From contig RECU01000080.1 in the NCBI GenBank assembly GCA_007693855.1, forward strand, positions 1 to 37,696: a stretch of DNA of 37,696 nt, read 5' to 3'. The stretch's first letter is position 1. Each line of letters starts with the position of its first letter. Positions 1-37,696 of the stretch are shown here, piece by piece. Both the position numbers and the translations under genes were made by a program. Source of the DNA: Gammaproteobacteria bacterium (GTDB lineage: Bacteria > Pseudomonadota > Gammaproteobacteria > Steroidobacterales > PWYM01). The notes beneath the pieces were generated by a model, which did no database searches, was not told the DNA's origin, and saw nothing but the letters and a program-made list of their open reading frames with translations.

Positions 1-93
1 GCAAAAATAGGAGCCAATGCCGTCGTGCTGGATAATGTACCAGCCGGGGCAACAGCAGTCGGCGTTCCTGCTCGTATTGTAACCCTGCCCTGA
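1..93 (+). CDS. Hexapeptide-repeat acetyltransferase, C-terminal fragment (serine acetyltransferase-like)
   Basis: Only the last 30 codons are in the window and the gene runs off the left edge. The reading frame ends in a left-handed beta-helix rung followed by NVPAGATAVGVPARIV and a TGA stop. The GVPARIV ending is typical of CysE-type serine O-acetyltransferases, which make O-acetylserine for cysteine synthesis, but other hexapeptide acyltransferases such as sugar acetyltransferases end in a similar way. Codon use is clearly more AT-rich than in the genes downstream, which suggests a different origin from its right-hand neighbours. I am confident of the fold family and not of the substrate. 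Confidence 0.7.
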   Translation, partial: AKIGANAVVLDNVPAGATAVGVPARIVTLP

Positions 94-278
94 CTTTTAC
101 CTGCATGTGACTGACGGGCCGCTACTAAAAACGGATGCGGCAGAATCCTATCGAGGATCTGCCCCGCAAACAATCAAATCGCAGCTGCCTAACCACGGTT
201 GCACACTGCTGTCGTTGAATGCAGTTCACGCCTGAAACGTCCGGCACGGTGCCAATCGCCAAACAGCCCCCTTGGAAA

Positions 279-1124
279 ATGGCCAGTTCATTATTGTCGC
301 CCCCATCGGCGACTCGCTGCTGTATCTCATGCTCGCCAGCGGCATGTCGGCGGGCGTTAACGCGCAGCGTGATCGTTGCAGTGCTGGCAGGCGCGCTCCT
401 GCTGGCGCCCGCGCCTGCCGCGGCGGCCGAAGGGCCCTGGCAGCGGCTGCCCGCCGCAGCCGCGCTGCTGGATGGCGCCGACCCCGTGACCCGAGGCCTG
501 TCGTTGGAACTGCCCCTGGTGGCCGACGACGGCTCGGCGGTGGCGCTCACCGTGGCCGCCGAGGCGCCGGTCGAGGTCATTCATCTGTTCGCGACACGCA
601 ATCCGGCACCCGAGATTGCGGTGTACCGCTTCCTGGATGGCCAGGTGCAGCCGCGCGTGGCCACGCGGGTGCGGCTGAACGAATCGCAGACGGTGATCGC
701 GCTGGCGCGGACCGCAGACGGCCGCTGGCTGGCCGCCAGCCGCGAGATCCGCATCACCGTCAGCGGCTGTCTTGCCCGCGCGGAGGATGCCGACCCGGAC
801 GCCGAGATGAGCACGCGGGTGCGCGCGCCCTCGCGGCTTCGGCCCGGCGAGGCCGGCGAGCTGCTGGCGATGATCACCCATCCCATGGAGACCGGGCTGC
901 GGGAGGGGGCGGACGGGGCGCTGGTGGCGCGGCGGCTGGTGTCGGAGTTCGAGGTGGCGCTGGCGGGCACGCCGCTGTTCGCGGCGGAGTTTCATGCGGC
1001 GGTGTCGGCGAATCCGTTTCTGCGTCTGCAGTTGGCGCCCGAGGCTGCGGGAGAGCTTGAGCTTCGGTGGGTGGAGGATGGGGGGCGGGAGGCGGTGGCG
1101 CGGGCGGAGGTGACTTTGCGCTGA
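279..1124 (+). CDS. SoxY-SoxZ fusion sulfur-carrier-like protein (SoxYZ)
   Basis: The protein has a secretion signal with a hydrophobic stretch ending in an alanine run before EGPWQRLP. A SoxY-like domain follows, ending in the segment REIRITVSGCLA. A SoxZ-like domain then begins STRVRAPSRLRPGEAGELLA and contains the conserved ITHPMETG. In SoxYZ the C-terminal SoxY cysteine carries the sulfur intermediate covalently; here the single Cys of SGC is the likely equivalent, although the usual GGCGG tail is not kept. Fused forms are known as quinoprotein-dehydrogenase-associated SoxYZ-like carriers. No other sox gene or quinoprotein dehydrogenase is in the window. The start is uncertain. Frame-specific GC bias begins only near 360. 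ATG codons at 219 and 279 give overlong signal sequences, and GTG at 369 gives a short one without a basic n-region. Confidence 0.72.
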   Translation: MASSLLSPPSATRCCISCSPAACRRALTRSVIVAVLAGALLLAPAPAAAAEGPWQRLPAAAALLDGADPVTRGLSLELPLVADDGSAVALTVAAEAPVEVIHLFATRNPAPEIAVYRFLDGQVQPRVATRVRLNESQTVIALARTADGRWLAASREIRITVSGCLARAEDADPDAEMSTRVRAPSRLRPGEAGELLAMITHPMETGLREGADGALVARRLVSEFEVALAGTPLFAAEFHAAVSANPFLRLQLAPEAAGELELRWVEDGGREAVARAEVTLR

Positions 1125-1172
1125 CCGCGTACCGAATCTGGCAAGACCTTGATCTGCCAATTTCAATCGGGA

Positions 1173-1610
1173 TCATCCGCTAGTGTGCACGCCCCCCTCG
1201 TGCGTCCAGGGGTCCACCACTTCCAGGCCTGCAAACCCGAAGTCCTGCAGGTTCCGGGTGACCATGATCATGTCGTGCGTCAGTGCCGTAGCGGCCAGCA
1301 GGCTGTCGACCACAGGCATCGGCCTGCCGGCCTGCGCCAGCAGTCGACCCCAGCGATCTGCCACCCTGTGGTCTATCGGCAGCACCCGTCCAGCGAAAAA
1401 GCTGGGCAGCTCAGACTCCAGCCAGTCCAGCAGCCGATGCCGACGCGCACCGGCGGCCAGGCCCTCAATACCCTTGCGCAGCTCGCCCAACGTCAGCACC
1501 GAAAGATACAAGGTGGTGGCAGGCCGCGCCTCCAGCCAGCGCACCACGCGCGGCTCCGGTTCACGCCGACGAAGCTCCGAAAGCACGTTGGTATCGACCA
1601 GGTAACTCAC
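1173..1610 (-). CDS. vapC: VapC-family PIN-domain toxin (pair 1)
   Basis: This is a 145-residue PIN-domain ribonuclease. It has an N-terminal acidic motif in SYLVDTNVLSE, a second acidic residue in LGELRKGIEG, and the C-terminal block DSLLAATALTHDMIMVTRN, which holds the third and fourth positions of the PIN active site. VapC toxins cleave RNA, often initiator tRNA or rRNA, when released from the antitoxin. The GTG start at 1610 is chosen because it overlaps the antitoxin stop in GTGA, the usual layout for translational coupling, and because the PIN domain begins at residue 2. A longer upstream frame only re-reads the antitoxin gene. The gene converges on the SoxYZ gene with about 48 bp between the stops. 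Confidence 0.88.
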   Translation of the reverse strand: MSYLVDTNVLSELRRREPEPRVVRWLEARPATTLYLSVLTLGELRKGIEGLAAGARRHRLLDWLESELPSFFAGRVLPIDHRVADRWGRLLAQAGRPMPVVDSLLAATALTHDMIMVTRNLQDFGFAGLEVVDPWTHEGGVHTSG

Positions 1611-1891
1611 ACGCGCACATCGCGGTCGAGGCCAGTTTCGCGCGTGAACTCGAGATCTTCCGCGCCGGCGAGCGGAGAGCGACGCACGAACTCGACCAGA
1701 GACTCCCCCGTACCGGCGAGGCGATCGTACTCGGCGCGGGAGATCACGACCGCGACCGATCTGCCATGAACCGTGATTTCCTGGGGCCCATTCTGCTGGG
1801 CATCCTTCACCAGTTCGGACAGCCGGGACTTGGCGTCCTGCATCTGCCAACTGCGCATCGCTGCATCCCCAGTTCTGACTAGACTGGTCAT
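1607..1891 (-). CDS. Phd/YefM-type antitoxin (pair 1)
   Basis: This 94-residue protein shows the Phd/YefM fold signature: MRSWQMQDAKSRLSELV, then a segment reading EITVHGRSVAVVISRAEYDRL. It should bind its own promoter through the N-terminal half and cover the VapC active site with its C-terminal half. The first ATG has GAGG six bases upstream. An internal ATG at 1858 with GGGGA nearby would give the more usual N terminus, so both starts remain possible. The gene lies upstream of vapC and overlaps it by 4 bp. A Phd-type antitoxin with a PIN toxin is a known mix-and-match pairing. Confidence 0.86.
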   Translation of the reverse strand: MTSLVRTGDAAMRSWQMQDAKSRLSELVKDAQQNGPQEITVHGRSVAVVISRAEYDRLAGTGESLVEFVRRSPLAGAEDLEFTRETGLDRDVRV

Positions 1892-1976
1892 AGTTTACCT
1901 CGAAGAGAGATCGACGCCACAGAATGTCAGTCGGGGCATGCTGGCTGAAGTCACAGATCTGGGGAGAGGCTCCTGA

Positions 1977-2005
1977 TTGACCCGCAGCCGGGCAGCACTT
2001 ATATT
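1977..2005 (+). promoter_or_regulatory. Promoter of the tRNA-Val gene
   Basis: TTGACC at 1977-1982 and TATATT at 2000-2005 are separated by exactly 17 bp, close to the sigma-70 consensus. A GC-rich stretch (GCGACCCG) follows, as expected for the discriminator of a growth-rate-controlled stable RNA promoter. The tRNA starts 20 bp downstream of the -10. Confidence 0.72.
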
Positions 2006-2025
2006 TGCGACCCGTTTCGAATATC

Positions 2026-2100
2026 GGGCGATTAGCTCAGCGGGAGAGCACTGCCTTCACACGGCAGGGGTCGCTGGTTCAATCCCAGCATCGCCCACCA
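2026..2100 (+). tRNA. tRNA-Val (anticodon CAC)
   Basis: The cloverleaf is complete. The acceptor stem GGGCGAT pairs with ATCGCCC. There is a D-arm with GCTC/GAGC, an anticodon stem CTGCC/GGCAG around the loop TTCACAC, and a T-arm with GGTTCAATCCC. The CCA is encoded. The middle of the anticodon loop reads CAC, which decodes the valine codon GUG. GUG is heavily used in this high-GC sequence. The gene stands alone between two toxin-antitoxin pairs. Confidence 0.96.
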
Positions 2101-2120
2101 ATACGGCGCAAGCCGCCATG

Positions 2121-2149
2121 AAAAACCCCGCCAAGGCGGGGTTTTTTTT
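2121..2149 (+). terminator. Rho-independent terminator after tRNA-Val
   Basis: A perfect 7-bp GC stem (CCCCGCC, loop AA, GGCGGGG) is preceded by five A and followed by a run of eight T. This is the strongest intrinsic terminator in the window. It begins 20 bp past the tRNA CCA end. Confidence 0.93.
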
Positions 2150-2233
2150 GTTTTGGGCCAAGGCACCCGGACCCAAAGCGCACCAATCGCCTTTTCAACA
2201 GCCTCCACACAACCGCCGAACCGTGATCACAGG

Positions 2234-2665
2234 TCAGATCAACGGGTTGATCGCCCGTAGATCGGGGAAACGACTGAAATCACGGTCCGCACTCCACAGC
2301 TCACGGATGCCGTGATAGCGGCAGATGGCGGCAATTCTGGCATCGTGAATCATGCCGCCGCGCACCTCGCCCCGGGTCACCTGTGCTGCAAGGTGGTCGA
2401 TATAGCCCTCTCCTTCGCCCAGCATCCGGATAGACGGGTGTTCCGCAAGGGCACGCACCGCCTGGAGTGCCGCCACTGCAGGCGTCGGGTCGCGGAAAAT
2501 GCGGGCATTGGTCACGACGGCCAGAAACTCATGCACACAGGGCCAGGGCACCCCGAAAAGGCCACCCCGCGAGGGCAAGGTACGCAGGAGTTCCAGGGCT
2601 GGGGCATGCAGAGGCATATCCTGGCGGTGGGCATACACCAGAAGATTGGTATCAATCCCGATCAT
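2234..2665 (-). CDS. vapC: VapC-family PIN-domain toxin (pair 2)
   Basis: This 143-residue PIN-domain ribonuclease carries the expected acidic positions: MIGIDTNLLVYAHR at the N terminus, CVHEFLAVV, MIHDARIAAIC and LWSADRDFSRF. The closing ADRDF segment is typical of the VapC subfamily whose members often begin MIGIDTN. The ATG overlaps the antitoxin reading frame by 14 bp, so the two are probably co-translated. The toxin ends about 85 bp downstream of the tRNA-Val terminator in a convergent arrangement. Confidence 0.9.
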   Translation of the reverse strand: MIGIDTNLLVYAHRQDMPLHAPALELLRTLPSRGGLFGVPWPCVHEFLAVVTNARIFRDPTPAVAALQAVRALAEHPSIRMLGEGEGYIDHLAAQVTRGEVRGGMIHDARIAAICRYHGIRELWSADRDFSRFPDLRAINPLI

Positions 2666-2936
2666 GGATTCCGGGTGGGCTCAGGCCCGAGAGATCAAGG
2701 CTGGCCGGATAGATTTCATCGCGCAAGCGCGCCCAAGGCGCTCCCTCGAAGGCCGGTGTCAAACCGCCTGTGCCGTAAACAGGGAAGTCAATGGGCGCGG
2801 TCGAACCCACCTGCCGGGCCTCCAGCGCGCGCTGCAAACCCTCTTCCATCAGTTGCCGAAGGGTCGCCCCCTCGCGCCGGGCGACGACGCGAACCTGGGC
2901 CAGCAACTCATCCGGCAGTTCAATCGTGGTTTTCAC
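2652..2936 (-). CDS. vapB: Ribbon-helix-helix VapB-type antitoxin (pair 2)
   Basis: The protein has 94 residues. The N terminus MKTTIELPDELLAQVRVVAR is a classical ribbon-helix-helix beta strand plus first helix, which binds DNA as a dimer. The C-terminal half, with PWARLRDEIYPASLDLS, is a plausible toxin-binding tail. The start codon is GTG, and no well-spaced ribosome site is present beyond AAGG directly next to it. A near-perfect palindrome lies immediately upstream and is probably its own operator. Confidence 0.87.
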   Translation of the reverse strand: MKTTIELPDELLAQVRVVARREGATLRQLMEEGLQRALEARQVGSTAPIDFPVYGTGGLTPAFEGAPWARLRDEIYPASLDLSGLSPPGIHDRD

Positions 2937-2944
2937 CCTTACGA

Positions 2945-2963
2945 CCCATATCCTGAATATGGG
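2945..2963. promoter_or_regulatory. Palindromic operator candidate of TA pair 2
   Basis: CCCATATCCTGAATATGGG has 7-bp inverted arms (CCCATAT / ATATGGG) around a 5-bp centre, and ends 9 bp upstream of the antitoxin GTG. Ribbon-helix-helix antitoxins normally repress their own operon by binding such inverted repeats. A weak promoter (TTGCCG, 17 bp, TATCCC on the minus strand) would place the palindrome just downstream of the -10. Confidence 0.55.
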
Positions 2964-3010
2964 GGATAAGGTAGCATGACCAGACCGGCAAGCGAAAGCG
3001 ACGACAGGGC

Positions 3011-3517
3011 CTAAGGCCGACTCTCGACGCCAGCCTCTGCATCACGTTTTGGCGGGACCAGGGATTCTGCCCCAGGTGCACAGATAAACCTGTCCTCATC
3101 GAATTGCAGGACCAGACGACGTTGCTCGCGCAAGGCGGTGAGCGTGGCTTCATCCACCGCGAACCGTTGCAGCAGTTCCTCGTCGCGCACCGGTGGCACG
3201 GGCCGCCGTCGGTCCAGGCCACCGAAGCGGGCCAGGTTGTAGGCCGACCAGGCCACGATGACCACGGCGCTCAACACTACCACGCCGGCATAGCCGAGCA
3301 GGGTCAGCAGGTGGCTGCGGTCCTCTGGCCCGAGCAGATAGCGCGAAAACAGATCGACGCCGAACCACCAGGCCGCCAGGCTGATCAGGGGCAGGAACAG
3401 ATACAGCCAGACCACCCAGGCCAGCACCGTGAGCAGTGAATACAAGGTCCGTTGCCCCACCGGTTGCAGATCAGGCCGGTAGAGAATCTCGGGATGGCGC
3501 ACGGGCTGGCGGCTCAT
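3011..3517 (-). CDS. pgaD: PgaD, inner-membrane accessory subunit of PNAG synthase
   Basis: This is a 168-residue protein with two hydrophobic segments, around residues 24-52 (LLTVLAWVVWLYLFLPLISL) and 70-92 (LTLLGYAGVVVLSAVVIVAW), and a soluble C terminus. Position as the last gene after pgaC, size and two-helix topology match PgaD, the small partner of the glycosyltransferase PgaC. In Escherichia coli the PgaC-PgaD contact is stabilised by cyclic-di-GMP. The N-terminal segment ILYRPDLQP is a typical PgaD opening. The start overlaps the pgaC stop in ATGA. Sequence conservation in this family is low, so the call rests partly on context. Confidence 0.88.
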   Translation of the reverse strand: MSRQPVRHPEILYRPDLQPVGQRTLYSLLTVLAWVVWLYLFLPLISLAAWWFGVDLFSRYLLGPEDRSHLLTLLGYAGVVVLSAVVIVAWSAYNLARFGGLDRRRPVPPVRDEELLQRFAVDEATLTALREQRRLVLQFDEDRFICAPGAESLVPPKRDAEAGVESRP

Positions 3518-4785
3518 GGGCGAAGCCCCCGGTCCGGGCTCACCCACACGGCGCGCTCGCCGCGACGCTTGAGCAGCGCCTTGGGCACGGCCACCACCGT
3601 GGTCAGCATGTTGATCAGCCAGAAGGCCAGCGGATACCAGATCACCCAGAAATACTCGCGCCACAACCCCTTCTCGTAGCGGCTGTCCATGAGCATGCTG
3701 ACGGCGAACTGCACCAGACAGGTGCACCCCAGGATCACGCCGTTCCACTGTGGCAGCAAGGTACTCACCGTCAGCGCGGGCGGCAGCGGCATGACCAGCC
3801 CGAGGAAGAACAGCAGAAAGATAAACGCCATGGTGTAGGCCCAGAGCACGCTCAGCGAGTACTCGATCAACAGACCCCACATGCGCCGTCGCCGCCACGA
3901 CAGCACCCGCCCGGCATAGCGGCGCAGCACCTCCACCCCGCCCTGGGCCCAGCGCAGCCGCTGCTTCCACAGGCCACGCAGCGTCTCCGGCATCCAGATC
4001 CAGCACAGTGCATTGGGTTCGTAGCGCACATCCCAGTGGTCGGCCTGGACCAGCCAGGTGAGGTCGATGTCCTCGGTGACCATGTCGGTGTTCCAGTAGC
4101 GGTTGCGCTGCAGGGCTGCCTTGCGAAAGGCCGCAACCACGCCGGAGACCGTGAACACGCGCCCGTAGATGCGCTGGGCGCGCTTGATCAAGCCGATGAT
4201 CGAGGAGAACTCGCCGACCTGCAGCCGCCCGAGCAGGGTCGAGCGGTTGCGGATACAGGGGTTGCCGGTGACCGCGCCCACGCGTGGGCCCGAGGTGAGG
4301 TGATACATCAACCACTGCACCGCGCAGGGGTGGAGCACCGCATCCCCGTCGATGCACACGAGATACTCGCTGCGCGAGGCCAGCGCGGCCATGCGCAGCG
4401 CCATCGCCTTGCCCTGGTTGCTGGCGAAGTGGAGGACGCGCAGCTGCGGGATCTCCCCGACCAGCTCATCAAGGATCGCGCCGGTCTCGTCGCTGCTGCC
4501 ATCATTGACGGCGATGATCTCGAAGTCCGGGTATTCCGTCTGCGCCAGCCAGGCCATGGTCTCGCGCACGTTCTGCCCCTCGTTGAAGCAGGGCACGAGG
4601 ATCGAGCAGGCCGGCGTCTCCTCCATCGCCGGCGGCGTCTCCGGCCCACCGGTGCTCTTGCGCTCCCAGTGGAAGTGGTACCACAGGCCGCCGACGATCC
4701 ACACCCACGCCATGAACAGCGGGAAGAAGAACGCAAAGTTGAACAGCAATGCGATCGGCCCGGTGGTCTCGCCCCAGCTCAACAT
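3514..4785 (-). CDS. pgaC: PgaC, poly-beta-1,6-N-acetylglucosamine synthase (GT2)
   Basis: The protein has 423 residues. A membrane helix near residues 11-38 precedes a processive family-2 glycosyltransferase domain. The UDP-GlcNAc-binding motifs are VNDGSSDETG at 93-102 and DGD at 146-148. The catalytic TEDID lies at 237-241 and the acceptor-site QRLRW at 275-279. Several membrane helices follow, from about residue 295 to the end, and help form the export channel. It polymerises UDP-GlcNAc into beta-1,6-linked PNAG at the inner membrane, together with PgaD. The ATG shares one base with the pgaB stop (TGATG). Family length and motif order are fully conserved. Confidence 0.96.
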   Translation of the reverse strand: MLSWGETTGPIALLFNFAFFFPLFMAWVWIVGGLWYHFHWERKSTGGPETPPAMEETPACSILVPCFNEGQNVRETMAWLAQTEYPDFEIIAVNDGSSDETGAILDELVGEIPQLRVLHFASNQGKAMALRMAALASRSEYLVCIDGDAVLHPCAVQWLMYHLTSGPRVGAVTGNPCIRNRSTLLGRLQVGEFSSIIGLIKRAQRIYGRVFTVSGVVAAFRKAALQRNRYWNTDMVTEDIDLTWLVQADHWDVRYEPNALCWIWMPETLRGLWKQRLRWAQGGVEVLRRYAGRVLSWRRRRMWGLLIEYSLSVLWAYTMAFIFLLFFLGLVMPLPPALTVSTLLPQWNGVILGCTCLVQFAVSMLMDSRYEKGLWREYFWVIWYPLAFWLINMLTTVVAVPKALLKRRGERAVWVSPDRGLRP

Positions 4786-6857
4786 CAGCGCGACTCCCGG
4801 TAGGGGAAACTGCGGTTGGAGATGCCCTGAAACAGCGGTTCGCGTGCCGGGCGGTCGCGCACGAAGTCATCCGGGTAGTAGGCGAGGTTGAGTGCGCCGG
4901 CGCGGACCAGCGCGCGCATCTGCTGCTGGAGCGTGTCGGCCTCCAGCCAGCGGGCCTCCCGCCAGTCCTGTGCCTGCAGCTGGAACACCGTGCGCTCCAG
5001 TCCGCCCGGCGTGGCAGCCACGGCCTCGACCAGCCCAAGCAGCCAGGGCAGCGGCGGGTCGTCGACGTCCTCCAGCCCCGGCATCGCCATCAGTACCGGG
5101 TGATCGTAGGCCGCGAGGAAGGCCGGCAGCGTCTGGCTGAAGCGTGCTTCCGCGTCCGGATCGAAGACGGCCCGGGCGTAGAGACTTCTCGCCGTGCGGA
5201 TCGCCGGGCGGTAGTGACGGACGCGCGCGGCGAGCTCGAGGGTGAAGTCGACCAGGGCCTGTGTCTTGTCCGCCGGCTGCAGCGCATGACAGTCGACCGG
5301 CAACGGGCGTCCGCCCGGCCAGTCGGCCTCCGGCAGGCAGGCAGCGGCGTCTTCATCGGCGGCGAGAAAGGCGTCGTCGTGGAACAGGATGCCAGCGATG
5401 TGCGCATGCCGCGCGAGGTCTTCGTAGAGCTCGCCGATCCACTGGCGGGCCTCGGGCAGGAACGGGCTGAGACGGGCGTGATCGAAATCCGCCGGCGCCG
5501 AGCCCCCGTCGGGGAGATGACGGCGCACGGCCAGCGCCTCGGCGCGGGCGTGCTCCGTCGGCGCGAACGCAAGCACCGGCAACCAGGCGTAGACCTCGAC
5601 ATTCGCACGCGTGCGCAGCTGCCAGGCCACGCGATTGAACAGGTCCGCGCGCACCGGCAGATGACGGTTGGGGAAATACAGCTCGCGGGCCGTGCCCTCC
5701 CCGTCCGGATCGGCGAACGCCTGCAGATAGACGCTGGTGATCTCGAGCGCGTGGATACGGTCGATCAACGCATCGAGGTTGCGGGCCTGCTGGCGCGGAT
5801 CGGTATCGAACACGTAATCGAGATCCACCTGGGCGACACGCTCAATGCGCCGGGTCGGACGCTGCGGCAGATTGAGGGCGAAACGCCCGAGGTCCGGATT
5901 GCCGGTAATGAGCAGGCGATTCAGCCCCTGCAGGCTGCGGGCATCATTGACGCCGGTGGTCAGGCCGAGCGAGACACGCATGCCGAGCTCGGCGGCGATC
6001 GCCTCGGCGTCCGCGTCGTACTCGCCGTAGGGCCAGACGATGGCGCGCGGGCGCTGGCCGGTCTCGCGCTCGAGCGTCGCCGCACTCAGGGCCAGATCCT
6101 CGCGCAGGCGCCGGGCCCGCTCATCCGGCGTCTCGTAGCGCCCTGGCGCCGGCAGGTAGGCGTGGGTGGTGACCGCCGGCTGCTCGTTACCCTGCGGGTT
6201 GCCGAGAATGCCGCGATGAAGATCGTGGGTGTGGCTGGCGAGCTCCACCAGCCCGGAATCCGCCATCTCGCGCAGCTGGGCCCAGGTCACGAAGCCCTCG
6301 GCACCGCGGGCGCTGCCTTCGTAGTCGACCGTGCCGCCCGCGAGCACACTCTCGATCCAGCCGGTGGTGATCGCAGCGACCGCCGGAAACTCGTAAGCCT
6401 GCAGCAGCGGGAAGACGTGGGTGTAAAGGCTGGCCAGCCCGTCGTCGAAGCTCAGCAGCACCGCCTGCGCCGGCAACTCGGCGCGCCCCTCGTGGGCATC
6501 GATCAACTGCTGGAGGCTGACGGGCTGCCAGCCGTTACCCCTGAGCCATTCGAACTGCGCGGCGAGCTCGCGGGTGGACACGGCGAAGGTATCGGCATCG
6601 ATCTCGCGGCGCACCTCGTCACGCACATCGTGCCAGGCGACAGCGACCCAGGGGTGCAGCGGCTGGGTCGTCGGCTGCGCCACTGCGGTGGTGGCAGGCC
6701 ATGCCAGCAAGGCGACGACAGCGGCCAGCGCCAACGCGATGAGGCTCGCGATGGCGTGCGTCGTCGCGTTCGCAGTCACCGTCGCCGTCACGCGTAACTT
6801 ACTGTGCTGCGGGCGTAACGCCGCTGCCCCAGGGCAAGGCGCAAGTGAAGACCCCAT
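4785..6857 (-). CDS. pgaB: PgaB, periplasmic PNAG N-deacetylase and glycoside hydrolase
   Basis: This is a two-domain protein of 690 residues. The polysaccharide deacetylase domain has HDV at 76-78, FDDG at 137-140 and the metal-binding histidines in SHTHDLH at 208-214. The C-terminal half, from about 340, is the GHL13 domain that binds and cleaves partly deacetylated PNAG. It contains the segment VDLDYVFDTDPRQQARNLDA and GILFHDDAF. Partial deacetylation is needed for export through PgaA. The start at 6857 is chosen for the TGATG overlap with pgaA and an upstream AGGGG. The N terminus has a long leader and a hydrophobic stretch at about 37-60 ending TTAVAQ. It has no lipobox cysteine, unlike the E. 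coli lipoprotein form. Confidence 0.95.
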   Translation of the reverse strand: MGSSLAPCPGAAALRPQHSKLRVTATVTANATTHAIASLIALALAAVVALLAWPATTAVAQPTTQPLHPWVAVAWHDVRDEVRREIDADTFAVSTRELAAQFEWLRGNGWQPVSLQQLIDAHEGRAELPAQAVLLSFDDGLASLYTHVFPLLQAYEFPAVAAITTGWIESVLAGGTVDYEGSARGAEGFVTWAQLREMADSGLVELASHTHDLHRGILGNPQGNEQPAVTTHAYLPAPGRYETPDERARRLREDLALSAATLERETGQRPRAIVWPYGEYDADAEAIAAELGMRVSLGLTTGVNDARSLQGLNRLLITGNPDLGRFALNLPQRPTRRIERVAQVDLDYVFDTDPRQQARNLDALIDRIHALEITSVYLQAFADPDGEGTARELYFPNRHLPVRADLFNRVAWQLRTRANVEVYAWLPVLAFAPTEHARAEALAVRRHLPDGGSAPADFDHARLSPFLPEARQWIGELYEDLARHAHIAGILFHDDAFLAADEDAAACLPEADWPGGRPLPVDCHALQPADKTQALVDFTLELAARVRHYRPAIRTARSLYARAVFDPDAEARFSQTLPAFLAAYDHPVLMAMPGLEDVDDPPLPWLLGLVEAVAATPGGLERTVFQLQAQDWREARWLEADTLQQQMRALVRAGALNLAYYPDDFVRDRPAREPLFQGISNRSFPYRESR

Positions 6858-9403
6858 CAGAAATACCCCTCCACCGCGAGCAGCGCATCCCACTGGCGCT
6901 CGCGGTTGCCGTCGTACACGCGGCTCGCTAGCCCCGCGCCATAGCGCAGGCGCCAGCTGCGCCCAAGCTGCCAGAGGTGCTCATAGCGCAGCGCGCCGGT
7001 GGCCGCAGTGCCGAAGTCCTGCTGCCAGTAGCCCCCGCCGGTCGCCGCGAAACGCTGCGTGAACGACCAGTCGTAGCTGCGCCAGGTGAGCCAGTCGTGC
7101 TGCACGCCGTAGCCGAGCGCCGCGTCTCGCCGGGGATTGAAGTAGAGCCCCCCCTCCTGGCTCGCGCGCGAGAGATAGAGCTCCGCGCGGCCGGAGGTGA
7201 TGTGGTGGGCATCGGCGCGCAGCCGGTGATTCGAGGCCAGCAGCAGCGACAGGCGAGTGTTGCCGTCCGAGAGCGCCAGCCGGCCGAGACTTGCCCGCGC
7301 GTCGAGCGACTCGTGGGCCTGCCAGCGCCCCGCCGCCTCCGCCTTGCGCCCGCGCAGGCGCTCGGCGCGGGGGCGAAGGGGGGCGTCGAGCGAGAAGGTC
7401 TCGAGACGCGTGGCGAAGCTCCAGTGGTCGCCGAGGTGCCAGTCGAAACCACCAGTGATGCCCGCTTCCGTCTCGCCGGTGAGGCTGCCGCTGACTTCGA
7501 CGTAGGCATGGCGGCGCTGCCGGCGCCAGTCGAGGCCTGCCCCTGCGCGGCGCCAGGCCTGCTCGCCTTCGGGGAACCGCGCCGAGGCCCAGTCCTGGAA
7601 CGCATAGGGCTGCCAGTGCGTGGCCACGTAGGGGGCGGACACGCGGCTGCGCAGGCGCCGCTCGCGCGAGCCGAAGTCGGCGAAGCCATCGCTGTCGCCA
7701 TAGCCGGCCTCGCTGGCCAGCCACCAGCGCTGACGATCCTCCCAGCGGCGCATCTCGCGGGCGACCGCGGGATGTTCGGGGAACGCTTCGGCCAACGCGG
7801 TGAAGTGGCTGTCCGCCGCAGCGAAACGTTCCAGCGCGGCGAGCGTGACCGCCTGCTCGATGCGTCCGCCCAGCACCTCGGGCTCGTAGGCCTGGGCGAG
7901 CTCGATCTCGGCCAGTGCGCGGTTCGGCCAGCCTCGCCAGCGATAGACGGTGGCGAGCTCGCGGCGCACCTGGGCGCTGGCAGGCGCATCCACGACCAGT
8001 GCCTCGAGGCGCGCTTGAGCCTCGGCCGGCTGATTGGCGTAGGCGCGCAGCATCGCCGCCACCAGGTCGATGCGCAGGCGTTCCCAATTCGGGGCACGAC
8101 GGGCCGAGGCGTCATCTTCAAGCCACGGCGAACGCGCAACGGCCATGCGGTCGATGAGTCTGATCGCCTCGGCATGGCGCTCGGCTTCGACCAGGGCGTA
8201 GACCAGGCCGAGTTCGGCTTCCAGCAGCGTGGGTTCTTCCTCGAGCACCCGGCGGTACAGGGCGATGGCCGTGTGCGGCTGGCGGGTGGCGAGGTAGGCG
8301 TCGGCGGCAGCGTGGTGGACATACGCCGGGATGGCGGGCGCGATATCGACGGGGATGTCTTGCGGCCCGCCAGCCGACACGTCACGCTCTGTAGGCTCCT
8401 CCGTCGCAAACAGGCCTGCGTAGGCGACGATGACCTCATCCATGCGCCCATCGACGCGCAACGCGGCGATGCGCTCGAAGCGTGCGCGGCGGACCAGCGG
8501 TGGGTCGATGTCATGGCGGGCTGGCGCTTCGGTCTCGTTTGCGGCTGCGACGTCGGCTTTGGCCTCGGCTTCGACCTCGGCCAGCAGGGTCAAGGCCCGG
8601 TCGATCTCGGCCCGGCGCGCGGCGCTGCCTTCCTCCGCCAGGGCGGCCCAGCGGATGTGCTGGGCGGCTCGATCCAGCTGCAGGCGCTGGCGCTCGGCCG
8701 GGTCGAGCAGCGCGGGGCGGGAATCGGACGAACGCTGGGCCTGCTCCGGCGCGCCCAGGTCAGCCAGTGCGAGCACTTGCTGGCGGCGCGCCTCGCGATG
8801 GTCCGGGGCCAGGCGAAGGGCGGCGGAGGCTGCAGCAAGTGCCCCACTCGGGTCGCCCAGGTTCCGCAGGACATACGCGTGGGCAGCGGCGGCTTCGACA
8901 CTGTCGGGACTGCTGCGACGGAGCGCCTGTAAGTGTGCCGCGGCCTCGGCGTTGCGCGCGAGGTCGCTCAGCGCGAGCGCATAGAGCACACCGAGGTCCG
9001 GCGTCCGGGTCTCGCGGTGGCGTTCCGGCGCGAGCAGCCCGGCCGCTGCCTCGGCATCGCCGGCCGCCCGGTGAGCCCGCGCCCAGGCCAGCAGGGCATA
9101 GTCAGGCACCTCGCGGGCGTCGAGGGCTTCAGCCGCGGCCACCGCCTCGTTGGGCCGTCCGGCCCACTCGAGCACGGTCACCAGGTCGGCCAGGGTCGCG
9201 ACATCACCGGGCGTGTCCTCTGCCAGGGCCCGCAGGCGCGCGACAGCGGCGTCGAACTGACCGTCGCGCGCCAGCATCACGGCAGCCTCCCGATCGAGGG
9301 GCGCATGGGCGAAGGGCGACGCGGCATGGCCTGTGATCGGGACGGCGGTCAGCAGGAGGGCGGCGAGAACGGCGACAGGCAAGGCGATGATCCGTGATGG
9401 CAT
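6857..9403 (-). CDS. pgaA: PgaA, outer-membrane PNAG export porin with TPR domain
   Basis: The protein has 848 residues. A signal peptide (MPSRIIALPVAVLAALLL, cleavage near GHA-A) is followed by a long alpha-helical tetratricopeptide superhelix. A beta-barrel runs from about residue 553 (RWWLASEAGYGDSDGFADFG) to a terminal aromatic GYF, the usual beta-barrel assembly signal. The TPR part binds PgaB or the polymer in the periplasm, and the barrel exports PNAG. The ATG at 9403 is the only start compatible with the signal peptide; a longer in-frame extension antisense to the neighbouring peptidase gene is spurious. There is no good Shine-Dalgarno, only GAAAAAA before the ATG. This is the first gene of pgaABCD. 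Confidence 0.93.
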   Translation of the reverse strand: MPSRIIALPVAVLAALLLTAVPITGHAASPFAHAPLDREAAVMLARDGQFDAAVARLRALAEDTPGDVATLADLVTVLEWAGRPNEAVAAAEALDAREVPDYALLAWARAHRAAGDAEAAAGLLAPERHRETRTPDLGVLYALALSDLARNAEAAAHLQALRRSSPDSVEAAAAHAYVLRNLGDPSGALAAASAALRLAPDHREARRQQVLALADLGAPEQAQRSSDSRPALLDPAERQRLQLDRAAQHIRWAALAEEGSAARRAEIDRALTLLAEVEAEAKADVAAANETEAPARHDIDPPLVRRARFERIAALRVDGRMDEVIVAYAGLFATEEPTERDVSAGGPQDIPVDIAPAIPAYVHHAAADAYLATRQPHTAIALYRRVLEEEPTLLEAELGLVYALVEAERHAEAIRLIDRMAVARSPWLEDDASARRAPNWERLRIDLVAAMLRAYANQPAEAQARLEALVVDAPASAQVRRELATVYRWRGWPNRALAEIELAQAYEPEVLGGRIEQAVTLAALERFAAADSHFTALAEAFPEHPAVAREMRRWEDRQRWWLASEAGYGDSDGFADFGSRERRLRSRVSAPYVATHWQPYAFQDWASARFPEGEQAWRRAGAGLDWRRQRRHAYVEVSGSLTGETEAGITGGFDWHLGDHWSFATRLETFSLDAPLRPRAERLRGRKAEAAGRWQAHESLDARASLGRLALSDGNTRLSLLLASNHRLRADAHHITSGRAELYLSRASQEGGLYFNPRRDAALGYGVQHDWLTWRSYDWSFTQRFAATGGGYWQQDFGTAATGALRYEHLWQLGRSWRLRYGAGLASRVYDGNRERQWDALLAVEGYF

Positions 9404-9425
9404 TTTTTTCGGATACAAACCATCA

Positions 9426-9431
9426 AGTATA
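9426..9431 (-). promoter_or_regulatory. Candidate -10 element for pgaABCD
   Basis: On the minus strand the sequence reads TATACT, a five-of-six match to the -10 consensus, about 23 bp before the pgaA ATG. No convincing -35 lies 16-18 bp upstream, so an activator may be needed if this is the promoter. The 151-bp gap is shared with the divergent S9 peptidase gene, for which no clear promoter was seen. Confidence 0.35.
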
Positions 9432-9554
9432 CTCGCTGCAAGCGTTGCGACGCTGCGAACTGGTCGCTTGAAACATCGGGGCACCAGGGTTTCTGCATGT
9501 TGTATTTTTGCGAAAGATGAGACCTTGATGACGCCGGGACGGGGGTTGAAAGTG

Positions 9555-11675
9555 ATGCACGAGCGATCGAGATGTTCAGCCAGGCCCGCATGGTTGGTGG
9601 CGTGTTGTGGGCTGGCGCTGGTCCTGATCGGCTGCGGAGAGACGCCGCCGGTGACGGTAGATGAAGACGCCATCCACAGGACCGGGGCCGACAGCGCGGT
9701 TCGCGTCGCGGCGTTCGGGGCGTGGGAGAGTCCGATCGGTGCCGCGCGTCTCGCCGAGGCAGCCATAGGGCTTAGTGATCTGCAGGTGTTCGACCGTACG
9801 CCCTACTGGCGTGAGAGTCGTCCGCAGGACGCTGGGCGCAACGTGGTCGTCACGCGGGCGTCCGGGGCGGCAGCGCAGGAGCTGACCGGATCCGCGTTCA
9901 ACGTGCGCAGCCGCGTGCACGAGTATGGCGGCGCGTCTTATCTGCGGATCGATGACAGTTTGATTTTCAGCCACTTCGCGGATCAGCGGCTTTACCTGCA
10001 GGACGGCGACGGGACACCTGCAGCGCTGACGCCGGCCGGGTACCAGTACGCCGACTGCGTGCGCCATCCGCTGGCGCGGCAGATCCTCTGCATCCGCGAG
10101 GATCACACCGACGAGACGGTGGCCGAGAACGGCGAGGAACGAAACGAGATCGTCCTGATCGATCTGCCGGCGGCGGGTGAGGTGCCGGACGGTGACTCGG
10201 CCGGGCGGGTGCTGGTGACAGGCTGGGATTTCGTGGCCTATCCGCGGGTGAGTCCCGATGGGACGCAGCTGGCCTGGCTGGCCTGGGACCATCCGCACAT
10301 GCCGTGGGACACGGCGTATCTGTATGTCGGCTCGCTCGACGCGGACGGCGTCGACAATGCGGCGCGGGTGGCCGGGCTGGAAGACGCGGAGTCGGCGCTT
10401 GAGCCGCAGTGGGACGTGGATGGCACGCTGTATTTCATCAACGATGCCAGCGGCTGGTGGAATCTATATCGCTGGCGCGACGGCGCGGTGTCGGCGGTGG
10501 CGCCGATGGCACGCGAGTTCGGCGGGCCGTTGTGGGCGCTTGGGGCCTCGACCTATGCGCTGACCGGCGACGGGCGGGCACTGGTGCGGACCAGCCTGGC
10601 GGCGGTGGATGAGCTTGGGGTCCTGGACCTCGAATCCGGGGCGTATCGGGCGCTCGATCTGCCGTTTGTCTACTTCGGCGGCGTGCGGCTGCTCGACGCC
10701 GAAACGGCGGTGGTGATCGCGAGTCCAGCGGATGATTCGGCGGCGGTGGTGACCGTGGCGCTGGCGGATGGGACGTTTGAGGTACTGCATCGGCCGGTGG
10801 CGGTGGATGTGCCGGCGGCGTTCATTCCGGTGGCCGAGTCGATCGAGTTTCCGACCGCGCCCGGGCCGGATGGCGAGGCGCGGATTGCGCAGGCGTTTTT
10901 CTATCCGCCGACGAACCCTGAGTTTGCCGGACCGCCAGGGGCGCGGCCGCCGCTGCTGGTGCTGGTGCACGGCGGACCGACTGCGGTGGCGCGGCCAACG
11001 TATTCACTGGCACGGATGTTCTGGACCAGTCGCGGGTTTGCCGTGGTGGACGTGAACTATGGCGGGTCGACCACCTTCGGGCGGGAGTTTCGTCGGCGCT
11101 TGAATGGCAACTGGGGCATCGTCGATGTCGAGGATGCGATCGCGGCGGTGGATTTCCTGGTGGAGGCCGGGCGGGTCGACCCGGAGCAGCTGGCGATTCG
11201 TGGCGGCAGTGCCGGGGGCTTCACGGTGCTGGCGGCGCTGGCGTTCACGGATCGGTTCATCGCCGGCGCGAACTATTTCGGGGTGTCTGATATCGAGGCG
11301 ATCGCGGCGACCAGCCACAAGTTCGAGCGCCTGTACGACGTCTCATTGGTCGGACCGCCGGATCCGGAGCTTTATCGGGCGCGTTCGCCACTTTTCCACC
11401 TCGATGGGTTCAATGCGCCGCTGATTACGTTCCAGGGCTCGGAGGACCTGATCGTGCCGCCGGAGCAGTCGCGGATGATCGTGGAGGCCTTGCGCGAGCG
11501 CGGGATCCCGAGCGCCTACATCGAGTTCGAGGGCGAGCAGCACGGCTTCCGGCAAGCCGCCAACATCATCCGTGCCGCCGAAGCGGAGCTGTACTTCTAC
11601 GGGCAGGTCTTCGGCTTCACCCCCGCCGACGACATCCCCCCCGTCGAGATCACCCCTCGGGTCGGACCACGTTAA
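9555..11675 (+). CDS. S9-family prolyl oligopeptidase-like serine peptidase, predicted lipoprotein
   Basis: The protein has 706 residues. The N terminus, with a hydrophobic run ending LVLIGC, is a lipoprotein signal with lipobox LIGC, so the enzyme is probably membrane-anchored in the envelope. A beta-propeller-like region starts with FGAWESPIGAARLAE, typical of S9C acylaminoacyl/dipeptidyl peptidases. The C-terminal alpha/beta-hydrolase domain holds the triad: Ser552 in GGSAGG, Asp631 in GSEDLIVP and His663 in EQHGF. It should remove peptides or acyl-amino acids from short substrates. The start at 9555 is set by the signal peptide; ATG at 9528 is an alternative. The last codons and the stop are contributed by a repeat element (see 11652). 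Confidence 0.92.
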   Translation: MHERSRCSARPAWLVACCGLALVLIGCGETPPVTVDEDAIHRTGADSAVRVAAFGAWESPIGAARLAEAAIGLSDLQVFDRTPYWRESRPQDAGRNVVVTRASGAAAQELTGSAFNVRSRVHEYGGASYLRIDDSLIFSHFADQRLYLQDGDGTPAALTPAGYQYADCVRHPLARQILCIREDHTDETVAENGEERNEIVLIDLPAAGEVPDGDSAGRVLVTGWDFVAYPRVSPDGTQLAWLAWDHPHMPWDTAYLYVGSLDADGVDNAARVAGLEDAESALEPQWDVDGTLYFINDASGWWNLYRWRDGAVSAVAPMAREFGGPLWALGASTYALTGDGRALVRTSLAAVDELGVLDLESGAYRALDLPFVYFGGVRLLDAETAVVIASPADDSAAVVTVALADGTFEVLHRPVAVDVPAAFIPVAESIEFPTAPGPDGEARIAQAFFYPPTNPEFAGPPGARPPLLVLVHGGPTAVARPTYSLARMFWTSRGFAVVDVNYGGSTTFGREFRRRLNGNWGIVDVEDAIAAVDFLVEAGRVDPEQLAIRGGSAGGFTVLAALAFTDRFIAGANYFGVSDIEAIAATSHKFERLYDVSLVGPPDPELYRARSPLFHLDGFNAPLITFQGSEDLIVPPEQSRMIVEALRERGIPSAYIEFEGEQHGFRQAANIIRAAEAELYFYGQVFGFTPADDIPPVEITPRVGPR
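11652..11668. repeat. REP-like repeat, copy A
   Basis: ACCCCTCGGGTCGGACC matches, in inverse orientation, the copies at 12579 and 14014. It codes for the last residues of the S9 peptidase before its TAA stop and marks the left edge of the RAYT unit. Confidence 0.7.
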
Positions 11676-11718
11676 GAGGTTGTTTTAGAACGCCTATCGC
11701 CCGCCAGAGCGTCCTCCA

Positions 11719-11766
11719 GGGGCGTTAGCCCACAGCAGAAGCTTCGTCTTCTGTGTTGTAAGCCCC
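11719..11766. repeat. REP hairpin downstream of the RAYT gene
   Basis: The left arm GGGGCGTTAGCCCACAGCAG and the right arm ending TGTTGTAAGCCCC form a long imperfect hairpin around AGCTTCGTCT. The arm shares CGTTAGCCC[A/G]CAGCA with the hairpin at 12484 on the other side of the transposase gene. The RAYT stop codon lies inside the left arm. Confidence 0.65.
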
Positions 11767-12474
11767 GCGCGCGTCGGCCAACATCCACGCATCCCCCACG
11801 TGGACTACCGACCGCGCGCGGGCGCGTTTCCCGAGCGCCGACTGCATGGCATCGACGAACGCCTGATCACCGACCGCCACAGGCTCCGACCACATCGGCT
11901 GTCGCCGCCCCGGACCCTGCTTCAACGCCAGCTCGACATTGCGGTCCAGGCGCCGTTGCAGGCTGAGTAGATCCCGGCAGCCCATCAGCCCCATCAGGAT
12001 GTCGAGATCGATGACACGGTAGCGTTGGCGCGGGTTCTGGATCGCCCGATAGCCGCTGTCGGGCCACTGGATCGGGTGGGAAACTGCGCCGGCGCGAACC
12101 ATGTTCAGATCGATATAGCGCATGCAGGCCACGAGATGCTGATCGGTGCTGACGGCGGTCGCGTGGTAGCGGTCTTCCCAGTACGCGCCCCTGCGCTCGC
12201 GACGACGATTGAATTCCTGTGCCGCCCGGCCGGCGACCAGTTGCATGCTGCGGGCGATTTCGCCATTGCCGCGATCGCGGACAAGCAGATGGATGTGGTT
12301 GCGCGTGACGATGTAGTTGAGCACGCAGAGGCCGTATCTGCGGCGGGCTTCAAACAGCCAGTACTGCCAACGCTGGCGCTGATCGCGGTTGGCGAGCAGG
12401 AATTCGCGCTGGTGGCAGCGGTGGGTGATATGCCAGACCTGGCCTGGTACGTGATAGCGGTTGGCACGTGGCAT
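11725..12474 (-). CDS. rayT: REP-associated tyrosine transposase (RAYT, Y1 HUH family)
   Basis: This is a 249-residue single-strand transposase. The opening YHVPGQVWHITHRCHQREF is typical of the family. The HUH metal site is HIH at 60-62 (TRNHIHLLV) and the catalytic tyrosine is Tyr120 in CMRYIDLNMVRAG. The C-terminal region is specific to RAYT members. Such enzymes nick and join single-stranded REP hairpins in a sequence-specific way and are thought to spread REP sequences. The gene has a strong GGAGG five bases before its ATG. It is bounded on both sides by related hairpins and by inverted copies of a second repeat, the expected arrangement for a RAYT-REP unit. All catalytic residues are present, so it may be active. 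Confidence 0.93.
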   Translation of the reverse strand: MPRANRYHVPGQVWHITHRCHQREFLLANRDQRQRWQYWLFEARRRYGLCVLNYIVTRNHIHLLVRDRGNGEIARSMQLVAGRAAQEFNRRRERRGAYWEDRYHATAVSTDQHLVACMRYIDLNMVRAGAVSHPIQWPDSGYRAIQNPRQRYRVIDLDILMGLMGCRDLLSLQRRLDRNVELALKQGPGRRQPMWSEPVAVGDQAFVDAMQSALGKRARARSVVHVGDAWMLADARGAYNTEDEASAVG

Positions 12475-12483
12475 CCCTGCCTC

Positions 12484-12524
12484 CGTTAGCCCGCAGCAAA
12501 CGGCCGATGTGCTGCAGGCTAACG
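12484..12524. repeat. REP hairpin upstream of the RAYT gene
   Basis: CGTTAGCCCGCAGCA and TGCTGCAGGCTAACG are inverted arms with 14 of 15 positions matching, separated by 11 bp. The element starts 10 bp upstream of the RAYT ATG. Its left arm is almost identical to the arm of the hairpin at 11719. Confidence 0.8.
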
Positions 12525-12577
12525 TGACACGGGACTACCTGAATAGCCTATTTTCCAGTTATTTCAAACTATTACTG

Positions 12578-12618
12578 GGGTCCGACCCGAGGGTCACCCC
12601 CGAGGGTTACCGAGGGTC
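12578..12618. repeat. REP-like repeat copy B with CGAGGGT triplication
   Basis: GGGTCCGACCCGAGGGT is followed by two further copies of CGAGGGT, at 12601 and 12611. The core GGGTCCGACCC is palindromic around its centre base. The element covers the stop codon of the secreted-protein gene at 12607. An AT-rich stretch (12552-12575) precedes it, as also seen at copy C. Confidence 0.7.
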
Positions 12619-13269
12619 AGCGACGACTTGGCCGAATTCGCAGTACTGACCATTGTCGAGCAGGATACCTGCGTAATGCTCCCAGTCCTGACCGGTCCCG
12701 CTGACCATCTGCAGATCCTGCGCCTCATCCAACCCGGGGCACCCGTCCGGGAACACCGCGCGGAAGCTGCGGCCATCAACTGATCGGATCACCAGGGTCG
12801 GTCCGGCATCAACGCGCCAGGAGCGGATCGTACCGATCTGCTGGCGCGTCACGCCCTGCCGCGGCGGCGGCGTGAATCTTGCCACCTCGCGCGCTGCCTT
12901 CATCCGCTCGGCCTCGGCCGTAGTGATCGAGCGCGCACGCAGCGTCCAGCCGTCGCTATAACCCAGCACCCTGAAACGGAACCGGCCAGACTGCTCTATC
13001 AGCACATCTCCTGTGCCACTGCCGTACCACAGCGTAACCACACCGAGAAAGTCATCGCTCGCCGCATCATGCAGATGCACTTCGAACCGCCCAAGCGCCG
13101 GCGCACCCTCGTGATGACGCGTCTGCCAGTTCACCATCCACGGCGACTGCGCCTCGAAACTGCCGGTTCTTTCCTGAGTACGGCCCGAAAATTCATGGAT
13201 AACCGACTGCGCTGATGCCGCCGAGACGACCCCCAACACTGAAAAAACCAGCACGATAATGCGGATCAT
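12607..13269 (-). CDS. Secreted protein of unknown function
   Basis: This 220-residue protein has a clear Sec signal peptide (hydrophobic run to about residue 16, cleavage after ASA-QS). I do not recognise a family. The mature part is polar. The C-terminal third contains RSWRVDAGPTLVIRSVDGRS, then a pair of cysteines (DGCPGLDE and QYCEFGQ) about 32 residues apart that could form a disulfide in the periplasm. The start is supported by GAGGT seven bases upstream. The C-terminal VADPR and the stop are encoded by REP-like copy B, so the original end may have been altered. It is followed, further upstream on the same strand, by two more exported-protein genes. Confidence 0.75.
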   Translation of the reverse strand: MIRIIVLVFSVLGVVSAASAQSVIHEFSGRTQERTGSFEAQSPWMVNWQTRHHEGAPALGRFEVHLHDAASDDFLGVVTLWYGSGTGDVLIEQSGRFRFRVLGYSDGWTLRARSITTAEAERMKAAREVARFTPPPRQGVTRQQIGTIRSWRVDAGPTLVIRSVDGRSFRAVFPDGCPGLDEAQDLQMVSGTGQDWEHYAGILLDNGQYCEFGQVVADPR

Positions 13270-13352
13270 GACGACACCTCAGCTGCTGCTTGATGACTAT
13301 CAGTTTAGAGGTGGTACACGGCGCGGACAGTACGAGGTTCTACCTAGCGGAG

Positions 13353-13877
13353 CTAGAAATCTGGCGAGACGCTCCTCTCATACAGGCGCCGCATATAGGT
13401 GATCGGTGCCAGCGGCGCCTCGGTCCAGGACGTCAGCCGCCAGTCATCGCCAACCCGCCGCACTGTCGTCACCACCCGGTTGTCACCGCCCATGGCTTCG
13501 CTGGCGAAATTGCGGAAGCGGATGTCCCACCGCATGTGCAGCACCACCATGACCTGCGAATCATCGAGGGGCTTGAACGCGAACTCGCTGAACACCAGCC
13601 TGACTTTCTCGTGGAAGCCTTCGTTGTGTCGCCAGTAGGCGCGCAGGCTGTCCCAGTCGGTCATGGGCGAATCGATTTCTTCCGCCAGATAGACCGGCAC
13701 CGGATCGGTCGTGTCCCAGTGGGCTTCAAGGCGCGCGGGATCGTTGGCTGCCCAGGCCTCGCTGTAGGCGGCGAACAGCGCCCTGATTTCGGCGGCGGTG
13801 GTTGCGGTGACGGCCGCGGCGGTCTGGCTGATCGTCATGAGCAATAGTACTCCCATCCAGGTGGCAAGTTTTTCCAT
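13353..13877 (-). CDS. Secreted SnoaL/NTF2-like protein
   Basis: This is a 174-residue protein with a signal peptide (MEKLATWMGVLLLMTISQTA). The mature sequence begins with the helix EIRALFAAYSEAWAANDPAR and continues with a cone-shaped NTF2-like pattern typical of SnoaL or DUF4440 proteins: LEAHWDTTDP, then the strands VMVVLHMRWDIRFR and NRVVTTVRRVGDDWRLTSWTE. Members range from isomerases to ligand-binding proteins, so no reaction can be assigned. GGAG lies eight bases before the ATG. The gap to the gene at 12607 is 83 bp and the strand is the same, so the two could be transcribed together. Confidence 0.78.
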   Translation of the reverse strand: MEKLATWMGVLLLMTISQTAAAVTATTAAEIRALFAAYSEAWAANDPARLEAHWDTTDPVPVYLAEEIDSPMTDWDSLRAYWRHNEGFHEKVRLVFSEFAFKPLDDSQVMVVLHMRWDIRFRNFASEAMGGDNRVVTTVRRVGDDWRLTSWTEAPLAPITYMRRLYERSVSPDF

Positions 13878-13997
13878 GCGTGGGGCTCCATTGTCGGTCC
13901 TCGGGGGCGCTTAGGACACAGGATGTGAGTGATCTGCTGTGCGCTAAGGCTGCGAAATTACCTCGAACCCAACCCGTCGGCGTTAAAAATTCAATAC

Positions 13998-14933
13998 TTA
14001 CCCAGCCCTTTCCGGGTCCGACCCGAGGGAGCGCATTAGGCGGGTGGTTTCTTTGGGGTGGGTCATCATGGCGTTGCGGGGATAGGGGAACTCGATGAGC
14101 TGCCACTCGGGGTCGGTCAGCGCCGGCCCGCCCATGCGGTCGCTCGAGGGGCTGTAGGCCTGGCCGGTGCAGCGGATGTAGGTTCGCGGCAGCCCTGCCC
14201 AGCCGCCGTTCCGCAGCACCAGCTCATCGGTCCACTGGCGCATGGGATGCAGGCTCAGCCGCCGCTTCAGCCACGCCTGGTTCACCTCATCATCCTCCGG
14301 CACCAGCATCTCCAGCGGATAATGGTCGAGGAAGCTCATCTGGTAGCCCTCGCGGAAATCCTCTACCCGCGCCAGCCACCACGCGGGATACTCGCCCGTC
14401 TCGGCATCACGCGACAGCGCCGCCGGCCGCTCCGGCGTCGGCACCAGGGCATCGAAAAACACCAGCCGCCCGATCCGCTCACGCAGCCGGTCGGCCACGC
14501 CGGTGATCGTGTAGCCGGCGAAGCTGTGCCCGACCAGCACCACGTCCTCGAGCTCCTCATGCTCGATGAGGCTGACGATATCCTGGATATGCGTCTCCAG
14601 TCCCACCTCCGGACTCATCAGATGGCTCCGGTCGCCCACCCCCGTCGGCGTCGGCGTATAGACCTCGAACCCCGCCTCCCAGAGAGGCCGCCGCAGGTGC
14701 CGCCACATCCACCCACCATGCCAGGTCCCCGGGACAAACACGAACGGCCGGCCCCGTGCCGCAGCAGGCCCGTCCACCTCGACCTCACCCGTCGGCGCCC
14801 CTGCCCCACCCGGCACACCCGTGCCCCCAGCAGCCCCGACCGAGCCGGCGTCCCCCGCCTGCGCGCGCGCGCCCGTCAACAGCCCCGCAACCACCGCCGC
14901 GGCGGTCCCCAGCACTCCCCTGCGTCCGATCAT
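13998..14933 (-). CDS. Exported alpha/beta-fold hydrolase (esterase-like)
   Basis: The protein has 311 residues from ATG 14933, which has GGGAGG just upstream. The N terminus MIGRRGVLGTAAAVVAG looks like a twin-arginine signal, followed by a Gly/Ala-rich linker of about 30 residues. The hydrolase core starts FVFVPGTWHGGWMWR and has the nucleophile elbow GHSFAG; TPTPTGVGDRSH and a late Asp/His region complete the fold. It resembles salicylate-esterase or methyl-esterase-like hydrolases that open with a HG-GW motif. The substrate is unknown. The last residues (SLGSDPERAG) are encoded by REP-like copy C. Confidence 0.85.
   Translation of the reverse strand: MIGRRGVLGTAAAVVAGLLTGARAQAGDAGSVGAAGGTGVPGGAGAPTGEVEVDGPAAARGRPFVFVPGTWHGGWMWRHLRRPLWEAGFEVYTPTPTGVGDRSHLMSPEVGLETHIQDIVSLIEHEELEDVVLVGHSFAGYTITGVADRLRERIGRLVFFDALVPTPERPAALSRDAETGEYPAWWLARVEDFREGYQMSFLDHYPLEMLVPEDDEVNQAWLKRRLSLHPMRQWTDELVLRNGGWAGLPRTYIRCTGQAYSPSSDRMGGPALTDPEWQLIEFPYPRNAMMTHPKETTRLMRSLGSDPERAG
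14012..14030. repeat. REP-like repeat, copy C
   Basis: CCGGGTCCGACCCGAGGGA is the third copy of the 17-bp element and has the same orientation as copy B. It forms the 3' end of the hydrolase gene and follows an AT-rich stretch (13984-14000). Copies B and C bracket the two secreted-protein genes at 12607-13877. Confidence 0.7.
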
Positions 14934-15013
14934 GCTGCCTCCCAGCGCCTGCACATCACTTGGCCTTGCCCTGCCCCAACGCCCCGACCACTACCGCCAG
15001 GTCCGTCCCAAAA

Positions 15014-15029
15014 GCCCCGAAACCGGGGC
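15014..15029. other. Short GC hairpin in the divergent intergenic region
   Basis: GCCCCG and CGGGGC pair around the loop AAAC. There is no T run, so it is not a standard terminator. It lies in the 254-bp gap between the exported hydrolase and the divergent carrier gene. That gap is very C-rich on the plus strand and shows no gene. Confidence 0.4.
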
Positions 15030-15139
15030 ACCCCCTAATGCTTGCACACCCCACGCGTCCCGGCCACGCCGCGACGGCCCGCCAACCACGCCGCTGCCGC
15101 CCCCCGCCCACACCGCTACAGCCCCGCCCGACACTCCGG

Positions 15140-15145
15140 TATGCT
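15140..15145 (+). promoter_or_regulatory. Weak -10 candidate for the DcuC/YfcC-like gene
   Basis: TATGCT, 42 bp before the ATG, is a good -10 hexamer. The position 17 bp upstream reads TACAGC, a poor -35. Confidence 0.25.
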
Positions 15146-15187
15146 CCACCGCTGTCGCCCACCGCCCCCAACCGAGGCAGAGCGCCC

Positions 15188-16567
<1,380 letters not shown>

Positions 16568-16601
16568 GGTAGGGACACGCGCGCTGATATTGCACCGCCA
16601 C

Positions 16602-16631
16602 ATGACGCCGCGCCGCGGATCTGCCTAGACT
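16602..16631 (+). promoter_or_regulatory. Candidate promoter for the host-attachment-family gene
   Basis: ATGACG and TAGACT are spaced by 18 bp, each matching the consensus at four of six positions. They end 89 bp before the gene's ATG in a gap of 153 bp that holds no other gene. Confidence 0.35.
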
Positions 16632-16720
16632 CGAACGGCGAGGTGTCGCGACCGGCCACACCCCAACGACAACGGCCGCGCCGCCCCGCTCCCACCCACG
16701 CCTGAGCGGAGGAACGAAAC

Positions 16721-17176
16721 ATGGTCCAAAGTCGTGACAGTCTCACCGGTCGTACCTGGGTCGTCGTCGCCGACAGCAGCCACGCGAACATCTACGTTCG
16801 CCCGCAACGCAACAGCGCGCTGCAGGAAATCGCCAGCTTCGACGATCCACAAGCGAGGCTGCGCGAACAGGACCTCACCTCAGACCTCCCCGGCCGCGCG
16901 AGCGGGCGCAACGGCGCCAGCCGCGACAAGCTCGATACCGACTACAGCGCCAAGGCCCACGAGCGCGAGACCTTCACCAGACAGATCTGCGGCACGGTGG
17001 AACACGCCCGCAGCTGCGGCGAATTCGAGGAACTGATCCTGATCGCGCCGCCACGGGTGCTGGGTCTGATGCGCGAAGGCCTCTCGCGACCCACGCTCGG
17101 CCGGGTCAGCCGCGAGATCCCGAAGAACCTGGTGCAGATGTCGCCAGAACGGCTGCATCCTTACCTGACCGAATAG
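16721..17176 (+). CDS. Host-attachment-family protein (baeRF-like)
   Basis: This 151-residue soluble protein opens with TWVVVADSSHANIYVR and ends with REIPKNLVQMSPERLHPYL, both hallmarks of the family named after an Agrobacterium protein needed for attachment to plant cells. The middle has DLPGRASGRNGASRD and KAHERETFTRQIC. From general knowledge, the fold is related to the archaeo-eukaryotic release-factor/Pelota domain, so a ribosome-linked role is as likely as attachment. AGCGGAGG lies eight bases upstream of the ATG. It ends 6 bp before the stop of the convergent gene, with no terminator between. Confidence 0.88.
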   Translation: MVQSRDSLTGRTWVVVADSSHANIYVRPQRNSALQEIASFDDPQARLREQDLTSDLPGRASGRNGASRDKLDTDYSAKAHERETFTRQICGTVEHARSCGEFEELILIAPPRVLGLMREGLSRPTLGRVSREIPKNLVQMSPERLHPYLTE

Positions 17177-17182
17177 ACGGTA

Positions 17183-18199
17183 TCAGGTTTCGACCAGATC
17201 CCCAGGCAACGGCTCCCCCGGCAACCGGAAGATCAGCTGGATCCACCCGGGCACCACCCGGGGATAGCCGCGCGCGAAACTCAGCGGCGAGCGGCGGAGT
17301 TTCACGTCGCCGTCGCCGAACAGCAGCGCATCGGTCTCGGCCTGGGTCATCGGACTGAACTGGCTGGCCACGTCATCGAGGCGCTGCTCGCCGGCGTCGG
17401 TGCCGTCGCGGCCCCCGGCGAGCAGCAGCACCGGCACATGGACTTCATCCCAGTGTTCCAGCTCGGGCTCGGCCTCGACCCCGGCCACCACCAGGAAGGT
17501 CGCCAAGGCCAGCGCGCGGATCGCCTCGGAGGCCGGCTCGCCGATGCTGACCAGGCCACTGCGCACCTCGTCCACGCGCGGCTCACCCACCAGCCGCTCG
17601 AACAGCCGCTCGGCATCTGCCATGGCCTCTGCCGCCAGCGGCTTATCCACCGCGAGCGCCACCACGCCGCGCTCGGCGAGATAGCGCGCCAGCAGCTTGG
17701 CCTCGCGCGCATCGGCCCCTTCGGCGGAGGGCAGCACCAGCGCCGCGGCGTGCGGGCCGTCACTGCGCGGTAAGTACAGGGCGCCGGTGTAGGTCGCGTA
17801 CTCACCGGCCACCTCGACGCGGCTGCTTTCCACCACCCGGTACTCGAGCAGCCAGGCCAGCACCAGCAGCGCGACCGCGAACGCAACCAGCAGCAGGCGA
17901 AACAGCGCACCTTCGCGTGCGCGTCCGGCCAGGACCTGGCCAAACGCTACCGCCGTGGCCAGGGCTGCGGCGGCCAGCGCGAGCATGCCGAGCAGCGGCA
18001 TGCTGCCGATACCGACGGTCACCCCCGCGGCGGACTCCCGCGCCATCAGGGCCAGGGCGGCGACCAGCAGCCCACACAGGGTCACTGTGGGCCACAGCCA
18101 GGCGGCCCTTCCCCCCACACCCAGCCCGTTCGGCGCGGGTCCCTCAGCGGCGCTCTTCACCCGCCCGCCGGCCGGGCTGTCGCCATCGACTGCAGGCAC
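17183..18199 (-). CDS. Membrane-anchored alpha/beta-hydrolase-like protein, probably inactive
   Basis: This is a protein of about 338 residues with three hydrophobic helices in the N-terminal half (near WPTVTLCGLLVAALALM, LLGMLALAAAALATAVAFG and LFRLLLVAFAVALLVLAWLL). An extracytoplasmic domain follows. It has the alpha/beta-hydrolase layout: GALYLPRSDGPHAAALVLPS, then LLARYLAERGVVALAVDKP, and a late strand VPVLLLAGGRDGTDAGEQR as in dienelactone-hydrolase or BAAT-like enzymes. Where the GxSxG elbow should be it reads LVSIGEPASEAIRAL, so the nucleophile motif is missing. The start is uncertain: GTG at 18199 lies 1 bp after the aldehyde dehydrogenase stop, and GTG at 18160 is the alternative. 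It is probably co-transcribed with that gene. Confidence 0.68.
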   Translation of the reverse strand: MPAVDGDSPAGGRVKSAAEGPAPNGLGVGGRAAWLWPTVTLCGLLVAALALMARESAAGVTVGIGSMPLLGMLALAAAALATAVAFGQVLAGRAREGALFRLLLVAFAVALLVLAWLLEYRVVESSRVEVAGEYATYTGALYLPRSDGPHAAALVLPSAEGADAREAKLLARYLAERGVVALAVDKPLAAEAMADAERLFERLVGEPRVDEVRSGLVSIGEPASEAIRALALATFLVVAGVEAEPELEHWDEVHVPVLLLAGGRDGTDAGEQRLDDVASQFSPMTQAETDALLFGDGDVKLRRSPLSFARGYPRVVPGWIQLIFRLPGEPLPGDLVET

Positions 18200-18200
18200 C

Positions 18201-19628
18201 TCAGGCCGCGTAACCGAGCATGGCCTTGACCTCGAGGAACTCCTCGAGCCCGTACTCGCCCCACTCCCGGCCATTGCCCGACTGCTTGTAGCCGCCGAAC
18301 GGCGCCATCAGGTCCATGCCGGCGCCGTTGATGTGCACGTTGCCGGCCCGCAGCCGCGCGGCCACGCGCCGGGCGGCATCGAGGTCGCCGCCGGAGACAT
18401 AGGCCGAGAGCCCGTAGACGGTGTCGTTGGCGATGCGCACCGCCTCGTCGACATCTGCGTAGGGCAGGATGCAGAGCACTGGCCCGAAGATCTCCTCGCG
18501 GGCGATGGTCATGTCGTTGCGCACGTTGGCGAACACCGTCGGCTTGACGTAGTAGCCGTGCGAAAGCCCGTCCGGGCGCCCGGGACCCCCGCAGACCAGC
18601 GTGGCGCCCTCATCGATGCCCTGCTGGATCAGGCCCTGGATCTTCTGCCACTGCACCTCGCTGACCACCGGGCCGAGCTGCGTGCCCTCGGCCTTCGGAT
18701 CACCGACCACTGCCTTGTCACAGAGGGCCCTGGCGATCGCCGCGATCTCGTCCATGCGATCGGCCGGGACCAGCATGCGCGTGGGGGCGTTGCAGGACTG
18801 GCCGCTGTTGATCAGCACGCCCTGCAGACCGGCGGCCACGGCCTTCTGAAAATCGCAGTCCGGCAGCAGGATGTTCGGCGACTTGCCGCCGAGTTCCTGG
18901 GCCACGCGCTTGACGGTGTCGGCTGCGGCTTTGGCCACCTGCACGCCGGCGCGGGTGCTGCCGGTGAACGACACCATGTCGATACCGGGATGTGCAGCGA
19001 TCGCCGCGCCAACCCCGGGGCCGTCCCCGTTGACGAGGTTGAACACGCCAGCGGGGATGCCCGCGGCATCGATCGCCTCGGCGAAGATCGCCGCGTTGAT
19101 CGGCGCGACTTCGCTCGGCTTCAGCACCATCGTGCAGCCGGCCGCCAGCGCCGGCAGCACCTTGCAGGCGATCTGGTTGATCGGCCAGTTCCAGGGGGTG
19201 ATGAACCCGCACACGCCGATCGGCTCGCGGGCGATGCGCAGCTTGCCGCGGTCCTCCTCGAAGGCGTAGTCCTTGAGGATGTTGATGTAGGTCTTGATGT
19301 GGCCGATGCCGGTGGCCGCCTGCGCCTGCATGGCCAGGCTCACCGGTGCGCCCATCTCGTCGGAAATCGCCATGGCGATGTCGTTGAAGCGCGCCTTGTA
19401 GGCCTGCTCGAGCGCCTCGAGCAGCGCGATGCGCTCATCGCGGGTGCTCTGCGAGTAGCTCTCGAAGGCCTCGCGCGCGGCCGCGACCGCCCGGTCGACG
19501 TCTGCCGCGCTGCCAATGGAGATCATGCCGGCCGGTGTTTCGGTCGCCGGATTGATCACCTCCAGCGTCTTCGGCGCGAGCGGATCGACCCACTCACCAT
19601 TGATGTAGAACTTCCTGTAGTCGTGCAT
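18201..19628 (-). CDS. NAD(P)-dependent aldehyde dehydrogenase
   Basis: The protein has 475 residues, the standard length of the ALDH superfamily. Visible motifs are the cofactor-binding FITPWNWPINQIACK, the general base Glu245 in QELGGKSPN, the catalytic Cys279 in NSGQSCNAPTR and EEIFGPVLCI near the C terminus. It oxidises an aldehyde to the acid in the cytoplasm. The sequence KFYINGEWVDP and FGGYKQSGNGREWGEYGL fit the broad betaine-aldehyde/general aldehyde group, and I cannot fix the substrate. ATG 19628 is preferred over an upstream ATG because AGGAG lies six bases before it. The gene at 17183 follows directly. Confidence 0.93.
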   Translation of the reverse strand: MHDYRKFYINGEWVDPLAPKTLEVINPATETPAGMISIGSAADVDRAVAAAREAFESYSQSTRDERIALLEALEQAYKARFNDIAMAISDEMGAPVSLAMQAQAATGIGHIKTYINILKDYAFEEDRGKLRIAREPIGVCGFITPWNWPINQIACKVLPALAAGCTMVLKPSEVAPINAAIFAEAIDAAGIPAGVFNLVNGDGPGVGAAIAAHPGIDMVSFTGSTRAGVQVAKAAADTVKRVAQELGGKSPNILLPDCDFQKAVAAGLQGVLINSGQSCNAPTRMLVPADRMDEIAAIARALCDKAVVGDPKAEGTQLGPVVSEVQWQKIQGLIQQGIDEGATLVCGGPGRPDGLSHGYYVKPTVFANVRNDMTIAREEIFGPVLCILPYADVDEAVRIANDTVYGLSAYVSGGDLDAARRVAARLRAGNVHINGAGMDLMAPFGGYKQSGNGREWGEYGLEEFLEVKAMLGYAA

Positions 19629-19795
19629 GACGCTCTCCTGTGACTCCCCCATGGACACCGCCGCCAGTTCGCCAGCAACGGCACGCCGTATCGAACCCCG
19701 ATCCTAGCGCGCCGACGGGCTTGGCTCCAGGCGGGCTGATGACGCCGAACCCCGCCCATGACCTGGGAGACCCGGTCTGGCTACACCGGCCATCA

Positions 19796-20194
19796 TCATT
19801 TCTCCATGACCAGAAACTGACAGGTCGGTCCCGGTGCTCGCATCAGCCTGCCATCCAGGGTCGCCAGCCTGAGGTCGAGGCGCTCCGCGATGGCGACATA
19901 CCAGGCGTCGTAGCTGCTCAGATTTGCACGCAGCTGCCAGACGCGCTCGGCAAACGGCGTAAAGGGCAGCAGCCGCAGTCCGAAGCGGTTGAGATCGCGT
20001 GCCGCCTCAGTGGCCTCCAGCTGTTCAAGCCTGCCGGCCTGGACCAGTCGGCGCAGCACGTTGGTGGCCTCGACCAGCACCAGATGCGGGGCGTACAGCG
20101 GCTGTTGGGTGATCACCTCGATCGCCCAGGCGCCGGGCTGACCGGCGTCTACGCTGGCGGCGACCAGTACCGAGGCGTCGACAACCAGAGTCAC
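19796..20194 (-). CDS. vapC: PIN-domain toxin (pair 3)
   Basis: This 132-residue PIN ribonuclease has MTLVVDASVLVAASVD with the first Asp, LVLVEATNVLRRLVQAGRL with the second acidic residue, SSYDAWYVAIAERLDLRLATLDGRL with the remaining active-site positions, and a short C-terminal tail. The DASVLV and YDAWYVALAE-type motifs place it with VapC toxins of the FitB-like group. Its GTG start overlaps the antitoxin stop in GTGA. The 167 bp between this gene and the aldehyde dehydrogenase start carry no gene. Confidence 0.9.
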   Translation of the reverse strand: MTLVVDASVLVAASVDAGQPGAWAIEVITQQPLYAPHLVLVEATNVLRRLVQAGRLEQLEATEAARDLNRFGLRLLPFTPFAERVWQLRANLSSYDAWYVAIAERLDLRLATLDGRLMRAPGPTCQFLVMEK

Positions 20195-20469
20195 CGGCTG
20201 ACGCGTCGGCCTCGGGGCGGAGGCAGGGCCTCGCCACGACGATCCGCGTCGCGGTGATCAAGGATCTCGTCGACGGAGAGCCTGGTGCCGGTCAGCGCCT
20301 TGCGCTCGGCAATACGTTCAAGCACCTCGTCCAACGGGGGCTCAGCTGCAAGCCGCTCGAGTTCCTGCCGGAGATACTCCTGCATCGACTTGCCTTGCAG
20401 GGCGGCCCGCGCGGCGAGTTCGTCCCGAACGACAGTCGGCACGTTGCGGATGGTGATCTGTATACGCAC
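20191..20469 (-). CDS. vapB: FitA/VapB-like ribbon-helix-helix antitoxin (pair 3)
   Basis: This is a 92-residue antitoxin. RIQITIRNVPTVVRDELAAR is the beta strand and first helix of a ribbon-helix-helix DNA-binding domain, and ALQGKSMQEYLRQELERLA the second helix. The C-terminal tail is polar and basic (PPPRGRRVSR) and should wrap the toxin. The GTG at 20469 is taken as start because family members usually begin at this point; GTG at 20487 would add six residues. Neither has a clear ribosome site. A perfect -35 hexamer, TTGACA, lies just upstream on the minus strand without an obvious -10. Confidence 0.84.
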   Translation of the reverse strand: MRIQITIRNVPTVVRDELAARAALQGKSMQEYLRQELERLAAEPPLDEVLERIAERKALTGTRLSVDEILDHRDADRRGEALPPPRGRRVSR

Positions 20470-20550
20470 GAAATCAGTTTGCAGCACCTGCTGTCAAAAT
20501 GAAAGCATCTAGACGCCCTCGACGCCAGCAGAACCCCTGCTCGGCCGCCG

Positions 20551-22347
20551 CTAGAACGCCGCCTCCGACATCTCCAGCGCCGTGTCGTCCAGCCGTGCGA
20601 GCAGCTGCAGCCGCTCGCGCGCCTTCGGCAGTTCATAGATGAAGAAAAACCGGCAGGCGGCGAGCTTGCCGGCGTAAAAGTCCTGGTCGGCCTCGCCCGC
20701 ATCGGCCTGGGCGTGCAGCGCCACCAGCGCCTGGCGCAGCCACAACCAGGCCACGACCACATGGCCGAACGCATCGAGATACAGCGTCGCATTGGCCAGG
20801 CCCAGCTCCGGGTGGCGCCCGGTGGCCTCCACCAGCCGCCGGGTGACCTCGGTAAGCTCGTGGCAGGTCTCGCGCAGCACCGCCGCCTGCGCCGAGAGCT
20901 GCACGCTGGTCTCGGCCTCGGCAATGGTCTCCTGCACCCGCGCGGACAACAGCGCCATGGCCCGACCGCCGTGCATCGACACCTTGCGCCCGAGCAGGTC
21001 GAGGCCCTGGATGCCGTGGGTGCCTTCGTGGATGGCATTCAGGCGGTTGTCGCGATACAGCCGCTCGACCGGATAGTCGCGCGTATAGCCGTAGCCGCCG
21101 AGCACCTGGATGGCGAGCTTGTTGGCCTCGAGACAGAACTCCGAGGGCCACGACTTGGCCACCGGCGTCAGCAGTTCCAGCAGCAGGTGCAGGGCGTCGC
21201 GCTCGCCGGCCTCGCGACAGGTGTGCAGCTCATCGAGCAGCCGCGAGCAGTACAGCACCAGTGCAAGCGCCCCTTCCACGTAGGCTTTCTGCGTCAGCAG
21301 CATGCGGCGCACATCGGCGTGGCGGATGATCGGCACCATGGGGCTGGTCGGGTCGCGGTCGGTGAGCGGGCGGCCCTGGGGGCGGCCGCGTGCATACTCC
21401 AGCGCATGCAGGTAGCCCGCGTAGCCGAGCATGGTCGCGCCCAGGCCGACGCCGACGCGCGCCTCGTTCATCATCTGGAACATGTACTTCAGGCCCTGGT
21501 GGGGCTCGCCCAGCAGCCAGCCGCGGCAATCGCCATGCTCACCGAGACTGAGCAGCGTGTTCACCGTGCCGCGATAGCCCATCTTGTGGTTGATCCCGGC
21601 CAGGCTGATGTCGTTACGCGCACCCGGGCTGCCGTCAGCCTCGACGCGGATCCGCGGCACCAGGAACAGCGAGATCCCCTTCACGCCCGGCGGCCCGCCG
21701 GGAATCTTCGCCAGCACCATATGCACGATGTTCTCGGCGAGCTCGTGGTCGCCGCCGGAGATCCACATCTTGCTGCCGGTGAGCCGGTAATAGCCCTCGT
21801 CGGTCGGCTCGGCACGGGTGCGGATGTCGGCCAGCGAGGAGCCGGCCTGCGGCTCGGACAGACACATCGTGCCGAAGTAGCGGCCCTCGAGCATCGGGCG
21901 GAGATAGCGTGCCTTCAGCGCCTCGCTGCCGAAGGTCTTGAGCAGGTTGGCCGCACCCACCGTCAGCAGCGGATAGCCCGCCGTGCCGATATTGGCCGAG
22001 GAGAACAGCGCGCCACAGGCCTGGTGGATCAGCCAGGGCAGCTGCATGCCACCGTCCTCGGCATCGAAGGGCACGGCCATGAAGCCGCCCTCGCGCAGCG
22101 CATCGAGCGCCTCGCGAACCTCCGGGAGGATGCGCACCTGCCCGTCGACGAACTCGGGCTCCTCGGCATCGACGGCAGCGGCGTGTGGCAGGAATTTCTC
22201 GGCGGCGATCGTCAGCGCCGCATCGATCACCGCGTCGAAGGTCGCCCGGTCATGCTCGGCGAAGCGCGGTCTGCGGCACAGGTCCTCGGCGTCGAGCAGT
22301 TCGTAGAGCAGGAAATCGAGGTCGCGGCGGTTGATGATCGGATGCAC
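20551..22347 (-). CDS. Acyl-CoA dehydrogenase, long form with C-terminal extension
   Basis: This 598-residue flavoenzyme is longer than the usual 380 because of a C-terminal domain of about 130 residues. That length and the opening [18 protein letters not shown] match the DmdC/FadE-like group, in which 3-methylmercaptopropionyl-CoA dehydrogenase and other acyl-CoA dehydrogenases fall. Visible motifs are [19 protein letters not shown] and [11 protein letters not shown] in the FAD domain, and the catalytic-glutamate region [20 protein letters not shown]. The substrate is not determined by these motifs. The start codon is GTG with only a weak ribosome site. No linked CoA ligase or hydratase is present, so it may act alone in fatty or short-branched acyl oxidation. 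Confidence 0.92.
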
Positions 22348-22409
22348 GGCGGGTCTCGCTGGACGAAGAAGCCTGCCGGCATTCTCGCATGTCAGCCATC
22401 GCCAGGGGT

Positions 22410-22474
22410 CTATGGCCGGCGGTAGACCTCGCGGCGATGGCCGAGGCCTTGATCAGAAGCCTATAGCTTCCCAC
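22410..22474 (-). pseudogene. RelE/ParE-type toxin remnant with internal deletion
   Basis: A GTG start overlapping the antitoxin end by 14 bp opens the typical RelE N terminus VGSYRLLIKASA. Within a few codons, in another frame, the sequence reads GLGHRREVYRRP followed by TAG, which is the typical C terminus of the same toxin family (GHRxEVYR). The roughly 60 middle codons are gone, and the junction lies around AAGGCCTCGG. Starting in the first frame, translation misses the toxin tail. This is therefore a deletion derivative, not a gene. Confidence 0.72.
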
Positions 22475-22694
22475 TGCGCTTGAGGTCCTTCACGACAGCC
22501 TCGAACGACAGCTCCGGCTCATCGCGACGTTCTTGGAACGCGAGAAGGTCAGCGGCGTCCTCCCCCAGGCTCAGACGCACGGCTTCATTGACCAGGTCGG
22601 ACATCGACCGGTCAGTCTCCGCAGCCTTCAACCGCAAAGCGCGATGCAATGCCGGATCGAAGTACACCGTGGCACGTTTCTGAGAGGGTTCCAT
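22461..22694 (-). CDS. RelB-like ribbon-helix-helix antitoxin left without its toxin
   Basis: This is a 77-residue protein. KRATVYFDPALHRALRLKAA is a ribbon-helix-helix strand and helix, and DRSMSDLVNEAVRLSLGED the second helix. The C-terminal FEAVVKDLKRSGKL is the usual toxin-binding tail of RelB-like antitoxins. AAGGTG lies six bases before the ATG at 22694; a longer frame from 22730 is less likely. The toxin gene that should follow is reduced to a remnant (22410-22474). The antitoxin itself looks intact and could act as an orphan regulator or neutralise related toxins. Confidence 0.83.
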   Translation of the reverse strand: MEPSQKRATVYFDPALHRALRLKAAETDRSMSDLVNEAVRLSLGEDAADLLAFQERRDEPELSFEAVVKDLKRSGKL

Positions 22695-22726
22695 GGAGAG
22701 CACCTTAGCGCTTTGACAACAAAGCA

Positions 22727-23839
22727 TCAAAGCGCCCGCGACGGCGACTGGTACTCGTAGCCCAGCGCCTCGGCCACCGCCGAGCAGGTGACCCGGCCGC
22801 GGTGGATATTCAGCCCGGCCAGCAGGTTGGGATCGTGGGTCAGCGCGCCGCGCACGCCGCGCTCGGCCAGCGCGAGCACGAACGGCAGCGTGGCGTTGTT
22901 CAGCGCGAAGGTCGAAGTGCGCGGTACGGCACCGGGCATGTTGGCCACGCAGTAATGCACCACCTCATCGACCAGATAGGTCGGGTCGGAATGCGTGGTC
23001 GGGCGGCTGGTCTCGAAGCAGCCGCCCTGGTCGATCGCCACATCCACCACCACCGAGCCCGGGCGCATCGCGGCGATCATTTCGCGGGTGACCAGCTTCG
23101 GCGCCGAGGCCCCCGGAATCAGCACCGCGCCGATGACCAGGTCGGCACCGGTCACGTAGCGCTCCAGCGAGTCGACCGTGGAGTAGATCGTGTTCAGCCG
23201 CCCGCCGAACTGGAAGTCGAGCTCCTGCAGCCGCTTGAGCGAGCGGTCGAGCACCGTCACGTTGGCCTCCATGCCCATGGCCATGCGGATGGCATTGGTG
23301 CCGACCACGCCGCCGCCGATCACCACCACCCGGGCCGCGGCCACGCCCGGCACGCCGCCGAGCAGCACGCCGGCACCGCCGGCCTCCTTCTCCAGGCAAT
23401 GCGCCCCGGCCTGCACGGCCATGCGCCCCGCCACCTCGCTCATCGGCGCGAGCAGCGGCAGGCTGCCGCCCGGCCCGGTGACCGTCTCGTAGGCGATGGC
23501 GGTGACGCCGGACTCGACCAGCAGTCGCGTCTGTTCCGGATCCGGCGCCAGATGCAGGTAGGTGAACAGCACCTGGCCTTCGCGCAGCTGCCGGCACTCG
23601 TCGGGCTGCGGCTCCTTCACCTTCACCACCAGCTCGGCGCGGGCGAACACCTCGGCGGCATCGGCGGCGATGCCTGCGCCGGCCCGCTGGTAGTCCTCGT
23701 CGCGCATGCCGATGCCCAGCCCGGCGCCGGTCTCGATCAGCACCTCGTGGCCGCGCTCGCACAGCTCACGCACGCTTGCCGGGATCAGGCCGACGCGGTA
23801 TTCATGGTTCTTGATTTCGCGGGGCACACCGATCTTCAT
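22727..23839 (-). CDS. ald: Alanine dehydrogenase
   Basis: The protein has 370 residues, full length. The opening [18 protein letters not shown] is the family signature and carries the substrate-binding Arg. The catalytic lysine region is [10 protein letters not shown] and the catalytic histidine is in [32 protein letters not shown] is the NAD-binding glycine motif, and [19 protein letters not shown] closes the active site. It converts L-alanine to pyruvate and ammonia with NAD, or the reverse, in the cytoplasm. GGAG lies nine bases upstream of the ATG. It is divergent from the hydrolase at 23983, with a 143-bp gap and no linked Lrp regulator. Confidence 0.97.
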
Positions 23840-23982
23840 GCGGGGACTCTCCGTAGGGCCCCGGCACGGGGGCCGATCTCATGCCCGGCAACTTACTCGC
23901 GGCCACGTTGCATAACAACCATTTTATCGACATTCTCAAGGGCCATGTCTGAGCGACGCAAACGTCTGAAGCGGGGCCGCCC

Positions 23983-24831
23983 GTGAGCGTGGGGGTCCTG
24001 GTCGGCGCGGCCTGGCGGCTGGTGCTGACGCTGGCGGTCGCGTGGCTGGCGATCTGCCTGTTGCTGTTCCTGATGCAGGAGCGGCTGGTGTTCCTGCCGA
24101 ACATCGGCGGCCGGACACTGGTGGCCACGCCCGAGGCCCTGGGTCTCGACTACGAGGACGTGACCTTCGAAGCCGCCGATGGCGTGCGCCTGCATGCCTG
24201 GTTCGTGCCGGCCGAGGACGCCCGTGGCACGGTGATCGTCTTCCATGGCAACGCCGGCAACATCTCCCATCGCCTGGACACGCTCCGGATCTTCCACGGC
24301 CTTGGGCTCAATACCCTGCTGTTCAACTATCGCGGCTACGGCCAGAGCGAGGGGCGTCCGAGCGAGGCGGGTCTGGGGCTCGACGCCGCTGCGGCCTGGG
24401 AGGAAATCACCGGCCGGCGCGGCATCCCGGCCGAGGAGGTGATCCTGTTCGGCCGCTCGCTGGGCGGCACCCTGGCCGCGCAGCAGGCGGCGGCGACGCC
24501 CCCGGCGGCGCTGGTGCTCGAATCGACCTTCACCTCGGTGCCCGATCTCGCCGCAGAACTGTATCGCATCTTCCCGGTGCGGCTGCTGGCCCGGCTCAAG
24601 TTCGACGCGCGCGCGGCGCTGGCCGAGGTGCAGGCGCCGGTGCTGGTGGTGCACAGCCGCCAGGATGAAATCGTCCCCTTCAGCCATGCCGAGGCCCTGC
24701 TCGAGGCCGCCGGCAGCCGCGCCGAGCTGCTGGAGATCCGCGGCGATCACAACACCGGCTTCCTGCAGAGCGGCCAGGCCTACCGCGACGGGCTGGCGGG
24801 CTTCATCCTGCCCCGGCTGCCGGCGCGCTGA
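23983..24831 (+). CDS. Membrane-anchored alpha/beta hydrolase (BEM46/ABHD13-like)
   Basis: This 282-residue protein has one N-terminal membrane helix (LVLTLAVAWLAICLLLFLMQ). The hydrolase core follows: RLVFLPNIGG, FHGNAGNISHRLDTL as oxyanion region, NYRGYGQSEGRPSEAG, the nucleophile elbow GRSLGG, Asp in SRQDEIVPF and His in GDHNTGF. All three catalytic residues are present. This layout is that of the widespread BEM46/ABHD13 family, whose substrates are largely unknown. The start codon is GTG. The last 29 bp overlap the 3' end of the convergent PLP-enzyme gene. Confidence 0.9.
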   Translation: MSVGVLVGAAWRLVLTLAVAWLAICLLLFLMQERLVFLPNIGGRTLVATPEALGLDYEDVTFEAADGVRLHAWFVPAEDARGTVIVFHGNAGNISHRLDTLRIFHGLGLNTLLFNYRGYGQSEGRPSEAGLGLDAAAAWEEITGRRGIPAEEVILFGRSLGGTLAAQQAAATPPAALVLESTFTSVPDLAAELYRIFPVRLLARLKFDARAALAEVQAPVLVVHSRQDEIVPFSHAEALLEAAGSRAELLEIRGDHNTGFLQSGQAYRDGLAGFILPRLPAR

Positions 24832-25801
24832 GACAGGCGGCAAACAGCTCGGGATCGACATTGCCCCCGGAGAGCGTGGCCACCGCGACGCGGCCCTCCA
24901 GCGACCCGACACGATGGAGCAGCGCAGCCAGGGCCACCGCCCCGCCCGGCTCGAGCACGAGTTTCAGGCGCTCGAAGGCCAGCCGCAGGGTGGCGCGCAC
25001 CTCATCATCGGAGACCGCGAAGCCGGCCCGGCAACGCCGGGCGGTGATCGCAAAGGTAAGCTCGCCTGGCATCGGTGACAGCAGGGCATCGCAGATCGAG
25101 CCGCCCTCCTCGGCATTGCGCTCGCGCCGACCGGAGATGAAGGAGCGCCGGTGGTCGTCGCAGGCCTCCGGCTCGGCGGTGTAGACGGCCACCTCGGGGA
25201 AGGCATCGCACAGCGCCAGGGCACAGCCGGCGGTCAAGCCGCCGCCGCCGGCACAGATCACGGCCAGATCCGGCGCAAGCCCCAGCGCGGCCAGGTCCTC
25301 GGCAATCTCCAGCCCGGCTGTCCCCTGGCCGGCGATCACCTGCGGATCGTCGAACGCCGGCACCAGGGTCGCGCCGCGCTCGGCGGCCAGGCGCGCGGCA
25401 ATCGCTTCACGGGACTCCCGCCCGCGCTGGTAGAGCACGACTTCGGCCCCCAGCGCCCGCGTGGCCGCCTGCTTGATGGCCGGGGCGTCGGTGGGCATCA
25501 CGATGGTCGCCGGCAGGCCGAGCAGCCGCGCCGCTTCGGCCACGCCCTGGGCGTGATTGCCCGAAGAGAAGGCGACCACGCCCCGCGCCCGGGCCTCGGC
25601 GGGGAGCTGCACCAGGCGATTCCAGGCGCCGCGGAACTTGAACGACCCGGTGCGCTGGAAGATTTCGGCCTTGAGGAATACGCGGCCGCCGAGCCGTTCG
25701 TCCAGCCACGGGAAATTCAACAGCGGCGTGCGCACGGCCACGCCGGCCAGCCGCGCCGCCGCCGCCCTCACCTCGGCCACATCCGGCAGTTCAACAGTCA
25801 C
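24803..25801 (-). CDS. Threonine dehydratase-like PLP enzyme (fold type II)
   Basis: The protein has 332 residues. The PLP lysine is in TGSFKFRGAWNRL, the cofactor loop in FSSGNHAQGVAEAAR and the phosphate-binding glycine loop in CAGGGGLTAGCALAL. This is the short form without the regulatory ACT domain, as in catabolic threonine/serine dehydratases and serine racemases. It most likely deaminates threonine or serine to a 2-oxo acid and ammonia; other hydroxy-amino-acid dehydratases of the group are possible. The GTG start has GGGAG six bases upstream. The gene follows the serine hydrolase gene at 25862 on the same strand after a 60-bp gap that contains a hexamer repeat. Confidence 0.9.
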   Translation of the reverse strand: MTVELPDVAEVRAAAARLAGVAVRTPLLNFPWLDERLGGRVFLKAEIFQRTGSFKFRGAWNRLVQLPAEARARGVVAFSSGNHAQGVAEAARLLGLPATIVMPTDAPAIKQAATRALGAEVVLYQRGRESREAIAARLAAERGATLVPAFDDPQVIAGQGTAGLEIAEDLAALGLAPDLAVICAGGGGLTAGCALALCDAFPEVAVYTAEPEACDDHRRSFISGRRERNAEEGGSICDALLSPMPGELTFAITARRCRAGFAVSDDEVRATLRLAFERLKLVLEPGGAVALAALLHRVGSLEGRVAVATLSGGNVDPELFAACLSAPAAGAG

Positions 25802-25838
25802 ACGTTCTCCCTTCCAGCGCCCTGATGGGCATCAGTGG

Positions 25839-25862
25839 CAGTCTCAGTCTCAGTCTCAGTTT
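25839..25862. repeat. Tandem CAGTCT repeat
   Basis: Three perfect copies of CAGTCT and a fourth degenerate copy (CAGTTT) lie directly behind the stop of the serine hydrolase gene and before the ribosome site of the next gene. The unit is six bases long, so slippage changes spacing without changing frame. Confidence 0.85.
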
Positions 25863-27607
25863 CAGGGACGCTCGAAGCGCACCCGCTGGGCGCGTTCGAC
25901 CGACACGGTGAAGGCGCGCACGCGGCCGCGGCGGTCGCGCTCGAAGGCGACGATGAAATCCGCCGTGTCCCACTCGAGGAACAGGTCGCGGCGCAGCGGG
26001 GCCAGGGCCACCCGCCCGCCCGTGGGCTGCCTGAAGTCGAGCCCCCCGGCATCGTCGGCGACCAGCGTGACACCGGTGTTGAGCGCGCGGCTGTACCACT
26101 CCCCGGTGTACTGGCGGAGCTCACGGGCCGACAGCGGCGCGGGCGCGTGGCGCTCGCCGTCCAGCCGTTCATGGGCAAGCTCGAGGCGCACCCCGACCAC
26201 CTCGCCCCGGCGGTCACGCCGGAAGGCGAGCACGCCCTGCCCGCCCGGCAACAGATAGCGCAGCCCCCCGTCATGGCGCAGTGCGTGCGGCGAGCCGGTG
26301 ATCAGCAGCACGGCCTGGCCGTCGACCTCGCGCACGCGGATCGGCAGGCCGTTCTCCAGCAGATACATGCCGGTCACCACGCCGTGCCCGCCCTCAGGCG
26401 CGCCGCCTGGCGGCACATCATCGGCTCCCAGGGCCGGCACCCCCGGCGCAGGCTCGTCGGGCCCAAGCTCGGTCTCGGGCGCGGGCGCCGGCAGCCGCCC
26501 CTGGGCCACCAGCACCTGGTCGGCCAGCGCCTCGGCAATCGCCGCGGCGCGCAGATGGCCCGCGTTGCTCAACACGGCAACCACCAGCGCCTCGCCCGGA
26601 AACACCAGCAGATGCGCCCGATAACCGCCATTGGCGCCGCCGTGATGCACGGTCGCAAGCCCCCGGTGCTCGCCGAGGCTCAGCCCCAGCCCGTAGGCTG
26701 GCGGCGGCTCGCCGGGAATCTCCGGCTGCTCGGCCAGGCGCGTCAGCAGGGCCGTGCCATCGATGTCGGCGGCCAGCAGGTAGGCACCGAAACGCAGCAG
26801 GTCCGGCACGGTGCTCAGCAGGTTGCCCGAGCCATAGACCCCGCTGGTCAGCGGATCGCGCCGGTAGCGGTGGCGGTCCTCACCTTCATCACCCGCCCGC
26901 CGGTAGGCCGGCACCATGCCGTCGATCACGGCGAACGGATCATCGAGCATGCGGCTGTGCGCCATCCCCAGCGGCGCGAACAGCTGCTCGGCCAGCCACT
27001 GCGGATAGGCCTGCCCGGTAACCTCGCCGACCAGCTCGGCCAGCAGCAGATAGCCGGTGTTGGAGTAGAGGTGGCGCGTGCCGGGGGGAAAGTTCAGCCC
27101 GTCCTGGCGGCGGACCAGGGCCAGTGCAGCAGCCTGGGAGCGGCGATCGGCGGAATGCTGCCCGGCCAGCCCGGACAGGGCCCAGTAGTCTTTCAGGCCG
27201 GAGGTATGCTGGAGCAGCTGGCGCAGCGTGAGGGCGCGGGCATACTCGGGGAGATCGTGCAGATGGCGTTCGAGCGGGTCGTCCAGGCTCAGTCGGCCCT
27301 CGGCCTCGAGCCTGAGCAGGGTGACGCCCATCAGCGGCTTGGCCACCGAACCGGCGTGCATCACGGCATCAAGTGTGAGCGGGACGCCAAGCTCGAGACT
27401 GGCTTGGCCGTGAACGCCCGTGGCGACGATTTCGCCATCGAGCAGGGCGCCGTAGATGACGCCCGGGGCCTGTGCCCAATCGCGCTCGGCGAGCCGGGCG
27501 AGCAGACCCTCCGCCGCGAGCGGCGGGACCAGGCCCAGCAGGGTAAGCAGGCCGGCGAGGGCCGCCGGCCAACGCGGCCGGCGGACCCGCCGTGCCCACC
27601 CGAGTAT
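25862..27607 (-). CDS. Serine hydrolase of the beta-lactamase/penicillin-binding fold, start unclear
   Basis: This is an exported enzyme of about 580 residues. A basic n-region and hydrophobic signal (RRPRWPAALAGLLTLLGL, cleavage after PLAAEG) are followed by the class C beta-lactamase/esterase-like domain. The motifs are SxxK in HAGSVAKPLMG, YxN in HLYSNTGYLLLAE and HxG in TVHHGGANGGYRAHL. The C-terminal 150 residues form a beta-rich domain common in these hydrolases. Likely substrates are peptides or esters in the envelope. No ATG, GTG or TTG lies in frame between the cold-shock stop and the signal peptide; the end given is an ATA codon. A GTG at 27599 with AAGGA seven bases before it is in the wrong frame, so an indel is possible. 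Confidence 0.78.
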   Translation of the reverse strand: MLGWARRVRRPRWPAALAGLLTLLGLVPPLAAEGLLARLAERDWAQAPGVIYGALLDGEIVATGVHGQASLELGVPLTLDAVMHAGSVAKPLMGVTLLRLEAEGRLSLDDPLERHLHDLPEYARALTLRQLLQHTSGLKDYWALSGLAGQHSADRRSQAAALALVRRQDGLNFPPGTRHLYSNTGYLLLAELVGEVTGQAYPQWLAEQLFAPLGMAHSRMLDDPFAVIDGMVPAYRRAGDEGEDRHRYRRDPLTSGVYGSGNLLSTVPDLLRFGAYLLAADIDGTALLTRLAEQPEIPGEPPPAYGLGLSLGEHRGLATVHHGGANGGYRAHLLVFPGEALVVAVLSNAGHLRAAAIAEALADQVLVAQGRLPAPAPETELGPDEPAPGVPALGADDVPPGGAPEGGHGVVTGMYLLENGLPIRVREVDGQAVLLITGSPHALRHDGGLRYLLPGGQGVLAFRRDRRGEVVGVRLELAHERLDGERHAPAPLSARELRQYTGEWYSRALNTGVTLVADDAGGLDFRQPTGGRVALAPLRRDLFLEWDTADFIVAFERDRRGRVRAFTVSVERAQRVRFERP

Positions 27608-27618
27608 CCTTACTCGGG
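27599..27618. promoter_or_regulatory. Perfect stem-loop at the csp/serine-hydrolase junction
   Basis: CCCGAGTA and TACTCGGG are perfect 8-bp arms around a four-base loop. On the minus-strand transcript the loop reads AGGA. The element covers the last codons and stop of the cold-shock gene and any ribosome site of the next gene. There is no T run, so it is more likely a processing or translational control hairpin than an intrinsic terminator. Confidence 0.6.
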
Positions 27619-27819
27619 GATGACGTTCTCGGCCTGCAGGCCTTTCTTGCCTTGGGTGACTTCCATGGTCACTTTCTGTCCTTCGGCCAGGCTCTTGAAG
27701 CCGCCGCCGGAGATGCCCGTGTGATGCACGAACACATCCGCACCGCCCTCCTGCTGAATGAAGCCAAAGCCCTTTTCGTCGCTGAACCACTTGACGGTCC
27801 CGGAGATCCTCTCAGCCAT
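27610..27819 (-). CDS. Cold-shock domain protein (CspA family)
   Basis: This 69-residue single OB-fold protein has the RNA-binding motifs KGFGFI (RNP1) and VFVHH (RNP2), and the family opening [20 protein letters not shown]. It binds single-stranded nucleic acid and melts RNA secondary structure. GAGG lies five bases before the ATG at 27819; the longer open frame from 27873 is not needed and does not resemble the family. A long leader separates it from the hemerythrin gene, as is common for csp genes. I cannot tell whether it is cold-induced or constitutive. Confidence 0.96.
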
Positions 27820-27889
27820 ACTCACCTCGTCTTGCTCGAACCGCGCACATTGCACGGACGGGAACGCGGACATCGTGTCCCCAACGCTA

Positions 27890-27895
27890 ATCCTA
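27890..27895 (-). promoter_or_regulatory. Candidate -10 element for the cold-shock gene
   Basis: On the minus strand this reads TAGGAT, four of six consensus positions, about 70 bp before the csp ATG. This would give the long untranslated leader usual for csp genes. No good -35 is present. Confidence 0.28.
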
Positions 27896-27912
27896 CAGGT
27901 TCGATGGCCTGT

Positions 27913-27934
27913 CTGCAGCGGTTTATCGCTGCAG
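27913..27934. other. Perfect 8-bp inverted repeat between hemerythrin and csp genes
   Basis: CTGCAGCG and CGCTGCAG pair around GTTTAT. A second palindrome, GCCGAATTTCGGC, follows at 27938-27950 directly against the hemerythrin stop codon. The pair of hairpins probably ends or stabilises the hemerythrin transcript, although no T run follows. Confidence 0.5.
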
Positions 27935-27950
27935 GACGCCGAATTTCGGC

Positions 27951-28493
27951 CTAGAGGGCGTTTTTCAGGCGCTCGTACTCCTGGTGGACGAGGCGCCCGA
28001 ACAACGGATCGGACTCGATCTCGTCGATACCGGCAAGCGTCTCCCAGTCATCGGCCTCGAGCACCCGCCGGGCCAGCGGGAACATGATCGCCTCCTCGAA
28101 ATCGAGGTGCTGGCGCTGGCTGTCGAGGTAATCGCGGGCGAGGTGATCGAACTCGCGGCGCTCCATGGCGACCTCGCTCTCGACCTCGCGGATGGCGTCG
28201 AAAAACGCCTTGCCCTTCACGTACAGCGCCTGGTGTTCCTCGCGCAGCCGCACCACCTGCTCACGGGTCGCGTCGTCGATCCGCTCGAGGCGCTCGAGGT
28301 GTTCGAACAGGCGATCCTCCACCGGGTGATGGTAGAGATCGGCATAGTTGGTGAGGTAATGCAGGGCATCGTGCACCAGCGGGAGATCAGCCGCCTCGTG
28401 GCCTTCCAGGCGCTGCAGTTCGCGTTCGATGGCATTGAGGATCTGCACCATGTTGAGGTGATCCTGGTGGAGCCGGTCGAGTATGTCGCTCAT
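27951..28493 (-). CDS. Hemerythrin domain protein
   Basis: This is a 180-residue four-helix protein. The iron-binding pattern is visible as [43 protein letters not shown] and [16 protein letters not shown], giving the His and carboxylate ligands of a di-iron centre. Bacterial proteins of this kind bind oxygen or nitric oxide, or protect against oxidative and nitrosative stress. GGGGTG lies just before the ATG at 28493. The last quarter ([19 protein letters not shown]) is a common extension in proteobacterial hemerythrin-like proteins. It precedes the cold-shock gene on the same strand. Confidence 0.9.
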
Positions 28494-28584
28494 GTACACC
28501 CCCTGGGTGCCGCCGCGCGGCCCCCTGTCTGGGCGGCGTTCAACGCCGCCGGTGGTTGCGCTGCCACAGCCCGCGGATGCCCGC

Positions 28585-29118
28585 TCAGGAGGCCTCAGGC
28601 CAGGACTGCGGTACCTTCTGAATGCTGTCGATGTCGTAGCCCTCGGCGGCCAGGAACTCGAGAATCCGCTGGTAATCGGCTTCGGGCAGGGTTGGCTCAC
28701 GGGCCATGATCCAGACGTAATCGCGCTTGCTGCGACCGATCACCGTCTGCGTGTAGTCCTCGTCCAGCCAGACCACCAGGAACTCGGCCTTGAACGGCCA
28801 GACGAAGCGCATGCCCCACTCGGCGTTGTTCTCGCTGCGGACGAAGCCCCGCGGGTTGAAGCGCCGCTCCTTGCCGTCGAACCCGCCCTTGCGGAAGGTG
28901 AACACGGTATCGATGGTGCCATCGGGGTTCAGGCTGTAGGTTTCGACGGCGTTGTAGGCATCGCGCTCGAGGAAGGTCGGGATGTTGGCGATGACATACC
29001 AGTCGCCCATGTAGCGTTCGATATCGACGTAATCGACGGTGGTGATGGTCGGCACGGATTGACATCCTGCGACGAGCAGCGTCGCGGCAAGCAGGCTGGC
29101 GAAACGGTAACGAGGCAT
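28585..29118 (-). CDS. blc: Outer-membrane lipoprotein lipocalin (Blc-like)
   Basis: The protein has 177 residues. MPRYRFASLLAATLLVAGCQ is a lipoprotein signal with lipobox VAGC, probably sorted to the outer membrane because the +2 residue is Gln. The lipocalin signature is in IERYMGDWYVIANIPTFLER, followed by the YSLNPDGTIDTVFTFRKG strands and the closing SKRDYVWIMARE segment. Blc binds lysophospholipids and fatty acids and is stress-induced in E. coli. The length is that of the family. The gene stands alone, with no operon partner within 80 bp. Confidence 0.93.
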   Translation of the reverse strand: MPRYRFASLLAATLLVAGCQSVPTITTVDYVDIERYMGDWYVIANIPTFLERDAYNAVETYSLNPDGTIDTVFTFRKGGFDGKERRFNPRGFVRSENNAEWGMRFVWPFKAEFLVVWLDEDYTQTVIGRSKRDYVWIMAREPTLPEADYQRILEFLAAEGYDIDSIQKVPQSWPEAS

Positions 29119-29204
29119 GTCGCGCGTCCCTGTGACAGTGATTCTTCCGGCCGGTCAGTGTACCCGACCCGGCCGGGCAGAGGCATCCTCAGGCGGGGCG
29201 CGGC

Positions 29205-31229
29205 TCAGTCGAGCGCCTCGAGCACCAGCAGGGGCTCGCCCTCGTCGACCCGAGCGCCGGGGGCGAAATTCACCGCGCCAATCCGCCCGTCATGCGGCGC
29301 GCGGATGACATGCTCCATTTTCATCGCCTCGACCACGGCCAGCGGCTGGCCGGCCTCCACCATCTCGCCCGCGGCGACGTGCACGGCGATCACCTGGCCG
29401 GGCAGCGGCGAGGCCAGTGACCCCGGGGCGCTGGCCGCGGCCGGCGTCTCGCCCGGGCGGCGCTGGCAGATCCGCCAGCTCTCGCCGCCCAGCCAGAGCA
29501 TCAGCACATCGCCCCGGCGCGCCAGCGACGGGCGCAGGCGCTGGCCCGCCAGCTCGACATCGAGCGCCCCCGGCAGCCGGCGCAGGCTCGCACTGACCGG
29601 CGGCTGACCCTCGAGCGCCACCCGCCAGCCGGCGGGCTCGCGCACCAGCCAGCCGGCATAGGCCTCGTCCGCCAGGGTGAATTCCAGCCACACGCGCCCA
29701 GGCAGGTTCAGCCGAAACGCCTCGGTCTGCTGCCACGGCCCGCCTGCCACGGCGGCGTCCGGGTCCGTGCAGTGCAGCGCCAGGGCCGCCAGCGCAGGCA
29801 GCGCCGACGGCAGCTCCCCGCCGGCCGGCGCGGCCAGCGTCGGGCGCGCTTCGAGATAACGGGTGGTCACCGCACCCCGGGCGAAGTCCGCATCGGCGAG
29901 GATGCGGCCGAGCAGCGGCAGGTTGGTGGCCACGCCGGCAATCTCCGTGGCTGCCAGGGCCTGGCGCATGCGCGCCAGCGCCTCGCCCCGGTCGCGACCG
30001 TGGGTCACCAGCTTGGCAATCATCGGGTCGTAATAGGGGGTGATGACATCGCCCGGATCGACGCCGCTGTCCACGCGCACGCCTTCGCCCGCCGGCAGGC
30101 GAAGATGCCAGAGCGTGCCGGTGGCCGGCAGGTAGTCGCGCGCGGGGTCCTCGGCATAGAGGCGAGCCTCGAGGGCATGCCCCAGGCATGCGATCTCGGC
30201 CTGGGCCCGCGGCAGCGGTTCGCCGGCGGCCACACGCAGCTGCCAGGCGACAAGGTCCTCGCCGGTGATCGCCTCGGTGACCGGATGCTCGACCTGCAGG
30301 CGGGTATTCATTTCCATGAACCAGAAGCGCCCGTCCTGGCAGAGGAACTCCACCGTGCCGGCGCCCACGTAGTCGATGGCCCGCGCGGCGGCCACCGCCG
30401 CCTCACCCAGCGCCGTGCGCAGCGCGGGGTCGAGATCCGGCGCCGGCGCCTCTTCCAGCACCTTCTGATGGCGCCGCTGTACCGAGCAGTCGCGCTCATG
30501 CAGGTGCACCACATTGCCGTGGGTGTCGGCGAACACCTGCACCTCGATATGCCGGGGCGCGGCGAGATATTTCTCGAGCAGCAGACGGTCATCACCAAAC
30601 GCGGCACGCGCTTCGCGACGGGCTGCGGCCAGCGCCTCGGGCAGGGCCTCGGCCACAGTGACCACCCGCATGCCCTTGCCGCCACCGCCGGCGGCGGCCT
30701 TGAGCAGCACCGGGTAGCCCACGGCGGCGGCGGCCGCCGCCAGCCGGGCGTCCTCGGCCGCCGGATCTTCTGCCGCTGGAGCATCCGACGCCGCCGGCCC
30801 GGCGGCGCCCTGCGGCGCGACGTCGGCATCGCCCGGCACCACCGGCACGCCGGCCGCGGCCATCAGCGCCTTGGCCCGGCGCTTGTCGCCCATGTCACGA
30901 ATCGCCTGCGCCGAGGGCCCGACGAACACCAGCCCGGCCGCCACGCAGGCCTCAGCGAACGCCGCGTTCTCGGAGAGAAAGCCATAGCCGGGATGCACCG
31001 CCTCGGCCTGCAGCTGCCTCGCCGCCTCCAGCAGCCGGGCCACGTCCAGATAGGACTGCGCGGCCTCGGCCGGGCCGAGGCAGACGGCCTCGTCGGCCAG
31101 GCGCACATGGCGGGCGTCGCGGTCGGCCTCGGAATACACGGCCAGCGTCGTGATGCCCAGGCGGCGGGCGGTGGCGATGATCCGGCAGGCGATCTCGCCG
31201 CGGTTGGCAATCAGCAGGCGACGGAACAC
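29205..31229 (-). CDS. liuD: Methylcrotonyl-CoA carboxylase, biotin-containing alpha subunit
   Basis: This 674-residue protein has a biotin carboxylase domain from the opening MFRRLLIANRGEIACRIIAT, with the ATP-grasp glycine loop AAGGGGKGMRVV and EMNTRLQVEHPVTE, and ends in a biotin carrier domain with Lys637 in VEAMKMEHV. It carboxylates biotin with ATP and bicarbonate for transfer to 3-methylcrotonyl-CoA by the beta subunit. The neighbours liuA and liuB argue for leucine breakdown over propionyl- or geranyl-CoA carboxylase. A low-complexity Ala/Pro/Asp insertion at about residues 137-160 interrupts the ATP-grasp region before GYPVLLKAAAGG. It starts 9 bp after liuB. Confidence 0.92.
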   Translation of the reverse strand: MFRRLLIANRGEIACRIIATARRLGITTLAVYSEADRDARHVRLADEAVCLGPAEAAQSYLDVARLLEAARQLQAEAVHPGYGFLSENAAFAEACVAAGLVFVGPSAQAIRDMGDKRRAKALMAAAGVPVVPGDADVAPQGAAGPAASDAPAAEDPAAEDARLAAAAAAVGYPVLLKAAAGGGGKGMRVVTVAEALPEALAAARREARAAFGDDRLLLEKYLAAPRHIEVQVFADTHGNVVHLHERDCSVQRRHQKVLEEAPAPDLDPALRTALGEAAVAAARAIDYVGAGTVEFLCQDGRFWFMEMNTRLQVEHPVTEAITGEDLVAWQLRVAAGEPLPRAQAEIACLGHALEARLYAEDPARDYLPATGTLWHLRLPAGEGVRVDSGVDPGDVITPYYDPMIAKLVTHGRDRGEALARMRQALAATEIAGVATNLPLLGRILADADFARGAVTTRYLEARPTLAAPAGGELPSALPALAALALHCTDPDAAVAGGPWQQTEAFRLNLPGRVWLEFTLADEAYAGWLVREPAGWRVALEGQPPVSASLRRLPGALDVELAGQRLRPSLARRGDVLMLWLGGESWRICQRRPGETPAAASAPGSLASPLPGQVIAVHVAAGEMVEAGQPLAVVEAMKMEHVIRAPHDGRIGAVNFAPGARVDEGEPLLVLEALD

Positions 31230-31238
31230 GAGGCGCGC

Positions 31239-32849
31239 CTACATGCGGAAGACGCCGTAGGGCGTCTCCGGGGCAAGTGGCGCGTGCGCGGCCGCGGCCA
31301 GGCCCAGACCGAGCACCCGGCGGGTATCGCGGGGGTCGATCACCCCATCGTCCCAGAGCCGGCTGCTGGCATGGTAGGGATGGCCCTCGCGCTCGTACTG
31401 CAGGCGGATCTCCTCGCGGAAGGCCGCCTGCTCGGCCTCGGGCCAGGTGCCGCCGCGCGCCTCGACGCCGCTGGCGCGCACCAGCGACAGCACGCTTGCC
31501 GCCTGCTCGCCCCCCATCACCGAGATCCGCGCGTTCGGCCACATCCACAGGAAGCGTGGCTGGTAGGCGCGGCCGCACATGCCGTAGTTGCCGGCGCCGA
31601 AGGAGCCGCCGATGAGCACGGTGAACTTCGGCACCCGCGCACAGCTCACGGCGGTGACGAGCTTCGCGCCGTCGCGCGCGATGCCGGCGTGCTCGTAGCG
31701 CCGCCCGACCATGAAGCCGGTGATGTTCTGCAGAAACACCAGCGGGATCCCGCGGCGGTTGGCCAGCTCAATGAAGTGCGTGCCTTTCAGCGCGCTCTCG
31801 GAAAACAGGATGCCGTTGTTGGCAAGAATCGCCACGGGATAGCCCTGGATCCAGGCGAAACCACACACCAGCGTGGTGCCGTACAGCGCCTTGAACTCGT
31901 CGAACTCCGAGCCGTCCACCAGCCGCGCGATCAGCTCGCGCACGTCCCAGGCGCTGCGCGACTCCCGCGGCACCAGCCCGAGGATGTCCTCGGCCGGGTA
32001 GCGGGGCTCGCAGGGCGCGCGGGTGGGCGCGAGCGCCGGCGCCGGACGGTTCAGGCAGGCCACCCGGCGCCGGGCGATGGCCAGCGCATGGGCGTCGTCC
32101 TCGGCCAGGTGATCGGCCACGCCGGAGCTGCGGGCGTGCACGTCGCCGCCGCCCAGGGTCTCGGCATCGACCACCTCGCCGGTGGCCGCCTGCACCAGCG
32201 GCGGGCCGCCGAGGAAGATCGTGCCCTGGCGGCGCACGATGATGGTCTCGTCGCACATCGCCGGCACATAGGCGCCCCCGGCCGTGCATGAGCCCATCAC
32301 CAGGGCGATCTGCGGGATGTTCAGCGCCGACAGCCGCGCCTGGTGGTAGAAGATCCGCCCGAAGTGTTCACGGTCCGGAAACACCTGGTCCTGCAGCGGC
32401 AGGTAGGCCCCGCCGGAGTCGACCAGGTACAGGCATGGCAGGTGATTCTCCAGCGCGATCTCCTGCGCCCGCAGGTGTTTTTTCACCGTCAGCGGATAGT
32501 AGGTGCCGCCCTTCACCGTGGCGTCGTTGGCCACGATCATGCACTCGATCCCGCTCACGCGACCGATGCCGGCGACCACGCCGGCGCAGGGCACGGCCTC
32601 GTCGTAGTGACCGAGCGCGGCCAGCTGACCGATTTCCAGAAACGGGCTGCCCGGGTCGAGCAGCCGGTCGATGCGCTCGCGCGCGAGCAGCTTGCCGCGG
32701 GCCACATGGCGCTCGCGGGCGTGCGCCGGCCCGCCTTCGGCGATGCGCGCGGCCGTGGCCCGCAGGTCGTCGACCAGCGCCGCATGGTGGGCGGCATTGG
32801 CACGGACCTCCGGGTCGGCGGGATCAAGGCGCTGGCCGATGACGGTCAT
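31239..32849 (-). CDS. liuB: Methylcrotonyl-CoA carboxylase, carboxyltransferase beta subunit
   Basis: This is a 536-residue carboxyltransferase with the two crotonase-like halves typical of acyl-CoA carboxylases. Family landmarks are [76 protein letters not shown] and the second-half segments [20 protein letters not shown] and [19 protein letters not shown]. The GAYLPLQ and [10 protein letters not shown] sequences are characteristic of methylcrotonyl-CoA carboxylase. It transfers CO2 from biotin to 3-methylcrotonyl-CoA to give 3-methylglutaconyl-CoA. The start overlaps the MaoC stop in ATGA. Confidence 0.95.
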
Positions 32850-33313
32850 CGCGGCTGCCCTGACCCCGGGCGCCGGCGCAGCAGGCCGGTGCGCTGGCAG
32901 CTCGCCACGAGTTCATCGCGCTGGTTGAAGGCGCGGTGGGCGAAGGTGACGATGCCGGCGTCCGGGCGTGAACGGCTGTCGCGCAGCGCCAGCACCTCGG
33001 TCTCGATGCGCAGCGTGTCGCCGTGGAACACCGGGCGCGGGAAGCGCACCTCGTCCCAGCCGAGGTTGGCGATGGCCGTGCCCAGCGTGGTGTCGCCGAC
33101 CGAAATGCCGACCATCAGGCCGAGGGTGAAGCCGCTGTTGACGATGCGCTCGCCGAACTCGCTGTCCTTCATCGCCTCGGCGTCGAGATGCAGCGCGGCG
33201 GGATTGTGCGTCATGGTGGAGAAGATCACGTTGTCGGCTTCGGTCACCGTCCGCCGGATGGCGTGCTGAAACCGCTGTCCGACCACGAAGTCCTCGTAAT
33301 ACAGTCCGGCCAT
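32846..33313 (-). CDS. MaoC-family acyl-CoA hydratase within the liu operon
   Basis: This 155-residue hot-dog-fold protein opens with [35 protein letters not shown], interrupted here by no insertion, and has [15 protein letters not shown] and [15 protein letters not shown], the MaoC-type (R)-hydratase pattern with the Asp/His region near residues 36-44. [18 protein letters not shown] follows in the second half. It should hydrate an enoyl-CoA, or act in a related way, in the cytoplasm. It lies between liuA and liuB, where liu clusters usually have the crotonase-type LiuC, and overlaps liuB by 4 bp. A role as methylglutaconyl-CoA hydratase is inference from position. Confidence 0.88.
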
Positions 33314-33338
33314 CAGCAGTCTCTCCTCGCGCCCGCCT

Positions 33339-33387
33339 CGCCTGTCATGCCGCCGGCGCCTGTCATTCCGCCGCCGTCATCCCGCCG
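33339..33387. repeat. Threefold GTCAT-CCGCCG repeat at the liuA end
   Basis: Three near-copies of GTCATnCCGCCG follow one another in this 49-bp stretch, with Cs and CCTs between. The third covers the liuA stop. They look like a short REP-type or slippage repeat between liuA and the MaoC gene. Confidence 0.55.
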
Positions 33388-34534
33388 CCTCGAACAGCTC
33401 GCGGCCGATCAGCCAGCGGCGGATTTCACTGGTGCCGGCACCGATCTCGTAGAGCTTGGCATCGCGCAGCAGCCGCCCGGCAGGGTAGTCGTTGATGTAG
33501 CCATTGCCACCGAGCGCCTGGATGGTCTCCAGCGCCATCCAGGTGGCCTTCTCGGCGGCGACCAGGATGCAGCCGGCGGCGTCGGCCCGCGTGGCCCGGC
33601 CACGATCGGCCGCGGCGGCGACCGTGTAGACGTAGGCTCGGGTGGCATTCATGGTCGTGTGCATGTCGGCGAGCTTGGCCTGCATCAGCTGAAACTCGCC
33701 GATGGCACGGCCGAACTGTCGGCGCTCGCGCACGTAGGGCAGAACCAGGTCCATGCAGGCGCGCATGATCCCGAGCGCGCCGCCGGCCAGCACGATACGC
33801 TCGTAATCCAGCCCGGACATCAGCACCTCGGCGCCACGCCCGACCTCGCCGAGCACGTTCTTGGCGGGCACGAGGCAGCCGTCGAACACCAGTTCGCAGG
33901 TGTCCGAGCCGCGCATGCCGAGCTTGTCGAGCTTCGGCGAGGTGCTGAACCCCGGCATGCCGCGCTCGACGATGAAGGCGGTGATGCCGCGCGAGCCGGC
34001 GGCCGGGTCGACCGTGGCGTAGACGATCAGCACGTCGGCCTCGGGGCCGTTGGTGATCCACATCTTGGTGCCGTGCAGGCGGTAGCCGTCGGCGGTCGGC
34101 TCGGCGCGGGTACGCATGCCCATGACATCGGAGCCGGCGCTTGTCTCGCTCATGGCCAGCGCCCCGAGGCTTGCGCCATCGAGCAGGCCGGGCAGGTAGG
34201 CCTCGAGCTGGGCCGGCGAGCCCCAGCGATACAGCTGGTTGACGCACAGATTCGAGTGCGCGCCGTAGGACAGCCCCACCGAGGCCGAGGCGCGGCTCAG
34301 TTCCTCACAGGCGATCACGTGCGCGAGATAGCCCAGGCCAGCCCCGCCGTGCGCTTCGTCCACCGTGATGCCGAGCAGCCCGAGCCCCCCGAGCGCCGGC
34401 CAGAGCTCCCGCGGAAAGCGGTTGCTGCGGTCGATTTCCGCGGCCAGCGGCGCGATCTCCGCGGCCGCAAAACCCGCCACCGTGTCGCGCAGCATCACGA
34501 GCGTCTCGTCATGTCCGAAATCGAGTTCCAGCAT
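33377..34534 (-). CDS. liuA: Isovaleryl-CoA dehydrogenase
   Basis: This is a 385-residue acyl-CoA dehydrogenase. Motifs are [20 protein letters not shown] and [20 protein letters not shown] in the FAD domain, and the isovaleryl-specific catalytic Glu in [20 protein letters not shown], which sits in helix G and not at the usual C-terminal position. The C-terminal [20 protein letters not shown] and [17 protein letters not shown] are conserved. It oxidises isovaleryl-CoA to 3-methylcrotonyl-CoA, the step before the carboxylase. ATG 34534 has GGGGGAG six bases upstream; a longer frame from 34618 lacks support and would cover the operator region. First gene of the operon. Confidence 0.96.
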
Positions 34535-34604
34535 CGCTCCCCCTTCGCACCGCCGCCTGGATGACGGCGCCGCAGGGCATGCTGCGGCACTGGCACGAAG
34601 GGGT

Positions 34605-34634
34605 ATTTTGTCGGACAATCCGACTATCAGTCAA
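34605..34634 (-). promoter_or_regulatory. Promoter candidate of the liu operon
   Basis: On the minus strand, TTGACT (34634-34629) is followed after 18 bp by CAAAAT (34610-34605). The operator palindrome at 34608-34618 covers part of the -10 and the spacer, which fits repression. The 5' leader to the liuA ATG would be about 65 bases. Confidence 0.5.
34608..34618. promoter_or_regulatory. FCD/GntR operator candidate
   Basis: TTGTCGGACAA is a perfect inverted repeat around its centre base and fits the TNGTnnnACNA operator pattern of FadR/FCD-type GntR regulators. It lies in the 159-bp gap between liuA and the divergent gntR gene, so one site could control both. Confidence 0.62.
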
Positions 34635-34693
34635 TCATAGCCCCGGGCCGACAGCACTCGAGGCCGCCATCGACCGCAGAGGAACCTGGAATC

Positions 34694-35443
34694 ATGGGAG
34701 CACTGTTCGCCCCGCTGCGCACGGAAACCGCCTACCAGCAGGTCTGTCTGGCCATCGAGGAGAAGATTCTTGGGCGGACCCTGCAGCCGGGCGACCCGCT
34801 CCCGACCGAGACCGAGCTGGCCCAGCAGTTCGCGGTGAACCGCTCGACGGTGCGCGAGGCGCTGCGCGCGCTGGAAAGCCGCGGGCTGGTGATGCGCGCG
34901 CCGGGCAGCAAGCGCCTGCAGGTGGCGAGACCGGCCGCCGCGGCCGTGGCCGACGGCGTCAGCCGCGCGCTGGTGCTGCACCAGATCACCTTCCTGCAGG
35001 TCTGGGAGGCGATGATGCTGCTCGAGCCGGAACTCGCCGCGCTGGCCGCGCAGCGCCGCAGCGAGACGGCACTGGCTGCGCTCGAGGCGGCCGCACAGCC
35101 CCTGGCCGACGACCCGGCCCTGCCCGCCGAGCTCGCCGTCGACCACACGGTGCGCTTTTTCAGTCTGCTCGCCGAGGCCTGCGGCAACCACGCCCTGGAG
35201 ATCGCCGCCGAGCCATTGACCCGCCTGCTCCGCCCGACGCTCTCGCGGATGATCGACCAGGTGCCGCAGGCGCGCCAGCGCATCGCCGGCGCCCAGCGCC
35301 AGCTGCTCGAGGCGCTGACCCGCGGCGATGCCGAGCAGGCCCGGGCGTGGATGGGCAAGCATATTCGCGATTTCCGCCGCGGCTATGAACTCGCCGGCAT
35401 CGCGCTGGACGCGCGGGTCGAGACCACGGCGCCAGACCGGTAG
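34694..35443 (+). CDS. GntR-family regulator with FCD ligand domain
   Basis: The protein has 249 residues. The N-terminal winged helix is seen in the segment from ILGRTLQPGDPLPTETELAQ through FAVNRSTVREALRALESRGLV, the GntR signature. The C-terminal all-helical FCD domain starts near TFLQVWEAMMLLEPELAALA and contains the metal/ligand histidines in LAVDHTVRFFSLLAEACGNH and GKHIRDFRRGYE. Such proteins sense organic acids or acyl-CoAs and usually repress neighbouring catabolic genes. The gene is divergent from liuA with a matching palindrome between them, so it is the likely local regulator in place of the MerR-type LiuR. GAGGA lies nine bases before the ATG. Confidence 0.92.
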   Translation: MGALFAPLRTETAYQQVCLAIEEKILGRTLQPGDPLPTETELAQQFAVNRSTVREALRALESRGLVMRAPGSKRLQVARPAAAAVADGVSRALVLHQITFLQVWEAMMLLEPELAALAAQRRSETALAALEAAAQPLADDPALPAELAVDHTVRFFSLLAEACGNHALEIAAEPLTRLLRPTLSRMIDQVPQARQRIAGAQRQLLEALTRGDAEQARAWMGKHIRDFRRGYELAGIALDARVETTAPDR

Positions 35444-35474
35444 ACTTCCCGCTTTTGGGCATGGGAGTGCCGAC

Positions 35475-35705
35475 ATGTCTGGATGGCCGACGCTGCTTTC
35501 GGGCTGGCCGCTGTTTCTCGTCTGCGCCGCGGCCACCGCCCTGACGGTCAGCCTGGGGCGGCGTCAGCCGCTCGCCTGGTTTGCCCTGGGGGTGCTGTTC
35601 TTCGCCCTGCGCCTGTCCGAACTGGGCGTCGCGGCCTGGGTGGGCGCGGTGGTCATCCTCGTCTGGCGGATTTCCAACCCACCCGAGTCCTCCGGCACCG
35701 GCTGA
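35475..35705 (+). CDS. Small membrane protein of unknown function
   Basis: This 76-residue protein is mostly hydrophobic, with two predicted membrane helices (WPLFLVCAAATALTVSLG and WFALGVLFFALRLSELGVAA running into a third hydrophobic run WVGAVVILVWRI). It has no recognisable motif. GGGAG lies seven bases upstream of the ATG, and the gene starts 31 bp after the gntR stop, so it may be translated from the same transcript. Its TGA abuts the stop of moaA on the other strand. Confidence 0.62.
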   Translation: MSGWPTLLSGWPLFLVCAAATALTVSLGRRQPLAWFALGVLFFALRLSELGVAAWVGAVVILVWRISNPPESSGTG

Positions 35706-35712
35706 TCAGCCG
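35699..35712. other. Palindrome spanning two abutting stop codons
   Basis: CGGCTGATCAGCCG is a perfect 14-bp palindrome. It contains the TGA of the small membrane protein and, on the other strand, the TGA of moaA with no bases between them. It could form a short hairpin in both transcripts. Confidence 0.5.
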
Positions 35713-36749
35713 CCGAGATAGAACATCTCGGCCTTGTCCTGCCGGGTCGCGCGGGCGCGCAGTTCACTGTAGCGATCGTCCCGCCCCTGCCAGAGCTCGG
35801 CCAGCGTCTCGCGCAGCGTGTCGTCGTCGATCCCACCGCGCAGCAGCGCGCGAAAGTCCGCCCCCTCGCCGGCGAACAGGCAGGTGAACAGCTTGCCGTC
35901 TGAGCTCAGCCGGGCGCGGCTGCAGTCGCCACAGAACGGCGCACTCACCGAAGAAATGAAGCCGATCTCACCCTCGCCATCGCTGAAGCGCCAGCGGCGT
36001 GCGACCTCGCCGCGATAGCCGGCATCCAAGGACTCCAGCGGCCAGCGGGCATGGATGCGTGAGCGCAGTTCGGCGGAGGGTACGACATCATTCAGGCGCC
36101 AGCCGTTGCGCGTGCCGACATCCATATATTCGATGAAACGCACGATGACGCGCTGCCCGCGAAAATGCTCGAGCAGGTCCAGCACGGTGTGGTCGTTGAC
36201 GCCACGCTGGACCACGACGTTGATTTTCACTGGCGCAAGCCCCGCCTCCAGCGCAGCCTCGATACCCGCGAGCACGCGCTCGAGCTGGGCCCGGCCCCCG
36301 CTCATGCGGGCAAAGACCTCCGGATCGAGCGAGTCCAGGCTGACCGTGACCCGGTCCAGCCCGGCGGCTTTCAGGGCCACGGCATGCTGCTCGAGCAGCA
36401 CCCCGTTGGTGGTCAGGGCGAGATCCTCGACGCCAGGCAGTGTGGCCAGGTCGGCCACCAGGTCGCTGATCGCTGGGCGCAGCAGCGGCTCGCCCCCGGT
36501 GATGCGCAGCTTGGTCACCCCCAGGTCGACCAGCAGGCTGGCCAGTCGGGTGATTTCGGCGAAGTCCAGGCGCTCGGGTGAGCGCAGAAACCGGAAGCGC
36601 TCGTGGAAGACTTCCTCCGGCATGCAATAGGGACAGCGAAAGTTGCAGCGGTCCATGACCGAGATGCGCAGATCACGCAAGGGACGACCGCGCTGGTCGG
36701 TGGGGCGTCGTGGGCGGCCACCCCGCCAGTCGGCAATGGGCTGCTGCAT
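35706..36749 (-). CDS. moaA: GTP 3',8-cyclase MoaA (molybdopterin synthesis)
   Basis: This 347-residue radical-SAM enzyme has the N-terminal cluster cysteines in MDRCNFRCPYCMPEE (CxxxCxxC), the SAM-binding glycine patch in TKLRITGGEPLLRP, and the C-terminal cluster in the segment from PFCGDCSRARLSSDGKLFTC. It ends in the double glycine LGG that enters the active site. It rearranges GTP to 3',8-cyclo-GTP, the first step of molybdenum cofactor synthesis. No other moa gene is next to it. It follows the merC-like gene after 17 bp on the same strand and may be in one transcript with zur and merC. There is no strong ribosome site. Confidence 0.96.
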   Translation of the reverse strand: MQQPIADWRGGRPRRPTDQRGRPLRDLRISVMDRCNFRCPYCMPEEVFHERFRFLRSPERLDFAEITRLASLLVDLGVTKLRITGGEPLLRPAISDLVADLATLPGVEDLALTTNGVLLEQHAVALKAAGLDRVTVSLDSLDPEVFARMSGGRAQLERVLAGIEAALEAGLAPVKINVVVQRGVNDHTVLDLLEHFRGQRVIVRFIEYMDVGTRNGWRLNDVVPSAELRSRIHARWPLESLDAGYRGEVARRWRFSDGEGEIGFISSVSAPFCGDCSRARLSSDGKLFTCLFAGEGADFRALLRGGIDDDTLRETLAELWQGRDDRYSELRARATRQDKAEMFYLGG

Positions 36750-36766
36750 GCGCGGGCCCGCGCCGC

Positions 36767-37171
36767 TCAGGGCGCCTGCAGCGCCGCGGTGCGCCGGTGA
36801 CGCAGGAAGCGGTAGTTGACCAGGTGCACGGCGGCCAGTGCCAGACTGCCGATGACCGTCAACGTCGCCTCCAGGGCATGCGACAGGTTGTCATGCCCCC
36901 AGGTGCCCGCGAAGGTCAACAGCGCCATGGCCGCGACCCCGCCGAGCAGCACACCGGCGCGCCGGTGCTGGCGCCAGCCCAGCGCGAGCCCCAGCGTGCT
37001 GACCGGCAGGACGATGAACAGCATCAGCTCGTGGAAGTGCTCATCCCCGCCAATGCCCAGCGTCAGCAGCGGCAGCAGCGCGATGGCCACCGGCGTGAGG
37101 ATACAGTGCAGCACGCACACCCCTGAGAGCAGAATGGCGAGACGGTCGAGCTGTCGAGTCAGGGCGGTCAT
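36767..37171 (-). CDS. MerC-domain membrane protein
   Basis: The protein has 134 residues with four hydrophobic segments (starting LAILLSGVCVLHCILTPVAI, then [33 protein letters not shown] and ATLTVIGSLALAAVHLV). The only cysteines are Cys19 and Cys23 in GVCVLHC, the first-helix metal site of MerC, and a His cluster DEHFHE follows. MerC proteins of mercury operons carry mercuric ion and have a second cysteine pair, which is absent here. With zur 62 bp upstream on the same strand and no mer gene nearby, a role in zinc or another divalent metal is more likely, but this is inference. Confidence 0.85.
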   Translation of the reverse strand: MTALTRQLDRLAILLSGVCVLHCILTPVAIALLPLLTLGIGGDEHFHELMLFIVLPVSTLGLALGWRQHRRAGVLLGGVAAMALLTFAGTWGHDNLSHALEATLTVIGSLALAAVHLVNYRFLRHRRTAALQAP

Positions 37172-37233
37172 GAGGTGGCGGGTTCCAACAAAAAATCAGG
37201 TGTACAGATGCACTGGCCGCGGCGTGCAGGCCG

Positions 37234-37696
37234 TCAGTGGGTCTCACTGACACAATCGGGGCACAGGCCGGTCAGCTCGATGCTCTGCTCTTCGACCGAG
37301 AACCCGAGGGCCTCGGCCTCGCGCTTCAGCGAGCGCCCGACCTTGGACGAGTCCATTTCCACGACCCGACGGCAGTCGCGGCAGATCAGGAACTGCCCCT
37401 GGTGAGCGTGGTCAGGATGAGCACAGCCCACGAAGGCGTTCAGGGTCGAGAGCCGATGCACCAGGCCGGCAGCCACCAGGAACTCGAGCGCACGGTACAC
37501 CGTGGGCGGCATCGCGCGCCGGCCGTCGCGACTGAGCTGATCGAGCAGGTCATACGCGCCCACCGGCTCGTGGTTCTGCCAGATCAGCTCGAGCACCCGC
37601 CGGCGGATCGGCGTGAACCGCAGGCCGCGACGACGGCAGGTGTCCTCGGCCGTGGCCAGCGCCGCCTCGATGCACTCGGCGTGATCGTGCTCGGGG
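37234..37696 (-). CDS. zur: Zinc uptake regulator Zur (Fur family), 5' end outside window
   Basis: The gene is open at the right edge, so the first codons are missing. About 153 residues are present. The winged helix runs from GLRFTPIRRRVLELIWQ to the recognition helix region PPTVYRALEFLVAAGLVHRL, and AYDLLDQL is a Zur-specific signature distinguishing it from Fur. Metal-binding parts are visible: CAHPDHAHQGQFLICRDCR with the structural zinc CxxC, and GLCPDC near the C terminus as the second CxxC. It represses zinc uptake genes when zinc-loaded. It precedes the MerC-like gene. No Zur box could be recognised in the short gap between them. Confidence 0.93.
   Translation of the reverse strand, partial: PEHDHAECIEAALATAEDTCRRRGLRFTPIRRRVLELIWQNHEPVGAYDLLDQLSRDGRRAMPPTVYRALEFLVAAGLVHRLSTLNAFVGCAHPDHAHQGQFLICRDCRRVVEMDSSKVGRSLKREAEALGFSVEEQSIELTGLCPDCVSETH

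Follow-up and report, generated by a model that had tools for sequence, protein, structure and literature searches.

Orphan antitoxins, whose toxin partner is missing, are reported as abundant in Klebsiella pneumoniae (2253 occurrences in 105 of 233 antitoxin groups; PMC7192599) and in Escherichia coli as well (PMC10790755); some of them keep toxin context, and both decay and anti-addiction are proposed for them in these two reports. Chromosomal pair decay and anti-addiction are reviewed in PMC7167474. Pairs of a ribbon-helix-helix (RHH) antitoxin with a RelE toxin are given as one of the three commonest pairings (PMC2701414), and RelBE of E. coli is such a pair, with an RHH antitoxin, a RelE-fold toxin and an operator that overlaps the promoter (PMC3507626, PMC2812701); there the repressor is described as overlapping the -10 box, with RelE acting as co-repressor (PMC2812701).

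The locus described here is an ordinary orphan antitoxin, well resolved. It lies in a window of 37,696 nucleotides (the whole stretch of DNA that was analysed) and, like the orphans of K. pneumoniae and E. coli, it lacks its toxin partner; by comparison with these, it comes with a closely mapped lesion, a known empty site and a traced operator. The decay of the chromosomal ccd O157 pair in E. coli, with pair loss and inactive toxins, was reportedly described by Mine and colleagues in 2009. That case concerns another toxin fold and many strains of one species, whereas ours combines one genome with a family-wide survey. The window family shares with RelBE the RHH antitoxin, the RelE-fold toxin and the overlap of operator and promoter, but its operator consensus shows an 8-bp repeat (ACGTTATA) instead of the [A/T]TGT[A/C]A hexads of RelBE, and the window antitoxin resembles RelB only weakly (16.4 bits for NF048017, whose cut-off is 50). 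Among the papers listed by a narrow search of the open-licence literature, none was to the point on the fate of the operator after toxin loss, or on toxin deletion with microhomology.

We hold with high confidence that a type II pair was inserted at the end of ald, that one deletion struck its toxin, and that the orphan antitoxin is a relic on its way out.

Insertion of the pair at the end of ald

The gene order on the minus strand, read directly from the sequence, is ald, a promoter-operator region, the antitoxin, a 65-nt toxin remnant and an acyl-CoA dehydrogenase-like gene (ACAD). We take the upstream neighbour (22727..23839, minus strand) to be alanine dehydrogenase by protein likeness, and the downstream neighbour (20551..22347, minus strand) to be acyl-CoA dehydrogenase-like by the look of its protein. 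In the sister genome G001, whose ald is 96% identical to that of the window, the junction between the two genes is empty: the ends of the BLAST alignment leave 339 unaligned bp in the window (22392..22730, minus strand) against 34 in G001. The inserted stretch replaces the last seven codons of ald, which ends in SPSRALGIGVAEV in G001 and in SPSRAL in the window, and the new stop codon TGA lies inside the incoming operator. Because the site is empty in the sister genome, the pair arrived by insertion: in the window lineage, a type II pair of RHH antitoxin and RelE/ParE-fold toxin entered ald at its 3' end; it could already have been broken on arrival. The junction is short in G002 too, another gene follows ald in G003, and only 71 residues of ald were matched in G004, where nothing downstream came into view; a search of four congeners at E 1e-12 found no family antitoxin. 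The broken pair at ald is carried by one genome among those compared. Neither the empty site in the sister genome nor the retained operator had been picked up by the first-pass annotation.

A second toxin-antitoxin pair lies on the far side of the same ACAD gene (19796-20487, minus strand), made up of a FitA/VapB-like antitoxin (20191..20487) and a PIN toxin (19796..20194). At its place G001 does not align and carries a 148-aa glycine-rich, lipoprotein-like ORF. One gene flanked by two pairs, both missing there in the sister genome, suggests that this is a place where such pairs are acquired.

The toxin remnant and its intact relatives

An antitoxin-based genome scan yielded 20 relatives, 51-84% identical to the window antitoxin (the 84% over 38 residues only), and in 16 of them a full toxin of 85-89 aa begins in the same position, 11 nt upstream of the end of the antitoxin match. 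In the remaining four, the toxin is frameshifted (L018), absent (L015), degenerate (L022) or ends with the contig (L027). The ancestral arrangement is one of small adjacent genes, antitoxin first and overlapping, and the offset in the window is that of the 16 relatives. The three full toxins that were scanned match PF05016 (ParE_toxin, E 1e-9 to 1.7e-12, above the cut-off) and score 19.0-25.7 bits against TIGR02385 (RelE_StbE), below the cut-off of 27.9, while a profile of the 16 toxins retrieves E. coli RelE chains (E 1.8e-9 to 4.7e-9) and their relatives from the solved structures. Three residues, R62, R82 and Y86, are invariant in the 16 toxins and align with R61, R81 and Y87 of RelE chain 4v7k; we take R61 to be a catalytic residue of RelE. 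R81 is described as an active-site residue and Tyr87 as critical (PMC3507626), and ParE toxins are said to have the same fold without the catalytic residues (PMC11980606). Judged by these sequence and profile comparisons, the ancestral locus is a type II pair of an RHH antitoxin and a RelE/ParE-fold toxin.

Of this toxin the window retains 65 nt (22410..22474, minus strand). The remnant begins with a GTG at 22474 that overlaps the antitoxin end, and consists of the first 12 codons (GTG GGA AGC TAT AGG CTT CTG ATC AAG GCC TCG GCC) followed, in another frame, by the last codons and the old stop (CTC GGC CAT CGC CGC GAG GTC TAC CGC CGG CCA TAG, the TAG ending at 22410). Translated without a break, the remnant opens a frame of 74 aa that extends into the following gene; we regard this frame as meaningless, and the locus today is without a complete toxin reading frame.

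The two fragments are short, 9-12 residues each, and joined into one peptide of 24 residues they had no Pfam match, as might be expected of a chance resemblance to the toxin. To this explanation we attach a practically negligible probability, and the ranking of the fragments leads us to reject it. When the profile of the 16 toxins was set against the six-frame translation of the window, none of 75,322 twelve-residue places reached the score of the N-terminal fragment with its start read as M; with the start read as V, one of 75,322 did, taken to be the fragment itself. For the C-terminal fragment LGHRREVYR, one of 75,340 places reaches its score. Each fragment is first among about 75,000 places, and its position is exactly that of the conserved offset.

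According to the best breakpoint fits, 13 of the 16 relatives have 199, 202 or 205 bp that the window lacks (205 in the closest relative, L008); among the other three, L011 ties 195 with 202, L012 gives 195, and L021 gives 189 or 192. The 5' end of the deletion falls at toxin nt 27-37 in a best fit for all relatives except L012. Since 199, 202 and 205 all exceed a multiple of three by one, the frame is shifted. The counterpart of RelE R61 went with the lost stretch, and the counterparts of R81 and Tyr87 are still present in the window DNA but out of frame; with the R61-aligned core lost and the C-terminal Arg and Tyr out of frame, no toxin can be made.

These results bear out the first-pass annotation where it described a RelE-type toxin that had lost its middle beside a kept antitoxin: the full toxins of relatives, the breakpoint fits, the PF05016 matches and the RelE structure matches all agree with it, the two termini within 65 bp are read directly at 22474-22410, and both match RelE-type termini, ranking first in the window on the 16-toxin profile. 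The comparison it had proposed with full-toxin relatives, which 16 of 20 turned out to be, mapped the deletion endpoints at about 199-205 bp apart. Its frame shift stands, while its estimate of about 60 missing codons has to be raised to about 67.

A single deletion, probably between 6-bp TCGGCC repeats, would have taken the 199-205 bp or so of the toxin gene; the loss is read by comparison, whereas its route we infer from the junction. There the sequence TCGGCC (22439..22444, minus strand) would be what is left of a repeat that flanked the lost stretch on either side. Among the intact relatives, 6 of 61 carry TCGGCC at the 5' place and 6 of 59 carry it at the 3' place, and no relative has both copies; a run shared by the two places occurs in L077 (8 bp) and L016 (6 bp, TCGGTC). 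The genome of the window is a draft of 114 contigs, and the gap might on this account be an assembly or sequencing artefact in a genome that holds the full toxin. We consider this highly unlikely: a 6-bp repeat should be too short to collapse an assembly at ordinary k-mer size, the family toxin profile had no match elsewhere in the genome, and the same gene shows other lesions in other genomes.

The retained antitoxin and its operator

The antitoxin (22461..22694, minus strand) is an intact RHH reading frame of 77 aa, with its ATG at 22694, its stop ending at 22461 and an AAGG 8 nt ahead of the ATG, in agreement with the earlier description of an intact gene with a good ribosome site. It matches PF20605 (Antitox_RHH, E 7e-8, above the cut-off), is 51-83% identical to the 18 relatives with which it was aligned (alignment A1), and has all 13 columns that are invariant in this alignment, of which it is itself one row. 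The structure model (mean pLDDT 89, pTM 0.56) has helices at residues 14-27, 31-55 and 64-74; of the RHH fold, the helix-helix part is present in this monomer model and the strand is absent from it. RHH strands pair only in the dimer. From about residue 41, the tail resembles those of sister-group antitoxins with an N-terminal half that we take to be Phd/YefM-like. Because it also matches these proteins with a different N-terminal half, the C-terminal tail is probably the toxin-binding part, and whole in the window. Synonymous sites are saturated or undefined in nine of ten pairs compared, and the one dN/dS value, 0.13 between the window and L004, covers the time before toxin loss.

The sister toxin group itself (L097-L100, L103-L106) combines antitoxins having this Phd/YefM-like N-terminal half with the family-like C-terminal tail (tail matches E 4e-6 to 9e-9), apparently through a DNA-binding domain swapped onto a kept toxin-binding tail.

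A matrix built from the 25-bp element that recurs ahead of 68 family antitoxins, that of the window excluded, has a median of 28.1 bits on its training sites and a best score of 0.3 bits or less in one shuffle per upstream region. It ranks a site ahead of the window antitoxin first among 75,344 window places, at 19.6 bits. This putative operator (22706..22730, minus strand; TTGATGCTTTGTTGTCAAAGCGCTA, family consensus TTGACGTTATAACGTTATAACGCTA) fills the spacer between a -35-like TTGATG (22725..22730, four of six consensus matches) and, 17 bp after it, a -10-like TAAGGT (22702..22707, three of six), and a perfect inverted repeat, GCGCTTTGA-10-TCAAAGCGC (22708..22735), spans both the operator and the ald end. 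Across the 61 intact loci the most frequent bases spell TTGACG and, 17 bp on, a TATAAT-like hexamer; the mean TATAAT match is 3.85 of 6 at that spacing against at most 2.16 at six neighbouring spacings, a difference that is partly built in, two of the six bases lying in the trained matrix. The upstream element of the family looks like a sigma-70 promoter with the operator as its spacer. A generic promoter and terminator scan of the window locus returned none, and the window promoter appears weak by consensus, such that expression may be nil. Because the operator-promoter survives in recognisable form, some antitoxin is most likely still made, and would repress its own promoter without the toxin as co-repressor, if RelBE is a guide.

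As the operator-like site lies across the ald stop codon and the RHH domain is intact, the orphan antitoxin could act instead as a local regulator of ald and ACAD transcription through this putative operator. Such a role is very unlikely in our estimate, the insertion being absent from the congeners G001 and G002, the 3' end presumably being a poor site for the control of ald, and no ACAD promoter having been identified.

Somewhat less improbable, though still unlikely, is that the antitoxin is kept to neutralise related toxins brought in by mobile elements. It is intact and has the invariant tail residues of the family, and the family is widespread (32 of 369 class genomes and 27 of 296 order genomes, its own genome counted in each), so that matching toxins exist around; anti-addiction has also been proposed both for orphan antitoxins (PMC7192599, PMC10790755) and for chromosomal pairs (PMC7167474). 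On the other hand, no antitoxin relative was found among the 72,556 plasmid records of PLSDB (protein search at E 1e-5) or in a scan of IMG/VR viral contigs for close relatives, no cognate toxin was found in its own genome, and the locus is carried by a single genome of those compared. Anti-addiction, which the first-pass annotation had raised as a potential role, is possible but idle on these data.

Three candidates elsewhere in the genome were considered and set aside. An intact ParE-type toxin on contig C51 has upstream an ORF that looks by eye like another antitoxin type. The toxin on contig C28 is a RelE/ParE fragment with an inner stop (6987-7118, profile positions 2-44), apparently near a contig end. 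A second antitoxin match, on contig C38, was rejected as a paralogue with a RelE toxin, the ORF after it looking PIN-like by eye.

The order of loss in the family

We surveyed 79 antitoxin loci, which reduce to 72 distinct ones; the antitoxin on C38 (L002), the window found again (L003) and a 32-bp match (L007) were left out beforehand, and the antitoxin places in G400 and G154 have no survey locus, though a toxin match lies beside both. By profile coverage, 61 of the distinct loci are intact pairs, five keep an undamaged antitoxin beside a broken toxin, one is doubtful, three have both genes broken and two lie at contig edges. No uncut locus among the 72 combines an intact toxin with a broken antitoxin. 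Besides the window with its 65-nt remnant, the loci with a broken toxin are L049, where the toxin match ends at about position 32, L050, with a stop at codon 21, L091, with a stub only, and L061 (in G318), the mildest lesion of the set, where a stop at codon 84 replaces the invariant tyrosine and the rest is whole. The doubtful case, L015, is without a toxin, and its antitoxin has no ATG, GTG or TTG start (CTG only) and a stop 8 codons past the family end; in the 66 other antitoxins that the profile classes as intact, the start is ordinary and the stop lies within 6 codons. In L018 (= L042), L022 and L092, where both genes are broken, the order of loss is unreadable. The two loci cut by a contig edge are L027 (= L094) and L093, the latter with a full toxin and an antitoxin cut by the contig start.

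L015 (about 3001-3260) lies in a Dehalococcoidia genome, and directly after its antitoxin frame comes a gene that we take to be methionyl-tRNA synthetase-like.

Because the survey search starts from the antitoxin, we also ran the toxin profile against the 369 genomes of the class set and the 296 of the order set, which partly overlap. An antitoxin match lies beside all of the best 29 class toxin matches (E 1.1e-28 or better) and beside 23 of the best 24 order matches (E 1.1e-27 or better); at the 24th, in G608, a contig end cuts the antitoxin tail. Ten weaker toxin matches out of many (L097-L106) were inspected, and nine of these have another, Phd-like antitoxin upstream. The toxin search alone brought up a further doubly damaged locus, L102 in G320, a toxin whose frame contains an inner stop and whose 723 bp upstream show no antitoxin match.

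Five against zero gives p = 0.06 in a two-sided sign test, or 0.03 with L015 counted, and points toward loss of the toxin before the antitoxin in this family, on small numbers. The first-pass annotation had called this the usual route. The direction agrees, modestly, with the five against zero among 72 loci; in E. coli, orphan toxins are reported to be abundant too (113 of 169 toxin groups; PMC10790755), which disfavours a strict toxin-first rule. The relic in the window would persist because losing the toxin first is presumably harmless and losing the antitoxin first is not.

Operators were also scored with a matrix from the intact loci, each of these left out in turn. Together, the five loci with a broken toxin and L015 score below the 61 intact ones (six loci; rank test, p 4.6e-4, relatedness ignored), and so do all nine damaged loci taken together (p 8e-5, relatedness again ignored). 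A damaged locus has a lower score than its nearest intact relative in eight of nine cases, the exception being the window, with 21.0 against 15.5 for L008, whose toxin is intact; the window score lies inside the intact range, 18% of intact loci being as low or lower. The operators of L061 and of its intact neighbour L063 are weak in both, and in L061 the weakness may reflect lineage rather than decay. The tendency of damaged loci toward weaker operators is a first hint of ordered decay, and a lead only. Such a succession would run from toxin to operator-promoter to antitoxin, the operator-promoter following the toxin because tight binding needs the toxin as co-repressor; the window would stand just past the first step, and its orphan antitoxin may meanwhile protect against homologous toxins. 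We offer this succession tentatively, as a rather unlikely extension of the relic reading.

That the toxin has to be lost before the antitoxin is not a new idea, but this family lets the order be counted and so makes the idea testable with numbers. Within this family, the window represents one closely mapped step of toxin-antitoxin loss, with its insertion site, its deletion ends and its retained operator.
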